DNA from: Eubacterium sp.
GTDB taxonomy: Bacteria > Bacillota > Clostridia > Lachnospirales > Lachnospiraceae
DNA: 64,000 nucleotides
Reading direction: 5' to 3'
NCBI GenBank assembly: GCA_017433295.1
Contig: JAFRHL010000026.1
Coordinates: 62,001-126,000, forward strand
Shown in pieces: positions 1-64,000 of this stretch (within the stretch, counting starts at the first letter, position 1; each line of letters opens with the position of its first letter). Made by a program: the position numbers and the translations under genes. Under the pieces are notes generated by a model. It worked only from the letters and a program-made list of their open reading frames with translations. It had not been told where the DNA came from and did not search any database.

Positions 1-205
1 CCTTTACTGCCTTAAGCTGGAATCCTTTGTTCTTTAATTCTTTTATACAGGATAATATCCTGATTTCCTTCTCCTGATAATAGCGGTGTCCCTGTTCATT
101 TCTTGGAATTTTAAGATCCAGTTCCTCTTCCCAGTAACGAAGTACATGATTTTCCAGCTCCAGAAGCCTGGAGGCCTCCGAAATTGAATACCGTTCCTCT
201 TTCAT
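1..205 (-). CDS. MerR-family transcriptional regulator, N-terminal part (runs off window)
   Basis: The reverse strand from an ATG at 205 reads MKEERYSISEASRLLELENH and continues with VLRYWEEELDL and GHRYYQEKEI, the winged helix-turn-helix of the MerR family. Only about 68 residues are visible; the effector half lies beyond the left edge, so neither ligand nor target can be named. It is encoded away from dnaB and separated from it by a terminator. Too short for a naive ORF caller, but the family pattern (SxxEAxxLL, LRYWE, RxYxxxEI) is clear. Confidence 0.8.
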   Translation of the reverse strand, partial: MKEERYSISEASRLLELENHVLRYWEEELDLKIPRNEQGHRYYQEKEIRILSCIKELKNKGFQLKAVK

Positions 206-301
206 CTGTCTGCTCCTCTCATATTCATACCTTGTATTAACATTATATCAGGGAGCTTATCCACTTCTCAATGCTATTCGTTTTCTAAAAACATACAAAA
301 A

Positions 302-328
302 AGAGCGGAACCCTACATGGTCCGCTCT
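302..328 (-). terminator. Rho-independent terminator after dnaB
   Basis: An 8-bp perfect stem (AGAGCGGA/TCCGCTCT) is followed on the minus strand by a run of T. It overlaps the last codons and stop of dnaB (stop at 313-315) and ends the gdpP-rplI-dnaB operon. Confidence 0.8.
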
Positions 329-1662
329 TTGTTTGCAAATTTCGTATACTGGCCCAGCCACACCAGCTCCAGGCTTCCGGTGGCGCCGTTCCTCTGCTTG
401 GCTACGATCACTTCAGCCAGGTTCTTCTTCTCCGTATCCGGATTATAATATTCATCTCTGTATAAAAACATGACCACATCTGCATCCTGTTCTATGGCCC
501 CTGACTCACGCAGGTCTGAAAGCATGGGCCTGTGGTCCTGCCTTGCCTCCACGGCCCTGGAGAGCTGGGAAAGGGCAATAATGGGAATATTCAGTTCCCT
601 GGCAAGTACCTTAAGAGCCCTGGAGATCTCCGAGATCTCCTGCTGTCTCGACTCATTACGCCTGCCGGCACTGCCGCTCATAAGCTGCAGATAATCAATG
701 ACCACCATATCTATATCGTGTACCTGCTTATATCTCCGGCACTTGGACCGGATCTCCGAGAGGGTCGTGGCTGTGTCATCAATGATCAGCCTGGAATTAC
801 CGATCAGGGCAGCCCCCTCCAGCAGCTTCTCCCAGTCGGAATCCCTAAGGTCTCCTGTCCTTATCTGCTGGGAATCCACCATGGCCTCTGAGGCCATAAG
901 ACGGGTGACCAGCTGCTCCTTGGACATTTCAAGACTGAACATGGCAACGGTATGGTCGTCCTTAAAGGCAGCATGCTGGGCGATATTTAAAACAAAGGCA
1001 GTCTTACCCATGGCAGGCCGGGCGGCCACCAGGATGAGCTCTGCAGGATGAAGGCCGGTAAGCAGATAGTCCAGTTCAATGAAGCCTGTGGCTATCCCTG
1101 TCACTCTGCCTTTTGTCCTGGCTGCCTCCTCGATGGCATTGAGGGAATTCAGCACGATCTCCTGAATGGGTACATAATCCGACATCCGGTTGCGGTTCTG
1201 CAATAAACCGAAAATATCTTTCTCGGTTTTCTCCAGGATCTCCGAGGTATCCTCTTTTCCCAGATAACATTGATTGCTGATATTCTCCGTGGTCCTGATA
1301 AGAGCCCTCAGGGTCGCCTTATCATGTACGATCCTGGCGTACTCCCTGATATTGGCGGAAGTGGAAACAGAATCAACCAGGTCCCGGAAAAAATCCAGGC
1401 TGGTCAGTGTCTCCGGAACATCCTTCTCCTTCAGTTTGTCCTGAAGCGTAATAAGATCCACTGCCTTCCCTTCCCGGTAAAGCTCCACCATGGCTTCAAA
1501 GAGGATTCCATACTGTTTTAAATAAAAGTCCTCCCTGACCAGCATATCCTCCGCTTCTACGATGGCATCCCTGTCCATCAGCATGGAACCCAGCACTGAT
1601 CTTTCCGCCTCTTCATTATGGGGCTGTATTTTTTTTATAAAATTCTCATCTAGTTCAGGCAT
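313..1662 (-). CDS. dnaB: Replicative DNA helicase DnaB
   Basis: Hexameric 5-prime to 3-prime helicase that unwinds DNA at the replication fork. The 449-residue length is typical. The N-terminal domain carries PHNEEAERSVLGSML; the RecA-like motor has Walker A ARPAMGKTAF near residue 215, Walker B MVVIDYLQLM, and the conserved DLRESGAIEQDAD and QRNGATG segments. It is the last gene of gdpP-rplI-dnaB, 12 bp after rplI, an order conserved in Firmicutes. The start is preceded by AAAGGA. No intein and no missing motif. Confidence 0.98.
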   Translation of the reverse strand: MPELDENFIKKIQPHNEEAERSVLGSMLMDRDAIVEAEDMLVREDFYLKQYGILFEAMVELYREGKAVDLITLQDKLKEKDVPETLTSLDFFRDLVDSVSTSANIREYARIVHDKATLRALIRTTENISNQCYLGKEDTSEILEKTEKDIFGLLQNRNRMSDYVPIQEIVLNSLNAIEEAARTKGRVTGIATGFIELDYLLTGLHPAELILVAARPAMGKTAFVLNIAQHAAFKDDHTVAMFSLEMSKEQLVTRLMASEAMVDSQQIRTGDLRDSDWEKLLEGAALIGNSRLIIDDTATTLSEIRSKCRRYKQVHDIDMVVIDYLQLMSGSAGRRNESRQQEISEISRALKVLARELNIPIIALSQLSRAVEARQDHRPMLSDLRESGAIEQDADVVMFLYRDEYYNPDTEKKNLAEVIVAKQRNGATGSLELVWLGQYTKFANKERTM

Positions 1663-1674
1663 GGGAATCCTTTC

Positions 1675-2121
1675 TTACTGCTCTGAGACATGCACCTTAA
1701 GATCCGCAGTGACTTTGGGATGCAGCTTAACCTTAACCTGGTAGGTTCCCAGGCTTCTGATGGGTTCATCAACGCTGATCTTCTTTTTATCAAGCTCATA
1801 TCCCAGCTGCTCCTTTACGGCTGCGGCGATCTCCTTGGTAGATACCGCGCCGAAGGTCCTGCCGCCCTCTCCCACCTTCATCTTAAGTTCAACCGTTTTA
1901 TCAGCAAGGGAAGCCGCCAGATCTTTGGCTGCCGCCAGCTGCTCGGCCGCCTTCTTCTCCTGATTGGCCTTCTGAAGCTTCATATCATTCATATTCTTGC
2001 TGGTGGCCTCCACCCCAAGCTTTCTGGGGATCAGGTAATTCCCCGCATATCCGTTGTTCACTTCGACCATGTCTCCTTTTTTTCCCAGAGACTTTACATC
2101 CTGTAATAATATTACCTTCAT
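1675..2121 (-). CDS. rplI: 50S ribosomal protein bL9
   Basis: Structural protein of the large ribosomal subunit that binds 23S rRNA. The 148 residues begin MKVILLQDVKSLGKKGDMVEV and continue with NGYAGNYLIPRKLG, the L9 signature. A long connecting helix rich in Lys and Ala (residues 40-75) leads to the C-terminal domain with GRTFGAVSTKEIA. It lies between gdpP (12 bp) and dnaB (12 bp) and is surely co-transcribed with them. Confidence 0.98.
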   Translation of the reverse strand: MKVILLQDVKSLGKKGDMVEVNNGYAGNYLIPRKLGVEATSKNMNDMKLQKANQEKKAAEQLAAAKDLAASLADKTVELKMKVGEGGRTFGAVSTKEIAAAVKEQLGYELDKKKISVDEPIRSLGTYQVKVKLHPKVTADLKVHVSEQ

Positions 2122-2133
2122 CTTCTTCCTCCT

Positions 2134-4173
2134 CTACAGTTCTCCTTCTTCCTTCATGGTAAGAAGCAGTTCCTTCAGCTCTTTCTCCACCTTCTCAATG
2201 GTTGAATTCTTGATCTGGGCCGCAGCCACTCTAAGGTGTCCGCCTCCACCGAACTTTTCCATTATGGTCTGGACATTAATTTCGTCTATGGACCGGGCAC
2301 TGATATAGATCCAGCCCGGGATCCTGGTGATGACAAAGCTTCCCCTGATACCCTGCACATCCAGAAGGCTGTTGGCAGCTTTGGCTCCTATCACCGTTGC
2401 ACCCGCTACTTCCTCTCCTTCAAATGTGGCAATGGCAAATTCATCCAGATATATTTCCGCAGAATTAATGATCTCTGCCTTCTTCTTACAGGAATCCATA
2501 TCCTCCCGGAACATTTTCCTTACTCTTGTGACATCAGCCCCTGCTCTTCTTAAATAAGCTGCCGCCTCAAAGGTCCTGACCCCGGCCTTTACCACAAAAT
2601 TATCCGTATCCACAAGGATACCTGAATACAGGGCATCTGCCTCTATGGGCCTGAGCCTGGGCTTATCGGGAATGTACTGCAGGATCTCCGCCACCATCTC
2701 ACAGGTGGAGGAGGCATAGGGCTCCACATAGGAAATGACCGTATTCTTTATGGTATCATTGGTCTGCCGGTGATGATCCAGCATCACAATGGTCTTTTCC
2801 AGCTTCACAAGATCGGGGCACTCTGTCATGCCGGGCCGGTTGACATCCACGATGACCAGCATGGAGTTAGTATCCCTGAGATTTAAGGCCTGGTCACCAC
2901 TGATAAAAATATCCTCTTCTCCCTGGGGCTGCCCCGTAAGCACCCCTGTAACGATGGGTTCAACGGAGGGAGAGTCTTTGTCCATAACAATGTATACCTT
3001 TTTATTAAAGGTTCTGGCCAGCCGGTAAATACCCAGCGCAGCTCCGATACAGTCAGCATCAGGAATCCGGTGTCCCATAATAAATATCCTGTCATGGGTC
3101 AGCATGATCTCCCGGAGGGCATGGGCTTTGACCCTGGCCTTCACCCTGGTGCTCTTCTCCACCTTCTGGCTTTTCCCGCCATAATAGGAAATGGTATCCC
3201 CATCCCGGACCACTGCCTGATCTCCGCCCCTGCCCAGGGCCAGATCCATGGCAATCCGGGCACTTTCGTAGGTCTCAAGATATCCCGGGGCGTTCACTCC
3301 CACGCCGATGCTTAAAGTGGCGGAAAGGTCATTTCCGATATTGATGCTCTTTACCTCATCCAGAAGGGAAAACCTGGACTCCACAAGGATATCCAGACTC
3401 TTCTCCTCAAAAACAAAGATAAACTTATCCTTCTCAAACTTCTTGATAATGGCGTTCAGGTCATGCATATATTTTACGACCTTACGTTCCACCAGGGCCA
3501 GAAGAAGGGACTGGCGGACCTCCTCCATATTCTCCAGAACTTCCTCGAAGTTATCAATGTAAATCAGTCCGGCCACCAGATTCTTCCCCTTATAGGCTTC
3601 CCGGTACTCCACCAGCTGGGTCTCGTCAAAAAAATAGAAATCCAGAACAGGCTCGGTGATCACTGCCTCACCGGAATCACCGGAGGACATATCGGCTGTA
3701 GTACCTTTACACTTGACACAGTACTTTCTTTCCCCGAATAATATATGAAGTTCTTTGCTGATGGCCTGTTGGGGAAACTGCTTTTTCTGCAATCCGGGAA
3801 ATATCTGGGAAATGTTCTTTTTGATCTCCTTACTGCCCATCAGGTCCCTGAAGCTGTCATTATACCAAAGGATATCCCCTTTCCTCGATGTCTGGACATA
3901 AGGAATGGGAATACTTTTCAGAAGGTCTGTCTGGACCTGCCCCAGTTCAAATCTGGCACTGAGGAAGTCTTCTGATATCTGCTTCTTCTGATACTGGTAT
4001 TCCAGCAGGGACTCAAACAGCCAGAGGAGGGCAAGCCCCAGAAGGCCTCCCCCCAGGACAGGCTCATCATACACCAGAACCCATATGCCGATGGCCGAAA
4101 GGCAGGCGACAAAAATCATACTCAGAAAAAAACTGATCTTCAACTGTCTTTGAATAAGCTCTCCATGCTCCAT
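2134..4173 (-). CDS. gdpP: Membrane-bound cyclic-di-AMP phosphodiesterase (GdpP/YybT family)
   Basis: Hydrolyses c-di-AMP to pApA, controlling potassium and cell-wall homeostasis. Order in 679 residues: two N-terminal membrane helices (about 10-60), a PAS-like sensor, a degenerate GGDEF domain (about 170-310), then DHH and DHHA1 domains. Catalytic motifs are visible: GHRIPDADCIGAA, VIVDVNRP, MLDHHRQ and a C-terminal GGGGH. The GGDEF signature itself is absent, as usual in this family. RBS AAAGGTG lies 5 bp before the ATG. First gene of the operon with rplI and dnaB. Confidence 0.96.
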   Translation of the reverse strand: MEHGELIQRQLKISFFLSMIFVACLSAIGIWVLVYDEPVLGGGLLGLALLWLFESLLEYQYQKKQISEDFLSARFELGQVQTDLLKSIPIPYVQTSRKGDILWYNDSFRDLMGSKEIKKNISQIFPGLQKKQFPQQAISKELHILFGERKYCVKCKGTTADMSSGDSGEAVITEPVLDFYFFDETQLVEYREAYKGKNLVAGLIYIDNFEEVLENMEEVRQSLLLALVERKVVKYMHDLNAIIKKFEKDKFIFVFEEKSLDILVESRFSLLDEVKSINIGNDLSATLSIGVGVNAPGYLETYESARIAMDLALGRGGDQAVVRDGDTISYYGGKSQKVEKSTRVKARVKAHALREIMLTHDRIFIMGHRIPDADCIGAALGIYRLARTFNKKVYIVMDKDSPSVEPIVTGVLTGQPQGEEDIFISGDQALNLRDTNSMLVIVDVNRPGMTECPDLVKLEKTIVMLDHHRQTNDTIKNTVISYVEPYASSTCEMVAEILQYIPDKPRLRPIEADALYSGILVDTDNFVVKAGVRTFEAAAYLRRAGADVTRVRKMFREDMDSCKKKAEIINSAEIYLDEFAIATFEGEEVAGATVIGAKAANSLLDVQGIRGSFVITRIPGWIYISARSIDEINVQTIMEKFGGGGHLRVAAAQIKNSTIEKVEKELKELLLTMKEEGEL

Positions 4174-4364
4174 CTCTTCACCTTTAAAAAATCATCCGGC
4201 CCGGTGCCGGGTTTTCCATCTTATTAAGATATATCCAGACTATCATACCATTACCGAAAAGTTTTTTCAACCGGAATCAGCCTGTCGATTCATCTGATGT
4301 GTCTTGATTAATAAATTTCAATATAGTATAATTACTCCGAATATTTATATGTTAGGAGGAAACC

Positions 4365-5876
4365 ATGAGTAGTGTTATTGACATGGTAAGGAATATGAGA
4401 CGGCTGTCCGGCATATTGCTGCACCCCACCTCCCTGCCGGGAGATTTCGGGATCGGCGACCTGGGACCGGCCGCTTATCAATTTGTGGATTTTCTGGAAG
4501 CCGCCGGCCAGCACCTCTGGCAGACGCTTCCCCTGGGGCCGACAGGACACACCAGCTGCCCCTATCAGTGTTTCTCTTCCTTTGCGGGAGAGCCCCTGTT
4601 AATCAGCCCCGAATTATTACAAAAGGAAGGCCTGCTTTCGAAAGACTCACTTTCCGAAAAGCCTGATTTCCCGGAAGAGAAGGTAGACTATGACCTGGTC
4701 CGGGAGTATAAGGAGAAGCTTTTTGCAGAGGCCTTTGACACCTTCGAAGACCTGCCGGAGGATGACCTTCTGGTCCGGGAATTCAAACAGTTTACAGAAG
4801 AGACCGAATGGCTTTCGGATTACGCCATGTTCATGGCCATCAAAAAGAGCAAGGACGGGGTCCACTGGCTGGAATGGGAAAAGAAGTTCCGCAAACCCAC
4901 CAAGCCCCAGAAATCCGTCATAGCCAGAGAGCTGGCCAAAGAAATCCGCTATGAGTGTTTTATCCAGTGGCTTTTCTTCCGCCAGTGGAGTGAACTGAAG
5001 GCTTATGCCAACGAAAAGGGCATCCTTCTGATTGGCGATATCCCCATTTTTGTTGCCGGAGACAGTGCCGATGTCTGGGCAGAGCCCGGCTTATTCCAGC
5101 TGGACAGGGACGGCTTTCCCAAGGTTGTGGCAGGTGTCCCGCCGGATTATTTCAGTGCCACCGGCCAGCTCTGGGGAAATCCCCTCTATGACTGGAAATA
5201 CCACAAAAAAACCGGCTATGCCTGGTGGATGAAGCGAATCGCCGCCCAGCTCACCCTGAGCGACATCGTAAGAATTGACCATTTCCGCGGACTGGAAAGC
5301 TTCTGGGAGATTCCTGCCGATGCCGAGACAGCCCTGTCAGGCAAATGGGCTCCGGGACCCGGAGACGAGTTCTTCTTAAAAATCCAGGAGCAGTTCGGAA
5401 AAGACCTGCCTATCATCGCGGAGGATCTGGGAATCATCACCGACGAAGTCCGCGCCCTCAGGGACCGTTTCCATCTGCCGGGAATGAAGATCCTTCAGTT
5501 TGCTTTTGAAGATGATGACAGCGATTATCTTCCTTATAACCATATTTATAACTGTGTATGCTACACCGGAACCCATGATAACGACACGACCACCGGCTGG
5601 TACCGCCAGGCACCTGAAAAGGCAAAGGATAAGGTCCGCCGTTACATGAACACGGATGCCTCCCAGGTCAGCTGGGATTTCATACGTACCTGCTTCGGCT
5701 CCGTGGCAAAATATGCCATTGCCCCTGTACAGGATCTTCTCTGCCAGGACAGCAGTTACCGCATGAATGTCCCGGGAGTCGCCGAAGGCAACTGGAGTTA
5801 CCGTGTCGCAAAGGGACTTCTTACCGACGACATCGCAAAAAGGCTTCACGATATCACAAAACTCTACGGCAGATAG
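4365..5876 (+). CDS. malQ: 4-alpha-glucanotransferase (amylomaltase)
   Basis: GH77 enzyme that transfers maltooligosaccharide units during maltodextrin and glycogen use in the cytoplasm. The 503 residues are a full-length amylomaltase: N-terminal RLSGILLHPTSLPGDFGIGD, GDIPIFVAGDSADVWA, the nucleophile region DIVRIDHFRGL, the acid/base glutamate in IIAEDLG and the substrate-binding GTHDND. A strong RBS (TAGGAGGAAACC) precedes the ATG. plsC follows after 12 bp, so the two are probably co-transcribed although functionally unrelated. Confidence 0.97.
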   Translation: MSSVIDMVRNMRRLSGILLHPTSLPGDFGIGDLGPAAYQFVDFLEAAGQHLWQTLPLGPTGHTSCPYQCFSSFAGEPLLISPELLQKEGLLSKDSLSEKPDFPEEKVDYDLVREYKEKLFAEAFDTFEDLPEDDLLVREFKQFTEETEWLSDYAMFMAIKKSKDGVHWLEWEKKFRKPTKPQKSVIARELAKEIRYECFIQWLFFRQWSELKAYANEKGILLIGDIPIFVAGDSADVWAEPGLFQLDRDGFPKVVAGVPPDYFSATGQLWGNPLYDWKYHKKTGYAWWMKRIAAQLTLSDIVRIDHFRGLESFWEIPADAETALSGKWAPGPGDEFFLKIQEQFGKDLPIIAEDLGIITDEVRALRDRFHLPGMKILQFAFEDDDSDYLPYNHIYNCVCYTGTHDNDTTTGWYRQAPEKAKDKVRRYMNTDASQVSWDFIRTCFGSVAKYAIAPVQDLLCQDSSYRMNVPGVAEGNWSYRVAKGLLTDDIAKRLHDITKLYGR

Positions 5877-5888
5877 GAGGGATAAGCC

Positions 5889-6620
5889 ATGACCTTTCGT
5901 TCCCTTCGTGTATTATTATATGTAACCGGCTTTCTGACCGTCACAATACCGGAGCGCAAAAAGCTCCACAAGCTGGCCGAAACAGATCCTGAGGCCGCCT
6001 CCAGGCTGGCCAACGCCAGCGTCCAGAAGGCATTTAAACGTATTGTCAAAATTTCCGGCATTGACATCAAAGCTGACGGTCTGGAGAACATTCCTGAAGA
6101 GGCCTGTCTTTTCGTGGGAAACCACTGCAGTTATTTTGATATCGTCACCACCGGCAGCATTATTCCCGGCGGAGCGGGATTTGTTGCCAAAGACAATCTC
6201 AGGAAGATTCCGGGTCTTGCCGACTGGATGACGCTCATACACTGCCTCTTCCTGAACCGGACTGACATAAAAGAGGGCTTAAAGACCATTTTAGAGGGTG
6301 TGGATTATATAAAAGCCGGATACTCCATGTTTATCTTCCCCGAGGGCACCCGCCACCAGGAAGGCCTGCCCGGAGAATTCAAGGGCGGCAGCCTGAAAAT
6401 GGCCCAGCGGGCCAAGGCGCCGGTGGTCCCTGTAGCCATTTCCGGCAGCAGAGATATCTTTGAGAATAACAGCGGCCTCAGCATCAAACCGGGAACGGTA
6501 AAGATCAGCTTCGGAAAACCCTTCAAGATCAGTGATCTTTCAAAAGAAGAGAAAAAATTCGCTGCGGAATACACCAGAAAGCAGATCATAGAGATGCTGG
6601 AGAAGCATACAAAGGAATGA
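5889..6620 (+). CDS. plsC: 1-acyl-sn-glycerol-3-phosphate acyltransferase
   Basis: Makes phosphatidic acid by acylating lysophosphatidic acid at the inner membrane. The 243 residues contain the acyltransferase motifs in order: NHCSYFD (the HX4D catalytic pair), FLNRTD, FPEGTR and VVPVAISGS. An N-terminal hydrophobic stretch may hold it at the membrane. Preceded by AGGAGGGAT. A perfect 13-bp inverted repeat overlaps its stop codon. Confidence 0.94.
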   Translation: MTFRSLRVLLYVTGFLTVTIPERKKLHKLAETDPEAASRLANASVQKAFKRIVKISGIDIKADGLENIPEEACLFVGNHCSYFDIVTTGSIIPGGAGFVAKDNLRKIPGLADWMTLIHCLFLNRTDIKEGLKTILEGVDYIKAGYSMFIFPEGTRHQEGLPGEFKGGSLKMAQRAKAPVVPVAISGSRDIFENNSGLSIKPGTVKISFGKPFKISDLSKEEKKFAAEYTRKQIIEMLEKHTKE

Positions 6621-6639
6621 TCCGGCGGATCATTCCTTT
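6611..6639 (+). terminator. Hairpin at the end of plsC
   Basis: A perfect 13-bp inverted repeat (AAAGGAATGATCC, 3-nt loop) includes the plsC stop codon. The T tract after it is short (TTTAAG), so it may be a weak terminator or an mRNA-stabilising end. Confidence 0.5.
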
Positions 6640-6719
6640 AAGCACAATCGGCGGAGCCCGCAAAGCGGACTTATACGATATTTATTAATTTTTAACTTTC
6701 AAAAGGAGAAAACAAAAAA

Positions 6720-7217
6720 ATGAATCCATGGATCATTACAGGTATTATTTTAGTGGTGGGTATCACTATTCTGATCGTCCTGTACTTTCAGGGCAATAAG
6801 CTTCAGAAAAAGCAGGAAGAACAGAGAGCCCAGATAATGGAAAACGTCCAGCAGGTCACCATGCTGGTCATTGATAAGAAAAGGATGCCCCTTAAAGACG
6901 CAGGGCTTCCCAAGATGGTAATGGACCAGGCGCCCAAGCGGGCCAGAAGAGCCAAGGTCCCTGTGGTAAAGGCCAAGATAGGTCCCCGTATCATGACCTT
7001 CCTCTCTGACGAGGAGGTTTACGACCTGATTCCTGTCAAAGCTCAGATCAAGGCCAATATCAGCGGCATCTACATCACCAGCATCAATAACTACCGTAAA
7101 GCTCCGGTTCCGGAGCCGGAAAAGAAGGGTATCATGGCAAAGCTGAGGAGAAAGGCTGATTCAGCCAGCAAGGAGCTCAGTGAGGCCAACGCCCAGAAAG
7201 AAAAAAAGAAGAAGTAA
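6720..7217 (+). CDS. Membrane-anchored basic protein of unknown function
   Basis: 165 residues. One membrane helix at residues 4-24 (WIITGIILVVGITILIVLYF) is followed by a Gln/Lys/Glu-rich stretch of about 20 residues likely to be a coiled coil, a cytoplasmic domain with several Lys/Arg clusters (APKRARRAK), and a very charged tail ending in lysines. No enzymatic motif is seen. RBS AAAGGAG lies before the ATG. The well-formed start, even codon use and single-helix design suggest a real gene; I cannot assign a function. Confidence 0.8.
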   Translation: MNPWIITGIILVVGITILIVLYFQGNKLQKKQEEQRAQIMENVQQVTMLVIDKKRMPLKDAGLPKMVMDQAPKRARRAKVPVVKAKIGPRIMTFLSDEEVYDLIPVKAQIKANISGIYITSINNYRKAPVPEPEKKGIMAKLRRKADSASKELSEANAQKEKKKK

Positions 7218-7249
7218 AAGAAAGAGTTGTATTTTACAGAAATATTTTC

Positions 7250-7297
7250 AAAAAGTATCAATTGAAATCGCCTCGGCGATTTCGATTGATACTTTTT
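7250..7297. repeat. Long hairpin between convergent genes, copy 1 of a repeated element
   Basis: A near-perfect 22-bp inverted repeat with arms containing AAAAAGTATCAAT and GAAATCGCC and a 2-nt loop. T runs on both strands make it a plausible bidirectional terminator between the genes at 6720 and 7384. The core AATCGAAATCGCC..GGCGATTTCG recurs near 9750, and the flank after it (TGCATTTGAGATTGATA) has a counterpart there, so this looks like a dispersed element. Confidence 0.65.
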
Positions 7298-7383
7298 GCA
7301 TTCCTCGCACGACAGTCGCGAGAATCCTGCATTTGAGATTGATATATCAACGATTACTACCTGGTGGGATATAAAATGCTGCA

Positions 7384-7809
7384 TTAAGCCTGCATCAATA
7401 ACCTGGCGTCCACTGTCAGCCTGTGATCAGATACCAGCTCACCATTCAGGAGCAGGGAGTACTCCATTCTTAAGGTCAGAGTATCCTCACTTTCTCTCAG
7501 ATTGATCCTTCTGGTATCGGACATAAACTCCATGGGTCCTGCCGGGGTCTGATAGATACAGGGCTTTTTAACTCCCTCCCGAAAGGTCAGGACCGATGTG
7601 GCATCTCCGGTCTTCTTTAGCTCTATGTACTCAGGGGCAATGGTCAGACGATTTTTCTGCAGCTGCCCATCTTCTGTATACTCGGTATAAAACAGATATT
7701 TCATTACACCATTATCGTAATACTCAGCAGTGGTGACCAGCTCAGATACATCCTCCGGCCCGGGTCCGGTCCGGACCCCCCTTATGGTTAATTTCACCTT
7801 TCCCATCAT
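7384..7809 (-). CDS. DUF1934 family small beta-barrel protein
   Basis: 141 residues, mostly predicted beta strands (KVKLTIRGVR, LFYTEYTEDG, MEFMSDTRRINL, TLRMEYSLLLNGELVSDHRL). The pattern, size and C-terminal half match the DUF1934/YwiB-like family of lipocalin-like barrels found in Firmicutes; no catalytic residue is known. It lies 88 bp downstream of ddl on the same strand and may share its transcript. Confidence 0.8.
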   Translation of the reverse strand: MMGKVKLTIRGVRTGPGPEDVSELVTTAEYYDNGVMKYLFYTEYTEDGQLQKNRLTIAPEYIELKKTGDATSVLTFREGVKKPCIYQTPAGPMEFMSDTRRINLRESEDTLTLRMEYSLLLNGELVSDHRLTVDARLLMQA

Positions 7810-7897
7810 CTCATTATCCCCGTCATAATGTTCTCTCAGTTATATTATTAAGTGAACTCCCCACATCATTATTAGTAGAATCAGACTATATACTTAT

Positions 7898-8959
7898 TTA
7901 ATCATATCTCACCATGGCCAGATCAATCAATCTCTGTACCAGTTCCTTTATCCCTATGCCCCGGGCAGCCCACAGCATCGGATACATGCTGATGGAAGTA
8001 AAGCCGGGCAGGGTATTGATCTCGTTAAATACCACCTCATGGGTATCGTCTGTGAGGAAAAAGTCAACCCGGGATAATCCGAATCCGTCCAGAGCTTTAA
8101 AAATCTTCACTGCGTTTTTACGGATCTCCTCCGCCTTACCTTCCGGCAGCTCCGGATCAACAACCGTTCTGGAATCTGCGTTATTATACTTGGCTTCATA
8201 GCTGTAGAAGGTATCTGCTGCCAGAATCTCCCCGACCCCGGATGCTTCCACCCTGATACCATCACCCAGCACGGCGCACTCAAGCTCCCGTCCCACTATG
8301 GTTTCCTCCACCAGGATCTTACTGTCATGTTCTGCCGCAAGCCTGAGAGCCTTCACCAGGTCATCCCTGTCTCCGGCTTTGCTGACACCCTGGGACGATC
8401 CTGCCTTGGAGGGCTTGACAAACACAGGATAAGAAAGCTCTGCCTCCACCCGGCTGATGACTCCCTCCATGTCCTTAAGCTCTTTCCTGCGAACTCCCAC
8501 AAACCTTGCCTGACGGACTCCGATAGAGTCCACGATAAGCTTGGTATAGAACTTATCCATGGAACAGGCAGAGGCCAGGACGCCGCAGCCCACATAGGGA
8601 ATACGGGCAAGCTCCAGCAGGCCCTGCAGGGTCCCGTCCTCCCCGTTCATCCCATGGAGAACAGGAAATACCACGTCAATCTCTATATATTCCACGTGGT
8701 TTCCCCGGATAATGCACAGTTCCCTTTTGTCCGTATCTGGAGATATGTAAGCGCTGGAATGGCTCCGTGTCCAGGAGCCATCCTCTATACGGCCGATACG
8801 GTCTATCAGCTTCCACTGTCCGTCTTTAGTGATGCCGATCATAATGATATTATAGATATCCGTATTAATATTATCAATGATCGTCCGGGCAGAAACCAGA
8901 GACACTTCATGCTCCGAAGATCTTCCTCCCATGATCACCACGATATTCTTACTTGCCAT
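7898..8959 (-). CDS. ddl: D-alanine--D-alanine ligase
   Basis: ATP-dependent ligase that makes the D-Ala-D-Ala end of peptidoglycan precursors. The 353 residues show the ATP-grasp order: N-terminal VVIMGGRSSEHEVSL, VFPVLHGMNGEDGTLQG, FVKPSKAGSSQGVSK, EETIVGRELECAV, RVDFFLTDD and NEINTLPGFTSISMYP. RBS AAGGAAGGAAGA precedes the ATG. Its start overlaps the end of spoIIR by 11 bp, so translation is probably coupled. The usual loop residues are kept, with no sign of a D-Ala-D-Lac variant, though I did not model specificity. Confidence 0.97.
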   Translation of the reverse strand: MASKNIVVIMGGRSSEHEVSLVSARTIIDNINTDIYNIIMIGITKDGQWKLIDRIGRIEDGSWTRSHSSAYISPDTDKRELCIIRGNHVEYIEIDVVFPVLHGMNGEDGTLQGLLELARIPYVGCGVLASACSMDKFYTKLIVDSIGVRQARFVGVRRKELKDMEGVISRVEAELSYPVFVKPSKAGSSQGVSKAGDRDDLVKALRLAAEHDSKILVEETIVGRELECAVLGDGIRVEASGVGEILAADTFYSYEAKYNNADSRTVVDPELPEGKAEEIRKNAVKIFKALDGFGLSRVDFFLTDDTHEVVFNEINTLPGFTSISMYPMLWAARGIGIKELVQRLIDLAMVRYD

Positions 8960-9512
8960 TCTTCCTTCCTTTCTTCTTATTATTCTTTAATCCTTTTCCA
9001 AAAAAAATCTCTTTGAGATCCTTTAATCCTTTCCCGGATAAAATAAAATCATCATCATTATAACATAAGTCAGGGTATAATGCACACCACCAATTGTGTC
9101 CTTTTGCTTCCCCAATATCGACACGAAGCGCGCTGTATACACCTGCCGGAAAGATTATAGCACCATATCTGCGGATTGGGAATCTTTCTTTTGTAAAATA
9201 AACTTTCACTTTTCTTTCACAGCCCTGAGCCTTCAGACAATCAATAGCGCACCTTTGAATATCCGTCCTTTCTTCCATCAAAGACTCTTCCAGCTCTCCC
9301 GCGCTGTCCGCCCGGTCTGTCTGACTGCGAATCTGCTCTAAAAGAGAGTCCCTGACGCGAAGCTTAAGTTCCTGCTCCAGCCGGTCGTTAGATGCGGCTC
9401 TCACATGAAAGCGGAGGGCTCCCTCATAGAGGGGACAGTGCCTCTCCAGCCAGACCTGCCCGGAGAGGAGCAGGGAAAGAACTGTCATAATTAAAAATGT
9501 ATATCTTTTCAT
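8949..9512 (-). CDS. spoIIR: Stage II sporulation protein R
   Basis: Secreted forespore signal that triggers SpoIIGA-dependent processing of pro-sigma-E in the mother cell. The 187 residues have a signal peptide (KRYTFLIMTVLSLLLSG), then RFHVRAASNDRLEQELKLRVRD and the hallmark FPAGVYSALRVDIGEAKGHNWWCALYPDLCY region. The tail is a lysine-rich run. It shows that the organism can sporulate. Overlap with ddl is 11 bp. Confidence 0.95.
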   Translation of the reverse strand: MKRYTFLIMTVLSLLLSGQVWLERHCPLYEGALRFHVRAASNDRLEQELKLRVRDSLLEQIRSQTDRADSAGELEESLMEERTDIQRCAIDCLKAQGCERKVKVYFTKERFPIRRYGAIIFPAGVYSALRVDIGEAKGHNWWCALYPDLCYNDDDFILSGKGLKDLKEIFFGKGLKNNKKKGRKNGK

Positions 9513-9849
9513 GTCCTGAGTATTGTCAAAAAGTAAAAAGATTAATCAATCATATTTTACATTTATTGTAAATTTCACCAGTATACTCGAGTCCCGTCAG
9601 ATAATAAGATTCCTAATTCTTATCTTCCGCATTCTGGTTGCCTGCCTGATTTAAGCTGATTTAAAAAACTTACTTCAATATCACAATTTTTTCTGTATCC
9701 GTGTCTTCTTACGTGATAAAATATATACAGATCATTTCCAAATCAATCGAAATCGCCGAGGCGATTTCGCGCGAGCCGGCGGCAGCTTAAGCTGCCTTCC
9801 ATTGCGCAACTCTGCGTCTGAGATTGTAAAGAATGAGGAGGAGGTATAT
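9513..9849. other. Gene-free 337-bp divergent region before the clostripain-like gene
   Basis: AT-rich spacer between spoIIR (leftward) and the C11 protease (rightward). The right part carries the two-hairpin element described separately. A leftward promoter for spoIIR and a rightward one for the protease must lie here, but I see no unambiguous -35/-10 pair. Confidence 0.5.
9741..9830 (+). repeat. Two-hairpin element in the 5-prime region of the C11 protease, copy 2 of repeat near 7250
   Basis: Contains AATCGAAATCGCCGAGGCGATTTCG (read as two arms CGAAATCGCC/GGCGATTTCG), then the perfect 16-bp palindrome GGCAGCTTAAGCTGCC at 9781-9796, and ends TGCGTCTGAGATTGTAA, resembling the sequence that follows the 7250 hairpin. 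It lies just upstream of the RBS of the protease gene. Confidence 0.55.
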
Positions 9850-12264
9850 ATGGATAAAAACAGACCAAAAGCACGGGAAAAACATGTTACGACCGGTGGC
9901 TCCGGGGTCCACAGAAGGGGTGAAGGCCAGGGCGGCGGACCGGTGGGCAGCGGAAATGGGCCCGGGTTCCCGGGCGGTTCCGGTTCGGGATCCGGGGGCG
10001 GCGGCAAACGGTCCGGAGGCGGGCTTTCTCTCCCGGGGATCATTGTTTTACTGATCATCATACTGGGAGGAGGCGGAGGCCTTGGCAGCAGCCTGCTTGG
10101 AGGCTTATCCGGAAGTGACTCCGGATCCGGATCCGGGTCCGGCAGCGGCTCGAATTCCCAGAGCTACTATAATATGATCAGCAGTCAGGATTCCTCCGCC
10201 GGCAGCTCCGGCGGTTCCGGGTGGACTGATGACAGTTCCAATGTTGGAAAGCTTAATAAAGAAGTGGCAAAGGAGGCCAGGGAAAGATATACAACCATAC
10301 AAGGAGATGGCTCGGACGTTGTCACTCTTATGGTTTATATGTGTGGCACTGACCTGGAATCCCGCAGCGGCATGGCCACCAACGATATTTCTGAAATGGC
10401 GGCCGCCAGCCTGGGGAAGAATGTAAATCTTATTCTTTACACCGGCGGTTGTAAAAGGTGGAGAAACCAGGTGGTCAGCAATAAAAATAATCAAATCTAC
10501 CAGGTGACCGGGGGAGGTCTCAAACTCCTTAATAAAAATATGGGCAACGGATCCATGACCGACCCGGCAACCTTAACTGAATTTATAAAATACTGCAGTA
10601 AGAATTTCCCCGCCAACCGCAATGAGCTGATCTTCTGGGATCACGGCGGCGGGTCTCTCACCGGCTACGGTTACGATGAAAAACATCCCGGCAGCGGTTC
10701 CATGACCCTGGCAGGGATTGATACCGCCCTGAAAAATGCCAACATGAAGTTTGACTTCATCGGCTTTGACACCTGCCTGATGGCTACGGTTGAGAATGCC
10801 CAGATGCTCAGTAAGTACGGGGATTATATGATCGCCTCGGAGGAAACGGAGCCCGGCGTGGGCTGGTATTATACCAACTGGCTGAACAACCTGGCCGCCG
10901 ACACCTCCAGACCGACCCTGGATATCGGGAAGGATATTATTGATGATTTTGTAACAGTATGTAATAAGAAATGCCGTGGTCAGCAGACCACCCTGTCGAT
11001 AGTGGATCTGGCGGAGTTTCAGGAAACCGTTCCGAGTGCCTTTACTGCCTTCGCCAAGGACACCCGGACAAAAATCCAGAAAAAAGATTATAAGATCGTT
11101 TCCACTGCCAGAGGCAAAACAAGAGAATTCTCTCCTTCCTCCGGCATCGACCAGATCGACCTGATCCATTTTGCCCTGAACATGGGTACCAAAGAGGGCA
11201 AGGCCCTGGATTCCTCATTAAAGAAAGCGATCAAGTATAACCGAACCTCTGCCAATATGACCAATGCATACGGGATCTCAGCTTATTTCCCCTATAAACG
11301 CACCTCCAATGTGGACAAGGCTGTAAAAACCTACCATGCCATCGGAATGGATGATGAGTATTCCCAGTGCATCAGGGAATTCGCCAGCATGGAGGTCGGA
11401 GGCCAGCTTGCTTCAGGAGGGACCGGCTCCCCGCTGATTTCTCTTTTCGGCAACCTGGAGTCAGGCAGCTCCAGCCAGAGCTCCGCAGATATCGCCCAGC
11501 TGCTTAATGCCTTTCTTGGAAACCAGTCAGGCATCACGGGGCTTTCCGGCAGCAACAGCGATTTCTTCACCGGGAAATCTCTGGATTTGAATGATATGGC
11601 AGACTACATCGCTGAAAACCAGTTCGATACCAAGAACATTTTATGGAAAAATAATTCTTCCGGCCAGCAGGTCATTTCCATGCCGGAGGACCAGTGGGAC
11701 CTCATTACAAAGCTGGATTATAATATGTTTTATGATGATGGCGAAGGTTACGTGGATCTGGGACTTGACAATGTTTATGAATTTGACGAGGAGGGTAATC
11801 TTATCGGACCCTCCGACAGGACCTGGATCTCCATAAACGGCCAGCCTGTGGCCTACTATCATCTTGATACCACAGAAGATGGCAATAACTACACCATCAC
11901 CGGCAAGGTTCCTGCCAAACTGAACGGAGAGCGTGTGGACCTGATCCTGGTATTCGATCAGGATAATCCGAAAGGATATGTCGCCGGGGCCAGGCCGGAT
12001 TATGATGAGGACGAGACCGAAACAGAATCCAGGGGACTCATTGATCTTAAGAAGGGTGACAAGCTTGATTTCCTCTGTGATTATTATGACTACAAGGGGA
12101 ATTATCAGGACAGCTACATGTTAGGGCAGCAGCTTCTTGTTCCGGGCTCCATGGACCAGCTGGTCATCAGTAACACCGATGTGGGAGATGGCCCTGTCAT
12201 CAGCATGTATCGCTTTACCGATATCTATCATCAAAACTACTGGACCGAGAGGATCGTCCAGTAA
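9850..12264 (+). CDS. Clostripain-like cysteine peptidase (C11 family), membrane-anchored
   Basis: Predicted surface endopeptidase. The start is the ATG at 9850, with RBS GAGGAGG 5 bp upstream; an upstream in-frame TTG at 9802 has no RBS. Of 804 residues, the first 60 are Gly/Ser-rich and basic, a membrane helix follows (LPGIIVLLIIILGGGG), then a Gly-Ser repeat linker. The C11 core has VVTLMVYMCGTDLES, WDHGGG with catalytic His near 265, and FDTCLMA with catalytic Cys near 309. C-terminal beta-rich domains follow after about residue 600. The Gly-Ser linker is unusually long. Self-activation by cleavage is typical of the family but not shown here. Confidence 0.92.
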   Translation: MDKNRPKAREKHVTTGGSGVHRRGEGQGGGPVGSGNGPGFPGGSGSGSGGGGKRSGGGLSLPGIIVLLIIILGGGGGLGSSLLGGLSGSDSGSGSGSGSGSNSQSYYNMISSQDSSAGSSGGSGWTDDSSNVGKLNKEVAKEARERYTTIQGDGSDVVTLMVYMCGTDLESRSGMATNDISEMAAASLGKNVNLILYTGGCKRWRNQVVSNKNNQIYQVTGGGLKLLNKNMGNGSMTDPATLTEFIKYCSKNFPANRNELIFWDHGGGSLTGYGYDEKHPGSGSMTLAGIDTALKNANMKFDFIGFDTCLMATVENAQMLSKYGDYMIASEETEPGVGWYYTNWLNNLAADTSRPTLDIGKDIIDDFVTVCNKKCRGQQTTLSIVDLAEFQETVPSAFTAFAKDTRTKIQKKDYKIVSTARGKTREFSPSSGIDQIDLIHFALNMGTKEGKALDSSLKKAIKYNRTSANMTNAYGISAYFPYKRTSNVDKAVKTYHAIGMDDEYSQCIREFASMEVGGQLASGGTGSPLISLFGNLESGSSSQSSADIAQLLNAFLGNQSGITGLSGSNSDFFTGKSLDLNDMADYIAENQFDTKNILWKNNSSGQQVISMPEDQWDLITKLDYNMFYDDGEGYVDLGLDNVYEFDEEGNLIGPSDRTWISINGQPVAYYHLDTTEDGNNYTITGKVPAKLNGERVDLILVFDQDNPKGYVAGARPDYDEDETETESRGLIDLKKGDKLDFLCDYYDYKGNYQDSYMLGQQLLVPGSMDQLVISNTDVGDGPVISMYRFTDIYHQNYWTERIVQ

Positions 12265-12294
12265 AACGATAAAAACATCTTCACCAGTTAAAAA

Positions 12295-12325
12295 GGAGAC
12301 AGAGGACTATCTATCCTCTGTCTCC
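12295..12325. repeat. REP-like palindrome, variant copy (1 of 7)
   Basis: Arms GGAGACAGAGGA and TCCTCTGTCTCC (12 bp, perfect) with a 7-nt loop, 30 bp after the C11 protease stop. Shares the outer GGAGACAG arms with the six 27-bp copies later in the window but differs in the centre. Could act as a terminator. Confidence 0.65.
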
Positions 12326-12371
12326 AACTGTTTCCTGTAATCACTTCTCGATTCCCGCCTTCTGCCGGAAA

Positions 12372-13538
12372 CTACTTAATTCTGCCTTTCAGCTTCATAT
12401 ACTCTTCAATCGCCTCATACAGCTTACGTCCATAGTAAGATGTATGAGAATACATAAGCCTCTCCTCGTTAATATTACTGATGAATCCATATTCAATCAG
12501 GCAGGCCGGCATGTTTGTCTTATTAAGAACCCTGAGACCGGTACGGTTCATTAGACCTTTGTCAGGGAACCCTGTGGCGCTGACGGCGCTTGCCTGCATG
12601 GCTAAAGCCAGATCCCTTGAGGTAATACCATTCTTTTTGGTGGCTTCATTTCTCGAATTATTATATAAGGTCAACGTTCCGGTAGAGCTCGGCAGGTAAG
12701 AATTAATATGTACACATATGAAAAGATCCGCGTTATTATTATTGGCAATCTTACATCTGTCATCCAGGCTTGGATAACTGTCATCGGTTCTGGTATATAT
12801 GACCTTAAAGCGGGAATCCCTGTCAAAGTACTGCTTTGCGGCCAGCACAATGGCAAGATTCAGGTTTTTCTCCCTGTAAAGCTTTCCTGCGGCGCCCGAA
12901 TCAATGCCGCCATGGCCCGCATCGATCACCAGCACCACCTGGCTCGCGGCAAGGGGTGGCGCCGCCTGTGTATTAATTGTTTGCTCTGTGCTGACAGGCA
13001 CAGGTGTGGGGTTCGTTACGCTATTGGTTTGAGATTCGGTAACTTCATCCAGATAAATGATCCCGTCACTTATTTTATAGCTGATACCCAGACGGGTGCA
13101 TACGCTTTTCAGGGGAACCACCCATCTGGAGCCTTTGGTATTGGTGTATACCGCACCTTTCATGGGGGTTGCTCCCAGGGCATTTTTCTCAGTGACACCA
13201 TTTAAAATGGCTGTCTTACTATTATCCTTTACAGTCAGTTTTCTATTCTTGTACGTTAATGCAATCTTTTTGCCTGACTGTTTTATTTTTACTTTTAGAG
13301 GACTGCTTTTAAATATCTTGTCCACCGGACCCATATATGCGCCGCTTTTCAAAAAAACCGGTGTGGTGGACAGGTCCTTCCTTTCACCATTGATAAATAT
13401 ATAAGTCTTCTTCTTGGAGTAGGATTTGGTTACTCCTTTATAACGGACTTTAACCTTGCTGGAAGCCTGTACACTCAGCGGCAAGCACAAACTGAATACC
13501 AGTAAAAATACCGCAAGTGTACTTATCATTCGTCTCAT
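12372..13538 (-). CDS. Secreted N-acetylmuramoyl-L-alanine amidase with copper-amine-oxidase-like N domain
   Basis: Cleaves the bond between MurNAc and the stem peptide of peptidoglycan. 388 residues: signal peptide (LAVFLLVFSLCLPLSVQA), a beta-rich domain at about 30-165 resembling the copper amine oxidase N-terminal-like fold (INGERKDLSTTPVFLKSGAYM), a Thr/Pro linker, then the Amidase_3 catalytic domain with zinc ligands in VIDAGHGGIDSG, the Glu of KLYREKNLNL, and CVHINS, plus a late E in PACLIEYGF. RBS AAGGAGG. Encoded 19 bp after the response regulator gene, so probably in one transcript. Confidence 0.93.
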   Translation of the reverse strand: MRRMISTLAVFLLVFSLCLPLSVQASSKVKVRYKGVTKSYSKKKTYIFINGERKDLSTTPVFLKSGAYMGPVDKIFKSSPLKVKIKQSGKKIALTYKNRKLTVKDNSKTAILNGVTEKNALGATPMKGAVYTNTKGSRWVVPLKSVCTRLGISYKISDGIIYLDEVTESQTNSVTNPTPVPVSTEQTINTQAAPPLAASQVVLVIDAGHGGIDSGAAGKLYREKNLNLAIVLAAKQYFDRDSRFKVIYTRTDDSYPSLDDRCKIANNNNADLFICVHINSYLPSSTGTLTLYNNSRNEATKKNGITSRDLALAMQASAVSATGFPDKGLMNRTGLRVLNKTNMPACLIEYGFISNINEERLMYSHTSYYGRKLYEAIEEYMKLKGRIK

Positions 13539-13557
13539 GATTCCTCATCCTCCTTTT

Positions 13558-14232
13558 TCAAACATCGAAGCAATAACCCACACCGTATACAGTCTGAATG
13601 TAGGGATAATCTTTCGTAAGTTTAGCCCTGAGTTTTTTTACCAGAGTATCCACACTGCGGTAACCACCCACATAATCAAAACCCCAGACGGCATCAAGGA
13701 TCTTATCCCTGGACAGGATCATTCCTCTATGCTGAACAAAGAACTCCATCAGGTCAAACTCCTTCGCGGTAACTTTGATGATCTGATCCGCAAGGTATAT
13801 CTTCCTGCTCTCATAGTCGATGGTAAGGGCCCCGGCTGTAACAACAGAACACTTTTTATCTGCCGTCCTCCGGAGCAGGGCTTCCACATGAGCCTCAATG
13901 AGAGGCAGGGGCGCAGGCATGATCATATAATCATCAATCTTTTTAGAATAGGCATATAACTGTGTCTCAAGACGGTCATCCTCTGAAAGCATGACGACAG
14001 GAAGATCTGTGATCTCACGGATATGGTCGATCAGATCGTAGTCTCTCCTGTCCGGAATACCTGTCCCGATGATCATCAGTTCCGGATCATATCTTCTCTG
14101 GCGAAGTATCATCACTGTCTCTTCATGATCAAGGCAACGGATAACCCTGTAGCCGCTTTCTTTAAAATATGAAAACAGCTTACTGCAAATATCTTCGTCT
14201 CGATGCAGGATCAAAAGTCTGTTTTCAGGCAT
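13558..14232 (-). CDS. OmpR-type winged-helix regulator with a degenerate receiver domain
   Basis: 224 residues: receiver-like domain (1-120) and OmpR/PhoB DNA-binding domain (130-224; KVTAKEFDLMEFFVQHRG, RSVDTLVKKLRAKL, IQTVYGVGYCF). Aligned to PhoB, the acidic pair is His10-Arg11, the phosphorylated Asp is Gly56 (ELMIIGTGIP), and the switch Lys is Met105 (DDYMIMP). All phosphotransfer residues are therefore missing and it should work without phosphorylation. No histidine kinase is adjacent. It lies upstream of the amidase gene, which it may control. Confidence 0.9.
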   Translation of the reverse strand: MPENRLLILHRDEDICSKLFSYFKESGYRVIRCLDHEETVMILRQRRYDPELMIIGTGIPDRRDYDLIDHIREITDLPVVMLSEDDRLETQLYAYSKKIDDYMIMPAPLPLIEAHVEALLRRTADKKCSVVTAGALTIDYESRKIYLADQIIKVTAKEFDLMEFFVQHRGMILSRDKILDAVWGFDYVGGYRSVDTLVKKLRAKLTKDYPYIQTVYGVGYCFDV

Positions 14233-14398
14233 AACTCATCTTCCTTTCTGCAACATATTAACAATATATTAAATAAAAGTGACTTGTCATTGAACTTTAA
14301 TTAATAAGATTGTAACATATTTTAGAAAGGCTGTACACAGTAATTGTGTATATATTCTATAGGAAAAAATGAAAAAGCACAAGTATATTCTTACAAAA

Positions 14399-15433
14399 TT
14401 ATAAAGATTCTGCTATCTCGCAGATTAATTTTTCCGTTTTTTCCCATCCCAGGCAGGGATCTGTGATGGACTTGCCATAACACCCTCCGCCTATCTTCTG
14501 GTTTCCATCTTCAAGATAGCTCTCGATCATAAGCCCCTTCACCAGTTTCCGGATCTCACCCGACAGCCTGCAGCTGTGGATCACTTCCTTGGCTATACGG
14601 ATCTGTTCCAGATATTTCTTTCCTGAATTCGCATGGTTGGTATCAATGATCACCGCCGGATTAGCAAGGCTTCTTTCCTGATACAGGTCGTAAAGCTGGA
14701 TCAGATCCTCGTAATGGTAATTAGGATAAGTCTTCCCGTGTTTATCCACATACCCTCTTAAAATCGCATGGGCATGGGGGTTGCCGAGGGACTCCACCTC
14801 CCACCCCCTGTACAGAAAGACATGCTGTCCCTGGGCGGCCGTTATGGAGTTCATCATGACTGACAGGTCTCCGCCGGTGGGGTTTTTCATTCCCACCGGG
14901 ATTCCCGCTCCGCTGGCCACAAGGCGATGCTCCTGGTTCTCCACAGACCTGGCTCCCACCGCCATGTAGGAAAGCAGGTCGGAAAGATAACGGAAATCCT
15001 CCGGATACAGCATCTCATCCGCACAGGTCAGCCCGCTTTCCAGGATAGCCTTCTGGTGAAGCTCTCTCTGGGCAATGATCCCTTTTAGCATATCCGGTTT
15101 GGATTCGGGATCCGGCTGATGAACAAGTCCCTTATAGCCTCCCCCGGTGGTACGGGGCTTATTGGTATAGATACGAGGTACGATCCATATTTTATCCTTC
15201 ACCTTCTCCTGCAGTCTGCCTAATCTTGAGACATAGTCCAGGACGGCATCCATCCTGTCTGCAGAACAGGGCCCTATAATAAGAAGGAACCGGTCCGATT
15301 TTCCTTCGAAGATCCTGGCAATCTCCGGATCCCGTTGCTCCTTGATCTTTTTTATCCGGTCATCGGCCGGAAACTGCTCCTTGACATTTTTCGGTATGGG
15401 AAGCTTCCGGTAAAATTTCATATTCATATCCAT
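14399..15433 (-). CDS. aroF: 3-deoxy-7-phosphoheptulonate (DAHP) synthase, AroG/AroF type
   Basis: First step of the shikimate pathway: PEP plus erythrose 4-phosphate to DAHP. The 344 residues carry the type I alpha pattern: LLIIGPCSADRMDAVLDY, PRIYTNKPRTTGGGYKGL, SYMAVGARSVENQEHR, GVGMKNPT-like GMKNPTGGDL, IIDTNHANSGK and GQKIGGGCYGKSITDPC-like end. No extra ACT or chorismate mutase domain. It stands alone with RBS AAGGAG and more than 150 bp of spacer on both sides. Feedback specificity (Phe, Tyr or Trp) cannot be read. Confidence 0.95.
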   Translation of the reverse strand: MDMNMKFYRKLPIPKNVKEQFPADDRIKKIKEQRDPEIARIFEGKSDRFLLIIGPCSADRMDAVLDYVSRLGRLQEKVKDKIWIVPRIYTNKPRTTGGGYKGLVHQPDPESKPDMLKGIIAQRELHQKAILESGLTCADEMLYPEDFRYLSDLLSYMAVGARSVENQEHRLVASGAGIPVGMKNPTGGDLSVMMNSITAAQGQHVFLYRGWEVESLGNPHAHAILRGYVDKHGKTYPNYHYEDLIQLYDLYQERSLANPAVIIDTNHANSGKKYLEQIRIAKEVIHSCRLSGEIRKLVKGLMIESYLEDGNQKIGGGCYGKSITDPCLGWEKTEKLICEIAESL

Positions 15434-15666
15434 GGCAAAAATACTCCTTAATTAGAATCTTTTCTGAACGAAGAACGGCCCGCATGTCCCGGTTCCGGCT
15501 CATTCTACGGGTTATCTTAGCACAAAAGGGCTTCTGCTTCAATACTTTTTTGCTTTAAAGTTTAAAATTGTCTCCTTGTGTTTCTTTCTTCCTTTTTTTT
15601 GTAAAATAGGATATACTCAAAAAAAGGGGCTTCTTCCCGAAATACAATGATCAGAGAGGTGTTATT

Positions 15667-17415
15667 TTGAATTCCGTATATGAAACCCTGACAGAAGCAT
15701 ACAAGTTGACAGATTCCCTGCCCCGGCCCTATACCACCGAGGTCAGCATGATCCTTACCATGTTTATCTCTCCGGAACGCATTGAGTCCTTCAATGACGA
15801 TGAATTATATCTTGCCTTCGTCAGGACTATAATAGATAACCGGGAAAATGTCTCATTTCCTGATTCAGGCGACCTGTTTGAAAAATATTATCTTGACTGC
15901 ATCCGGCTCAAGGACCAGATTAAGGAAGAAACAGTAGGGAATGCTTTTCCCCGGGAGAGTTGGCTTGACTGCTGCATCCGCCTTCTTGAAAATCTGAAAA
16001 CGCCTTATTACGCTGTCTATACCGAGGTCCTGTCCTGCCTTAAGACCTGCTTTGCGGACACAGACCTGTTCGGCCAGACACTGAAGGCCTTTTATTCCGT
16101 ACTGATCCGGTCCCGGGAGGACACTCTTCCACTGATACAATATATCGGACAGCACGGACGCGGTATTTTCAGGCAGGGTATGCTTAAAGGCCAGCTCCTG
16201 TCAGATCTTATGATCCATCATCTGTCCGTTTTCGCCGACGGAAAGGAGCTGTGGGTCCATCGCCTGGCCCATGTCCTTCACATGGAGGATTGCCGGAATA
16301 AGGAGACTCTGCTTCTTACCTGGTTGGGACAGGAAGAGCTATTTTTACAGACCGTTTCCGATTCAGGTGAGCTTCCGCTGTCCGCCTGGCTGTCCGCCTG
16401 CGGCGGCTGGGTCAGACAAAATGTCCCGGCCTCCGGGAAACCCGTCCGGTTCATTTCCGAATGGACATCTGCAGTATCTGAGCCCGGTCAGTCTGTTCCG
16501 GGATACCTGCGTCCGGCATCCGAAGCATTGATCCGTAACCTGTCAAAGGTTGACAGTCATTTTTTAAACACCTATGCCTACAACATGAATGCCAGATCCT
16601 ATACCACCAATCCCGCCATAGGCAGAGAACAGGAAATAAAGGACCTGGAGCTGATCCTGATCTCCCCCAAGAAATCCCCTGTCCTGATCGGCGAATCCGG
16701 AGTGGGCAAGACCTCCGTGGTGGAAGGCCTTGCATGGCTTTTGCAAAAGGGGGATGTCCCGGACCTTTTAAAGAATAAAACCATCTTTAAGCTCACCACC
16801 ACCTCTCTTCTCAGCGGAACAAAATATGTGGGGGAAATGGAGGAGCGCATCAAGCAGCTGACCGGAGAGCTTGAGAAATATCCTGATGTGATCCTCTTTA
16901 TAGATGAGATCCACACCATCGTGGGGGCAGGCTCCACAGAAAGCTCCCACAATGACATATCAAATATGCTCAAGCCCTTTATCGACCGCGGTGACATCAA
17001 GATCATCGGCGCCACCACCATCCAGGAATATGAAGCGTATCTTCTCCCCGACCGGGCTTTGGCCAGACGTTTTTATCCCATCGCCATTGAAGAACCGGAC
17101 GAAGATATGACCTTAAAGATTCTCCGGGGAACTCTTCCTTCCATGGAAGTCCAGACCCGGGTCCATAACGGTTTTTCCGAGGAAGAGACCCTGTCTGTGA
17201 TGAAGACCCTGATCAGGCTTTCCGATAAAAAGAACCAGCCCGAAGGCCGGATCACCCGGCTCCCGGAGCTTCCCCTGACCCTGCTGGAAATGGCCTTCTC
17301 CTATGCCGCCCTGGAGTCGAGAAAAACCCTTGTCATTGAGGATATCATAATGGCTGTCAGACATACCAACCTTTTGACAAAGGAAGTGCGGATGAAGGCA
17401 GAAAATTACTTTTGA
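15667..17415 (+). CDS. Single-ring Clp-like AAA+ ATPase with novel N-terminal half
   Basis: 582 residues starting at a TTG with RBS AGAGAGG. The C-terminal half equals the first AAA+ domain of ClpA/B/C: Walker A LIGESGVGKT near 340, pore loop GTKYVGEMEER, Walker B ILFIDEIHTIVGAG near 408, sensor IIGATT, and arginine finger LARRF. It ends after the small lid, so the second AAA+ ring, the middle domain and the ClpP-docking loop are absent. The first 300 residues resemble no Clp N domain that I recognise and look helical. Without a ClpP loop it probably remodels a protein rather than feeding ClpP. The next gene, 126 bp on, is a putative HExxH protease. Confidence 0.85.
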   Translation: MNSVYETLTEAYKLTDSLPRPYTTEVSMILTMFISPERIESFNDDELYLAFVRTIIDNRENVSFPDSGDLFEKYYLDCIRLKDQIKEETVGNAFPRESWLDCCIRLLENLKTPYYAVYTEVLSCLKTCFADTDLFGQTLKAFYSVLIRSREDTLPLIQYIGQHGRGIFRQGMLKGQLLSDLMIHHLSVFADGKELWVHRLAHVLHMEDCRNKETLLLTWLGQEELFLQTVSDSGELPLSAWLSACGGWVRQNVPASGKPVRFISEWTSAVSEPGQSVPGYLRPASEALIRNLSKVDSHFLNTYAYNMNARSYTTNPAIGREQEIKDLELILISPKKSPVLIGESGVGKTSVVEGLAWLLQKGDVPDLLKNKTIFKLTTTSLLSGTKYVGEMEERIKQLTGELEKYPDVILFIDEIHTIVGAGSTESSHNDISNMLKPFIDRGDIKIIGATTIQEYEAYLLPDRALARRFYPIAIEEPDEDMTLKILRGTLPSMEVQTRVHNGFSEEETLSVMKTLIRLSDKKNQPEGRITRLPELPLTLLEMAFSYAALESRKTLVIEDIIMAVRHTNLLTKEVRMKAENYF

Positions 17416-17464
17416 CCTGAGGTTTCCTATATGTTATAGTAAAAGTAATAATATAATTCAAAAA

Positions 17465-17486
17465 GGGAATCGCAAGGGCGATTCCC
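17465..17486 (+). other. Hairpin in the leader of the HExxH gene
   Basis: GGGAATCGC/GCGATTCCC, 9-bp perfect stem with 4-nt loop. Its T tract would be on the minus strand only, so it is not a terminator for the AAA+ gene. Confidence 0.4.
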
Positions 17487-17541
17487 TGGTAACTATTATA
17501 TGATTCATCTGTCTATCAATCAGATGACACGGGGTAGAGTT

Positions 17542-18405
17542 ATGTTGATGAAGGATCTTCAGCGGATCACCGGCCGCTATTTGGATTATTTTAAAGTAAA
17601 GGACTGCGATTTCAGATTGATCCTGGCGGATGATATGTTTGAGTGCCAGAAGAAGTACGGCTTTGACGACCAGAGGATCCGCAGTCTGGATGACGCTTCT
17701 GCCAGGCAGAACTGGAAGCATGTGGCGGCCTGTATGAAGTACCCGAAGAGTATGGACGAGCCTTTCTATATCCTCTTCAAGCGCCCTTATCTAAGTGGTA
17801 TCGCCGAGTGTGAGCGCTACCGTCTGGTCTTTCATGAGCTGACACATATGGTAGATTACCGCAATTATGCCCGGCTGAATCATTTTGATTCTTATGAGGA
17901 TCTGTTTTCGGATCCCCAGGCAGTCCTCTTCCAGCATTGGTCTGAATACCACGCCGAGCGCCGCGGCTATGCTTCATGGCTTAAGCGCCGCTATGGCATC
18001 AAGCTTAAACATGGCACCAACCGTATCGACCTGATGAAACTGGAGACAGCCAATAACATTCATTTCTACGGTGAGCAGTACACCAACACCGCAGAATACG
18101 GTTCCTCCAGACAGATATACTTTACCATGCATCTGCTGGCCCGTACCAGCATCTGGGCCCAGGTCCTTCCGGATCAGGTATGCGCCATCCTTGAGAATGA
18201 TCCCTTTAATTATAAAGGACTTGTATGGATCAAGAAGCTGATGGAGCTCTTCCAGAAGTATCCGGAGATCGAAGGCATGAACAGTCATTTCATGGATATC
18301 GCCAGAATCATTGCCGAGAATAAAGCTTTAACCCCTGAACAAATCTGGGAAAGGACTGACGAACCCAGACTGGACCCGGCCCTGTTCAGAAGAAGCTTTC
18401 AATAA
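17542..18405 (+). CDS. Putative HExxH zinc metallopeptidase, uncharacterised family
   Basis: About 287 residues from the ATG at 17542, which has GGGGTAG just upstream; an ATG at 17500 would add 14 residues but lacks an RBS. The zincin motif is LVFHELTHMVDYRN (His98, Glu99, His102), and a likely third ligand lies in SEYHAERRGYASWL about 40 residues later. No signal peptide, so it should act in the cytoplasm. The protein at 27503-28225 shares HExTHxxD and SEYHAxRR at similar spacing, making the two distant paralogues. Substrate unknown. Downstream of the AAA+ protein, with which it might cooperate (inference from order only). Confidence 0.75.
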   Translation: MLMKDLQRITGRYLDYFKVKDCDFRLILADDMFECQKKYGFDDQRIRSLDDASARQNWKHVAACMKYPKSMDEPFYILFKRPYLSGIAECERYRLVFHELTHMVDYRNYARLNHFDSYEDLFSDPQAVLFQHWSEYHAERRGYASWLKRRYGIKLKHGTNRIDLMKLETANNIHFYGEQYTNTAEYGSSRQIYFTMHLLARTSIWAQVLPDQVCAILENDPFNYKGLVWIKKLMELFQKYPEIEGMNSHFMDIARIIAENKALTPEQIWERTDEPRLDPALFRRSFQ

Positions 18406-18438
18406 ACTCCGCGATTTCCCGGTTCACCCGGTCATATG

Positions 18439-19902
18439 TTACAGAAACATATACTTCATATACAGGTCATTGAACAAATCATGTTCTGACAGGCTGATCT
18501 CCTCTGAGATCTCCGCTGCTTTCGTAAATCTTTCAGCCGGTGCCTGGTTCATGGCATACAGTACAGCTCCCTCGAGGGAGCTGTTTCCTATTGGGGTGAT
18601 CCGGCCCGCAAGTTCTTCCGGCAGCATCCCGATCCCCACAGCCTTGGCGCAGTTGATCTTCTGTCCAAAGCCCCCGGCAAGATAGAGTCTGTCAATCCGG
18701 TCGTAATTCACGCCATAGGCGTCCAGCAGGATCTCAATGCCCGCCCGTATGGCGGACTTTGCCATCTGCACCATGCGGATATCCCTTTGGGTAAATATGA
18801 TATCAGGCGCCAGCGGATAGCCTTTGTCAAAATATGCTTTCCCCAGCAGTCCCGTCTCATCAATCATTTTCTCCTTTTTCAGTTCATAAAGGGTCTCTAT
18901 GACACCGCTGCCACATATGCCGGCAGGAGTCTCTCCTCCTATGGTAGTGACCCGAACATGGTCCTCTTTCATCAAAACAGTATCAATGGCTCCGGGGATT
19001 CCGGCCATGCCATGGGTGATGTTTCCTCCTTCAAAGGCAGGACCGGCAGCGGCAGAGGCCGCCAGGATCTTATGACGGTTTCCGATCAGCATCTCCCCGT
19101 TGGTCCCCAGGTCGACTAATATGGATATCTCGTCCTTCCTGTCCATATCACAGGCTATCATTCCACTGACAATATCCGCCCCCAGAAAGGTACTGATGCC
19201 GGGCAGGATGGTCATATTCTTAAAAGTATGCAGGGAAATATCCACAGGTGTAAAGGGATATACACCCAGGCTTTCACAGGACAGGCCCTGCAGGAGATGC
19301 TCCATTGTGGTATTTCCGGAGATGACCACAGGAATATCCAGCCCGGTTACCTGGCTTCCTGCGCCCAGCTCTCTGCACAGACTGCTCATATCCGAAAGCA
19401 CCATCTCCTGAAGCTTTTTTCCCTCGCCCCGGTTTGCGGCATCAATCCGGGATAGCACATCTGCCCCAAAAACCCTCTGGTGATTGATTCCTGTCACGGT
19501 TTTTATCACATGCTTCTTTTTCGTATCCAGCAGACTGGCTGCGATGGTGGTGGTTCCGATATCTATGGCTAATGCCCGGCAGGCAGTATCAGAAGCTTCC
19601 CCACTGCCATAAAACAAATCAGCCGCCTCTATCTTTTCCTCCTGCAGATCCTCCATCAGGATCTCATAGGTTCCTTCTGCGTACACGGAGCAGGCCAGAC
19701 GGAAGCCCTCCTTCAGTTCCTGTTCTGTAAAAAATGCCTCATCCTGTCTGCCGGCTTTGGGGGCCTTCCCGCAAAACCTGACCCGGCACTTCCCGCAGAG
19801 CCCCCTGCCTCCACACCAGGCCGGAAGATAATATCCCCGGTCCCGCAGCTGTTCTGACAATGACCTGTTTTTCTTTATGGATAATAGCACTGTTTTAGTC
19901 AT
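18439..19902 (-). CDS. Reductive activator of corrinoid enzymes-like protein (2Fe-2S plus ASKHA/DUF4445)
   Basis: Restores inactive Co(II) corrinoid proteins to Co(I) at the expense of ATP in methyltransferase systems. The 487 residues begin with a plant-type ferredoxin domain whose cluster ligands are Cys30, Cys36, Cys39 and Cys71 (PAWCGGRGLCGKC). The rest is the ASKHA-like domain: LAIDIGTTTIAASLLD, INHQRVFGADVLSRI, VDLGTNGEMLIG and LYLAGGFGQ. It overlaps the upstream MtaA-like gene by 8 bp. No corrinoid protein or substrate methyltransferase is encoded nearby, so partners must be elsewhere. Confidence 0.9.
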   Translation of the reverse strand: MTKTVLLSIKKNRSLSEQLRDRGYYLPAWCGGRGLCGKCRVRFCGKAPKAGRQDEAFFTEQELKEGFRLACSVYAEGTYEILMEDLQEEKIEAADLFYGSGEASDTACRALAIDIGTTTIAASLLDTKKKHVIKTVTGINHQRVFGADVLSRIDAANRGEGKKLQEMVLSDMSSLCRELGAGSQVTGLDIPVVISGNTTMEHLLQGLSCESLGVYPFTPVDISLHTFKNMTILPGISTFLGADIVSGMIACDMDRKDEISILVDLGTNGEMLIGNRHKILAASAAAGPAFEGGNITHGMAGIPGAIDTVLMKEDHVRVTTIGGETPAGICGSGVIETLYELKKEKMIDETGLLGKAYFDKGYPLAPDIIFTQRDIRMVQMAKSAIRAGIEILLDAYGVNYDRIDRLYLAGGFGQKINCAKAVGIGMLPEELAGRITPIGNSSLEGAVLYAMNQAPAERFTKAAEISEEISLSEHDLFNDLYMKYMFL

Positions 19903-20863
19903 CCGGCTGATCCTCCTGATTCTTATTATGATTCATCAAATCAATCGAAACCGCCTTGCCGATTTCATCAAAGTTGCGCGACAGCCCCGCATGTATACAG
20001 GTCATACCGGTAAAATGAATCCCGGGATCTGAAGCCATTTCAAGAAGCAGGTCCAGGTAATCCACCCCATGCCCGGCTGAAAGATACGGTTTTACCAAAG
20101 CCGGGTCCGGAAGATACGGTTTTGCTGACGCCAGGCCTGAAAGGACCAGAGACCGGGACATTTTCATACAGATATGAACAATGGCCCGGTCAAGAAAAGG
20201 CTGACATTTCCTCATAAGATAGACCTCCGCTTCCCCGCATATCGTCTTATAGTAATCTCCTCCCACAAGATCCATGGTTCCGGCCGGGTCTGCCAGGGAG
20301 ATGATCCGGCAGCCTGCCTTCAGGCAGGCTTTAATATAATCGACCTGAGCATCAGTGATCCGGTGCAGGGCAGCTGTCAGCAGCTCCGGCTCCTCCTCAA
20401 AATACTGGTAGAGATCGACAGGATTCATCAGAGCAGAAAGAATGGTAAAGGGTGCTTCCACCTCCAGGATGACAGGCAGGGTGTGTGTCCCTTTTTCCGA
20501 ATAATCAACCGACATCACCTCGGCGATAGTATTTACCACAGTCTGCATCAGGGGATCTGCCGTCAGGTCTAAGCTTATATCCAGCAGCTGACGGGGACTG
20601 TGAAGACAGTACTCCGCAGGCGTGAAATATTTTCCCGTGCCAAGAATCCGGGTGCCCAAAGCTATTGATTCCAGATTCTGCCAGACCGGAAGAACATAAC
20701 AGCCCATGGCATGTCTCCCGGCTGCTTCTTCCATCAATCCTTTAACAGTTCTAAGGTCTGCAAATCCGGAAATCATCTCCTGGTCAGGGATTCTCATCGC
20801 CTGTCTTCTCTCCAGGGAAGGACATTGCCATGTCACATTCTTAATATCTGCTATTTGCTGCAT
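19895..20863 (-). CDS. Uroporphyrinogen decarboxylase-family (MtaA-like) methyltransferase
   Basis: 322 residues from an ATG at 20863 with RBS AGGGGTG; a longer form from TTG at 20926 would start inside a terminator hairpin and is unlikely. The fold is URO-D/MtaA: ILEVEAPFTILSALM, IISLADPAGTMDLVGG, the HxC zinc pair in IVHICMKMS, and MTCIHAGLS. Such proteins transfer methyl groups between corrinoid proteins and a second acceptor. Being translationally coupled to the RACE-like gene supports a corrinoid role rather than haem synthesis. Its substrate is not evident. Confidence 0.85.
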   Translation of the reverse strand: MQQIADIKNVTWQCPSLERRQAMRIPDQEMISGFADLRTVKGLMEEAAGRHAMGCYVLPVWQNLESIALGTRILGTGKYFTPAEYCLHSPRQLLDISLDLTADPLMQTVVNTIAEVMSVDYSEKGTHTLPVILEVEAPFTILSALMNPVDLYQYFEEEPELLTAALHRITDAQVDYIKACLKAGCRIISLADPAGTMDLVGGDYYKTICGEAEVYLMRKCQPFLDRAIVHICMKMSRSLVLSGLASAKPYLPDPALVKPYLSAGHGVDYLDLLLEMASDPGIHFTGMTCIHAGLSRNFDEIGKAVSIDLMNHNKNQEDQPDD

Positions 20864-20902
20864 ATCTGACACCCCTGCCGCTTTCCTTCCGGTAAATAAA
20901 TA

Positions 20903-20936
20903 CCCGGGGATATCAATTGGTCTCAATATCCCCGGG
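20903..20936 (-). terminator. Terminator after the GH114-like gene
   Basis: Stem CCCGGGGATAT/ATATCCCCGGG, 11 bp perfect, 12-nt loop, followed on the minus strand by TATTTATTT. It ends the gene at 20958-21851. Confidence 0.75.
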
Positions 20937-20957
20937 AGGTTCTATCCTGACTTCTTA

Positions 20958-21851
20958 TCAGATAATCAGGTCACTGGCTATACAATAATTCAGTTTTTTC
21001 TTTTTCGCATAGCTTTTGATACTTGACTTTTTACTTCCGCTCCTGGTGTACTCCAGAATGCCGACACTTAAGTTTGCCTTTTTGGCAGTCACGAAAAATC
21101 TCTCATAATAGCGCTGGAATTCTTTACTCTGATTGGAAAAAGATCCATGGCCGCTGTAGCTGGAAATCTTAGTGGTCACTTCTTCCTGAACCATACCATC
21201 AATCAGGTGCTTCTTGCCCTGTTTGATGAGAGGAGTGATAAACTGATCTCCACCGTTAAGAATCACAGTTTTATTATATTTGCGAAGTCTGGTAAGAATC
21301 TTTACCAGCCCCTTGTAAATACTTCCACGTTTATTATACTCATAGACGTCTGTATTATCTACCCAGAATCCGTCAACTCCCTTTTTCACCATGCTGGCGG
21401 CAAGGTTGTTAATGACAAAGTTCTGCCATGTCCTGCTGGAAACATTTACCCAATACTCATCTTCCCAGTTCTCATATGTTTTAAGACGAAGGCTTTTAAA
21501 CCTGTTATAATACTTCCTGTTAGACTCAACAGAACCGATATTCAGGTATGAGAGAACAATGTGTCCCGCATCTTTGAGTTTCTTTACTTCCTGGGCGTTG
21601 TAATTCTGGGCATCAATGACCAGCACCTTGTAATTCTTTACCTTATTGATAGCAGAACCCTTAATGGAATTATTCAGAGAGATCTTCCAGTTGTAGGCCC
21701 CTTCGGGCATCTTTATAGCAGTTGTCACATTAGTTTTGGTTGATTTTGTTGAATTATTAGCTGCCGCTTCTACAGACGGATCTGCTGCTGTTGAGAAAAG
21801 CAACATCATTACGAATACTGAACAGACAAAACGTTTTAAATAATTCTTCAT
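20958..21851 (-). CDS. Secreted endo-alpha-1,4-polygalactosaminidase-like protein (GH114-type TIM barrel)
   Basis: 297 residues with a signal peptide (VCSVFVMMLLFSTAADPSVEA). The body matches the GH114/TM1410 family: YKVLVIDAQNYNAQEV, HIVLSYLNIGSVESNRKYY, VDGFWVDNTDVYEY with likely catalytic Asp residues, TVILNGGDQFI and VQEEVTT near the C-terminal half. Such enzymes act on galactosamine-containing exopolymers. Flanked by spacers and its own terminator, so it is a single-gene unit. Specificity is inferred from family only. Confidence 0.82.
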   Translation of the reverse strand: MKNYLKRFVCSVFVMMLLFSTAADPSVEAAANNSTKSTKTNVTTAIKMPEGAYNWKISLNNSIKGSAINKVKNYKVLVIDAQNYNAQEVKKLKDAGHIVLSYLNIGSVESNRKYYNRFKSLRLKTYENWEDEYWVNVSSRTWQNFVINNLAASMVKKGVDGFWVDNTDVYEYNKRGSIYKGLVKILTRLRKYNKTVILNGGDQFITPLIKQGKKHLIDGMVQEEVTTKISSYSGHGSFSNQSKEFQRYYERFFVTAKKANLSVGILEYTRSGSKKSSIKSYAKKKKLNYCIASDLII

Positions 21852-22076
21852 AATACCTCACTTTCAAAAAAAATATCCTTTGTTATGACGATTTAACTTT
21901 ATAACACAGAATTAAATATTAGTCAACACATTTGTAACATTTAATTATTTCGTAAGGTTCTTAAGCATTATTATTCAAGAATCACATATGTTTTTTCCTA
22001 TATTAAATCACATTAGTTGGATATAATTTCAGAAGAGAATTGTTCTTAAACCTCAACACAGGAAGAAGGGAATATT

Positions 22077-22373
22077 ATGATTTCAATTAACGATATGACC
22101 ACATGGACAGCAGAATATTTTGCCCTGCCGGAGAACCAGAAGAAAGCAGAGAAGGCCTGCGACAGATATGACAGGCTGATGGTAAAAAACATCCGGAGAA
22201 TGATGAGCGACAGCTCAGAGCAGATTTCCATCGCCGACGCAGCGGCCCATGATCCGGGCAAGGTCCTCGAAAAAGCCAGATATGAGACACTTCGCGGTGC
22301 TGTTATGGATGGAAAGAAAGGGAGTATCAAAGTAGATCTGGTCTATCAGAAGGCCGAGTTTATTCCGGAATAG
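22077..22373 (+). CDS. Small hypothetical protein
   Basis: 98 residues, RBS GGAAGAAGGGAA before the ATG. Mainly helical and charged (ENQKKAEKACDRYDRLMVKNI), with no membrane segment or recognised motif. Followed directly by a structured RNA region that probably ends the transcript. Confidence 0.65.
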   Translation: MISINDMTTWTAEYFALPENQKKAEKACDRYDRLMVKNIRRMMSDSSEQISIADAAAHDPGKVLEKARYETLRGAVMDGKKGSIKVDLVYQKAEFIPE

Positions 22374-22390
22374 AATGCTAAAAAAATAGT

Positions 22391-22478
22391 ACGCCGCAGT
22401 GACGATCCAACCATGTAAAGCCTGATGGATCATCCCGCCTGTTCCTTTCTGGACGGGTGGAGTAACTGCGACGTTTTT
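22391..22478 (+). terminator. Three-way-junction terminator or structured RNA
   Basis: The outer stem pairs 22391-22403 with 22462-22474 (11 of 13 pairs). Inside it lie one hairpin GATCCA/TGGATC (22404-22431) and a second 10-pair helix with G-U pairs, 22435-22444 with 22451-22460. A T run (22474-22478, then CTTCTT) follows. On the other strand the outer stem is followed by TATTTTTTTAG. It may end transcription from both sides, but the internal branches exceed what a plain terminator needs. Confidence 0.5.
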
Positions 22479-22526
22479 CTTCTTATATAAATAGAACAAC
22501 TACGACAGGCAGCAGTCTGATTTTAA

Positions 22527-22955
22527 TTACAGGCCTGCTTTTTTTCTGAACTCCTCCAGAGCCTGCTCCATCATCTCGTTGATCCTCTCACCCTCCCGGA
22601 CAGTGACCAGCTTCACATTATGCTGGCACAGATAAATATAGAAGGCGATCACAAAATTAAAATCAGAAGCAACTGCTCCCATATATGTGACTATGACGGT
22701 GTCGATCCTGCCTAAATGAATATCCTCCAGCAGCCTTTCCAGTTCGGGACGGACATAGGCCCCTTTCATGTAATTACTCTGGATCATATCCAGTTTCATA
22801 TCCACATACTGGATAAAGTTCTGCCCCGGTCCATAAAGCTCTGTTGCCTTATCCTTGCACATGGTAACGGCTGACAGGATCAGATGCTCTGCCGACTGGT
22901 TCATATCCTGGCTGACAGAATCAGACCTGTGATACTGATAAATTGCTATATTCAT
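22527..22955 (-). CDS. Serine-recombinase-like domain protein without catalytic residues (A)
   Basis: 142 residues from ATG at 22955 (RBS AAAGGAGAT); a longer reading from 23066 overlaps the upstream gene and lacks an RBS. The fold signature of the resolvase N-terminal domain is clear: MNIAIYQYHR, then YVRPELERLLEDIHLGRIDTVIVTYM and HNVKLVTVREG. The catalytic serine position (YxRVS) reads YQYHR and the two arginines after the DxVIV strand are lost (TYMGAVASD). There is no DNA-binding tail. It is one of three paralogues within 3 kb. Likely a regulatory or binding domain, function unknown. Confidence 0.8.
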   Translation of the reverse strand: MNIAIYQYHRSDSVSQDMNQSAEHLILSAVTMCKDKATELYGPGQNFIQYVDMKLDMIQSNYMKGAYVRPELERLLEDIHLGRIDTVIVTYMGAVASDFNFVIAFYIYLCQHNVKLVTVREGERINEMMEQALEEFRKKAGL

Positions 22956-23016
22956 ACACTTATCTCCTTTCCCTGGGATATACCAGATCACACCCGGATG
23001 TATTGCGATTCCGGCT

Positions 23017-23433
23017 TCAGGCCTCCCTGAACTTAAGGGCTTCTTCCATGAGATCCATGATCCCAAGTCCCTCTCTGGCAGTGGCCAGCTTTACACCATG
23101 CTCCTTCAGGTAAACATAAAAGTTCAGCAGAAAATCCATGTCAATACTTAAGATACCCATATAGGTCATGATCACAACATCAATTTTCTTGTCAGCAATA
23201 TCCTGTAACAGCTTTAAAAACTGAGGACGGTTTTTCACAGTGTGGATATCCGGTCCGGTGAGGATGGATTCGCTCCGGTCAATATAATTGAAATATTCAC
23301 AGTCCTCACCAAAGAGCTCCTTTGCTTTCTCCTGACAGCTGGCCGCGTTCATGGCCACATTCTGACAGGTTGCCTGATTACAGCTGGGGCAGTCTCCCAG
23401 CGCGTTTTGAAACTGATAAATCGCTACTTTCAT
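23017..23433 (-). CDS. Serine-recombinase-like domain protein without catalytic residues (B)
   Basis: 138 residues from ATG at 23433 (RBS AAAGGATG). Starts MKVAIYQFQNALGDCPSCNQ, so the catalytic Ser-Arg motif is replaced by a Cys-x-x-Cys sequence; four more cysteines follow by residue 46. The second half (LLQDIADKKIDVVIMTYMG, EHGVKLATAREG, LMEEALKF) matches paralogues A and C. The recombinase arginines are absent. It is 61 bp upstream of A and probably co-transcribed. The CPSC motif is shared with C (CPGC), hinting at a metal or redox site. Confidence 0.8.
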   Translation of the reverse strand: MKVAIYQFQNALGDCPSCNQATCQNVAMNAASCQEKAKELFGEDCEYFNYIDRSESILTGPDIHTVKNRPQFLKLLQDIADKKIDVVIMTYMGILSIDMDFLLNFYVYLKEHGVKLATAREGLGIMDLMEEALKFREA

Positions 23434-23514
23434 TTTCTCATCCTTTCTGTGCACCGGATTACAGCACGGTACGGGACAATGTGATGTCCAATACCGGGCA
23501 AATGATATCAGAAG

Positions 23515-24078
23515 TCAGGCTTCCAGAGCCTTGATAAACTCCCTCAGGATAGCGGTATTACCGGGCCAGGCCGGAGACGTTACCAGATTGCCGTCCACCA
23601 CAGCCTGATCCGGCGCGGCCTCCACAAAATTTCCTCCCGCGATCCTGACATCTGCCGCCAGGGCCGGGTAGGCTGTCAAAGTCCTTCCGCAGACCACTCC
23701 GGCTGCCGTGAGCACCTGGGCGCCATGGCAAATAGCCGCCACAGGTTTGGCTGCCTTCATAAAACATTTAACCAGAGTGAGCACTTTATCGTTCAGGCGG
23801 ATATATTCCGGAGCACGTCCGCCAGTTATGAAGAGGCCGTCATAGTCATCAAAATCCACCTGGTCAAAATCTTTGTTCAGGGCAAAGAGATGGCCGGGCT
23901 TTTCTGTGTAGGTCTGGTCTCCCTCAAAATCATGGATGGCCGTCTTTACGAACTCACCCGCCTTCTTGCCGGGACATACGGCATCCACCTGATAGCCCAC
24001 TACCCCCAGGGCCTGAAAAGGTACCATGGTCTCATAATCTTCTGTAAAATCACCAGTAAGCAACAGTATTTTTTTCAA
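23515..24078 (-). CDS. DJ-1/PfpI family protein
   Basis: 187 residues of the class I glutamine amidotransferase-like fold: [34 protein letters not shown] and the nucleophile elbow [10 protein letters not shown] with the conserved cysteine. Relatives act as glyoxalases, deglycases or chaperones; which applies is not readable. Located between the recombinase-like pair and the DUF4125 gene, all on the same strand with short gaps. Confidence 0.9.
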
Positions 24079-24098
24079 AATGATCTGCTCCTTTCCTT

Positions 24099-24704
24099 TC
24101 AGCCGGCCAGGGCCCGCTCTGCCTCATCCAGAGAACTGTATCCATAGCATCTGGCCATCAGCTCCATGCTCTTTAAATACAGGTTTTCAGTCGGGTGTTC
24201 GTTGATATATTTCATAAGCAGAGCCAGCGTTCTGGCCGAATAGGTCATCAGCTCACAGCGCAGATAATTCTCAAAGCTGGCCCTTCCGTCAGCGGAAACA
24301 TCCGTAGCTGCCCTCCCGTTCTTCCTGACATTCGGATATCTGATTTCCAGTTCTTTCTCCCATACCATATACTGGCTTGTGATTGCTTCAGCCAGAAGCT
24401 TAACCTCATCAGAAATGGGAGGCAGGACCGAACAGATCTGCTCATAATACTCCGGATCTGTCACCGCCATCATATGGGCGTATTTCTCCATCACCAGGTT
24501 ACGCTCCGCTGACTTGGCATCCTCCAGATCTGTCAGGTAACTGAAGATCACTTCTTCCGGCCAGCTGGCAAACTGGCTTCCTCTCATGATCACGAAGGTC
24601 GTATACTGGTCCTGGCAGGAAGCTCTGCCGTTAATTCCGTGTACCTGCTGAAACATCTCCCACTCGTCCTGGATGATCAGCTTCTCTATCCCTTTACGAT
24701 CCAT
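24099..24704 (-). CDS. DUF4125 family protein
   Basis: 201 residues from ATG at 24704 with RBS AAAGGAGAG. N-terminal [23 protein letters not shown] and [17 protein letters not shown] are typical of the DUF4125 family as I recall it. Helical, soluble, without catalytic motif. It is upstream of the DJ-1 gene and diverges from a TPR-DUF4037 gene nearby; the grouping with that family is why I suspect a shared pathway. Function unknown. Confidence 0.75.
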
Positions 24705-24761
24705 AATCTCTCCTTTCATCTGTCCGGTCTGTAAAGACATCTGTTAAAGTCCCCGTCCAAT

Positions 24762-24932
24762 CTACTTGTGGCAGAAGGGGGCTTTCTTTAATGTCTGGAA
24801 CAGATCCCAGTCATGGGCCGGTATCACTGTTGCATTATAAGGATTGCTTCTGGTGGCCATGGTAGAAGCAGCCACTACATTGTTTTTATCAGTCAGAAGA
24901 TACCCTGTATCCAAGATATAAAACTCTAACAT
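24762..24932 (-). CDS. Small 56-residue protein of unknown function
   Basis: Reads MLEFYILDTGYLLTDKNNVV and ends in QTLKKAPFCHK. RBS GGAGGG lies 8 bp before the ATG at 24932; another ATG two codons upstream is closer to it. No membrane segment. It sits 57 bp upstream of the DUF4125 gene in the same direction and may lead that operon. The good RBS and residue composition favour a real gene, but I know no relatives. Confidence 0.55.
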   Translation of the reverse strand: MLEFYILDTGYLLTDKNNVVAASTMATRSNPYNATVIPAHDWDLFQTLKKAPFCHK

Positions 24933-25237
24933 CCGCATTTCCCTCCATTTTATTTTCCGTTACTTCAGGACTATCTCAATCATACCATTTCACCGGTTTT
25001 TTATTTTGGAGTTATACAACCACTCTGTGGGAAAAATCAATCTGTTTTTTACCTCTGATCGTCCTCATATTTTCCCGGCCCTTTTCACATTTACTGGTAT
25101 AATGGAAACAGATTATTCCCATCTTTATAACCGCATCTTCCCCTTCAGAAAGCTGTGAAATTGCTATAATGATTATGGAAAAGTATCGCTGCCGGCGGAG
25201 CCGGACTTATTCTATAAACAGAAAGAAGGTATGGATT
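24933..25237. other. Gene-free 305-bp divergent promoter region
   Basis: Separates the leftward DUF4125 group from the rightward recombinase-like gene C. Two extended -10 boxes face right (TGGTATAAT ending at 25103 and TGCTATAAT ending at 25170); neither has a good -35. Nothing else recognised. Confidence 0.45.
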
Positions 25238-25642
25238 ATGACACGAGTGGGAATATATAATCACCAGCATTACCGCGGAGGCTGTCCGGGTTGTTCCCAG
25301 ACCTATGTAAAGGGGATGATCGCAGATGGTGTAAAATGCCAGAACAGGGCCATGGGAATCTACGGTCAGGATTGCGAGTTTATCAATTATACCGATCTTG
25401 GCGATTACCCGCCGGATAATCTGGATCGTCCCGGCTACCGCCGCATGATGAAGGACGTGGAGGACCATAATATTGATGTGATCTTTGTCCTGACTTTATC
25501 AAAGATATCCTCTGAAGTGGGACTGGTGCTTGAGACCTACAAGAAGTGTAAGGAGCATGGTGTCGCCCTGATGACTGCCGTAGATGGCAAAAAGGCCATG
25601 GATGTGCTTGATAAGGCACTGGAAAAATGGGAGAAAAAATAG
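25238..25642 (+). CDS. Serine-recombinase-like domain protein without catalytic residues (C)
   Basis: 134 residues from ATG at 25238 (GAAGGT upstream); the longer ORF from 25169 has no RBS. Starts MTRVGIYNHQHYRGGCPGCS, sharing the CPxC motif with B, then CEFINYTDLGDY, DRPGYRRMMKDVEDHNIDVIF and KEHGVALMTAVDG. Catalytic Ser and Arg residues are missing as in A and B. Its last 16 bp overlap the start of the TPR-DUF4037 gene, indicating translational coupling and a shared task with that protein. Confidence 0.8.
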   Translation: MTRVGIYNHQHYRGGCPGCSQTYVKGMIADGVKCQNRAMGIYGQDCEFINYTDLGDYPPDNLDRPGYRRMMKDVEDHNIDVIFVLTLSKISSEVGLVLETYKKCKEHGVALMTAVDGKKAMDVLDKALEKWEKK

Positions 25643-27465
25643 CGATTATGACTGAAGAACGTTTAAAAGAATTATATATACAGATCAAAGAGCTGGAGGA
25701 AGAGGGCCGGTGGATGGATCTGGTTCCGGTCTACCAGGAATGCATCCAAATCTCCATAGCCATCAATGGCGAACTTCATGACGAAACGCTGCGGCTGTAT
25801 ATTGAGTATGGCGGATTACTTCGTAATCTGGGCAGGTTCGACGAGTCTCTTGAAGCCCTTCAGACTGCTCTGCGTATAGTAGCTGCCTCAAAGGGAACCA
25901 GTCATCTGGACTACGCTTCCACCCTGGTCAATCTCGCAAACCTACTGCGTATGATGAAGCAAAACGAGGAAAGTGAACGTCTCTTCCTGAAAGCGAAAAA
26001 GCTTTTTGAAGAAAAGAATGCTGTCACACTGGTGCAGTATGCCAGCCTTTGCAATAATCTGGGGCTCCTTTACCAGCAGATGGATCGCTATGAGGAAGCC
26101 ATCCCCCTACATAAGATATGTCTTTCCATATTCAAAGGTGATCCGCAATATGAGGTACTCTATGGAGTAACTTTAAATAATCTGGTAGATCCCTATAAGA
26201 ATACCGGGCGGAGAGAGAAAGCCATCGAATGCCTAAGACAGAGCATTTCCATCTTCCGTAAAAATATTAAAACCTGCCCTGTCCTTTACGCCACCACCCT
26301 GAATAACCTGGGCGCCATATATTATGAGGACGGCGAGTACCAGAAGGCTCTGGATTGCTTCAAAATTGCCCTGGATACCAGCGAGAAAAGAATGGGTCCT
26401 CTCAGCCAGTGCTTTAAGATAAGCAAGCAAAACTACGAAATGGCTCTTTCCAAAGTCCAGAAACAGGCTTTTGAAGATTCCCACAGGGATCAGTTCCTGC
26501 AAAGCGACCGGCAAATTGACATCAATATCAAGGGGCTTGCCTTATGTGAAGCTTATTTTTATGATGTATGCTATCCCATGCTGCAGAAAGAATTTGCCGA
26601 CCGCCTTCCCCGGATGGCTGCGGGCCTTGTGGGTGAAGGCTCCGAGTGCTATGGATTTGATGATGAGATTTCAAGAGACCATGATTTCGGACCCTCTTTC
26701 CAGATATTCATTCCGAAAGAAGACATGGAAATATACGGTGATGAGTTAAAGAAAAAGGTTGCCGGGCTTCCGGCTGCCTACGGCCCCTTTGAAGCGAGAA
26801 ACGCCTGCGCTTTAGGAGAAGGCAGGGTGGGTGTTCTGGCCATTGAGGATTTCTATGATAAATTCCTTTCCATCCATGAGCTACCGGCCACCAACCGTCT
26901 CTGGCTGGCAATGAATGACATCTCATTATCCACAGCCACCAACGGTAAGGTCTTCTTTGATAACCTGGGCAGATTCTCCGAGATCCGGGAGGGACTTCTG
27001 AAGCATTATCCAGATGATGTCCGCATAAAAAGAATTGCCTACGAATGTACACAGATTGCCCAGAGCGGTCAGTACAACTTCCCCCGTTCTCTGCAGCGGG
27101 GTCAGTATGTTGCGGCCCAGCTGGCCCTGACGGAATTCCTGCATCATTTTATGTCCTTTGTATACCTGATCAACCGGGTCTACAAGCCATATTATAAGTG
27201 GGAACATGAGGGACTTAAAAAGCTGCCCCTCTTTGGACAGATGGCCCATAAAGAGCTTGGAAAGCTGGTATTGATCTCCCTGGATGAAAAAGCCAAATAT
27301 GCTGTTTTCGTTGTGGAGTCTCTCTGTAAAAAAGCCATACAGCTTTTGAAAAAAGAAGGCTTAAGTGACTGTGGCAGCGATTTCCTTCTGGATCACGCAC
27401 CCTATGTATTGAGCCATGCAGAGGATGAAGCAATCAAGTATTCCAACCCATGGCTGGAGAAATAA
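25627..27465 (+). CDS. TPR protein with C-terminal DUF4037 nucleotidyltransferase-like domain
   Basis: 612 residues; the start at 25627 overlaps gene C, and an ATG at 25648 is an alternative. Residues 10-290 are about six TPR units (DESLEALQTALRIV, YASLCNNLGLLYQQMDRYEEAI, ATTLNNLGAIYYEDGEYQKAL), a protein-binding scaffold. The C-terminal half matches DUF4037: GEGSECYGFDDEISRDHDFG, where the acidic residues resemble a minimal nucleotidyltransferase metal site. No signal peptide. May modify a partner or nucleotide; substrate not known. Followed by a hairpin. Confidence 0.82.
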   Translation: MGEKIAIMTEERLKELYIQIKELEEEGRWMDLVPVYQECIQISIAINGELHDETLRLYIEYGGLLRNLGRFDESLEALQTALRIVAASKGTSHLDYASTLVNLANLLRMMKQNEESERLFLKAKKLFEEKNAVTLVQYASLCNNLGLLYQQMDRYEEAIPLHKICLSIFKGDPQYEVLYGVTLNNLVDPYKNTGRREKAIECLRQSISIFRKNIKTCPVLYATTLNNLGAIYYEDGEYQKALDCFKIALDTSEKRMGPLSQCFKISKQNYEMALSKVQKQAFEDSHRDQFLQSDRQIDINIKGLALCEAYFYDVCYPMLQKEFADRLPRMAAGLVGEGSECYGFDDEISRDHDFGPSFQIFIPKEDMEIYGDELKKKVAGLPAAYGPFEARNACALGEGRVGVLAIEDFYDKFLSIHELPATNRLWLAMNDISLSTATNGKVFFDNLGRFSEIREGLLKHYPDDVRIKRIAYECTQIAQSGQYNFPRSLQRGQYVAAQLALTEFLHHFMSFVYLINRVYKPYYKWEHEGLKKLPLFGQMAHKELGKLVLISLDEKAKYAVFVVESLCKKAIQLLKKEGLSDCGSDFLLDHAPYVLSHAEDEAIKYSNPWLEK

Positions 27466-27470
27466 AAAAA

Positions 27471-27533
27471 GACTAAAAAGGATGACGGGCCTGTCAGGGA
27501 TGTCAGCTAATGCTCCCGACAGGCTCGCCGTCA
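27471..27533 (-). terminator. Hairpin between convergent genes
   Basis: Imperfect stem built from GACGG-GCCTGTC and GACAGGC-CCGTC, overlapping the last codons of the leftward HExxH gene, followed on the minus strand by T-rich CTTTTTAGTCTTTTTTT. Confidence 0.6.
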
Positions 27534-28225
27534 GATATTCCGGCACTTTTATATATTTCATCCATATGCGGCAGTATCTTAAAGAAATCTTTCTCTTCCA
27601 TAATCTTGAACAATTTCTGGTAAATATCCTTCTCTTCTTTCAGATCATCCAGACAAAATCCAAGTATATCCTCTTTGTTCTCAAAGTGTGACGCATATCC
27701 CATAAGATACATCAGGTAACGAAGATAAACATGAAAGGCCTGATGAGAGGGGTTTTCTATAAACCATGCTCTGGAAAGCTCCGCCTGATGAAGAGTATCA
27801 CTCACCAGTTTTCTTAAGGATATCTCCCTGTGGGCAGAGGGAAGCACGCATTTGTCCGGGTCAAGTCCCTTTGGATAAAGCTTTTCCAGCGCCCAGCCCA
27901 GTGCCCGCCTGCTGGCATGATACTCTGAATAGGTGTTCATATACAGGTAGATCTTACGCATGACCTTATATTCATACGGCTGTGTAAGAAAATCATAAAG
28001 ATGGGTGAATTCATGCCATAAAATATAATCTACGTAATCACTTCGATAAGAATGAATATCTTTGTTTAAATGAAGTATCCAACGACCGGAATACAACTCC
28101 TTGATATCAAAGGAGGAATCTATGCCTTTTTCTGCATCAAAACGAACTTCTTCAATCTGAACGGAACTCTCAAGATGATACTTTTCTTTATAAATATCCC
28201 ATATTTTGTTGACGTATTTCAGCAT
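27503..28225 (-). CDS. Putative HExxH zinc metallopeptidase, second paralogue
   Basis: About 240 residues; ATG at 28225 has GAAGGTG 12 bp upstream, while ATG at 28234 directly abuts the previous stop. Zincin motif ILWHEFTHLYDFL (His near 71) and a later TYSEYHASRRALGWAL, both matched in the protein at 17542-18405. No signal peptide or membrane helix; the rest is helical. Immediately downstream of the AraC-type response regulator (TGA then ATG), so part of the PocR/AraC transcript. Target unknown. Confidence 0.75.
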   Translation of the reverse strand: MLKYVNKIWDIYKEKYHLESSVQIEEVRFDAEKGIDSSFDIKELYSGRWILHLNKDIHSYRSDYVDYILWHEFTHLYDFLTQPYEYKVMRKIYLYMNTYSEYHASRRALGWALEKLYPKGLDPDKCVLPSAHREISLRKLVSDTLHQAELSRAWFIENPSHQAFHVYLRYLMYLMGYASHFENKEDILGFCLDDLKEEKDIYQKLFKIMEEKDFFKILPHMDEIYKSAGISDGEPVGSIS

Positions 28226-28234
28226 AATGATCAT

Positions 28235-29242
28235 TCACCTTCTTCTGGAGTAATGATTCATGAAGGCCGATGGTGTCATGCCTTCGTATTTTTTAAATAT
28301 TTTGCAGAAATAACCCGCTTCGCTATAACCAAGAAGAAACGAGATATCTGAGATATTCATATCACTGGAAACCATATACTGTTTGGCTTTATGAATCTTT
28401 CTCAGGTGAATATAATCAACCACACTGATGTGATAGTATTTTTTGAAAATCCTGCTGAGATATCCGCTGCTGATCCCAGCCTGATCTGCCAGCTCAGAGA
28501 TTGAGATCTCATAATTTCTGTGGTTCTCTATGTACTGGAGGGCCCGGTTCATATGGGTGTACTTTATGACACACAACTGACGGAATACTTCCGTGACTAC
28601 CTGTACCAGCCAGCAGTAACAGAGTATTTCATTTTCTGTCATCCGGGAGGTCAGTTCAAATTTCTGCAGATAGTAATTCATCTGTGTCTTATCCATACCG
28701 GGGACCTGATACATTAAGCCGGCTCCGATTTCCTCAAGCACAGCCTTGCGGTCCTCCTGAACAACCGTCTCAAATACCTGGCCCGTTACTGACTTGACGG
28801 ACTCATATGCCTGCTTGTAATTTCTACTGTCTATCTCAGAGAACAGATCCACACAATATTCCTGACTCCCGTTTTCACCGGGGATACAGGTTTCATGGAG
28901 CAGAGAGGAGATCCTCTCCCGGGAAACGGGCTTTAAAAGGTATTCATCCAGCCCGGACATCATCCAGTTTCTGAGCAGGTTCAGATTACAGTAATTGGTA
29001 AGGATAAAAACCATAGTGGAAGGAACCAGTTTCTTGATCCTGCGGCAGATGGATATCCCGCTTTCCGTTCCCACCACCACATCAGCAAAAACCACCTGCG
29101 GATGATGATTATTAAATATGCGGATGGCTTCATCACTTGTCTCCGCGACTCCTATCAGCCTGCATTCTTCAATACCTTCCATTATTTTTCGAAATGCTTT
29201 CTGAAAAAGACTTTCCTGGTCAATAAGCATAACATTAACCAT
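28235..29242 (-). CDS. Response regulator with AraC-type DNA-binding domain
   Basis: 335 residues: receiver domain (1-120) with Asp54 (VVFADVVVG), Thr82 and Lys104 (LLKPVS) present, though the acidic pair is reduced to Asp8-Gln9; a middle linker of about 100 residues; and a C-terminal AraC/XylS domain with two helix-turn-helix units (ISISELADQAGISSGYLSRI and ISDISFLLGYSEAGYFCKIF). It follows the PocR sensor by 15 bp and is its likely partner. By family precedent it would activate the nearby dehydratase genes; inverted repeats at 30591 and 36207 are candidate sites. Confidence 0.92.
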   Translation of the reverse strand: MVNVMLIDQESLFQKAFRKIMEGIEECRLIGVAETSDEAIRIFNNHHPQVVFADVVVGTESGISICRRIKKLVPSTMVFILTNYCNLNLLRNWMMSGLDEYLLKPVSRERISSLLHETCIPGENGSQEYCVDLFSEIDSRNYKQAYESVKSVTGQVFETVVQEDRKAVLEEIGAGLMYQVPGMDKTQMNYYLQKFELTSRMTENEILCYCWLVQVVTEVFRQLCVIKYTHMNRALQYIENHRNYEISISELADQAGISSGYLSRIFKKYYHISVVDYIHLRKIHKAKQYMVSSDMNISDISFLLGYSEAGYFCKIFKKYEGMTPSAFMNHYSRRR

Positions 29243-29257
29243 ATCATCACCTCGTTT

Positions 29258-30493
29258 TTATAGCAGAGTTTTATCTAAGCGCAGGGTAACGATTCCCCGG
29301 CCGAGATTAAGCTTATAATGATCCCCATAGAAATACTTAAGGCGCTTATCTATATCCTCCAGCTGAAGACGGAGCTGCGTATCACCCATGATCCTCCCCG
29401 GTTCCGGAAGCTGATCCTGCAGTGTTTTATTTCGATTTTCCATCTGCATGGTCACCCCGCAGTAGTCACCGTCCGACTCCACATCAAGAAAAAGAACGCT
29501 TCTGTATGAAGATGGGATAATTCCGTAATTGATTACATATCCCAGGAGAGAGAAAAGGATAAGGACAGGTATTTTGGTCTCTTTACAGTCCTCTGAAAGC
29601 TTAATATGATAATCAAACCGCTTATCAAGCCTGGTCCGCAATACAAAAAGATACCTTTCCAGCTGTGCCAGTTCCGATTCTATCGTCACCAGTTCACTGG
29701 TCTCGTCCAGATAATACCGCATGATAGCCGCAATATTTATAACCAGCTCTTCTGTTCCGGAAGCATCCTCCAAAACAGCATAATTGGCTATGGTGGTCAG
29801 CATGTTTAACATAAACTGGGGAGGAATACGGTTATTTAAATGCCTGAATTCAATTTTTTCCAGTTCTTCACGCAGGGAGGCGATCCATGTCTTGTATTCC
29901 CTGACCTGTGTCCGGCTTTCAGACATGGTGGTCAGTGAGCGCCTGAGGTTTTCCTTTTCACCCATATCCTTAAGGACTGTGAAGATAAGATTCCCAATAG
30001 CCATGATCTTACTTTTGGGCAGGACCGGAACCTGATCCCGAAGCTTACTGTCTTTTGCATCCACATCATCAGAATATATAATGCTGTCAGAACCTGCCGC
30101 ACTGTTGCCGTCCGAATCGTGAAGGCAGTAAACCCTTCCTCCCACCACAGCTCCCAGATATTGTTCATTTACGATGATGGGTACTGCGATGCTGCTGAAA
30201 CCATGCGGACATTCGAACATATAGGGACAGCACTTAATGGCTGCCTTGGCAGCGGCATAGGCAGCTGTCAGCTGGCACTCCGAACACTCTCTTAAGTCTT
30301 TGTGTTCTTCACAATAACTGTTACAGATTGTTTCATTTATCACACTTTTTCCTCTGTAATCTATTACGGAGAAGGAAAAGTCCGTTGCCGTTGACAGCTG
30401 TTGTATTAAATTCTGCAGATTTTGTGTTCCAAATATCCCAGGAAGACTGATTTCCTTATCACTGATATAACGGTCCCCATTAATATGTTTCAT
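29258..30493 (-). CDS. PocR-domain sensor with a LytS-type pseudokinase domain
   Basis: 411 residues. Residues 15-175 form a PocR ligand-binding domain with its cysteine set (CNSYCEEH, CSEC, CCPYMFECPHG), used by regulators of diol and related metabolism. After a coiled-coil linker comes a LytS-type kinase region, but the phosphoacceptor His is Gln226 (IPPQFMLNMLTTI in place of NPHFLFN), the ATP-binding Asn of the N box is gone (SLLGYVINYG) and the glycine-rich G box is missing. So it should bind ligand and signal without kinase activity. No membrane helix. RBS AAAAGGATT. Paired with the AraC regulator. Confidence 0.88.
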   Translation of the reverse strand: MKHINGDRYISDKEISLPGIFGTQNLQNLIQQLSTATDFSFSVIDYRGKSVINETICNSYCEEHKDLRECSECQLTAAYAAAKAAIKCCPYMFECPHGFSSIAVPIIVNEQYLGAVVGGRVYCLHDSDGNSAAGSDSIIYSDDVDAKDSKLRDQVPVLPKSKIMAIGNLIFTVLKDMGEKENLRRSLTTMSESRTQVREYKTWIASLREELEKIEFRHLNNRIPPQFMLNMLTTIANYAVLEDASGTEELVINIAAIMRYYLDETSELVTIESELAQLERYLFVLRTRLDKRFDYHIKLSEDCKETKIPVLILFSLLGYVINYGIIPSSYRSVLFLDVESDGDYCGVTMQMENRNKTLQDQLPEPGRIMGDTQLRLQLEDIDKRLKYFYGDHYKLNLGRGIVTLRLDKTLL

Positions 30494-30590
30494 TTTTAAT
30501 CCTTTTCTATCTTATATTTTCCATACTGTTATTTTATCATTAATTGTGACAAATTGAATTTGATTTTTTGTGGACTTATAGTACAGTTTG

Positions 30591-30657
30591 GTAATATATT
30601 GAATCTTAATGAAATTTTATTGAATTTTATTTTGTTTTAATATTGACAATATATTAC
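30591..30657. promoter_or_regulatory. Inverted repeat upstream of the PocR sensor gene
   Basis: GTAATATATTG at 30591-30601 and CAATATATTAC at 30647-30657 are perfect 11-bp inverted copies flanking 45 AT-rich bases that also contain TTGAAT repeats. The position before the pocR-like start at 30493 suggests an operator, possibly autoregulatory. Confidence 0.4.
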
Positions 30658-30671
30658 TCTTTATAGCAAAA

Positions 30672-30699
30672 TACGGCTGTATGATGACATACAGCCGTA
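30672..30699 (-). terminator. Terminator after the rubredoxin-like gene
   Basis: Perfect 12-bp stem TACGGCTGTATG/CATACAGCCGTA with a 4-nt loop, followed on the minus strand by TTTTG. Ends the dehydratase operon. Confidence 0.8.
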
Positions 30700-30721
30700 C
30701 AAACCTTTTAAGTCTGATATT

Positions 30722-30952
30722 TCAGTTAAGTCTTTGAAAGCCCTGCTGACCAACATTACAGATGGGGCAGTGAGAAAGAGTTGTAAAGGGCTTTCCCTGT
30801 TCCTTCTCATTATAAATCCATCCACAAACCCTGCAGCGGTAGATTCCATCCAGAGGATGGTCTTCTACGTTAGGATTTCCTCCTTTTTCTGTAAGGTCAT
30901 CCACAGCAGACTTAATATGAAAACTGTGTAACTGCTCTAAAATAGTTCCCAT
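30722..30952 (-). CDS. Small rubredoxin-like (rubrerythrin C-terminal type) protein
   Basis: 76 residues from ATG at 30952 with AGGAGG 10 bp upstream; longer starts are less well placed. The C-terminal half is an iron-binding rubredoxin knuckle: IYRCRVCGWIYNEK and LSHCPICNVGQQ (two CxxC pairs). The N-terminal part is short and helical. Probably carries electrons; an oxygen-protection role for the adjacent glycyl radical enzyme is plausible but inferred. Downstream of metK on the same strand. Confidence 0.85.
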   Translation of the reverse strand: MGTILEQLHSFHIKSAVDDLTEKGGNPNVEDHPLDGIYRCRVCGWIYNEKEQGKPFTTLSHCPICNVGQQGFQRLN

Positions 30953-31058
30953 AATTATCATTCCTCCTCTATAGTCAAGAGAAATCATTTTGATCAAAAG
31001 TTGTGAGAGTGTTGAGACCGATCGGGGAACTACGAACATTTGGATCTTTTTATTTCGG

Positions 31059-31086
31059 GCCCGGAATTGCCGGAGCCTTTCCGGGC
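31059..31086 (-). terminator. Hairpin after metK
   Basis: GCCCGGAA/TTCCGGGC, 8-bp stem with a GC-rich loop, between metK and the rubredoxin-like gene. There is no T run, so it may pause or protect rather than terminate. Confidence 0.35.
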
Positions 31087-31104
31087 GAATATTAGAAACC
31101 AGTT

Positions 31105-32295
31105 TTAGCTGGGATCTATGATTGCTTCAGCAATATAGGAAATTGCTTTCTTCTGCAGGTCGGCAACCTTGTCTGTCCTTTCCCAGGGAAGATCAAGTTC
31201 AGGCCTGCCAAAGTGACCATAGGCTGCCAATGGCTTATAAGTAACAGATGTGAGAGAGAGGTTATTTATAATACCGGCAACACTAAAGTCAAACACTTCT
31301 TCTACTGCTTTTTCAATAATTTCCTTCGGGATCTCCTCTGATCCGAAGGTATCGATTTTTACAGATACCGGGTCCGGTACGCCAATGGCATAGGCCAGGT
31401 TTACCTCGCATTTTCTGCAAAGACCCGCTGCCACCACATTGACAGCTGCATATCTTGCCATATAGGCTGCGGAACGGTCAACCTTTGTGGGATCCTTTCC
31501 CGAGAAAGCTCCCCCGCCATGTCTGGCGATCCCTCCATAGGTATCTACAATGATCTTCCTGCCTGTAAGTCCGGTATCTCCCTCAGGACCTCCTACCACA
31601 AAGCGGCCTGTGGGATTGATATGGATCTTAATATCAGGAAGCATATCCTTTTTATCTATTACAGCATCTATGACCTCCCGTTTTACATCGGCGCGAAGCT
31701 TCTCAACGGAAACATCCGCACTGTGCTGAGCGGAGATCACCACTGTCTGGATACCTGCAATCTCACCATCCTTGTCATAAGCCACTGTAACCTGGGACTT
31801 GCCGTCCGGATAAAGATAGGGAAGAATCCCCGCCTTTCTCACATAGGTTAGCCTTTTGGTAAGCTTATGAGCCAGGGAGATGGACAGAGGCATATATTCC
31901 TCCGTTTCATCACAGGCGTATCCATACATCATGCCCTGATCACCGGCGCCTATCTTACCATCGGTCTGATTAACGCCCTGGGCAATGTCCGGGGACTGGG
32001 AGATCACATTGGTAAGCACCAGGCAGTTTCTCCCGTCCAGTCCTTTCTTCGCACTGTCATAGCCGATCTCAAGAACCGCTTCTCTGACCTTTTTCACCAG
32101 GTCCGGTCTGGCTGATGAAGTAACCTCACCGGAAAGGAAAATGGTATTCTTTGAGGCAACGGTTTCCATTGCCACATGAGAAGCCGGATCCTCTGAGAGA
32201 TAGGCGTCTAACAATGTATCAGAAACAATATCACATAATTTATCAGGATGTCCTTCTGTTACAGATTCGGAAGTCAGCAGGTAATACTTGCCCAT
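31105..32295 (-). CDS. metK: S-adenosylmethionine synthetase
   Basis: Makes SAM from methionine and ATP. 396 residues from ATG at 32295 (GGAGGT 8 bp upstream). Signature stretches: LTSESVTEGHPDKLCDIVSD, GAGDQGMMYGYACDET, GRFVVGGPEGDTGLTGRK and GGGAFSGKDPTKVDRSAAY. It begins 5 bp after the stop of the glycyl-radical activase, an enzyme that consumes SAM, so this copy may be dedicated to the locus. Whether another metK exists in the genome is not known from the window. Confidence 0.97.
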   Translation of the reverse strand: MGKYYLLTSESVTEGHPDKLCDIVSDTLLDAYLSEDPASHVAMETVASKNTIFLSGEVTSSARPDLVKKVREAVLEIGYDSAKKGLDGRNCLVLTNVISQSPDIAQGVNQTDGKIGAGDQGMMYGYACDETEEYMPLSISLAHKLTKRLTYVRKAGILPYLYPDGKSQVTVAYDKDGEIAGIQTVVISAQHSADVSVEKLRADVKREVIDAVIDKKDMLPDIKIHINPTGRFVVGGPEGDTGLTGRKIIVDTYGGIARHGGGAFSGKDPTKVDRSAAYMARYAAVNVVAAGLCRKCEVNLAYAIGVPDPVSVKIDTFGSEEIPKEIIEKAVEEVFDFSVAGIINNLSLTSVTYKPLAAYGHFGRPELDLPWERTDKVADLQKKAISYIAEAIIDPS

Positions 32296-32300
32296 GTGCA

Positions 32301-33233
32301 TCAACCTCCAATCTTACAGGTGAGGCCTTCCTCTTCTACTATCGCTTTTAACTCTTCCATAAATTCGGCTTCCGGGCTCGTTGTACCTTCCATCTCATAT
32401 TCCCTGCCCATCATACCATACTTATTGGATCCGAGATCGTGATAAGGCAGCAGATGAAGCTCGTTCACATTATGGAGATACTTAGTAAAGGCCGCGATGC
32501 CCTTTATGGTTTTCTTATCAGCATTAAAACCTGGAATTACCGGAACGCGGATCACCATCTCTTTGGCAAGATGAGAGATATATAAGGCATTCTTAAGAAT
32601 CTGCTCATTGCCCACTCCGGTGAATTCTTTATGGATATCAGAATCTATATGCTTGATATCCATCATCACATAATCAAGCAATGGAATGATCTCATCCAGC
32701 ACCGTTTCTGACGCAAGCCCTGTGGTCTCAATGGCTGTGGTCCAGCCCACAGACTTACAGGTCTTAAGCAGCTCAGCCAGAAACTTGTGCTGCATAAGGG
32801 CTTCTCCACCCGATATTGTGATTCCGCCTCCAGATCTTCTGTATATGGTACGGTCCTTGTATAATTCTATCATAACCTCCTCGACGGTCATCCATTTACC
32901 GGACATCTCGAGAGCCTTATGATAACATACGTCTACACATTTGCCGCAGCAGATACATTTGCTGTGGTCAATTTTACCCGGGTAAAACAAGTTAGAAGCG
33001 CCTGTTGGACATACAACCTCACAATTGCCGCAGCCAACGCAGTTCTGTTCTTTGAACATGACTACCGGTTTTAACTCCTGAGATTCAGGATTGCAGCACC
33101 ATTTACAGCGGAGGGGACATCCGTTTAAGAATACAATGGTTCTTACACCAGGTCCGTCGTTTACGGAGAATCTCTGCATATTATACACGAGACCCTTCAC
33201 GGTAACGTCACTGTAAGGTTCCATATTTTCCAT
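32301..33233 (-). CDS. Glycyl-radical enzyme activating protein (radical SAM)
   Basis: Generates the glycyl radical on its partner using SAM. 310 residues from ATG at 33233 with GGAGGAA upstream. N-terminal radical-SAM cluster motif CPLRCKWC (Cys39, Cys43, Cys46), then an inserted pair of [4Fe-4S] ferredoxin motifs (CVGCGNCEVVCPTG and CICCGKCVDVC), then GGGITISGGEALMQ. The two extra clusters are typical of activases for non-PFL glycyl radical enzymes such as diol dehydratases. Directly downstream of the dehydratase and 5 bp upstream of metK. Confidence 0.95.
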   Translation of the reverse strand: MENMEPYSDVTVKGLVYNMQRFSVNDGPGVRTIVFLNGCPLRCKWCCNPESQELKPVVMFKEQNCVGCGNCEVVCPTGASNLFYPGKIDHSKCICCGKCVDVCYHKALEMSGKWMTVEEVMIELYKDRTIYRRSGGGITISGGEALMQHKFLAELLKTCKSVGWTTAIETTGLASETVLDEIIPLLDYVMMDIKHIDSDIHKEFTGVGNEQILKNALYISHLAKEMVIRVPVIPGFNADKKTIKGIAAFTKYLHNVNELHLLPYHDLGSNKYGMMGREYEMEGTTSPEAEFMEELKAIVEEEGLTCKIGG

Positions 33234-33262
33234 ATACACTTCCTCCAGCGTAACCGTGGATC

Positions 33263-33286
33263 ATACCCTGCCCTCAGACAGGGTAT
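33263..33286 (-). other. Intercistronic hairpin between dehydratase and activase
   Basis: ATACCCTG/CAGGGTAT, 8-bp perfect stem, 8-nt loop, no T run. May tune the ratio of enzyme to activase by attenuation or mRNA processing. Confidence 0.45.
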
Positions 33287-33314
33287 ATCCATCTTTATGT
33301 ATCAACTGCCGAGA

Positions 33315-35909
33315 TTAGAAGGTCTGCTCTGTACGAGCGATGATGTCATCCTGAACTTCCTTGGCCAGTACGGTCCAGTGTGCGGAATATCCGGCAACAC
33401 GAACTACCAGGTCTTTGTAGTTCTCGGGATGAGCCTGAGCATCCAGCAGAGTCTCTTTATCGATTACGTTGAACTGTACATGCATACCCTTCTTATCGAA
33501 GTAGTTACGTACAACTGCCGCGAAATTCATAAGTCCCTGATCACCTGCTACTGCGGATGGTAAGAACTTCTGGTTGTAAAGGGTACCGTTGGAGATGTTC
33601 AGCTGGTCGAGCTTAGCTACGGAGTTACCTGCAGCTGTCGGGCCCTTAACATCATGACCCTGACGTGGGGAAACACCATCAGCCAGAGGAGCGTTGGAAT
33701 AACGTCCGTCCGGAAGAGCCTGTACATCTTTACCAAAGAGTACGTTAGCGGATACCGGGTAGCATCCGGCCTGATACTGGCCGCCACGCGGGTTCTTATA
33801 TTTCTCTACCTCATAGGAGTAGATCTGGGTAGCACGACGTGCATGCATATCAACTTCGTCAATATCATTACCGAAGCAAGGTGTAGCATCAAGAATCTGA
33901 CGGATTCTGTCATACTCAGCCCTCTTGGCATCGCTGATGGCGTTGTTTGCTGTAGAAACATTGCTGAAGGATGTCTTAGCGCCCTTCTCGGCAAGGATCT
34001 TGGCAACAACAGCGTTGATGATTGCTTCCATATCATCTGTGCTGGAAACATTGCTTGTCTTGTTCTGAACTGCTGCTGCAGAGCCTTCCGGCGGAGCACT
34101 CATAACTACGAACGGGCCATCATAGCAGCCTGCGCCGAGCTCAGCACCGAAGTTATGCTCCATAGCTTCATAAATCTGCTGCATTGTGAGGTCTTTGTCC
34201 TCAAATACATGCTTCTGGATACAGTAGATAGCATCACCTGTATCGATGTTACCGAATGCCTGCGGTCCTGTGAAGTTGTAGTGAGCTCCACCTTCCATAA
34301 CAGTCTTACCTCTTGCGATACAGTCCTCAACAAGTGCGGACATGAATGGCAGCGGTGCACGCTCTTTATGAGCGATATCTACAGCGTTGTCGGACTCAAC
34401 CAGCTTCTCAACGAAGTAAGCGATCTCTGTCTGAAGTGCTTCATAAACATCTTCGATGGATGTCCACTCAGGCATAGTCTTGCAAACCGGTCCTAACTGC
34501 TTGCCATCACGGTTCTTACCACCATGGATAGCGATATCGAATACCTTGGCTACATTGAAGAATGCGGAGTCATGCCATCCCTCTGTCTTATGCGGGCACT
34601 GGGGCTCAACGCAGCCGATGATGCAGTAATTACGTGCATCTGCCAGAGTTAATCCTCTGTTACACAGAGCAGGAATAATAGCCTCGTCATTGTAGAATGC
34701 CGGAACACCCATACCTAATCTTGCCAGCTCGCAGGCACGAAGTAAGAACTCGTCCGGAGTCTGGTTGTGGATACGTACGGAGAAGGAAGGAGCAGGCAGT
34801 CTAACATGGGCGGAAGCATTCATACACATGTAGGATACCGGGTTTGTGGCATCAAGACCGTCTTCTGTCTGTCCGCCGCAGCCGAAGTTCTGGAATACAG
34901 CGTATCCTGCAAAGGCCTGATCTGATACATCATCACGGGTCTTGTTTACATGGTTCAGTAATACGAAGATACAGTCAATCAGTTCCTGAGCGAACTCAGT
35001 TGTGATGTTCTTGTCTGCCTTCAGGAATGGCCACATATACTGGTCAAAACGTCCTGGGGAAATGGAGTGTCCGTTGGCCTCGATCTGAACTAATGCCTGA
35101 ACGAACCAGAAGGACTGGCATGCCTCATAGAAGTTTGTTGCAGGATTTTCCGGAACGCGGTCACAGTTCTTGGAAATCTGAAGTAATTCAGCCTTTCTTA
35201 CAGGATCTGTGCAGGTAGCTGCCATCTCAGCTGCTTTCTTGCTGTATCTCTTAGCAAAGTTAATAGCTGCATTGTAGGAAATGATAACTGCCTCATAGAA
35301 TGTTCTCTTCTGTAAGTATTCGGGATCATTGCGGTCGAGCTTGCCCATAGCTTCAACAACTTCAGCGATAATGCCCTTGAAACCTTTGTTAAGAACCTTG
35401 CCGTAGTCTACGCAAACATGTCCGATACCACCAAAGTAGTAGTTACCTACTGTGAATACGCCGCCTGCCTGGCAGTCCAGAGCTTCCTGGCTCATGTAGG
35501 ATGTAGCTAACTCACTTGTGGTTTTACCCTTCCAGTATTTGAATACTTCATGAAGGATATCAGCAGTCTCTTCTGTGATTACGAATGGGTCACACATACG
35601 TGTAGCCATTGTCTTGAACTCTTTCTCTACCCAGTCAAAAGAGAACTCAGGACAAAGGTTTGTGGAACGAGGTTTAACGGAAAGAGCACCAACGATAAGC
35701 TCGTTGTCACGGATAACAACAGGAAGATTATTGAAGATCTTCTCGTTAGCTTTTGCTCTTCTCATTACAGCAGGCATACCCTCTGTCTCTTTGTAAGACT
35801 CTGTAATCAATACGGCTCTATACGGTTCTACTTCTGGTACAGCATTAACAACTTCTGCCTTTAAAGCTTTAATACGTGCGGTTGGCTCTGTAAACCCTTT
35901 TGCTATCAT
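33315..35909 (-). CDS. B12-independent glycerol/1,2-propanediol dehydratase-type glycyl radical enzyme with an internal insertion
   Basis: 864 residues from ATG at 35909 (AAGGAGG 8 bp upstream). Key residues fall at the same numbers as in Clostridium butyricum glycerol dehydratase: His164 (GIGHVC), His281-Ser282 (NGHSIS), Cys433 and Glu435 (IIGCVEPQ) and Asp447 (GWHDSAFF). The glycyl radical loop RVAGYSAHW has Gly840 rather than Gly763, which equals a 77-residue insertion between them, also matching total length 864 versus 787. The insertion (about 603-675) is low-complexity plus an amphipathic helix MEAIINAVVAKILAE. It should dehydrate glycerol or propanediol; which is not decided. No alcohol dehydrogenase follows. 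Confidence 0.92.
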   Translation of the reverse strand: MIAKGFTEPTARIKALKAEVVNAVPEVEPYRAVLITESYKETEGMPAVMRRAKANEKIFNNLPVVIRDNELIVGALSVKPRSTNLCPEFSFDWVEKEFKTMATRMCDPFVITEETADILHEVFKYWKGKTTSELATSYMSQEALDCQAGGVFTVGNYYFGGIGHVCVDYGKVLNKGFKGIIAEVVEAMGKLDRNDPEYLQKRTFYEAVIISYNAAINFAKRYSKKAAEMAATCTDPVRKAELLQISKNCDRVPENPATNFYEACQSFWFVQALVQIEANGHSISPGRFDQYMWPFLKADKNITTEFAQELIDCIFVLLNHVNKTRDDVSDQAFAGYAVFQNFGCGGQTEDGLDATNPVSYMCMNASAHVRLPAPSFSVRIHNQTPDEFLLRACELARLGMGVPAFYNDEAIIPALCNRGLTLADARNYCIIGCVEPQCPHKTEGWHDSAFFNVAKVFDIAIHGGKNRDGKQLGPVCKTMPEWTSIEDVYEALQTEIAYFVEKLVESDNAVDIAHKERAPLPFMSALVEDCIARGKTVMEGGAHYNFTGPQAFGNIDTGDAIYCIQKHVFEDKDLTMQQIYEAMEHNFGAELGAGCYDGPFVVMSAPPEGSAAAVQNKTSNVSSTDDMEAIINAVVAKILAEKGAKTSFSNVSTANNAISDAKRAEYDRIRQILDATPCFGNDIDEVDMHARRATQIYSYEVEKYKNPRGGQYQAGCYPVSANVLFGKDVQALPDGRYSNAPLADGVSPRQGHDVKGPTAAGNSVAKLDQLNISNGTLYNQKFLPSAVAGDQGLMNFAAVVRNYFDKKGMHVQFNVIDKETLLDAQAHPENYKDLVVRVAGYSAHWTVLAKEVQDDIIARTEQTF

Positions 35910-35932
35910 TACATTTTCCTCCTTAATAGATG

Positions 35933-35967
35933 GCACATCACTTTCCGCAAAGTGAGAGATGATGTGC
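35933..35967 (-). promoter_or_regulatory. Hairpin in the dehydratase leader
   Basis: GCACATCA and TGATGTGC pair around an inner CTTTC/AAAG(T)G helix, 24 bp upstream of the dehydratase ATG. No T run on the minus strand. Confidence 0.45.
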
Positions 35968-36206
35968 GGTTAAAAATGTCCTCGAGATGATGACTCAGAC
36001 GGGAATGTCCCCATTCCCATATCCCAACCTGTAAATCAACCAATACTGAGTTTTCATCTGCATATCATTATACTTTTATAAAATAAACATCGTTAGGAAT
36101 ATCTAAACAGAGGATTTGCAATAATCCTTTTGGAAATGATTTCTATTTTTCGAGATGTGTTCTGCAAAAAGTTAAAAAGAACTGATAATTATTTGTTAAC
36201 ACAAAG

Positions 36207-36250
36207 AATTGCATCTGATGTAAAGGAACAATTTGTTATCAGATGCAATT
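36207..36250. promoter_or_regulatory. 13-bp perfect inverted repeat, candidate operator
   Basis: AATTGCATCTGAT and ATCAGATGCAATT separated by 18 bp, about 300 bp upstream of the dehydratase start and 100 bp from the flavodoxin-like gene end. The size fits a dimeric regulator; a weak terminator for the flavodoxin-like gene is the alternative. Confidence 0.5.
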
Positions 36251-36347
36251 AATTTTATCCACATTTTTGTCTGATTGATCCGGTTGGCAGGAGGAAATGT
36301 CAATAGGAAAATTTATAACATTCTTTGTAGTATCCTGATCAGAAATA

Positions 36348-36953
36348 TTACACGACCGTCTTAAGCCATGCCTGGAAATCACTTTTTTCCTCGTCCGCTC
36401 CGGCAAGGATCATACCAAGCTTCACGGCCTCTGCTGTATACTCCGGATGCTCATTTACCGCATCGGGTCCTCCCAGGCCATTTGCCAGGAGCAGGCCTGA
36501 ACATTCGAATTTCAGCAGGGCATTGACCAGTTCAAATTCTTCCCTGATCGGGCCGAAGGCTGCAGGATTGGGATTGTTGGCTGTGGCAATCAGGCAGGAT
36601 TCTTTCACTGTACACAGGTCTCTGCCCTTTGGCGAAGCGTATGGATAAAGACGGTCCACCACTTTTTTGATCTGTGAAGAAAAGCTCTTCCAGTAAACCG
36701 GTGTCGTCAGTACAAGAACATCCGCCCAGCACATTTTCTCATGAAGCTTCATCCCGTCATCCTTAAGTCCACAGAAGCCTTTTTTATGGCAATTGCCATC
36801 ACCGTGGCATCCATCCATGTCGAGAGAACAGGCATCCATCATACAGACACTTGCGCCTGCAGCCTCAGCTCCCTTAACCAGCGCTTTTGCCAGTTTGTTG
36901 GAATTACCGTTTGCTCTCGGGCTTCCTGTAATAACTAAAATTTTCTTACTCAT
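36348..36953 (-). CDS. Flavodoxin-family NAD(P)H-dependent oxidoreductase
   Basis: 201 residues with the FMN-binding start ILVITGSPRANGNSNKLAKAL, a cysteine-rich stretch (CSLDMDGCHGDGNCHKKGFC) that could hold an iron-sulfur or metal site, and VLTTPVYWKSFSSQIKKVVDRLY. This is the iron-sulfur flavoprotein-like branch of the flavodoxin fold. Its start overlaps the stop of the tautomerase gene by 4 bp (ATGA), so the two are coupled. Substrate unknown. Confidence 0.9.
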   Translation of the reverse strand: MSKKILVITGSPRANGNSNKLAKALVKGAEAAGASVCMMDACSLDMDGCHGDGNCHKKGFCGLKDDGMKLHEKMCWADVLVLTTPVYWKSFSSQIKKVVDRLYPYASPKGRDLCTVKESCLIATANNPNPAAFGPIREEFELVNALLKFECSGLLLANGLGGPDAVNEHPEYTAEAVKLGMILAGADEEKSDFQAWLKTVV

Positions 36954-37345
36954 TGTTTTCCTCCTTTATTAAAGTGCAGCAAATTCCCTACAATATCCTT
37001 TTTATGATAAGTCCACAGGGGGGAACTGCGGTAATAGGCGAAGATCCGGTCCTCAGGAATCTGCGTATAACGCATGACCGTCTCGGTCATTTTAGAAAGA
37101 ACCTGTTCAAGAATGTCATGGTCATATTTCTCAAAGACCTCTCTGATCACTTCCACCTCAATGGATGCGCAGGGGGCATTTGCCTCTTCCCCGAAAAGCA
37201 TAAACTGTTCATCCGGAAAGTCCGCCATCACAAAGGCTCCCTTCTCGCAGGGGATCAGTTCGATGGCCTCTTTAAACTCCACGGTCATCCGGTACTTCTT
37301 CTCCCGGTTAATATAAATATTGGTCTTTGTTGTGATTCTTGGCAT
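36950..37345 (-). CDS. MIF-like tautomerase family protein
   Basis: 131 residues from ATG at 37345 with GGAGGTGG 6 bp upstream; the longer form from 37363 would hide the N-terminal proline. Starts MPRITTKTNIYINREKK, giving Pro2 as catalytic base, followed by AIELIPCEKGAFVMADFPDE and ASIEVEVI, the layout of the macrophage migration inhibitory factor-like family. Coupled with the downstream flavodoxin-like enzyme. Confidence 0.75.
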   Translation of the reverse strand: MPRITTKTNIYINREKKYRMTVEFKEAIELIPCEKGAFVMADFPDEQFMLFGEEANAPCASIEVEVIREVFEKYDHDILEQVLSKMTETVMRYTQIPEDRIFAYYRSSPLWTYHKKDIVGNLLHFNKGGKQ

Positions 37346-37555
37346 ACTGTACCACCTCCACATATTTATCCATTTACATCATATAATAAATCCCTGAAGG
37401 AGTTTTGCAGAAAACTGTCCATTAAACTGGAATTCCACACACTGTCCTCTGTGTCATGAATTTTTCCATCTTATGTGCATTTTCGTTAGCATTGTCCCTT
37501 CTTTTACGGGTTATAATTGTAATTCCGAGAGGCCATTTTACAAAGGAGGATCAAA

Positions 37556-38071
37556 ATGTCAGCATCTATCTCAGACAATTCAGAAAAGGTCCTGTTCCAG
37601 AGTGATCTTTGGGAAAATATAAGCAGGATCCAGAAGGGCACCCGTGTGGTATTCAAGACCCAGCAGGATAATGGTATTTTCAAGGTTAGTTTTATTGCCC
37701 GGCTGAAAGCGGGATTTGTAAAAAACAAAATTGATCTTATCAAGAACGACCACATGATACTCCAGAAGAAAGGCTCCGGCTACTTTCTCCTGTTCGAAGC
37801 AGCAAAGGATGCTTTTATCAGGGAAGATGATGAGAGAGAGTATTATGAGGAAGCACTATCCTGTTCCGATTATGATTACAAAATACTGATAAAAAAGGAC
37901 AGGTCTGCCCGGCCTGAAATTAAAAAGCCAGCTCCGGCTGATGGTCCTGATGCTGCCTTAAACAGGATCAACGCCATGCTGGAGGAACACGGTATCACGG
38001 ATGCCGATCCCTCTTCCGCAGTAAATGAGTTTATGAAAACTTGGAAGCTGGGTCACCCTGAGGAAAATTAA
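37556..38071 (+). CDS. Hypothetical soluble protein
   Basis: 171 residues, RBS AAAGGAGG. N-terminal half mixed alpha/beta (RVVFKTQQDNGIFKVSFIARL), then an acidic-basic linker with Ala and Pro (KKPAPADGPDAALNRIN) and a short C-terminal helix. No recognised domain, membrane segment or cysteine motif except one Cys. Orientation differs from its left neighbours. Confidence 0.7.
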   Translation: MSASISDNSEKVLFQSDLWENISRIQKGTRVVFKTQQDNGIFKVSFIARLKAGFVKNKIDLIKNDHMILQKKGSGYFLLFEAAKDAFIREDDEREYYEEALSCSDYDYKILIKKDRSARPEIKKPAPADGPDAALNRINAMLEEHGITDADPSSAVNEFMKTWKLGHPEEN

Positions 38072-38091
38072 ATCTGATAAAGGAATCTTCT

Positions 38092-38154
38092 ATGGAATTA
38101 TATGAAACAGTTCTTTTATATAATGTGAATGATAAAACAAGATACGATCTATAG
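38092..38154 (+). pseudogene. 20-codon ORF, probably the start of a lost gene
   Basis: ATG with RBS AAGGAA reads MELYETVLLYNVNDKTRYDL then stop. The start resembles DUF3783-like proteins (LLYN motif), after which the frame runs into the cbiQ remnant in another frame. Consistent with a deletion joining two genes. Confidence 0.35.
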
Positions 38155-38276
38155 CCAGATGCTATGATGGAGAACTGAATTTCCTTGAGGATGTGAAACC
38201 GGTAAAATCCCGGCAGATCCTTTTGGCGGTCGTTTTCCTGTGCACGCTGTGCGCAATATGGTACCTTACCAAATAA
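38136..38276 (+). pseudogene. 3-prime remnant of cbiQ (ECF cobalt/nickel transporter permease)
   Basis: Open between stops, 46 codons. Reads ARCYDGELNFLEDVKPVKSR then a final membrane helix QILLAVVFLCTLCAIWYLTK and stop. The ARxYDGELxxLED sequence before a last helix is characteristic of CbiQ C-termini. All upstream transmembrane sequence is lost. It directly precedes the cbiO-like gene, the normal order. Confidence 0.55.
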
Positions 38277-39106
38277 TCCCCTGCCAGGTCTTCCGGCGCC
38301 GTAAAGCCAAGACGACTACGAAACCCGGCAACCGAACGCATTTGTTAGATAAAAAATACATTTATAGAGGAGAAAAAATCGCGGTACTTGGTTCCAACGG
38401 AGCCGGCAAATCCACTTTCTTCCTCAATATAAACGGGGTATTGAAATCGACCTCCGGCCAGATCTGCTACCGGGGAAAGACCATAGACAAAAAGAGTCTC
38501 AATGAACTGAGAAAAAATGTCGGGATCGTATTCCAGGATGCCGACAACCAGATCATCGCTTCAACTGTGGAGGCGGAGGTTTCCTTCGGCCCCATGAATT
38601 TGAAGCTTCCCAGGGAGGAAGTAGTATCCCGGGTCGACAGAGCCTTAGCTTATATGAATATCACCGAATATAAAAAGAGAGCGCCCCACCATTTAAGCGG
38701 CGGCGAAAAGAAACGGGTCAGCATTGCCGACATCATAGCCATGGAATCTGAAGTCATCATCTTCGATGAACCGACGGCGGCCTTAGACCCCCTGAATGCT
38801 GCCATGCTGGAGGAAGTCCTCGGCAAAATGAACGAAGAAGGCAGGACTATGCTGATTTCCACCCATGATGTGGACTTTGCCTACCGCTGGGCTGACCGGG
38901 CCGTCGTATTTTCCAACGGACAGATCATCGCGGATGATACCTCCTTAAACATTTTTAAGCAGGAGGACATTTTAGAACAGGCCAGCCTGAAGCATCCCAC
39001 CATGTTTGATGTGTACCGGATCATGGAGGAAAACAAGATGATTCCGGAGGGAGGAGACTATCCCAGAAACATCCGGGTATTTCAAAAAGCAATTGAAAAC
39101 AGGTAA
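38240..39106 (+). CDS. CbiO-like ATPase of an ECF cobalt/nickel transporter, N-terminus damaged
   Basis: 288 residues if the GTG at 38240 is used. From residue 43 it is a normal CbiO: YRGEKIAVLGSNGAGKST (Walker A), GIVFQDADNQII (Q loop), LSGGEKKR (signature), VIIFDEPTAALDP (Walker B) and ISTHDVDFA. The first 40 residues are basic, unlike the usual beta-strand start, and have no RBS; only PGNRTHLLDKKYIY hints at the normal YPDGTxALxxxxxxI. With permease genes gone it is probably non-functional, though the ATPase core is intact. Confidence 0.75.
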   Translation: MHAVRNMVPYQIIPCQVFRRRKAKTTTKPGNRTHLLDKKYIYRGEKIAVLGSNGAGKSTFFLNINGVLKSTSGQICYRGKTIDKKSLNELRKNVGIVFQDADNQIIASTVEAEVSFGPMNLKLPREEVVSRVDRALAYMNITEYKKRAPHHLSGGEKKRVSIADIIAMESEVIIFDEPTAALDPLNAAMLEEVLGKMNEEGRTMLISTHDVDFAYRWADRAVVFSNGQIIADDTSLNIFKQEDILEQASLKHPTMFDVYRIMEENKMIPEGGDYPRNIRVFQKAIENR

Positions 39107-39237
39107 TTCCTTTTTTCCATAATAGGGTCTGATATATTACAGAAAAGCCGGCCGCTTTAGTGGTAAACTCTACATATCCATGATTATATTGAACAGAATG
39201 ATTTATGAGCATTTAATAGTTCAGGGGGAGGTTTATC

Positions 39238-41025
39238 ATGTATATTACAAAAGACATTAAGTATGTCGGTGTCAACGACCATCAGGTAGATCTTTTTGAA
39301 GGACAGTATCCTGTGCCCAACGGCATGGCCTATAATTCCTATGTGATCCTTGATGAGCAGGTGGCGGTAATGGATACTGTTGATATCAACTTCGGCAGCG
39401 AATGGCTGATCAACATCGAGAAGGTCCTGGCAGGCCGCCAGCCGGACTACCTCATCATACAGCATATGGAACCCGACCATTCCGCCAATATTGCCAATTT
39501 TATGCAGTATTATAAAGACGCGAAGATCGTCTCTTCCAAAAAGGCCTTTGCCATGATGAAGAATTTCTTCGGAACGGATTTTGAGGGCAGGCAGGTCCTG
39601 GTTGAAAGCGGTTCCACTTTACGTCTTGGAGAACATACCCTCGCCTTTGTGGAAGCTCCCATGGTCCACTGGCCGGAGGTTGTTGTTACTTATGACATCA
39701 AAGATAAAGTTCTGTTCTCCGCAGATGGTCTGGGCAAGTTCGGGGCCAACGATGTGAAGGAAGACTGGGCAGACGAAGCCCGCCGTTACTATATCGGCAT
39801 TGTCGGCATGTACGGCGATTTCGTCCAGGCCCTTCTTAAGGTTGCGGCCACACTGGACATTGAGATCATCTGTCCTACCCATGGACCCGTCCTGAAAGAG
39901 AATCTGGGTTATTACCTCAATCTTTATGATAAATGGTCCTCCTACACACCGGAGGAAGAGGGAATCGTGATCGCCTACACTTCAGTATACGGTCATACAA
40001 AGGAAGCTGCCCTGAGCCTGGCGCGTAATCTCCGGGCAAAGAAGGCACCGACGGTTGTGGTATACGATCTGGCAAGAGATGATATGTCCGCAGCAGTCAG
40101 CGATGCCTTCCGCTACAGCAAGCTGGTCCTTGCCACCACCACCTACAACGGGAGCATGTATCCCTTTATGCGCGACTTCATCCACAGGCTGGTGGAGCAT
40201 AAATTCCGGAAACGGACCGTAGCCCTGATTGAGAACGGCTCCTGGGCTCCCCAGGCGGGCAGGCTCATGAAGGAAATGTTAGGTCAGTGCGAGGACATCG
40301 AATTCACTAAGAATAATGTCCATATCAAATCCGCATTAAGCGAGGAAAACTACGAAGAGATGGAAAACATGGCATATGAATTATGCCAGGAATATATTGA
40401 ACACGATGACGAGCTGGCAAACAAAGAGAACATGTCAGCCCTGTTCAAGATCGGCTATGGCCTCTATGTGATCACCACCAGAGAAGGCAGCAAGGATACC
40501 GGCTGTATCGCCAACTCCGTGACTCAGCTGACCAACTCTCCTAACCGGATCGCCGTAACCCTGAACAAGGCGAACTATACTCATGATCTGATCCTTTCCA
40601 CAAAGAAGATGAATGTGAACTGTCTGTCAGTGGATGCTCCCTTCTCCACTTTCCAGAACTTCGGCTTCCAGAGTGGCAGGGATGTAAATAAATTTGAAAC
40701 ATGGCCATTGCTTCGTTCCAGTAACGGTATTGCCTATCTGCCCAAGTTCATCAACGCTTTCATGTCCCTGGATGTGGAAGCCATGGAGGATCTGGGAACC
40801 CATACCATGTTCATCTGCAGCGTCTCCGAGGCAAGAGTGATCTCCGGAAAAGAGACCATGACTTACAATTACTATCAGGAGCATGTAAAACCGAAGCCTC
40901 AGGCAGCCACAAAGAAGGGTTTTGTATGTCAGGTATGCGGATATATCTACGAGGGGGATGAACTTCCGGCAGATTTTGTATGCCCCATCTGCAAGCATCC
41001 GGCCTCGGACTTTAAGCCACTGTAA
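39238..41025 (+). CDS. Flavodiiron protein with flavin reductase and rubredoxin domains
   Basis: Reduces oxygen (or NO) to protect anaerobic enzymes. 595 residues in four modules: metallo-beta-lactamase-like diiron domain (1-250; QHMEPDHSAN gives the HxExD ligands), flavodoxin domain (255-395; IAYTSVYGHTKEAA), flavin reductase-like domain (405-545; TGCIANSVTQLTNSPNRIAV) and a C-terminal rubredoxin (555-595; CQVCGYIYEG and CPICKHPASDF). The whole electron path is thus on one chain. RBS GGGGGAGG. A stand-alone gene. Confidence 0.96.
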   Translation: MYITKDIKYVGVNDHQVDLFEGQYPVPNGMAYNSYVILDEQVAVMDTVDINFGSEWLINIEKVLAGRQPDYLIIQHMEPDHSANIANFMQYYKDAKIVSSKKAFAMMKNFFGTDFEGRQVLVESGSTLRLGEHTLAFVEAPMVHWPEVVVTYDIKDKVLFSADGLGKFGANDVKEDWADEARRYYIGIVGMYGDFVQALLKVAATLDIEIICPTHGPVLKENLGYYLNLYDKWSSYTPEEEGIVIAYTSVYGHTKEAALSLARNLRAKKAPTVVVYDLARDDMSAAVSDAFRYSKLVLATTTYNGSMYPFMRDFIHRLVEHKFRKRTVALIENGSWAPQAGRLMKEMLGQCEDIEFTKNNVHIKSALSEENYEEMENMAYELCQEYIEHDDELANKENMSALFKIGYGLYVITTREGSKDTGCIANSVTQLTNSPNRIAVTLNKANYTHDLILSTKKMNVNCLSVDAPFSTFQNFGFQSGRDVNKFETWPLLRSSNGIAYLPKFINAFMSLDVEAMEDLGTHTMFICSVSEARVISGKETMTYNYYQEHVKPKPQAATKKGFVCQVCGYIYEGDELPADFVCPICKHPASDFKPL

Positions 41026-41041
41026 TTGTTGATATAAATAA

Positions 41042-41097
41042 TTTTCCGGTCAGGAGCAAGACTGGCATCAACTTTTTTCTACTTCTGACCTGGAAAA
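41042..41097. terminator. Hairpin between convergent flavodiiron and hydE genes
   Basis: TTTTCC-GGTCAG and CTGACC-T-GGAAAA form a 12-pair stem with one bulge and a large loop. Weak T runs on both strands; a plausible shared terminator. Confidence 0.4.
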
Positions 41098-41136
41098 AGC
41101 GAACTTCTATCAACCTTTTCACTGAAGATCCGGGAA

Positions 41137-41207
41137 TTACGGGATATCCGGGATATCTGGGGATTCCGAGATATTTGGGGATTCCGAGATATCCGGGGAA
41201 TCTGAAG
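41137..41207 (-). repeat. 18-bp tandem repeats forming the hydE 3-prime end
   Basis: Three copies of GAATCCCCxxATATCTCG (minus strand) plus a partial unit, encoding SDSPDIS-ESPNIS-ESPDIP-DIP. Confidence 0.7.
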
Positions 41208-42285
41208 TTTTCGACCGCCTGTCAATGTATCTGATGTGATCTCCTCTATCTGTTACCACCTGGTATCCGGTCCGGGACACCCTCAGTGACATACAGCGAA
41301 TGCATTCGGCCGCCTCGTCCCCGGTACATATCTTATTATCATAAAGCAGATACTTGTCACGTACATTCATGGGGGACAGGTTGGGCATAACGACATTTGC
41401 CCCCGCCGCAATTCCTTTTTCACGTCCAAAAGCGTCTATGGTCCCAAGTGCCGTTGTGGCCGGAAGCAATACCTCCGGCAAAAGAAGACGAATAACAGAT
41501 AATAATCGGAGGGTCATCCCGGCTGTCCCGGGAGGACAGTCTGCGAATTCAGTCTCCTGATGGGGAATAAAGGGGCCGATTCCGGCCATCTCGGGTTTAA
41601 AGGCCTGCATGAACCGGAGATCCCTGATCAGGTGCTCCATGGTCTGTCCGGGAGAACCTACCATCATGCCACAGCCCACCTGGTAGCCGATCTCATGCAG
41701 ATCCTGCAGACATTTCATCCTATGTTCATAGGACATATTCTTCGGATGAAGCTGCTCATAGTGTTCCTTATCGGCAGTCTCATGCCGCAGCAGGTATCTG
41801 TCTGCCCCCGCATCGAAAAATTTCTGATAGCTCTCCCTCTCCCGTTCCCCGATGGACAAAGTAATTGCCACATCCGGGTGCTGTTTTTTTATATTTCTGA
41901 TGATGGAAACGATCCGTTCATCTGTATAATACGGGTCTTCTCCTCCCTGAAGGACGATGGTCCGGAAACCCAACCCATAGCCGGCAGCGCTGCAGGAAAC
42001 GATTTCTTCTTCACTCAGTCGATATCTTTGTGCATGCTTGTTCCCTTTCCGAATACCACAGTAATAACAGTTGTTCCTGCAATAATTTGTAAATTCGATC
42101 AGTCCCCGAAGGTATACATCTTTCCCGTAGACTCTCTCCCTTACGGACCTGGCTCTTGCAGACAGGTAATCGTCCAGATACTGATCTTCACAGACCAGGA
42201 GGGAGCGAAACTCTTCATCCGTCAGATCCCTGTCTTTTTCCAGCTTATCCACCAGTTCCTGATAATAATTCTTAAGCTTATTCAT
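41137..42285 (-). CDS. hydE: [FeFe]-hydrogenase maturase HydE (radical SAM), with a repeat-derived tail
   Basis: Radical SAM enzyme that helps build the H-cluster. 382 residues from ATG at 42285 (AGGAGATATT upstream); the open frame extends 41 codons further up without an RBS. Cluster ligands Cys69, Cys73, Cys76 in NYCRNNCYYC, then VLQGGEDPYYTDE, VGSPGQT and NLSPMNVRDKY, as in HydE. The last 22 residues (from SDSPDIS) come from three 18-bp tandem repeats and are absent from typical HydE. hydF and hydG are not adjacent. Confidence 0.92.
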   Translation of the reverse strand: MNKLKNYYQELVDKLEKDRDLTDEEFRSLLVCEDQYLDDYLSARARSVRERVYGKDVYLRGLIEFTNYCRNNCYYCGIRKGNKHAQRYRLSEEEIVSCSAAGYGLGFRTIVLQGGEDPYYTDERIVSIIRNIKKQHPDVAITLSIGERERESYQKFFDAGADRYLLRHETADKEHYEQLHPKNMSYEHRMKCLQDLHEIGYQVGCGMMVGSPGQTMEHLIRDLRFMQAFKPEMAGIGPFIPHQETEFADCPPGTAGMTLRLLSVIRLLLPEVLLPATTALGTIDAFGREKGIAAGANVVMPNLSPMNVRDKYLLYDNKICTGDEAAECIRCMSLRVSRTGYQVVTDRGDHIRYIDRRSKTSDSPDISESPNISESPDIPDIP

Positions 42286-42302
42286 AATATCTCCTGTAAA
42301 AG

Positions 42303-42333
42303 AAAAACGCTTTCGGGCGTAAAGCCCGGAAGC
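42303..42333 (-). terminator. Terminator of the feo operon
   Basis: Minus-strand GCTTCCGGGC/GCCCGAAAGC, 10 bp with one mismatch and 5-nt loop, then TTTTT. Lies between the FeoB-associated gene and hydE. Confidence 0.75.
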
Positions 42334-42420
42334 ATTCTTCTTTTTGGTATCAAATATTTGCAAAGAATACCAGAGAGTATTATAGAACAAAACAGGGTAG
42401 ATTACCACTGATTTTTTCTC

Positions 42421-42618
42421 TCAGGTCTTATCTCGAGTATACTTCCTATGAGATTTATGGCAGGCTTTGCACATACCGCAATGTGCGCAGTTTCCGCCAC
42501 AGGAGGATTTCCCCTGTTTTTTATCTTTGATCAATGTATGGATGATCCCTGCCACCATCAGGACAAGCAACAGGGTGATCAGGATCGTCCCCAGGTTTTG
42601 TGTGATCAGGCCTGGCAT
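42421..42618 (-). CDS. FeoB-associated Cys-rich membrane protein
   Basis: 65 residues: one membrane helix (ILITLLLVLMVAGIIHTLI) and a cytoplasmic tail with CGGNCAHCGMCKACH, five cysteines and a histidine suited to metal binding. Position 7 bp after feoB is diagnostic. Probably assists iron passage or gating; mechanism unknown. Confidence 0.9.
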   Translation of the reverse strand: MPGLITQNLGTILITLLLVLMVAGIIHTLIKDKKQGKSSCGGNCAHCGMCKACHKSHRKYTRDKT

Positions 42619-42625
42619 GGCTGCA

Positions 42626-45034
42626 TCATCCTTCCCTTAAGGCAACATTCGTTAACCTGTCCGCTTCTTTATATTTTTTGAAGAACAGCATGTAGACAAT
42701 GCCCGCCAGGGCTGCGATGGCAAGTATCACGCCAAACACATTTCCATGCCCTGTTAAGGCTCCGCCAAACTGGTTGATCATGAAGGCTATCACATAGGCG
42801 AAACCGCACTGATAGCCAATGGCGAACCAGGTCCATTTTGCGTTGTTCATCTCTCTTTTGATGGCGCCGATGGCTGCAAAGCACGGTGCGCAGAGCAGGT
42901 TGAATACCAGGAAGGAGAATCCGGTCACACTGGTAAATGCAGCAGACAGGGCCTGCCATGCGGTCATCTCACCGCCGCCATAAAGGATACCCATGGTACC
43001 TACAATATTCTCCTTGGCCACAAGACCTGTGATCGACGCAACGGCTGCCTGCCAGTTGCCCCATCCCAGAGGTATAAATATCCAGGCGATGGCATTTCCT
43101 ATCCTGGCCAGGATGGAAAGTTCAAGTTCTTCCTCGGCGAGCATGCGGAAACCATCGCTGGTAAATCCGAATCTGCTGGTGAACCATACAACGATGGTGG
43201 AAAGGAGGATGATGGTACCTGCTTTCTTGATGAAGGACCATCCCCGCTCCCACATGGAACGGAGTACATTTGAAAGGGTCGGCATATGATAGGCCGGAAG
43301 TTCCATAACGAAGGGAGCCGGATCACCGGCAAACATTTTCGTCTTTTTCAGCATGATACCCGAGATAACGATGGCTGCCATACCGATAAAATACGCGGAT
43401 GTGGATATCCAGGCCGATCCACCGAAGATAGCTCCGGCAATCATGGCGATGAAGGGCACTTTCGCTCCGCAGGGGATAAATGTGGTGGTCATAATGGTCA
43501 TTCTTCTGTCACGTTCATTTTCAATGGTCCGGCTGGCCATGATTCCGGGAACGCCGCAGCCCACACCGATGAGCATGGGAATAAAGGATTTTCCGGAGAG
43601 GCCGAATCTTCTGAAGATACGGTCAAGGACAAATGCAATTCGGGCCATATAGCCGCAGGCCTCCAGAAAGGCCAGCATGAAGAAAAGAACCAGCATCTGG
43701 GGAACGAATCCCAGCACTGCTCCGACACCGGCTACAATACCGTCAAGAATCAGTCCTTTGAGCCATTCAGCCGCGCCGGCTGCATTAAGCGCCGATTCCA
43801 CAAGAGCCGGAATACCCGGAATCCATGTGCCGTAATCTGCCGGATCCGGCTCGTCGCCGATCTCTTCGACAGTCTTAACAGCCTCCTGATAGTCCTCGAG
43901 ACTTGCTGTCTCTTCTGCAACCTCAAGGGTTTCTTCATCTTCTACTGTATATATGTAGTCACCCGTCGGAGCACTGCCATTTTCTTCAACGTATGCGTTA
44001 TAACCATCTATGATTGCAGAGGCTTCCGCATACTTTTCAGCAGTCTCACCGTATCCTGCGTCCATACCGAAGAGATGGAAACCGTCACCAAATAATCCGT
44101 CATTGGCCCAGTCAGTAGCTGGTGCGCCCACAGCCACCATGGCAATCCAGTATACCAGGAACATGACCACTCCGAATATGGGAAGGCCCAGCCACCTGTT
44201 GGTCACGACCCGGTCAATCTTATCCGAGGTCGTAAGGGCACCTGCATTCTTCTTATTGTAGCAGGCCTTGATGACCCCTGCGATATAGATATAGCGTTCA
44301 TTTGTAATGATACTTTCTGCATCATCATCCAGTTCTTCCTCGGCGGCCCGGATATCATTCTCAATATGGGACAGAATTTCCGGTGAAATCTTCATCTGTC
44401 CGAGGACCTTGTCATCCCGCTCGAAGATCTTGATGGCATACCACCTCTGCTGCTCCTCCGCCATATCATGTACCACCGCTTCTTCTATATGGGCGATGGC
44501 ATGCTCGACCGGACCTGAGAAGGTGTGGAGGGGTACCGTCTTTCCGCTTTTTGCTGCCTTGATGGCTTCCTCAGCGGCTTCTATGGTTCCCGTTCCCTTT
44601 AAAGCTGATATTTCCACTACCTTGCAGCCCAGCTGGCGGGACAGTTCCTCGATGTTGATCTGGTCGCCGTTCTTCTTTACGATGTCCATCATGTTAACGG
44701 CAACCACCACCGGGATACCCAGCTCGGTAAGCTGGGTGGTCAGATACAGGTTTCTCTCAAGGTTGGTGCCGTCTACGATATTCAGGATGGCATCAGGACG
44801 TTCATTAATAAGATAATTTCTGGCCACCACTTCCTCCAGGGTATATGGCGATAACGAATAAATACCCGGAAGGTCAGTGATGATCACATCATCATGCTTC
44901 TTAAGCTTTCCTTCCTTCTTTTCCACCGTTACACCCGGCCAGTTACCGACAAACTGGTTGGAACCGGTCAGGGCATTGAACAGTGTAGTCTTTCCACTGT
45001 TGGGATTTCCCGCAAGGGCAATACGAATACTCAT
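42626..45034 (-). CDS. feoB: Ferrous iron transport protein B
   Basis: GTP-dependent Fe(II) permease. 802 residues: N-terminal G domain with GNPNSGKTTLFN (G1), DLPGIYSLSPYT (G3) and NMMD (G4), a helical GDI-like spacer, then the membrane part with two Gate motifs (GCGVPGIMASRT and GAKVPFIAMIAGAIF). An extra segment at about 325-390 between the first two membrane stretches (rich in Glu, Ala, Thr) is larger than in E. coli FeoB. Follows the two feoA genes in one operon. Confidence 0.97.
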   Translation of the reverse strand: MSIRIALAGNPNSGKTTLFNALTGSNQFVGNWPGVTVEKKEGKLKKHDDVIITDLPGIYSLSPYTLEEVVARNYLINERPDAILNIVDGTNLERNLYLTTQLTELGIPVVVAVNMMDIVKKNGDQINIEELSRQLGCKVVEISALKGTGTIEAAEEAIKAAKSGKTVPLHTFSGPVEHAIAHIEEAVVHDMAEEQQRWYAIKIFERDDKVLGQMKISPEILSHIENDIRAAEEELDDDAESIITNERYIYIAGVIKACYNKKNAGALTTSDKIDRVVTNRWLGLPIFGVVMFLVYWIAMVAVGAPATDWANDGLFGDGFHLFGMDAGYGETAEKYAEASAIIDGYNAYVEENGSAPTGDYIYTVEDEETLEVAEETASLEDYQEAVKTVEEIGDEPDPADYGTWIPGIPALVESALNAAGAAEWLKGLILDGIVAGVGAVLGFVPQMLVLFFMLAFLEACGYMARIAFVLDRIFRRFGLSGKSFIPMLIGVGCGVPGIMASRTIENERDRRMTIMTTTFIPCGAKVPFIAMIAGAIFGGSAWISTSAYFIGMAAIVISGIMLKKTKMFAGDPAPFVMELPAYHMPTLSNVLRSMWERGWSFIKKAGTIILLSTIVVWFTSRFGFTSDGFRMLAEEELELSILARIGNAIAWIFIPLGWGNWQAAVASITGLVAKENIVGTMGILYGGGEMTAWQALSAAFTSVTGFSFLVFNLLCAPCFAAIGAIKREMNNAKWTWFAIGYQCGFAYVIAFMINQFGGALTGHGNVFGVILAIAALAGIVYMLFFKKYKEADRLTNVALREG

Positions 45035-45072
45035 TTTTCCCTACTTCCTTTCCATGTTATGTACATTTTTCC

Positions 45073-45294
45073 TCACTGAACTTCGATTATCTCGGCATCT
45101 GCCTTTCGCAGCGACAGTTCATAATTTCTGACCGTCACCTCGATGGGATCCCCTAAAGGTGCCACCTTGCGCACATAGACAGAAGTGTTCCTGGTAATCC
45201 CCATATCCATGATCCTCCGTTTCACGGCTCCCTCACCGTGAAGCTTCACAACCGTTACCGTTTCTCCAATCTTCACATCTCTTAATGTCTTCAC
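45073..45294 (-). CDS. feoA: FeoA family protein
   Basis: 73-residue SH3-like protein (MKTLRDVKIGETVTVVKLHG, MDMGITRNTSVYVRKVAPLGDP). Needed for FeoB activity in known systems. Second of two FeoA proteins, 23 bp after the first. Confidence 0.92.
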   Translation of the reverse strand: MKTLRDVKIGETVTVVKLHGEGAVKRRIMDMGITRNTSVYVRKVAPLGDPIEVTVRNYELSLRKADAEIIEVQ

Positions 45295-45317
45295 TGTTTA
45301 TTCCTCCATTTTGCGCA

Positions 45318-45545
45318 TCAGACCATTATTTTTCTTGCCAGTTCATCACTGACGGCCACCCGGCTTTCCTTGACCTTTACGATCAGGTTTTTGCCCAGTG
45401 AACTTACAACACTGACTTCGCCTCCGACATTGAAGCCCAGGTCCGCCAGATGTTGTTTTACTTCAGGATTTCCGCCAATCTTTTTGATGATCTGGGGCTT
45501 TCCTGCTTCAGCATAAATAAGAGGCATCATAGCTCCTCCCTCCAT
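45318..45545 (-). CDS. feoA: FeoA family protein, first copy
   Basis: 75 residues: MPLIYAEAGKPQIIKKIGG preceded by MEGGAM, then HLADLGFNVGGEVSVVSSLG and VKVKESRVAVSDELARKI, the FeoA fold. The start could be the Met at 45530 (MMPLIYAEAG) rather than 45545. First gene after the iron-regulated promoter. Confidence 0.88.
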   Translation of the reverse strand: MEGGAMMPLIYAEAGKPQIIKKIGGNPEVKQHLADLGFNVGGEVSVVSSLGKNLIVKVKESRVAVSDELARKIMV

Positions 45546-45577
45546 TCCGAATCCCTGCGTATCCCCACAGAGTGTTT

Positions 45578-45607
45578 ATCAGATGGGAGTTTAAACTCCC
45601 ATCTGAT
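45578..45607. promoter_or_regulatory. Perfect 30-bp palindrome in the feo leader
   Basis: ATCAGATGGGAGTTT and its exact complement, centre at 45592/45593, between the promoter and feoA. In RNA it gives a 13-pair hairpin at the 5-prime end of the feo transcript; stabilisation or attenuation are possible. Confidence 0.6.
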
Positions 45608-45614
45608 ATAATTA

Positions 45615-45699
45615 TTAGCATACGCTAACTGACGATCAATAAAAAAGTTAGAATCCTCTAACTATTCATTAGTATAATTAGCAAACGCTAACTTGTCAA
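45615..45699 (-). promoter_or_regulatory. feo promoter with three TTAG-N6-CTAA-type operators
   Basis: Minus-strand sigma-A promoter: -35 TTGACA (45694-45699), 17-bp spacer, -10 TATACT (45671-45676). One operator (TTAGCGTTTGCTAA) fills the spacer; another inverted repeat AGTTAGAGGATTCTAACT lies at 45646-45663 near +1, and a third (TTAGCGTATGCTAA) at 45615-45628. The sites resemble DtxR/IdeR half-sites and face the dtxR-like gene. Confidence 0.75.
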
Positions 45700-45802
45700 G
45701 TATTTTTTCATTTTAGGGGAGGAATCTCCGTATGAGATTGCCTGATACGCAATTTTATGTTATTCTATTCCTAATCAGCGTTAAAAAAAGGGGGAAATTC
45801 AA

Positions 45803-46237
45803 ATGGCATTACAGGAATCCGGAGAAATGTACCTTGAGACAATATATATTCTTTCACAAAAGTCATCTGCTGTCCGCGCCATCGATGTGGGCGAGTATAT
45901 GGGTTACTCCAAACCCTCCGTCAGCCGGGCTGTCGGGCTGCTGAAGGATGAAGGACTTGTGAAAAGGGACCGCGAAGGTTACCTGAAGTTAACGGAAGCC
46001 GGGACTATTCTGGCCAGGCGTATCTACGAGCGGCACACTGTCCTTGCCCGTCTTTTCATGAATCTCGGCGTAGATGAAGAGACCGCCACAAAGGATGCCT
46101 GTCGAATCGAACATTATATCAGCGAGACGACCTTTGCAGCAATTAAAAATCATATGGAAAAATACAGCTCCCGGGAGATAAAGGAGACAGGGGACGGTTC
46201 TCTGTCTCCTTCTATGGCACGACGTGACCGGGGTTAA
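45803..46237 (+). CDS. DtxR/MntR-family metal-dependent repressor
   Basis: 144 residues: N-terminal winged helix (VRAIDVGEYMGYSKPSVSRAVGLLK) and dimerisation/metal domain. DACRIEHYI supplies Cys100, Glu103, His104, matching the Cys-type site of DtxR rather than the Glu-type of MntR, so iron is the likely corepressor. RBS GGGGGAAA. Divergent from feo across the operators and probably controls all four box-bearing promoters. The last 18 residues from about Lys127 (KETGDGSLSP) are encoded by a REP-like palindrome, so the native end has been replaced; no SH3 domain. Confidence 0.9.
   Translation: MALQESGEMYLETIYILSQKSSAVRAIDVGEYMGYSKPSVSRAVGLLKDEGLVKRDREGYLKLTEAGTILARRIYERHTVLARLFMNLGVDEETATKDACRIEHYISETTFAAIKNHMEKYSSREIKETGDGSLSPSMARRDRG
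46183..46209. repeat. REP-like palindrome (2 of 7)
   Basis: GGAGACAGG-GGACGGTTC-TCTGTCTCC, inside the 3-prime end of the dtxR-like gene. Forms a large inverted pair with the copy at 46254. Confidence 0.85.
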
Positions 46238-46253
46238 GAAACCGGGTAGGTAA

Positions 46254-46280
46254 GGAGACAGAGAACCGTCCCCTGTCTCC
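46254..46280. repeat. REP-like palindrome (3 of 7), inverted copy
   Basis: GGAGACAGA-GAACCGTCC-CCTGTCTCC, ending one base before the stop codon of the leftward permease gene. Confidence 0.85.
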
Positions 46281-48602
46281 TTATTCAGTATCCCTTAACA
46301 CCTCATCCATGGGCACTTTCCTGATCTTTATATATTCCAGAACTGCGATAACCATATAAGAAAGAACTCCAATGGCAAAGACCTTCACATAGACGGGCTC
46401 CGGGACATAGAGGGCCATCCATCCGGTCATCTCCCGGATCATCATATACCGGAAGAGTACTGCAAGGAACTTATAATCCAGGGGGATGCTGACCAGGAAA
46501 AACAGGATTACCATGAGGGAGGTGGGAAGCAGGTAAAGGCTTCCGATCTCGCGGTTATGGTAGCCCAGGATCTTGGCCAGGGAAATGGAACGGCCGTTTT
46601 TTTCAATGATAATCTTTGTCAGCAGGTAGATTACCACCAGGAATATGGCCACGGCAAAGACGTTGACCAGATTCATCATCCCTCCCATGGACCGGTCCAG
46701 CTGCCGGGAGATCTTGGTAAGGGCCTCTATATCAATGATTGTACCGATATATTTCCTGTCAATATCGGTGATCTCGGTATCGGAAAAGTAGCCGCAAAAG
46801 TAATCTTCCTCTTCCCCGAAAAGTTTATTCATTTCCTTCCTGTTCATAAAGAGGGACAGGCTTCCCCGGTAATTGTATATCCCTGCCACTTTAAAGTCAT
46901 AGGTCTTGTCTTCATAGGCCTCCTTCAAAGTAATTCTGTCCCCTTTTTTCAACTCATATTTCTCAGAAAAACTGACCGAGACAAAAGCCTCTCCTTCCGG
47001 AATGGAGGCTTTAAAGTATTTACTGTCCGGTTCCACGCCATAGCAGTTGATCTCCTCACTTTTATAGAAACCGTCGCTGATGGTCTTCAGAGTCCGGATA
47101 CTGAATTTCTCCGCATCCTCGTTGTCCGTCTCCACACTGTAGGAAAACACCATCATGTTAAGCAGGGACCATACCTTCTGGTCTTTTAGTGTATCGCCTG
47201 CCGGTATAGTGAGCATATACTGGTAATTACTCAGCATATTTGCAGACAGCTCCTCCTGATAATGGGTGAGGACGGCCGGCAGGGCGACCCCGAAAAGCAG
47301 CAGCAGGGTGGAAAAGGCAATCCCGGTAAAAAGGATCAGCCAGGATGTCAGATTCTGCAGGATCACCCGCAGATGGAATCGGATAAAAAAAGGAATCCCC
47401 TTGTATAGAGGAAGAGCCCTTCCCTGCTTTCTGCCGTTCAGGTCCCTCCGGATAAACTTAAGGGGCGGCAGGGCCAGTTTTCTAGTAAGGATCAGCAAAT
47501 TGATCACGAGCATCATGATCACCGGGATCACCGTGGTCAGGACAAAGGCTTCCCCGTTCCAGATGGTCACATAGGTAGGAAGGCTGTAGCTGCCATAGTA
47601 CATGGCTGCGCAAAGCTCTTTAAAATAAGTATATCCCGTGATATTTCCCACCAGGGCCCCGATCAGGGTAACGATGACCGGCATGGTCATATAGTGGCTT
47701 ACCAGTTCGCTTCTGCTGTAGCCGGAGGCCCTCAGGGTGCCGATGACAGCGGCCTCCTTCATGATGGTATTGCTGGTGGTGATGGCGAAAACAAAGGCCA
47801 TGATGCCAATTATAATATAGAGGAGGATCAGCATCATGGCACGGTCAGAACTCATATCCTCTCCGGCAAACCGAATGGCCTGATTCTGGTAGCGGGGCAC
47901 AAAATCAGTTAATGAAACCTCGCCGCCTATCTTCTCCATCAGGTCCTCCGAGATTTCCTTCTCCTTCGCTTCCGTATCAGGAAATTCTCCGTATTTCCAA
48001 GCATAACACCAGGTCATCTTTTTTTCATCGAAATCATCAAAGATCTCCCTGCTTACCACGCCCACGCCAAACTTAATGGAATCAAACATGGCATCGCTGT
48101 TATCCGAGAAAAGGGCGCTGTAGTCGGAAAGGGCCACCAGGCCCGTGATCTTGAAGCTGCGGGAGGAAGTTGAGATCTCATCCCCCACCGACAGCCCGTT
48201 GTTGTCCGCATACATCCTGTCAATGGCAATCTCATCCTTTCCTTCAGGAAATTTTCCCTCCATAAGGCAGACTTTGTTGACCTGATCCCGCATGGCATAA
48301 AAACGCATGGTACTCCCGTTGGTAAGCTTCCGCTCCGTATAGAAGTTTTCATACAGCCGGATGCCCAGGTCCGATACTGCTTTTGTCTGGGCCCGGTTCA
48401 TCCTGTGTCCCGTCTCAAAATGTCCATCTTCAATATTGTATTTTTCGAAGCTTTCCCGGTAGGCGGTGATCATACTGCCGTCTGCCACAAGAAAGCCGCT
48501 GATCAGCCCGATGGTCAGAGAAAGCAGAAGAAAGATCACCAGGTATTTTCCGAACTCAGACCTGAGTTCCCTGGGAAGCCGCCTGTTCAGAGGGTTTCTC
48601 AT
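46281..48602 (-). CDS. ABC transporter permease, FtsX/MacB type
   Basis: 773 residues from ATG at 48602, with GGAG 8 bp upstream. Membrane helix near the start (GKYLVIFLLLSLTIGLISGF), a large extracytoplasmic domain (about 45-245), helices at 255-390, a second extracytoplasmic part, and C-terminal helices, i.e. the duplicated FtsX layout. Starts 3 bp after the ATPase stop. Iron-box control suggests export related to metal or envelope stress; substrate unknown. Confidence 0.9.
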   Translation of the reverse strand: MRNPLNRRLPRELRSEFGKYLVIFLLLSLTIGLISGFLVADGSMITAYRESFEKYNIEDGHFETGHRMNRAQTKAVSDLGIRLYENFYTERKLTNGSTMRFYAMRDQVNKVCLMEGKFPEGKDEIAIDRMYADNNGLSVGDEISTSSRSFKITGLVALSDYSALFSDNSDAMFDSIKFGVGVVSREIFDDFDEKKMTWCYAWKYGEFPDTEAKEKEISEDLMEKIGGEVSLTDFVPRYQNQAIRFAGEDMSSDRAMMLILLYIIIGIMAFVFAITTSNTIMKEAAVIGTLRASGYSRSELVSHYMTMPVIVTLIGALVGNITGYTYFKELCAAMYYGSYSLPTYVTIWNGEAFVLTTVIPVIMMLVINLLILTRKLALPPLKFIRRDLNGRKQGRALPLYKGIPFFIRFHLRVILQNLTSWLILFTGIAFSTLLLLFGVALPAVLTHYQEELSANMLSNYQYMLTIPAGDTLKDQKVWSLLNMMVFSYSVETDNEDAEKFSIRTLKTISDGFYKSEEINCYGVEPDSKYFKASIPEGEAFVSVSFSEKYELKKGDRITLKEAYEDKTYDFKVAGIYNYRGSLSLFMNRKEMNKLFGEEEDYFCGYFSDTEITDIDRKYIGTIIDIEALTKISRQLDRSMGGMMNLVNVFAVAIFLVVIYLLTKIIIEKNGRSISLAKILGYHNREIGSLYLLPTSLMVILFFLVSIPLDYKFLAVLFRYMMIREMTGWMALYVPEPVYVKVFAIGVLSYMVIAVLEYIKIRKVPMDEVLRDTE

Positions 48603-48604
48603 TG

Positions 48605-49327
48605 TCACCACTCCAGTTCCGCCGCGGGTATCCTGGATGCGTTTCTGCGCTGGTCCCGGATACGTCCGTCTCTCATACGGACCACCATATCAGCCATCCC
48701 GCCTATGGCTTCATTGTGGGTAACCATGATGACCGTATTGCCATATTTTTGATTTACAGTCTCTATTAAATGTAATATTTCCCTGGAGGTCTGATAATCC
48801 AGGGCACCCGTAGGCTCATCGCAAAGAAGGATATCCGGATTCTTCACGATGGCCCGCCCGATGGCGGTCCTCTGCTGCTGGCCGCCGGACAGCTGGTTGG
48901 GCAGCTTGCTCCGGTGATCATATAGTCCCAGCGTATGCAGGAGTTCGTCCACGTCAAGGGGACTTCCGGAAAGATATGCCCCCACCTCAATATTCTCTCT
49001 CACAGTCAGGTTGGGGATCAGATTGTACATCTGGAATATATACCCCAGATGCTTTCTGCGATACCTGGTAAGCTTCTTCTCATTCATCTGGCCCATCCGG
49101 TCTCCATCAATGATGATCTCTCCCGAATCAGCCCGGTCAATGCCTCCAATGATATTCAACAATGTGGATTTACCGGAGCCGGATGGCCCCAGCAGAACGC
49201 AGATCGATCCCTTCTCCACACTAAGGTCGATCCCTTTAAGGACCTCGACCCGGCCTTCATCTCTGCCAAAGCTTTTCTTCAGATCATTTATCCTTAAAAA
49301 CATATTATCCGTATCTCCTGCAGACAT
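48605..49327 (-). CDS. ABC transporter ATP-binding protein, LolD/MacB type
   Basis: 240 residues with [18 protein letters not shown] (Walker A), [17 protein letters not shown] (Q loop), [15 protein letters not shown] (signature) and [12 protein letters not shown] (Walker B), VMVTHNE (H loop). AAGGAG 9 bp before ATG. Couples with the permease downstream. Promoter at 49412-49456 bears the iron operator. Confidence 0.95.
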
Positions 49328-49411
49328 CAGAAAATACTCCTTTCATCCCTTCACAACAAATTGGCTGCCGCCGGTTATAGACCCCTTCTAATAGTTTTCT
49401 CTTTGAGGGTA

Positions 49412-49456
49412 GTTAGTTTTTTCTAACATTATATTTATTCCTCAATACTGTGTCAA
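49412..49456 (-). promoter_or_regulatory. Iron-regulated promoter of the ABC exporter
   Basis: Minus strand: -35 TTGACA (49451-49456), 17-bp spacer, -10 TATAAT (49428-49433), and directly after it GTTAGAAAAAACTAAC (49412-49427), the same operator type as at feo and DUF2325. Confidence 0.75.
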
Positions 49457-49549
49457 GTACCGTATTTATACCCGATATAAAAAACTGGAACAGATGGTGA
49501 TTTTATGATATAGTAAAGATATATAATATTTAAGAAAGGAGTTGTTTTT

Positions 49550-50650
49550 ATGTATCGTCCACGACATCTTCTTACTGGAATCTTTTTGTTCCTGATCCTG
49601 TTTTCTCTTCTCCGTTTACATACTAATGCTGCGATTGTCCCGGCCGGAAACAAGGGATATTGCAATGTAACCATAACAGGATCCAACAATTCAGTGACCA
49701 TCTCGGGAAGCATTTCTTCCCAGTACACCCGAAGCCCTTATAACTATATATTCGGTAAACTGTTCATAGACGGGGTTGAGCTGAAAGACTTCACCTATCA
49801 GACAAGCATAGGGAGACAGACCATCAGCCTCAGCAATATCAGAAACATCCAAACCGGTTATCACACAGCGTTCCTTCAGGTTTATAATAAGGAGACCGGG
49901 AAATTAGTAGATCTTCTTTACAAAACTCACATAGCCTACAATGGCATCAATAGCCAGCCTACTTATAAAGGAAGGTTTGATGTATATCAGAAGTATTTTT
50001 ATTATTACCCCTACAATATGGCTCTCGCCAACCAGCAGGGCAAACTCTATATGGAATACAAAAAAGCAGGCAGTAAAACATGGAAACGAACTGGTTACAT
50101 GACAGCCAACGCCATCAAGCTTTATACAAGCCAGAATTACACCATCAGTGGTCTGAAGCCCAATACAAAGTATAATATCAGGATACGGTACGGCGATTAC
50201 GTCACCTATGATACCGGCATTTATGGAGATGGAAAATCTTATTTCTTCGGAGGTCCCGTATTGAACTGCGGTACCATCATGACAGGGAAGGCCAAAGCGC
50301 CAAATATCAAATCAATAAATGTTAAGGCCGTCAATGTCAGATACCATAAAATCCGCCATTATGGATCCTATACCGGGGTCTATCTTTATACCGAAAAATT
50401 CTATACATGCAGATTTAAAGTGACCGTCCGGCTAAAACAGAAAACCGGAGCGAAAGGACTGTGGATAAACGGAAAATATGTAAAAGGAAACAAAATGGTT
50501 TATACCACCGTATTCAGTCCGTATCCGAATTACTATGTGAAAAAACCACCAAAAGGATTAAAGAAGTATTCTGTATCCATATGTTCTTATCAAAACAAGA
50601 GTTATGGCGGCTTTTCCAGATTAAGAACAAAAAAGGTAAAAATCAAATAA
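49550..50650 (+). CDS. Secreted protein of unknown function, Tyr/Lys-rich
   Basis: 366 residues, RBS AAAGGAG. Signal peptide LLTGIFLFLILFSLLRLHTNA. Residues 30-130 form an immunoglobulin-like beta domain (NVTITGSNNSVTISGSISSQ), 160-215 resemble a fibronectin type III unit (YTISGLKPNTKYNIRIRYGD), and the basic tail is strand-rich. High Tyr and Lys content. Looks like an adhesin or wall-binding protein, but I recognise no family. Confidence 0.7.
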   Translation: MYRPRHLLTGIFLFLILFSLLRLHTNAAIVPAGNKGYCNVTITGSNNSVTISGSISSQYTRSPYNYIFGKLFIDGVELKDFTYQTSIGRQTISLSNIRNIQTGYHTAFLQVYNKETGKLVDLLYKTHIAYNGINSQPTYKGRFDVYQKYFYYYPYNMALANQQGKLYMEYKKAGSKTWKRTGYMTANAIKLYTSQNYTISGLKPNTKYNIRIRYGDYVTYDTGIYGDGKSYFFGGPVLNCGTIMTGKAKAPNIKSINVKAVNVRYHKIRHYGSYTGVYLYTEKFYTCRFKVTVRLKQKTGAKGLWINGKYVKGNKMVYTTVFSPYPNYYVKKPPKGLKKYSVSICSYQNKSYGGFSRLRTKKVKIK

Positions 50651-50743
50651 GCATCTGCCCGGCTCAGATGCTCAAGCCGGCGCCGGCACCCTGAAGTTGT
50701 GTCATGCGCCGGAAAAAGCCTTACTCCTTTGTAAGATGCTCGG

Positions 50744-50769
50744 CGGGACGGACCTGTTATAACAGGTCC
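50744..50769 (+). terminator. Perfect palindromic terminator
   Basis: GACGGACCTGTTA and its complement, followed on the plus strand by ATACTTTTTATT. Overlaps the 3-prime end of the ATPase pseudogene; may end the secreted-protein transcript. Confidence 0.55.
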
Positions 50770-51992
50770 GTCATACTTTTTATTCCTATGGCAAGTGTTG
50801 TTGCATTATGAAATAGTGCAGATCTTGTGGGCTGGATCACTCCGGCGATACCTGCTGCGATCAGGAAAGAATTGATGCCCACAATGGAACGGTAATTCCG
50901 TTGGATCCTTTTCATAAGGGCCATGCTGATAAGACGCAGCCTGATCAGGGAACAGAGATCATTTCCATTTAAGGTGATATCCGCAATCTCCCTGGCAATG
51001 GCAGCGCCGTCACTGATGGCAAGCCCCACATCCGCCGCGGACAGGGCCTTATCCTCCGGCAGCACTTCTGAATAATAACGGTCTACTCCCACCGCTTTTG
51101 CCACAGAGGCTGCCGTTTTCTCACTATCTCCGGTCATCATCACGATCTGGCTAAACCCATTTTCCCGAAGACTCCGAACTACATCAGCGGCTTCTGCCCG
51201 CAGGGGATCCTCGATCAGTATCACAGCGGCAAGCTTTCCTTCCACCGCCAGGTAGAGATGGGAGTACTGTTCGGGAAGGGCATTGAATTTTCGTTTCTGT
51301 CCCCGGGCCGCCGCTTCGTCCACCACGGCCTTTGCAATGGAATGGGGGAAATGCTCCTCCAGACAGGCAGCGAGCCGAAGTGCTTCCTGCGGATCCCAGT
51401 TTCCGAAAGCGACCACATCCGCCACCCTGGGTGCGGCTTTGGTCAGAGTACCCGTCTTATCAAATACGATGGTATCCGCCTCTGCCACTGCTTCCAGGAG
51501 CTTTCCTCCCTTTACGGACATTCCATACCGGCCAGCTTCTCTGATGGCTGACAATACTGAAATGGGCATGGCCAGCTTCAGGGCACAGGAGAAATCCACC
51601 ATGAGTACAGAGAGAGACCGGGTCAGATCTCCTGTCAGTGCATATACCAGGCCGGAACCCAGAAAAGTATAGGGGACAAGACGGTCCGCCAGCTGTTCTG
51701 CCTGACTTTCCAGACTTGATTTCAATTTTTCCGACTCTTCGATCATGGTAATGATCTTCTCATAACGGCTTTCGCCGGAGCCCTGCTTCACACGGATCAC
51801 AAGTTCCCCTTCTTCTGCTGCAGTCCCGGCAAATACCATACTTCCTTTCGTCTTGCGTACCGGCAGAGGTTCCCCGGTCAGGGATGCCTGATTCACCATG
51901 GCCTCCCCTGATTCCACCAGACCGTCAAAGGGAATCACATTTCCCATATGGATATGGATGCAGTCATTCTCCCTAATCTGGTCAAAAGGCAC
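50757..51992 (-). pseudogene. Metal P1B-type ATPase, main fragment with internal deletions
   Basis: 411 codons covering the actuator and catalytic domains (LTGEPLPVRKTKG, VVDFS-like VDFSCALKLAMP, TIVFDKTGTLTK, MMTGDSEKTAASVAKAVGVD). Compared with the family, three blocks are missing: the segment before LVPFDQI with a frame change; about 45 residues between AARGQK and RKFNALPEQ; and the block between LPEDKA and LSAADVGLAI that holds the essential GDGVND hinge. It cannot be an active pump. Probably once a metal transporter of the iron regulon. Confidence 0.8.
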
Positions 51993-52204
51993 CAGGATCT
52001 CCCCGTCTCCAGCAACATCATGACCGATCCGGCCGTACCAAAATCGCCCCGGAGAATGGAGGCGGTTATTGCTGCCGCATCAAGGACTTCAACTTCCAGC
52101 CGGCCTTTTCGCAGGGAACCAAGCCCTTTCTTTAAGAATGATAATGACTTTAATCCTATGCGGAGCTTTAAGAGGGGGGGCGGGAAGAAACAGCCGGCAT
52201 CCAA
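51935..52204 (-). pseudogene. Metal P-type ATPase, N-proximal fragment
   Basis: Different frame from the main fragment. PPPLLKLRIGLKSLSFLKKGLG, then LEVEVLDAAAITASILRGDFGTAGSVMMLL is the usual first membrane region; after SVMMLL the frame runs off. A run of seven C (minus strand) before PPLLKL marks one frameshift. Confidence 0.75.
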
Positions 52205-52225
52205 ACCTTAAAAGGACCTTCTGAA

Positions 52226-52456
52226 TCAGGCGTTCCTTATATACCTTATTAAGAGCCCGGCCGGAATGCTCCTTTCCGGATCTTCCCGAAAGGATATGGC
52301 GGCATCGGCCGTCCGCTCATAGACTTTCACCCTGTTAACCCCGGGTACATCCTCCAGGAACCTTTGCAGAGCATCTGCCCGCGCACAGTCAAGCCTTCCT
52401 GTGTCCAAATGGACACGGATCCGGCCTTTTAACTCGTCTTTCACATAGAATTTCAA
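52226..52456 (-). pseudogene. HMA-like N-terminal domain of the broken P-type ATPase
   Basis: 76 codons from TTG with RBS GAGGTGG, directly after DUF6110. GRIRVHLDTGRLDCARADALQ and VPGVNRVKVYERTADAAISF form the heavy-metal-associated fold, without the CxxC motif. A frameshift after LLIR (next frame reads KVYKERLIQKVLL) separates it from the rest. Could still yield a free HMA-like protein. Confidence 0.7.
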
Positions 52457-52744
52457 TTATTCCACCTCAGTCCCGGATTCAGGCAGGTCCGTGTACTCTT
52501 CCACACCTTTGCGTTCTTCGTTGATCATCAGGGCACCCTCGTAGATATCTTCAGCATTCTCCTGAATGATCGTCACCCGGTCCATGATACAATCCTTAGC
52601 CCGAAGAACAGCAGCCGTAGTATGGGTATAGACCTTCTTGGCATCGCTGCCGGACAAAGCCCGTATACCTGCGGTACCAAACAGTACACCCCCAGCAAAA
52701 GTTCCTACTTTTTTCCAGTTGATTTTTTCTAACAGCTCAAACAT
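52457..52744 (-). CDS. DUF6110 family protein
   Basis: 95 residues: FELLEKINWKKVGTFAGGVLFGTAGIRALSG includes a short glycine-rich hydrophobic helix, then AVLRAKDCIMDRVTIIQENAEDIY and an acidic tail. Such proteins typically precede a metal P-type ATPase, as here. Membrane-associated partner of unknown role, now next to a broken pump. Confidence 0.8.
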   Translation of the reverse strand: MFELLEKINWKKVGTFAGGVLFGTAGIRALSGSDAKKVYTHTTAAVLRAKDCIMDRVTIIQENAEDIYEGALMINEERKGVEEYTDLPESGTEVE

Positions 52745-52768
52745 ACTTCTTTCCTTTCTCCTTTTAGA

Positions 52769-52836
52769 TTAGCATTTGCTAACTATGATTTGTTTTTAAA
52801 CTGCCGTTATATTTAACGGCAGTTAGTCTATGCTAA
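52769..52836 (-). promoter_or_regulatory. Box-hairpin-box iron module without a -35 element
   Basis: Operators TTAGCAAATGCTAA (52769-52782) and TTAGCATAGACTAA (52823-52836) flank the perfect hairpin AACTGCCGTTA/TAACGGCAGTT (52799-52824). The layout copies that at 53764-53834, but where TTGACA should be there is a REP-like palindrome. Confidence 0.65.
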
Positions 52837-52842
52837 TATTAA

Positions 52843-52869
52843 GGAGACAGGGGACGGTTCTCTGTCTCC
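52843..52869. repeat. REP-like palindrome (4 of 7)
   Basis: Same 27 bp as at 46183. Lies 7 bp beyond the distal iron box of the DUF6110-ATPase promoter, covering its expected -35 region. Confidence 0.85.
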
Positions 52870-52903
52870 CCTTTCTTTCTATAAATATATTTTAGCGCCC
52901 TCT

Positions 52904-53464
52904 TCAGCACAGATCCGTCCGGACTGTCAGCTGAAGCAGGGATTTGCCCATAGATAATCCTCTACGATAGGCTTCTGTACATTTCCTGAACTTCACAAAA
53001 GTCTCTCTCGCTTCCTTTTCATTACCATATGCCTTCCAGCATCCTGTACATTTTACTCCACATCGGGAGTCCTTCATAAAACACTTCACGTCCTCAGGAG
53101 GATAGCCCAGAAACAGACCAACCTCATGGGGGAATTCATCATCCTGCGCCATATGCCGGATCAGCTGAACGACACAGTTTCCCGCGCTGCCGCAGCAATA
53201 TCCTTTTGCATTAAGGATCTGCCGTGCCTTGGGACAATTGAGGTCCCTGTCCAGATAATCCGGCCTGTATAAATATACCAGAGCTTTTTTATCTGTTTTC
53301 CGAAGTATCACAACCCGGATTCCCTTCTCCCCCAGCAGCCTGTTCAGCTGCCGCAGTTCTTCAATAATATCCTGTCCGTCTTCGATGTTTACCGGAAACA
53401 TATTTCCGGTTTTCAGCCCTGCCAGAGTCGGAGAACATTGGTCAATCAATAATTGTTCAGACAT
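52904..53464 (-). CDS. DUF3793 family protein
   Basis: 186 residues from ATG at 53464, overlapping the DUF2325 stop (TAATG). Cys-rich: AKGYCCGSAGNCVVQLI, FPHEVGLFLGYPPEDVKCF and KCTGCWKAYG are characteristic of DUF3793, often found beside flavodoxin and iron genes. May bind a metal cluster. Longer upstream starts fall within DUF2325. Confidence 0.88.
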   Translation of the reverse strand: MSEQLLIDQCSPTLAGLKTGNMFPVNIEDGQDIIEELRQLNRLLGEKGIRVVILRKTDKKALVYLYRPDYLDRDLNCPKARQILNAKGYCCGSAGNCVVQLIRHMAQDDEFPHEVGLFLGYPPEDVKCFMKDSRCGVKCTGCWKAYGNEKEARETFVKFRKCTEAYRRGLSMGKSLLQLTVRTDLC

Positions 53465-53742
53465 TATGCCATCTGCTCCTTTAAGATATCTCTCAGAGAG
53501 TTTACGGAACTGGTGTGGGAACGAACGACCTTCGTGTCCCCGCAAACACAGGTCAGAGCGCACCGGACAATCTTGTGTGAGATTGTGTGGGTAAATAGGA
53601 TCAGAAGATCCGGTGTTCCGATCCTGCTTTTCATATCAGCGCAAGGTTTACAGAATACTTTTGCTTTGTATCCGAACTTCCGACAGACATTCGAATACTG
53701 ACGTTCCATACATTCATTTCCACCGAGTATTACAACGCTCAT
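53464..53742 (-). CDS. DUF2325 family protein
   Basis: 92 residues: MSVVILGGNECMERQYSNVC, CKPCADMKSRIGTPDLLILF and SHKIVRCALT, the DUF2325 pattern (Rossmann-like with Cys). First gene of a two-gene unit with DUF3793, directly controlled by a perfect iron-box promoter. Molecular role unknown. Confidence 0.85.
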   Translation of the reverse strand: MSVVILGGNECMERQYSNVCRKFGYKAKVFCKPCADMKSRIGTPDLLILFTHTISHKIVRCALTCVCGDTKVVRSHTSSVNSLRDILKEQMA

Positions 53743-53763
53743 TAAACTCCTCCATTTTATAAG

Positions 53764-53863
53764 TTAGTATACGCTAACTACAACAGCTTTTTAATCCGCC
53801 GTATCATATAGCACGGCGGTTAGTTATGTCTAACATTATAAGCAGTTACCGGAATTTTGTCAA
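53764..53863 (-). promoter_or_regulatory. Iron-regulated promoter of DUF2325-DUF3793 with box-hairpin-box leader
   Basis: Minus strand: -35 TTGACA (53858-53863), 17-bp spacer, -10 TATAAT (53835-53840), operator GTTAGACATAACTAAC (53819-53834) at +1, hairpin CCGCCGT/ACGGCGG with a loop near 53794-53818, then a second operator (TTAGCGTATACTAA, 53764-53777) shortly before the RBS. Confidence 0.78.
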
Positions 53864-53879
53864 GTACTTACGGCAAAAA

Positions 53880-53906
53880 AGAGACAGGGGACGGTTCTCT
53901 GTCTCT
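53880..53906. repeat. REP-like palindrome (5 of 7)
   Basis: AGAGACAGG-GGACGGTTC-TCTGTCTCT, outer pair changed from G-C to A-T but still complementary. Touches the stop codon of the gene at 53906-54406. Confidence 0.8.
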
Positions 53907-54406
53907 TACTCGCGTATAGACAACAGCTTCTTTATCCTGTATGCGGAATACAGCATATCAAACAGCATGAAGATCATAGTAACATCTACTAATATAGCTG
54001 CAATCACGGAATCCGTGATTTCCACTTTGCTGCCTTGAAAAGGTGTAAAAAAGCTGATGAATGCCAAAAAACTTATGAGCATATAGAGGACGGCAAGCAG
54101 GAGAAAGCCCTTTTTCTTTGTATTCCCCCTGCTGTACCTGATGGCACCCAGACCGATCTTAAAATGAAAAAGAAGAATGAATCCGAATAAAACACCAAAA
54201 ACAATCACATATATGAGTATTACGGCCACCATAGGTAAACCCTGCAGATCAACACCTTCCGTCAGCTTATTATATTCCTCCTTGTTCATGGTTATGGTCA
54301 TAATGGTCTTCAAAATTGCCCAGATTCCAAACAGAATGGTGGCGCTTCCACTTATCTCCATGTTTTTTTTATAACGTCGCAGCAGGATTTCATTTCGATG
54401 GTTCAT
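53906..54406 (-). CDS. Four-helix membrane protein of unknown function
   Basis: 166 residues with helices at about 18-38, 60-85, 100-122 and 132-155 (SATILFGIWAILKTI, VAVILIYVIVFGVLFGFILL, LLLAVLYMLISFLAFISFF). Basic cytoplasmic loops. RBS GGGAGGG. No motif recognised. Confidence 0.75.
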   Translation of the reverse strand: MNHRNEILLRRYKKNMEISGSATILFGIWAILKTIMTITMNKEEYNKLTEGVDLQGLPMVAVILIYVIVFGVLFGFILLFHFKIGLGAIRYSRGNTKKKGFLLLAVLYMLISFLAFISFFTPFQGSKVEITDSVIAAILVDVTMIFMLFDMLYSAYRIKKLLSIRE

Positions 54407-54453
54407 CTTTCAGCACCCTCCCCTCCTATGTAAAAGCGTTATGGCATGTGAGT

Positions 54454-54987
54454 TTATTGAATGTAAACCAGTTTGGTTTTGCGGCAGGCGGTGATGATCC
54501 TCATGATGGCCGCAAAGAAAAGACCGATGGCGTAAATGATCACAGCTGTCTTTGAATACTTTATAAAGACCAGACAGGCCAGAGCCAGGATCAGATTTCC
54601 GATGCCCTGGCATATTTTCAGCTTCCAGGATCTGGCACCGTAGCGTTTTGCCTCTAAGGCTCTGAGGATATCCACAGCCCCGGCAAATGCATTGATGCCT
54701 ACCAGGTATAGAAGTATATAATAGTGAGGCACATCCGTCAGAGTTCCTGTTATGATACCGAAGTCCAGCATCATAACTCCCATATAAAGGGATCGCTTGC
54801 CTTCCACCATATATCTTGCCATCCGGAAATAGTAGATCAGATTGCTGATGCCCCTGATGATAAATATCGTGGAAAGAACACCGAGAATAAACGTATATCC
54901 CTCTTTTGGATAGCACACTATGAGTACAGCTGCTGCCATCATAATGATTCCTATGAGAATTTCTCTTATCCGTTTAAACTTCGTCAT
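54454..54987 (-). CDS. DUF308/HdeD-like membrane protein
   Basis: 177 residues, six predicted helices in three pairs (REILIGIIMMAAAVLIVCYP, FILGVLSTIFIIRGISNLIY, ICQGIGNLILALACLVF), the pattern of the HdeD/DUF308 family. Start overlaps the preceding DUF6765-like gene by 14 bp. Function in Gram-positives unknown. Confidence 0.8.
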   Translation of the reverse strand: MTKFKRIREILIGIIMMAAAVLIVCYPKEGYTFILGVLSTIFIIRGISNLIYYFRMARYMVEGKRSLYMGVMMLDFGIITGTLTDVPHYYILLYLVGINAFAGAVDILRALEAKRYGARSWKLKICQGIGNLILALACLVFIKYSKTAVIIYAIGLFFAAIMRIITACRKTKLVYIQ

Positions 54988-56143
54988 TTCCCATACCCTT
55001 TTCTGCCGCTTCCCGGCCCATATCCTCCTGACTGCCGGCCTTCTTCATGGCTTTACCCTCAACAAAACCTGCCAGCATATTTCCTGACTGATAAATCTGG
55101 TCACAAACCATCCACTTATGGGCCATGGCGCCTTCCACGAACTGACCGATAAAGGTCTCTCCTTTGTCTTCTTTGGCTGCATCCATATACGGCCCCTGAT
55201 ACTTATTCAGATCAAAATCCTCTATCTCCGACCCGGATAGTTCCTGACCGAAGGCTTTCCAGTCGTCCGAGGCCAGAAGCTGCCTTTTGCCGATAATCTC
55301 CCGGATCCTGTCCTCGCAGCCGGAAACAGCCTCATAATCATATGTATCCGTCTCAAAGCTTTGGATTTCCCTCCTGATATATTTCATGGCGTAAATCATC
55401 TGGCAGAAGGCCTTGAAATAATCCGACGGATTATCCTTGACCATCACCCTGTAGTCATCCCAGGCCGGCAGATATCTGTAACGGATAAAAGAGTAGTCCG
55501 GCAAATGTCCTGCCCGGCCGTGCCCCAGATTCATGATCGTGTTCTCGTTGCGCTGGTAAACGCTGTTGGTATAGAGACATTTGTCCAGATCATCGGGAGC
55601 GGAGGGACTGTGTCTGAACTTGATCTTCTTCTCATAGTCCCCGTCCGGACCACTGAATATTTCATAGAAATCGTTAGTCGTATTATTTATCACCAGGGAA
55701 GGGGTTCCGGCAAAATTGCTGTGAGCCCAGGTGTCCGCCAGAACATGCATGGCGATCCCCACCGAAGGCAGGGACTTCCCCCTGGCCAGTTCTACAGTCC
55801 TTTTAACCAGGTCCCCATTTGGCCCGCAGATGAGACGGTACTTGTTCATGTAGCCTTTAGGACGCCTGGCCTTAACGGCATAGAGATCTTTTGGCAGAAA
55901 ATGAAAAGAGGCCCAGATTCTTGTGATATCCTGCAGACCTACAATATCCGTTCGCGCATCCATCATCTCCAGCTGCAGCTGGGTCGTAGCCGCAGCCACC
56001 GGAGCCTTGATCTTTGAAAGGAGGGTCCTGGAACAAAGATCGACGAACTGGGCACTATAACAGATGTCCATGCTCTCCCCATGGGAGTAGCCGGCCAGTA
56101 TTGCCGCGCAATAAGTTGCATAATAATGAAAATCTTCCTGCAT
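54974..56143 (-). CDS. DUF6765-like protein, putative zinc-dependent phospholipase/nuclease fold
   Basis: 389 residues, no signal peptide. DFHYYATYCAAILAGYSHGE and IAMHVLADTWAHSNFAGTPS place His and Asp residues as in zinc-dependent phospholipase C / S1-P1 nuclease-like helical proteins, and YSAQFVD follows. I assign DUF6765 from memory of this pattern. The C-terminal 100 residues are charged and helical. Likely metal-binding hydrolase acting in the cytoplasm, substrate unknown. Confidence 0.65.
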   Translation of the reverse strand: MQEDFHYYATYCAAILAGYSHGESMDICYSAQFVDLCSRTLLSKIKAPVAAATTQLQLEMMDARTDIVGLQDITRIWASFHFLPKDLYAVKARRPKGYMNKYRLICGPNGDLVKRTVELARGKSLPSVGIAMHVLADTWAHSNFAGTPSLVINNTTNDFYEIFSGPDGDYEKKIKFRHSPSAPDDLDKCLYTNSVYQRNENTIMNLGHGRAGHLPDYSFIRYRYLPAWDDYRVMVKDNPSDYFKAFCQMIYAMKYIRREIQSFETDTYDYEAVSGCEDRIREIIGKRQLLASDDWKAFGQELSGSEIEDFDLNKYQGPYMDAAKEDKGETFIGQFVEGAMAHKWMVCDQIYQSGNMLAGFVEGKAMKKAGSQEDMGREAAEKGMGNDEV

Positions 56144-56273
56144 AATACATATTCCTTCGTCACATAGTCCTATAAACCTCTAAGTGCGGGCCGATCGTAA
56201 CTGGAAGAACCAGGAGTTCTGAACAGTTACCAATATAGTAACACATCATGGGTCGAATGTCATACGGGATGAT

Positions 56274-56400
56274 ATGATTTCTTTAAAAAAACACATTGAA
56301 TCGCAGGAGGTGGATACCATCCGCCACGCCTTGTCAAAGGCAGAAGAAAAGCTCCCTGCTCCTGTCTTTACCAGTCTCTCCTGGTGGTATCGCTTATTTT
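56274..56400 (+). pseudogene. Possible 5-prime fragment of a lost gene
   Basis: Open frame MISLKKHIESQEVDTIRHAL continuing with SKAEEKLPAP; after about 40 residues it reads into the antisense of the hydrolase gene. Protein-like composition, weak RBS. Confidence 0.25.
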
Positions 56401-57089
56401 TTCAGATAGTTTACCAGCCTGTTTTGGAAATCCTGATAATAAGGTTTTTCGATATATACGACGTGTGACCCACCTTCTATCTTCTCAAGGGCAGACCCCT
56501 CCGGCAAAGAGGATAAAGCCCCGTCCACCAGATCGTAATTCAGATAGGGATCCTTGTCACCGCAAATAACGAGTGTCGGAGCGGTAAGCTTTGTCAGGTC
56601 AATGAGCTTTACGGTCCCCGGAACACAGATATCGCGCCTGCCTCCATTTGGGCTTTGGCCTCCATCGTAATGCCAGCAGCTTGAGCAAAACATTTCTATG
56701 ATCACTGGTTCGGCTATATCGTAATCAAATGTTCCGTCTTCTTTCTTCTGGAAATCTCCGGCGGCATTTTCCCATGTATTGTGATGAAATGCCTCCGTCA
56801 CCTCGTATGCTCCGATACCGGAAAGTATGGGCGCGTAAAGGACGATTTTGCGGATGTGGTCTCCATGGGCGGCAGCAAACCGGCTGACCGTAACAGTCCC
56901 CCAGCTCCATCCGAGTATATCGATTTTATCCTGCCCTGTTTCGCTTACGATCTTTTCAACTGCTGCATTGATATCCTCGGCGGCATAATCCGAATCCGGG
57001 AGAAACCCGTCTGATACAGCTTCAGACCCGCCATAGCCGGCAATATCCAGCCGCCATACGCCATATCCCTCGCGGGCAAGTCTCCTCAC
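56394..57089 (-). CDS. Alpha/beta hydrolase, N-terminally truncated
   Basis: 231 residues from GTG at 57089. The triad is intact: nucleophile GWSWGT, acid in CGDKDPY, base in GGSHVVY. The frame stays open upstream for about 50 codons (SHEFDINYEDYSLVRRLARE is clearly homologous sequence) but without ATG, and the oxyanion HG strand is missing. A deletion next to the upstream VanY-like stop seems to have removed the native start. May be a pseudogene. Confidence 0.7.
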   Translation of the reverse strand: MRRLAREGYGVWRLDIAGYGGSEAVSDGFLPDSDYAAEDINAAVEKIVSETGQDKIDILGWSWGTVTVSRFAAAHGDHIRKIVLYAPILSGIGAYEVTEAFHHNTWENAAGDFQKKEDGTFDYDIAEPVIIEMFCSSCWHYDGGQSPNGGRRDICVPGTVKLIDLTKLTAPTLVICGDKDPYLNYDLVDGALSSLPEGSALEKIEGGSHVVYIEKPYYQDFQNRLVNYLKK

Positions 57090-57247
57090 CAGGCTGTAAT
57101 CCTCATAATTGATATCAAATTCATGGGAGGTAAAGATCTTCTGGATACCTTTGCTGCAAAAGGCTGTGAAGATATTTTTATTAAACAGTGGGATAAGCTG
57201 GGCTTTGACATGGACCGGGTCTACTGTCTCCTCTTTCTCCTGACAAT

Positions 57248-58060
57248 TTATAACCCCTCCGAATACTTTTCTGTAATATCTGTCGGCAGTTCAAAATGCT
57301 GATAATCTTTTCGATCCGTCCAGTCTCCGCCCCACTCAAAGCCTTTTTCGGTAAAGAGCTTATAACACAGATCATCTTTTTCTATCTTGTAATCGAAGTC
57401 CTTTGTCCTGTCCAGATAAGCCTCTCCTGTAGCAGGCTCTATCACTTCTTCCGTGGTGCCGTCTTCATTCGTCACGATTTTATGGTAAGGATTGTACAAG
57501 GTATTGATATCTACTGCCATTCCCAGCCCATGCTTTGAGACTTTATTTGTATGCGATATAAATCTGAAATTAAAACTGGATGAGTTATTATCACGCATCA
57601 TGATCTCATCATCAGCCAGGTAATTATCCGGGAGCACCATACGTTCTATAGGATAATCCGCATCATAAAGCTTCTCAAAAATCTCTAAGACATCTTCCGC
57701 GATAAGTTTATGTACAACCATTTCTCCCTGATGAATGTTGCCATCTTTATCTTTGTGCAAAACCAGCAGATAACGAAGATCCTCCCTGGGGACAATGCAG
57801 TCCTCTTTATAAGTATTACCTGCTTTCATTCTGTCGAACAGATCATCCGAGATCTCCCGGATAGAAAAACCTTCCCGCTCTTCCATGGATCGCCCCTCGC
57901 CTGTTTCATTCTTATTTACATCCATTTGGGTAGTACTGCTCTCTTTCGTACTGCTGCCTGAATTGGTATTCATACTCCCGCAGGCAGTAAAGAATAGTAC
58001 GGACATCACCAGCAAAATCACAAATCCAAAATATTTCTTCTTATGCATAGTATTTTTCAT
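57248..58060 (-). CDS. VanY-like D-alanyl-D-alanine carboxypeptidase lipoprotein (M15 family)
   Basis: 270 residues from ATG at 58060 (AAGGAGG 5 bp upstream). Lipoprotein signal with lipobox FFTACG. Catalytic part: NSSSFNFRFISHTNKVSKHG, HGLGMAVDINTLYNPY (HxxxxxxD zinc ligands), then FEWGGDWTDRKDYQHFEL with the third ligand. It trims peptidoglycan stem peptides at the cell surface. Same strand and 35 bp after the oxidoreductase. Confidence 0.9.
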   Translation of the reverse strand: MKNTMHKKKYFGFVILLVMSVLFFTACGSMNTNSGSSTKESSTTQMDVNKNETGEGRSMEEREGFSIREISDDLFDRMKAGNTYKEDCIVPREDLRYLLVLHKDKDGNIHQGEMVVHKLIAEDVLEIFEKLYDADYPIERMVLPDNYLADDEIMMRDNNSSSFNFRFISHTNKVSKHGLGMAVDINTLYNPYHKIVTNEDGTTEEVIEPATGEAYLDRTKDFDYKIEKDDLCYKLFTEKGFEWGGDWTDRKDYQHFELPTDITEKYSEGL

Positions 58061-58095
58061 TTTTCCTCCTTGTTGTATATGGATGACAAAGGGTA

Positions 58096-58647
58096 TCATG
58101 TGTCTTTCGGCATCGCATCATTCAGGATTGCTTCGACATCTGCTCCGTAGATATCAAGCCCCACAGCTTTGATCAGGCAGACATCCCTGATTCCATAGAA
58201 ATTCTCAGAGAGCGATTTGATATAGCCATATCCATACTCTTCAGGAACATAATTTCCGCCTGCTGTCATAACATAATACAGCTTATCTGCCTTACACAAT
58301 CCCCTTGGAACTCCTTCTGCCGTGTATTCAAATGTAATTCCCGTAACATTTATTGCTTCGATATACTGTTTCAATACAGCAGGAAAAGACAGATCCCAGT
58401 ATGGAGCTGCGATTACCACCCTGTCGGCTTCTGCAAATTGTCTGGCAAGAGCAAACATATCATCGTCAAAAGTACTCCCCGCAATCAGTTCATCCCTTTT
58501 TCTTAGATATGCTTCATCCGTCACATCCCAGTTGATATCAGCAAGCCGGATATGGCATACCTCGTCATGAAATTCAGCCAGAAGAGCTTCTGCTATCCTT
58601 CTGGTCCTTGAATTTTTCCGCACACATGCATCAATAAATAAAATCAT
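58096..58647 (-). CDS. NAD(P)H-dependent flavin oxidoreductase, flavodoxin-like fold
   Basis: 183 residues: MILFIDACVRKNSRTRRIAE, VIAAPYWDLSFPAVLKQYIE and YVMTAGGNYVPEEYGYGYIK, as in the azoreductase/NQO-like family binding FMN. Cytoplasmic. Between a small membrane protein and the VanY-like lipoprotein, same strand. Confidence 0.9.
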   Translation of the reverse strand: MILFIDACVRKNSRTRRIAEALLAEFHDEVCHIRLADINWDVTDEAYLRKRDELIAGSTFDDDMFALARQFAEADRVVIAAPYWDLSFPAVLKQYIEAINVTGITFEYTAEGVPRGLCKADKLYYVMTAGGNYVPEEYGYGYIKSLSENFYGIRDVCLIKAVGLDIYGADVEAILNDAMPKDT

Positions 58648-58651
58648 TTTT

Positions 58652-58942
58652 TTACCTCACCACAGGAGACAGAGAACCGTCCCCTGTCTCCTTTTCCCTT
58701 TTTCCCAGATACCAGGCCCCTATCCTGGTGATATGCTTTTGGACCAGTTCATAATTATCATAGGTTCTGTTATTGTTATCTGAGACATCCAACATGTTTT
58801 TTTCCAGGTCGGAAAGCCCTCTTTTCATATCTGATTTTAACCAGGTTGTAATCTGGAATACGTTCAGCCAAAGGAAAAAAAGACAAAACAGAACAACCAG
58901 GATAATTTCTATGGTGTTTTTAGAGCAAAAGAATTTTTTCAT
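58652..58942 (-). CDS. Small membrane protein with a REP-encoded tail
   Basis: 96 residues: one membrane helix (IEIILVVLFCLFFLWLNVF) and a charged outer part. The final residues KETGDGSLSPVVR are encoded by a REP-like palindrome, nearly identical to the end of the dtxR-like protein. No known family. Confidence 0.6.
   Translation of the reverse strand: MKKFFCSKNTIEIILVVLFCLFFLWLNVFQITTWLKSDMKRGLSDLEKNMLDVSDNNNRTYDNYELVQKHITRIGAWYLGKREKETGDGSLSPVVR
58665..58691. repeat. REP-like palindrome (6 of 7)
   Basis: GGAGACAGA-GAACCGTCC-CCTGTCTCC, inside the 3-prime end of the small membrane protein gene. Confidence 0.85.
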
Positions 58943-58978
58943 TATGACCTTCCCCTATCTTATTCTACCTTTTCCTTT

Positions 58979-59110
58979 TTAAACATAAGTATAACATAAA
59001 ATAACTGAACTTCCCATACCAAAGCGATAGACAAAGGAATAATTAAAACTGACAGCCAGCAAGGTAATTATCATAGTCAATGCGATCATTAGTACCAATA
59101 GTTTCTTCAA
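58979..59110 (-). pseudogene. Signal-peptide remnant of a second cystatin-like lipoprotein gene
   Basis: Minus strand has GACAGGGAGGAATGAT upstream and then TTG AAG AAA CTA TTG, reading KKLLVLMIALTMIITLL, nearly the same as the leader of the lipoprotein at 62668. After 20 codons the similarity ends and the frame stops at 43 codons. Confidence 0.5.
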
Positions 59111-59171
59111 CTAGATCATTCCTCCCTGTCTTTCTAATATTTCTCAACGCCTTCAAAATCCCTGTCGCGAG

Positions 59172-60536
59172 TTAATATGTGTCTGCGATCCTGTCATACT
59201 CATTTATTGCCTTGGTAAATCTTTCCTTTATCTCTTTATCCGGATAAAGGCCGTCCCCGTTCTGCTCCACTCCTGCCAGATCAATATCCACAACTGCAGG
59301 GTGATCTTCCTCTGTCAGGATGTCAACGCTTCTTAACTGCTCTGTTGTCTGATAAACCAGGTCCACATCCCAGAATACTTCTCCGTTTTCCTTTCTCCAT
59401 TTTGAAAATACGAGTTTGCATCCTATAGGTGTTTTGTATTCGATCGCCTCCGGAAGTTTATAATCCTCTGCCCCCAGAGCCGAAAGGACACTCATGATAT
59501 TGGAATCATGTCCGCAAAGAAACGTAAACTGTCTTCCGTCGGCAGACATTTCCGACTGCATCTCTTTAAGAAGAGGATTGGCAACATTACAGGATATAAG
59601 CGGGGATCCAAAAAGAACCTGGCCGTAGACCCCGACGATTTCAGCGATATCTTTCCACTGTTTCCCGTCCAGGGATTCTCCAAATGCGGCCTTCTTTGGA
59701 TCTTCCTCTTCATAATACTGAAGAACCAGGGCATCGGACACAGAACCGGCAGTTTTAAGGGAACCTTCCAGAGCCGGCTCCTCTCCTGTTTCCAGATCCA
59801 CCTTCCAGTCATCGGTTTTAAATTCTTCGATACTTTTATCCTTCCAGGCATCCGAGTCTTTCAAATCTATCACATCCGTCAGAAGGGTATAATTATCTGA
59901 CAGGCTCTCAATCTCATCAGAATACATCTCACCTATCTGTTTTAATGCTGCATCTTTATACTTTTCAGAAACAAATGTCAGCTTGGGATGAAAGACGGGG
60001 TCCATAGTATCGAAATCCGCATGATATTCCACATCTTCATTCATGGTCGGAAGAAGGCCAGCCGCGAAAAACCTGGCAGTGGCAATCGTCCTCTGTTTGG
60101 AGTTCGCATAGATCCTGACAGCCTCCTCCCGGGGCTGGTAGTTCTCAGGGAAGAGACCTTCCTTCTCCAGCCATTTCCGAAAATACTGACCCATGCAGGA
60201 TTCAAGAACGCCTCCTCGCACGGAAAGCTGGCTGGCAGGAGATGACCAATGGAACCATTCATGGGGTGTCACCTTTCCAAGAACCGAGTCTCCCCCGCTC
60301 AGGGGTGACCGTATATTGTGTCTGCTGAGCACCAGGACCTGTTCAAGCTTATAGCCCTCATTGGACAAGTCTTCCCCAGCATCTTTTTCTTTTATCACTT
60401 CCGCTTCTTTCTGCTGTCCCGCTCCCCCTTCGGATGCACCATGTTTTATTCCTTTATATGCAGCTGCCAAAACAATCAGCAGGAACACCATCCCTATAGC
60501 AAACCATATTCTGTGCGTCTTATTTAGGCCCTTCAT
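59172..60536 (-). CDS. Histidine acid phosphatase family protein (phytase-like), membrane-anchored
   Basis: 454 residues. N-terminal membrane helix (RIWFAIGMVFLLIVLAAAYKGI) then an exported domain. The catalytic motif is VLSRHNIRSPL with His73 (RHNIRSP in place of RHGxRxP), and the proton-donor HD pair appears in FLCGHDSNIMSVLSALG. Removes phosphate from sugar phosphates or phytate outside the cell; specificity unclear. Single-gene unit. Confidence 0.9.
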   Translation of the reverse strand: MKGLNKTHRIWFAIGMVFLLIVLAAAYKGIKHGASEGGAGQQKEAEVIKEKDAGEDLSNEGYKLEQVLVLSRHNIRSPLSGGDSVLGKVTPHEWFHWSSPASQLSVRGGVLESCMGQYFRKWLEKEGLFPENYQPREEAVRIYANSKQRTIATARFFAAGLLPTMNEDVEYHADFDTMDPVFHPKLTFVSEKYKDAALKQIGEMYSDEIESLSDNYTLLTDVIDLKDSDAWKDKSIEEFKTDDWKVDLETGEEPALEGSLKTAGSVSDALVLQYYEEEDPKKAAFGESLDGKQWKDIAEIVGVYGQVLFGSPLISCNVANPLLKEMQSEMSADGRQFTFLCGHDSNIMSVLSALGAEDYKLPEAIEYKTPIGCKLVFSKWRKENGEVFWDVDLVYQTTEQLRSVDILTEEDHPAVVDIDLAGVEQNGDGLYPDKEIKERFTKAINEYDRIADTY

Positions 60537-60691
60537 TTTTAACCTCCTGCCATGATTACTTCTGTTTTCAGGAATTCATTTTCCCTTTCCTTTTGTCATC
60601 TTAGTCGCGACATGTTTTTGACTTTCTAATCTATTTGCTCACCTTTTTCAAAATCGAACTCCAGGCTCCGTAATGGATTTTACCGCCTGTT

Positions 60692-61741
60692 TTAATAAAT
60701 CCGCGAACACGGACCTGATATTTCCTGCATCCTGTAGCTGACCAGGTAGCCGGTAAAATAATTTTCTCCAATCTTTACGGTTTCACCATAGGCCTTGATC
60801 GGGAAATTGTCCATCGTCCAGCCGATCTGCGGATCCCCGGGGATGATCTTTTCCTTTTGTCTGATGATTGACGCCTGTAGTTTTCCGTCAGAGAGATCCT
60901 GCCACTTACCATCGTCATAAAGGTAGCTCTCACCCGGATTGATTACTGTTTTTCCGTAATAAGCGAGGCTCCACTCTCTGCTTCCCTGTTCATTAAATGT
61001 GTCAATAAATGGGTAATAGGATTTGCCCTCGGAATCCTTTTCCCTTACAATCACAGAATAATTCTGCTTTTTGCTAAGAATCGCACGGTATTGTTTTCCC
61101 AGTTCTATACGGTGATAACCTCCGTACTTGAAGTGTTTTGTCCCTTCTGCGAGCTTGATACCATCCGTTGGACCGCTGTAGCCTCCCCTCATTGTGTTAT
61201 CATGCTGCTGGATATAATAGCCACCATCATTGTTTACCTTATCAAACTCGAAAGCTTCTACTCCGGAATACCAGAGGTCACTGGTGGCATAGCCTGTTCC
61301 TTTCATACTCTTCGTGATCCCTGGCAGCTCGGTCTCAATCAATGATGCAAGATCATCATAACTCATCTTTCCGTTTTTGATGGTTAGCCTGCCTACGATA
61401 CGGGCATCTCCACCCGAAAGATTTTTGGCTCCCTTCATATCCGAGTTGTTGACCATATGGATGGTCCCGTCCTCCTGGATCCTGGTCATACGGACGCCGA
61501 TGTCCATGACAATGCCGCTTTTATCTCCCATGACAATGTAATCTCCCACATGGATTACGTCTTCAAAGATCAGGAAGATGCCTGCCAGGATATCCGCTAT
61601 GGTATCCTTGGCTCCGATACCAATGACGATACCGAGGATCCCGGCTGAAGCCAGTATGGTCCTGGTGTCTACTCCGAACATGGCCAGAATATAGTAGATA
61701 GATATCAGGACAGCCGCATAGGTGATCAGGCTGTTGATCAT
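60692..61741 (-). pseudogene. MscS-type channel domain fused to an unknown C-terminal domain
   Basis: From ATG at 61741: MINSLITYAAVLISIYYILA, then pore helix and beta domain (ILASAGILGIVIGIGAKDTI, FEDVIHVGDYIVMGDKSGIV, IHMVNNSDMKGAKNLSG). The MscS part ends near SGVEAFEF and a 150-residue segment of other origin follows (GGYYIQQHDNTMRGGYSGP). The upstream half of the gene is broken in three frames, so the channel lacks its first helices. Confidence 0.65.
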
Positions 61742-62381
61742 CGTACACCTCATCTTCAAGGGGTGACCAGGCATTTTCAGGCTTACCGTCAAGAAGGGGA
61801 CGGAAGGTCTTTGACATGGGCGTCTTCTTATACCGTTTGCCATAGAGGTCAATATGGTCATAAGTAGAGCTGGTTTGCCTGACCAGGCCTTCCTGGGTAA
61901 AAAGATATATCTCCCTTACACCCATATCCTTTGCAATCTTTTTTAAAGCATCCCTTGTCTGCATTTTTTTATCCCGGTTGACAACATAGGCGATGCTGCG
62001 GGCTCTTTTCAGGAACCTCTCATTATACCAGGCAGCCATCTCATTTCGGCAATAATCATTTCTTTCTTTAATCTTTTTTCCAACTGCTTATCCAGTTCCT
62101 GCTTCTTCAGCTCATAAGAACTGATTTCCACCTGCTGGCCCTGTATCGTCAGAAACATGATTGCGAACAGGACCAGAATGGAGACTCTCATCAGATTTCC
62201 GGCCCAGACCGGATCATAGGACCAGATCAGGAATCTGCCGGCAGTTCTCTTCCTCCACCTCCCCCCGGCCCTGCCTGTTCATCCTCTTCCGTTTCTCATC
62301 ATTAAAGTGAAACCAGATATAACAAAGAACAAGAAGGGAACCGATAAAAATTAATACTATCTTTCGAATACCATATTTCAT
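61742..62381 (-). pseudogene. Broken N-terminal half of the MscS-type gene (membrane and sensor parts)
   Basis: Three frames in series: 62381-62214 (MKYGIRKIVLIFIGSLLVLC), 62191-62009 (MRVSILVLFAIMFLTIQGQQ) and 62039-61745 (MAAWYNERFLKRARSIAYVV, a Cache-like sensor ending SPLEDEV). Frame changes lie at a six-G run near 62265, near 62040, and at 61745 where a block including the first channel helices is missing. Parsimony suggests one former gene. Confidence 0.55.
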
Positions 62382-62667
62382 CTCTTTTACCTGTTAATAT
62401 CTAATCAGTTGCTTCAACAACGCTTCCCTATATCAATATCATATCATGATACTCCTCCCATTGCACAGGTTTTTTCTATGTTTTATATGCATGATATTTA
62501 CCATCTGCAATCCGTTGTCACAGGATACGCATCACAGGAAATTACAAATATAGCCGGCAGCATCGCCACCGGCTATGGTAATCCATTATTTAAACTCTCC
62601 CAGCTTCTTCCTGACAAAGTTATATATACAATAATTCCCAGGCAGTATCATCCATCGCTGAATATTG
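62382..62667. other. 286-bp spacer, nothing recognised
   Basis: No supported gene; an open frame on the plus strand has no RBS and no protein-like pattern. Confidence 0.4.
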
Positions 62668-63402
62668 CTATTGATTGAACTCTGCCGGATCGAGGGTACT
62701 GATATTCGTAATCTCTGCATTCCCCTCAAGATCAGCGTACACCGTTACAATCTGAATCCCGCTGACAGGCTCCTGGGTTGTCAGTGTACTTTTGCAGATA
62801 AATGCGTAGTTGGTGCCGGCAACGACCTGGGTTCCGAGCAGGGCCAAAGGCTCGATGTCGCTTCCAGTGAACTGCTCAGCTGCTTTGTTAAAAGCGGCCT
62901 GCGCATCCTCAGGTATCTCGGATCCTATGGCATCCTCAGGGACAGACCATCCTCCGGCAAGCTGGTCTGCACTGATCTCCGCATTGTTTCCGCCAGTATA
63001 TGCCGTTAGATCAAAGTCTTTAATGGAAGTCAGTTCCGCATTTCCCTCCAAATCAGCATAGACAACTTCCATCTGATACGATTTGACCGGCTCTTCAGTC
63101 GTTGTTTCCGCCTGGCAGAGGATCATATAGTTCGTTCCCGCAACGACCTGGCTCGCGATATATGCGACAGGCTTAAGCTCACTTCCGGTAAACTGCTCAA
63201 CTGCTTTGTCAAAGGCTGTCCGGACTTCTTCCGGCAGAGCCGCCGCTTCATGGTCTGTGAACTCCCAGCCCCCATCCAGAGATTCTGCGGCTTCAACGTC
63301 TGTCGCAGTCTCAGCTTCCTCCGTCTGCTTATCTGATCCACATGCAGCAAATGTAATTATCATCGTCAACGCAATCAACAAAACCAATAGTTTCTTCATC
63401 AT
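62668..63402 (-). CDS. Lipoprotein with two tandem cystatin-like domains
   Basis: 244 residues from ATG at 63402 (GGGAGG 7 bp upstream). Signal peptide with lipobox TFAAC (Cys21). Two repeats of about 95 residues each have FxKAxEQFTGS, then QVVAGTNY (residues 85-92 and 192-199), then VxVYADLEGNAExTxI. QVVAG at the tip of a strand hairpin is the signature of cystatins, inhibitors of papain-like proteases. Predicted extracytoplasmic. Inhibitory function is inferred from the motif alone. Confidence 0.8.
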   Translation of the reverse strand: MMKKLLVLLIALTMIITFAACGSDKQTEEAETATDVEAAESLDGGWEFTDHEAAALPEEVRTAFDKAVEQFTGSELKPVAYIASQVVAGTNYMILCQAETTTEEPVKSYQMEVVYADLEGNAELTSIKDFDLTAYTGGNNAEISADQLAGGWSVPEDAIGSEIPEDAQAAFNKAAEQFTGSDIEPLALLGTQVVAGTNYAFICKSTLTTQEPVSGIQIVTVYADLEGNAEITNISTLDPAEFNQ

Positions 63403-63545
63403 AATCATTCCTCCCTGTCTGCTGTTACTGCTGATCGGAATATCCGCTGTCGGCGGAGTGGTGTTCTTCTTCCACTTGGCTGTTATCGTCAGATTTAATG
63501 TGACATTCCTGAAATCCTTATCCCAACCATCAAATATTTGGAGAA

Positions 63546-63572
63546 GGAGACAAAGAACCGTCCCCTGTCTCC
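63546..63572. repeat. REP-like palindrome (7 of 7)
   Basis: GGAGACAAA-GAACCGTCC-CCTGTCTCC, one change from the other inverted copies. Lies 13 bp after the partial gene at the right edge and may terminate it. Confidence 0.8.
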
Positions 63573-63585
63573 TTGGGATATGATT

Positions 63586-64000
63586 TTACCATGCAAATCC
63601 GTCTGTTTCGTTGATGAGCTTCCACTGCTGGTCTGCGATGGAGTCCGCCAGTTTTTTCGGGACGGATATTTTTTTATAGATAAAGGTGCGGGTCTGCGTT
63701 CTTTCCTTATCCTGCATGGGATTGTTTTTGAAAGTCTTCGAAAGCTTCTTTACCCTACCGCTTTTATAAGTGAACCTGGCATTGCAATAACCAATCTTCT
63801 CACTCTTCTTTTCGTTTTTGTTATAGTAGGTCCTGGTCCAGCTGGTGACATTGCCCTTTTTGTCCAGATTTGCCTTATAATGCAGTTGCTCGTTGTCCGA
63901 CTTGACGACATGCCCCCCTTTATAACTGTAGGTTGTTTTTCCTCCCATACCTCCCGTTTCAGATACAATCTGGCCTTTACTGTTATAGGTATATTTGAGC
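63586..64000 (-). CDS. C-terminal part of a repeat-containing secreted protein (runs off window)
   Basis: The frame is open to the window edge; the internal ATG at 63948 is not the start. Reads KYTYNSKGQIVSETGG, TTYSYKGGHVVKSDNEQ, WTRTYYNKNEKK, a chain of short beta-hairpin units ending Y-x-Y-x-G like those of Rhs/YD-type or similar surface proteins. Ends INETDGFAW. Too little is visible for a family call. Confidence 0.7.
   Translation of the reverse strand, partial: LKYTYNSKGQIVSETGGMGGKTTYSYKGGHVVKSDNEQLHYKANLDKKGNVTSWTRTYYNKNEKKSEKIGYCNARFTYKSGRVKKLSKTFKNNPMQDKERTQTRTFIYKKISVPKKLADSIADQQWKLINETDGFAW

Follow-up and report, generated by a model that had tools for sequence, protein, structure and literature searches.

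A putative shell-less cargo locus in Anaerobutyricum: a propanediol-dehydratase-like glycyl radical enzyme with an internal encapsulation-peptide-like helix

The window analysed here, a stretch of 64,000 nucleotides, encodes a glycyl radical enzyme (GRE) that we regard, with moderate confidence, as a B12-independent dehydratase of the propanediol type with an internal encapsulation peptide (EP), encoded in a cargo satellite devoid of shell genes and co-packaged in the Pdu compartment. This packaging reading is supported by the site of the insertion that holds the helix, the conservation of the helix, its likeness to the N-termini of PduD and PduP, the nested position of the enzyme in a phylogenetic tree and the association of such enzymes with BMC-P genes.

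RESULTS

The glycyl radical enzyme and its insertion

By genus comparison the window belongs to Anaerobutyricum, and its relatives at 87–95% identity are Eubacterium and Lachnospiraceae assemblies together with A. hallii DSM 3353. The enzyme, called GRE1 where its orthologs are included, and the parts of its insertion are located as follows:

33315..35909, minus strand: GRE, putatively of the 1,2-propanediol-dehydratase type, 864 aa, with PFL-like and Gly_radical domains; PFL2/glycerol dehydratase family (Pfam, NCBIfam)
33912..34148, minus strand: insertion in the GRE, residues 588–666, between residues 586 and 590 of 1r8w (HMMER alignment)
34113..34148, minus strand: block GAELGAGCYDGP, which opens the insertion and hardly varies; pN/pS 0.01, pairwise identity 0.987 on average in 13 sequences
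34032..34112, minus strand: left linker, mostly fast changing; pN/pS 0.62 in the tested stretch
33981..34031, minus strand: EP-like helix MEAIINAVVAKILAEKG; pN/pS 0.23 for a 20-residue segment; likeness to PduD and PduP N-termini
33912..33980, minus strand: right linker, fast changing, with the conserved start of the next helix at its end; pN/pS 0.61 in the tested stretch

The start codon is the ATG at 35909, with an AAGGAGG ribosome site at 35918–35924; a GTG lies at 35936, nine codons upstream. From the ATG the protein has 864 residues, compared with 787 in the glycerol dehydratase of C. butyricum (1r8w), which together with 9rco and 5i2a (the R. inulinivorans diol dehydratase) is among the nearest solved chains. 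Both the PFL-like and the glycyl radical domain are present, with the catalytic Cys, Glu and Gly. Residues H164, H281, S282, C433, E435 and D447 carry identical numbers in the GRE and 1r8w, so the number-for-number match up to Asp447 reported in the preliminary description held at the residues checked. The radical glycine of the GRE is Gly840, a shift of 77 relative to residue 763 of the C. butyricum enzyme. At position 339 the GRE has Phe where the C. butyricum enzyme has Tyr, and it reads YPVSANV where the latter reads YPSSINV; around the active site it thus looks more like a propanediol than a glycerol dehydratase. Glycerol dehydratase was rejected as the identity of the enzyme on this residue pattern, which fits the propanediol type without amounting to proof.

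Alignment with characterised glycerol and propanediol dehydratases, a check proposed at the outset, confirmed the insertion relative to 1r8w and revealed extra residues in 5i2a too. The net gain at the insertion site is 76 residues, and the 77th is a single-residue insertion further upstream; the glycine and the total length are indeed shifted by 77, as first noted, but not in one piece. Likewise, the boundaries first given (33885–34103, residues 603–675) captured the insertion but missed 15 residues at its start and included nine ordinary ones at its end. All 12 relatives aligned, comprising 11 Anaerobutyricum loci (A. hallii DSM 3353 among them) and genome G012, share the insertion, which rules out chance or an assembly artefact as its source.

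The insertion occupies the site of the predicted internal EP of GRM3, GRM4 and GRM5 enzymes, all of which carry an insertion of about 60 residues (PMC6325248), compared with the 76 net residues found here. That EPs normally sit at a terminus is no mark of novelty here, since an internal EP at this very site has already been described for propanediol dehydratases of these three types. The refuting observation named in the preliminary description, a segment that is normal in this enzyme clade, applies to the insertion as such; what departs from the norm is a GRE with this insertion at a locus that has no shell genes. Among the closest known systems are the GRM3 enzymes (R. palustris BisB18; R. 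planticola, 9rco), which share with the GRE the family, the insertion site, an EP-like helix between linkers, an activase and often a SAM synthetase. In contrast to GRE1, which has no local shell genes, their locus contains shell genes, and the internal EP of the R. palustris 1,2-propanediol dehydratase, at the same site, is described as two helices (PMC5311937), whereas the aligned GRE1 insertions, read by eye, contain a single conserved helix-like stretch. The 9rco chain is 100% identical to the GRE of locus L075 over 203 N-terminal and 201 C-terminal residues; the L075 gene has the insertion and the 9rco chain does not, so that 9rco appears to be the R. planticola enzyme constructed with the insertion removed. 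The GRM5 diol dehydratase of R. inulinivorans (5i2a/5i2g) also has extra residues at the same site, but its extra piece is shorter, differs in sequence and comes from a shell-bearing fucose/rhamnose locus (PMC6325248). The C. butyricum enzyme resembles the GRE in numbering and catalytic residues up to D447, but has no insertion, has Tyr at 339 instead of Phe, and is described as lacking an EP and any tie to a compartment (PMC5311937).

Conservation of the helix and its likeness to Pdu tags

Over 13 GRE1 sequences pN/pS was 0.23 for the helix segment and 0.62 and 0.61 for the linkers, while the catalytic parts gave 0.095 and 0.070 and block GAELGAGCYDGP gave 0.01; these ratios are rough, with pS at 0.49–0.76 and near saturation. 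A conserved helix between freely changing linkers is the pattern that an EP would be expected to show, and the proposal of an EP-like helix between flexible linkers was borne out to this extent. Block GAELGAGCYDGP comprises twelve residues, including a Cys, within the insertion, and is left unexplained by the EP model.

The helix was first described as amphipathic. For MEAIINAVVAKILAE the Eisenberg moment at 100 degrees was 0.18, which ranks 588th of 859 among the 15-residue windows of the GRE, and at 90 degrees it was 0.44 (rank 73 of 859); in nine relatives (L021 and L024 left out) the moment at 100 degrees was 0.26–0.49. The helix itself stands, but its amphipathicity is weak by the usual measure and moderate at 90 degrees, and the 100-degree moment gave no support for an amphipathic helix.

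When the helix was compared, ungapped and under BLOSUM62, with the N-terminal 45 residues of Pdu proteins, PduD scored 32 and PduP 24, against a maximum of 21 for 93 background N-termini, which were taken from ORFs chosen by length, not all of which are real genes. PduE (15), PduA (14), PduB (13) and PduL (10) fell within the range of the same 93 N-termini. The 12 GRE1 insertions resembled the genome's own PduD N-terminus more (mean 27.7) than did 58 other insertions (20.0), and the same was true of its own PduP N-terminus (33.5 compared with 24.7); the gap was small for the PduP N-terminus of genome G004 (25.3 compared with 22.8). The two groups of insertions are clades, so the p values of this comparison do not represent independent tests. 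An EP elsewhere in the operon was also considered and rejected: the best helix matches were 13 in the activase, 12 in the SAM synthetase, 14 in the kinase, 20 in the regulator and 10 in the rubredoxin-like protein, none above the background of 21.

The operon

The genes that accompany the GRE are:

32301..33239, minus strand: radical SAM activating enzyme; TIGR02494 (glycyl-radical enzyme activating protein family) over cut-off
31105..32304, minus strand: S-adenosylmethionine synthetase, second copy in the genome; TIGR01034 (metK) over cut-off
30722..31039, minus strand: small protein with a rubredoxin-like end, between SAM synthetase and kinase
29258..30493, minus strand: sensor kinase with a PocR-type domain; PF10114 and PF06580 over cut-off
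28235..29242, minus strand: AraC-type response regulator; PF00072 and PF12833 over cut-off

The other SAM synthetase copy, on contig C25, is 58% identical to that of the operon, which is presumably dedicated to the radical enzyme. A SAM synthetase gene was found in the examined flanks of 10 of 11 GRE1 loci and 47 of 60 other loci, and a homologous kinase and regulator in those of 6 of the 11 GRE1 loci. At some other GRE1 loci, homologs of the small protein occupy a different place in the flanks. A B12 riboswitch on the GRE operon was considered and rejected, since no Rfam match reached the gathering score in window positions 26000–39500; the same search of L010/L011, which cover the Pdu locus, gave no match either.

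Orthologous loci and tree

We fetched 80 related loci and found a GRE ORF in 71 of them (nine were dropped), on which the locus counts rest. HMM searches detected a shell gene in the examined flanks of none of the 11 Anaerobutyricum GRE1 loci, among which about 10 kb on both sides could be examined only for L017 and L025, contig ends cutting the rest, and of 56 of the 60 other related GRE loci. The four shell-less exceptions are L055, L086 (which also lacks the EP), L087 (a second kind of Anaerobutyricum GRE) and L092 (at a contig end). In a quick IQ-TREE analysis of 49 rows, the GRE1 clade (support 100) grouped with L053 (SH-aLRT 96), and the pair was nested among shell-linked GREs (90, 98). 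L053 is a GRE from Lachnospiraceae that has a shell gene at a distance of 517 bases; it sits on a long branch, and the program flagged its placement as unsure. The simplest reading is that the local shell of GRE1 was lost or left behind.

Shell genes and the Pdu locus

The genome spans 2.9 Mb and is 91% complete. No PF00936 match (E up to 0.01) was found on the 164-kb contig that contains the window, which extends to the whole contig the earlier remark that the window holds no shell genes. The genome search for BMC shell genes that had been proposed did find them elsewhere, with 14 PF00936 matches (E up to 0.01) on five other contigs. Shell genes in the same locus, a feature of GRM loci, are thus absent for this GRE, both on its contig (PF00936) and in the examined flanks of the 11 orthologous loci.

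The single BMC-P gene of the genome lies inside a B12-dependent Pdu locus on contig C49. There, PduB, PduC, PduD, PduE, PduG, a phosphate propanoyltransferase and an aldehyde dehydrogenase exceeded family cut-offs, and PduA/EutM-like and double BMC-domain proteins, EutN and a PocR-domain kinase are encoded as well; further genes are presumably PduH, PduO, PduQ, PduU and PduV, names that we assigned by gene order. In G004, a genome in a single contig, about 0.84 Mb separates the GRE from the Pdu locus, with 9 of 13 PF00936 matches listed. Away from the Pdu locus of the window's genome, contig C5 (L014, 4217–5625) carries two adjacent weak BMC-domain matches beside a permease-like gene, and solitary BMC-domain genes occur at C23:84253–84447 and C52:35992–36165, the latter PduU-like and adjoining a PduV-like gene.

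Distribution in the genus and family

GRE1, defined at at least 86% identity with partial matches counted, occurs in 16 of 24 genus genomes and in 7 of the 11 that are of good quality. Ten of these 11 have PduC and ten have BMC-P, and both are found in 6 of the 7 that have GRE1; in the seventh, G010, the last Pdu genes lie at a contig start. Four of the 11 have Pdu genes without GRE1. All 12 genus genomes with BMC-P have one copy.

The family set comprised 298 Lachnospiraceae genomes, in 22 of which a GRE was called at E up to 1e-280; of 20 loci compared, L160 contributed no row. BMC-P was present in 21 of the 22 GRE genomes and in 66 of the 276 others (p 1.5e-11), and PduC in 8 of 22 and 13 of 276, respectively (p 2.6e-5). 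Without Anaerobutyricum, BMC-P was present in 19 of 20 GRE genomes (p 1.6e-10) and PduC in 6 of 20 (p 7e-4). All four p values ignore shared descent, and many of the family GREs themselves sit in a shell locus, which bears on both associations.

In genomes G035, G221 and G231 the roughly 20 kb surrounding the GRE showed no shell gene, and BMC-P lies elsewhere, among 10 of 11, 12 of 15 and 10 of 11 PF00936 matches listed, respectively. In two of them, at L177 (G035:C60) and L178 (G221:C8), PduCDE genes and an insertion-bearing GRE are near neighbours in this shell-free stretch. The PduD N-termini near these GREs resemble the PduD tag of the window's own genome (scores 35 and 30, background maximum 25) and show no likeness to the GRE1 helix (15 and 11).

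Other insertion-bearing GREs occur in the genus in G006, G003, G004, G005 and G021. At L148 (G006:C14:9000–23000) a second EP-bearing GRE adjoins a PduP-like aldehyde dehydrogenase (82% identical to that of the Pdu locus) and a kinase and regulator of the PocR type; none of the annotated ORFs there is a shell gene. At L147 (G004:C1:2528000–2542000) and L149 (G003) another such GRE stands beside the PocR-type pair only, and no activase ORF was recognised nearby. L146 (G005:C28) and L153 (G021:C107) hold together genes for a GRE, an activase, a PduB-like and a PduA-like protein (93% identical to the Pdu PduA), with EutN absent from the stretch read; this arrangement is possibly a mini GRM satellite.

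DISCUSSION

In the mechanism that we infer, from the surface position of the insertion and the substrate to binding, co-packaging and the advantage of dispensing with B12, the GRE would descend from GREs of GRM-type compartment loci. Together with its activase and a dedicated SAM synthetase, and with the PocR-type pair where the contig permits a view, it would form a cargo satellite without shell genes. The helix may bind the shell or core of the Pdu compartment, the only one in the genome with a vertex protein, and the GRE would be co-packaged through its loop helix, the activase riding along as has been proposed for GRM3 (PMC5311937). B12-free dehydration could then feed the aldehyde handling by PduP, PduL and PduQ.

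Counting against the packaging reading are the unlike tags of PduE, PduB and PduL, the weak moment at 100 degrees, the single helix, the Pdu loci without GRE1 in 4 of 11 genomes, the missing match to a B12 riboswitch, the invariant block that the model leaves unexplained, the family statistics that ignore descent and the 91% completeness of the genome. The main counterweight to the mechanism is the physiology of A. hallii, which carries GRE1 (locus L024). Propanediol use by E. hallii has been credited to cobalamin-dependent PduCDE in PMC4871866, which contains neither "glycyl" nor "microcompartment", and a review calls propanediol conversion B12-dependent and compartment-bound (PMC7524325). 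The case for a B12-free backup is weakened because E. hallii makes its own pseudovitamin B12 (PMC5605934). Compartment genes are expressed by Anaerobutyricum in human stool (PMC12289924).

An alternative that we consider unlikely is that the helix is a core-assembly or oligomerisation element, which would cluster the GRE independently of a shell, whether Pdu enzymes join in or not. The R. palustris enzyme without its EP is active and more soluble, the full-length form aggregating more, and in the R. inulinivorans crystal the extra piece contributes to an oligomer contact (PMC5311937); the lack of shell genes at the GRE1 locus is also in keeping with such a role. Against it stand the likeness of the helix to the N-termini of PduD and PduP and the near confinement of insertion-bearing GREs to BMC-P genomes (21 of 22). 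The two roles are not mutually exclusive.

It is improbable that the helix is a relic, left from a GRM ancestor that lost its shell and now part of a cytosolic GRE, an option raised in the preliminary description. The place of GRE1 among shell-linked GREs, the local absence of shell genes and the lack of the GRE in some genus members would all fit, but a functionless relic is disfavoured because the helix is conserved (pN/pS 0.23 compared with about 0.6 in the linkers), and the genome does encode a Pdu shell. Very improbable is a second compartment, made with one of the solitary BMC-domain genes (C5, C23, C33 or C52) or from shell genes missing from an assembly that is 91% complete, given that the sole BMC-P gene found sits in the Pdu locus and that no BMC-P genus genome has a second copy.

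Neither the insertion nor the co-occurrence of PduCDE and a GRE is new by itself. Both forms of the enzyme were reported in 28 Clostridiales genomes (PMC9403272), and the Pdu compartment can use either type, with all 20 GRE-form genomes of one set linked to a compartment type (PMC6620236; E. hallii is not named in the main text). In PDU1AB and GRM4, as proposed for the packaged GRE1, a PDU-type shell serves a GRE, but in those loci the two signature enzymes substitute for each other, whereas here both coexist in the genome and the GRE is encoded apart (PMC8217296). Satellite BMC loci (EUT modules of the HO, SPU3 and SPU6 types) are similar in that their enzymes lie far from the main locus and are thought to widen the substrate range of another compartment. 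By the definition in the survey, however, such loci are distal from the main locus, as is that of GRE1, and hold at least one shell gene, of which the GRE1 locus has none (PMC8217296). A shell-less cargo satellite thus falls outside the definitions of both shell-anchored surveys, one of which gathers genes within 12 ORFs of shell genes (PMC8217296), the other likewise starting from shell genes (PMC4207490). Searches of open-licence PMC text turned up no account of this GRE in Anaerobutyricum, nor of loci that encode EP cargo without a shell, and Anaerobutyricum is not named in PMC8156839.

More tentatively, and somewhat short of an even chance in our view, Anaerobutyricum and some other Lachnospiraceae may build hybrid diol compartments, in which one Pdu shell houses PduCDE together with separately encoded and regulated EP-tagged GREs from shell-less satellites. 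If so, cofactor supply could switch the radical chemistry of a single organelle. Surveys that are anchored on shell genes and collect genes within 12 ORFs of them (PMC8217296) miss cargo encoded alone. If the GRE is packaged, the shell locus by itself would not reveal what a compartment contains, and a route from 1,2-propanediol towards propionate and propanol that does without B12 would have been overlooked in a common genus of the human gut. GRE1 would then exemplify, in nature, the transfer of a GRE out of its own type of shell into a B12-dependent type, and its tags lend themselves to direct testing.
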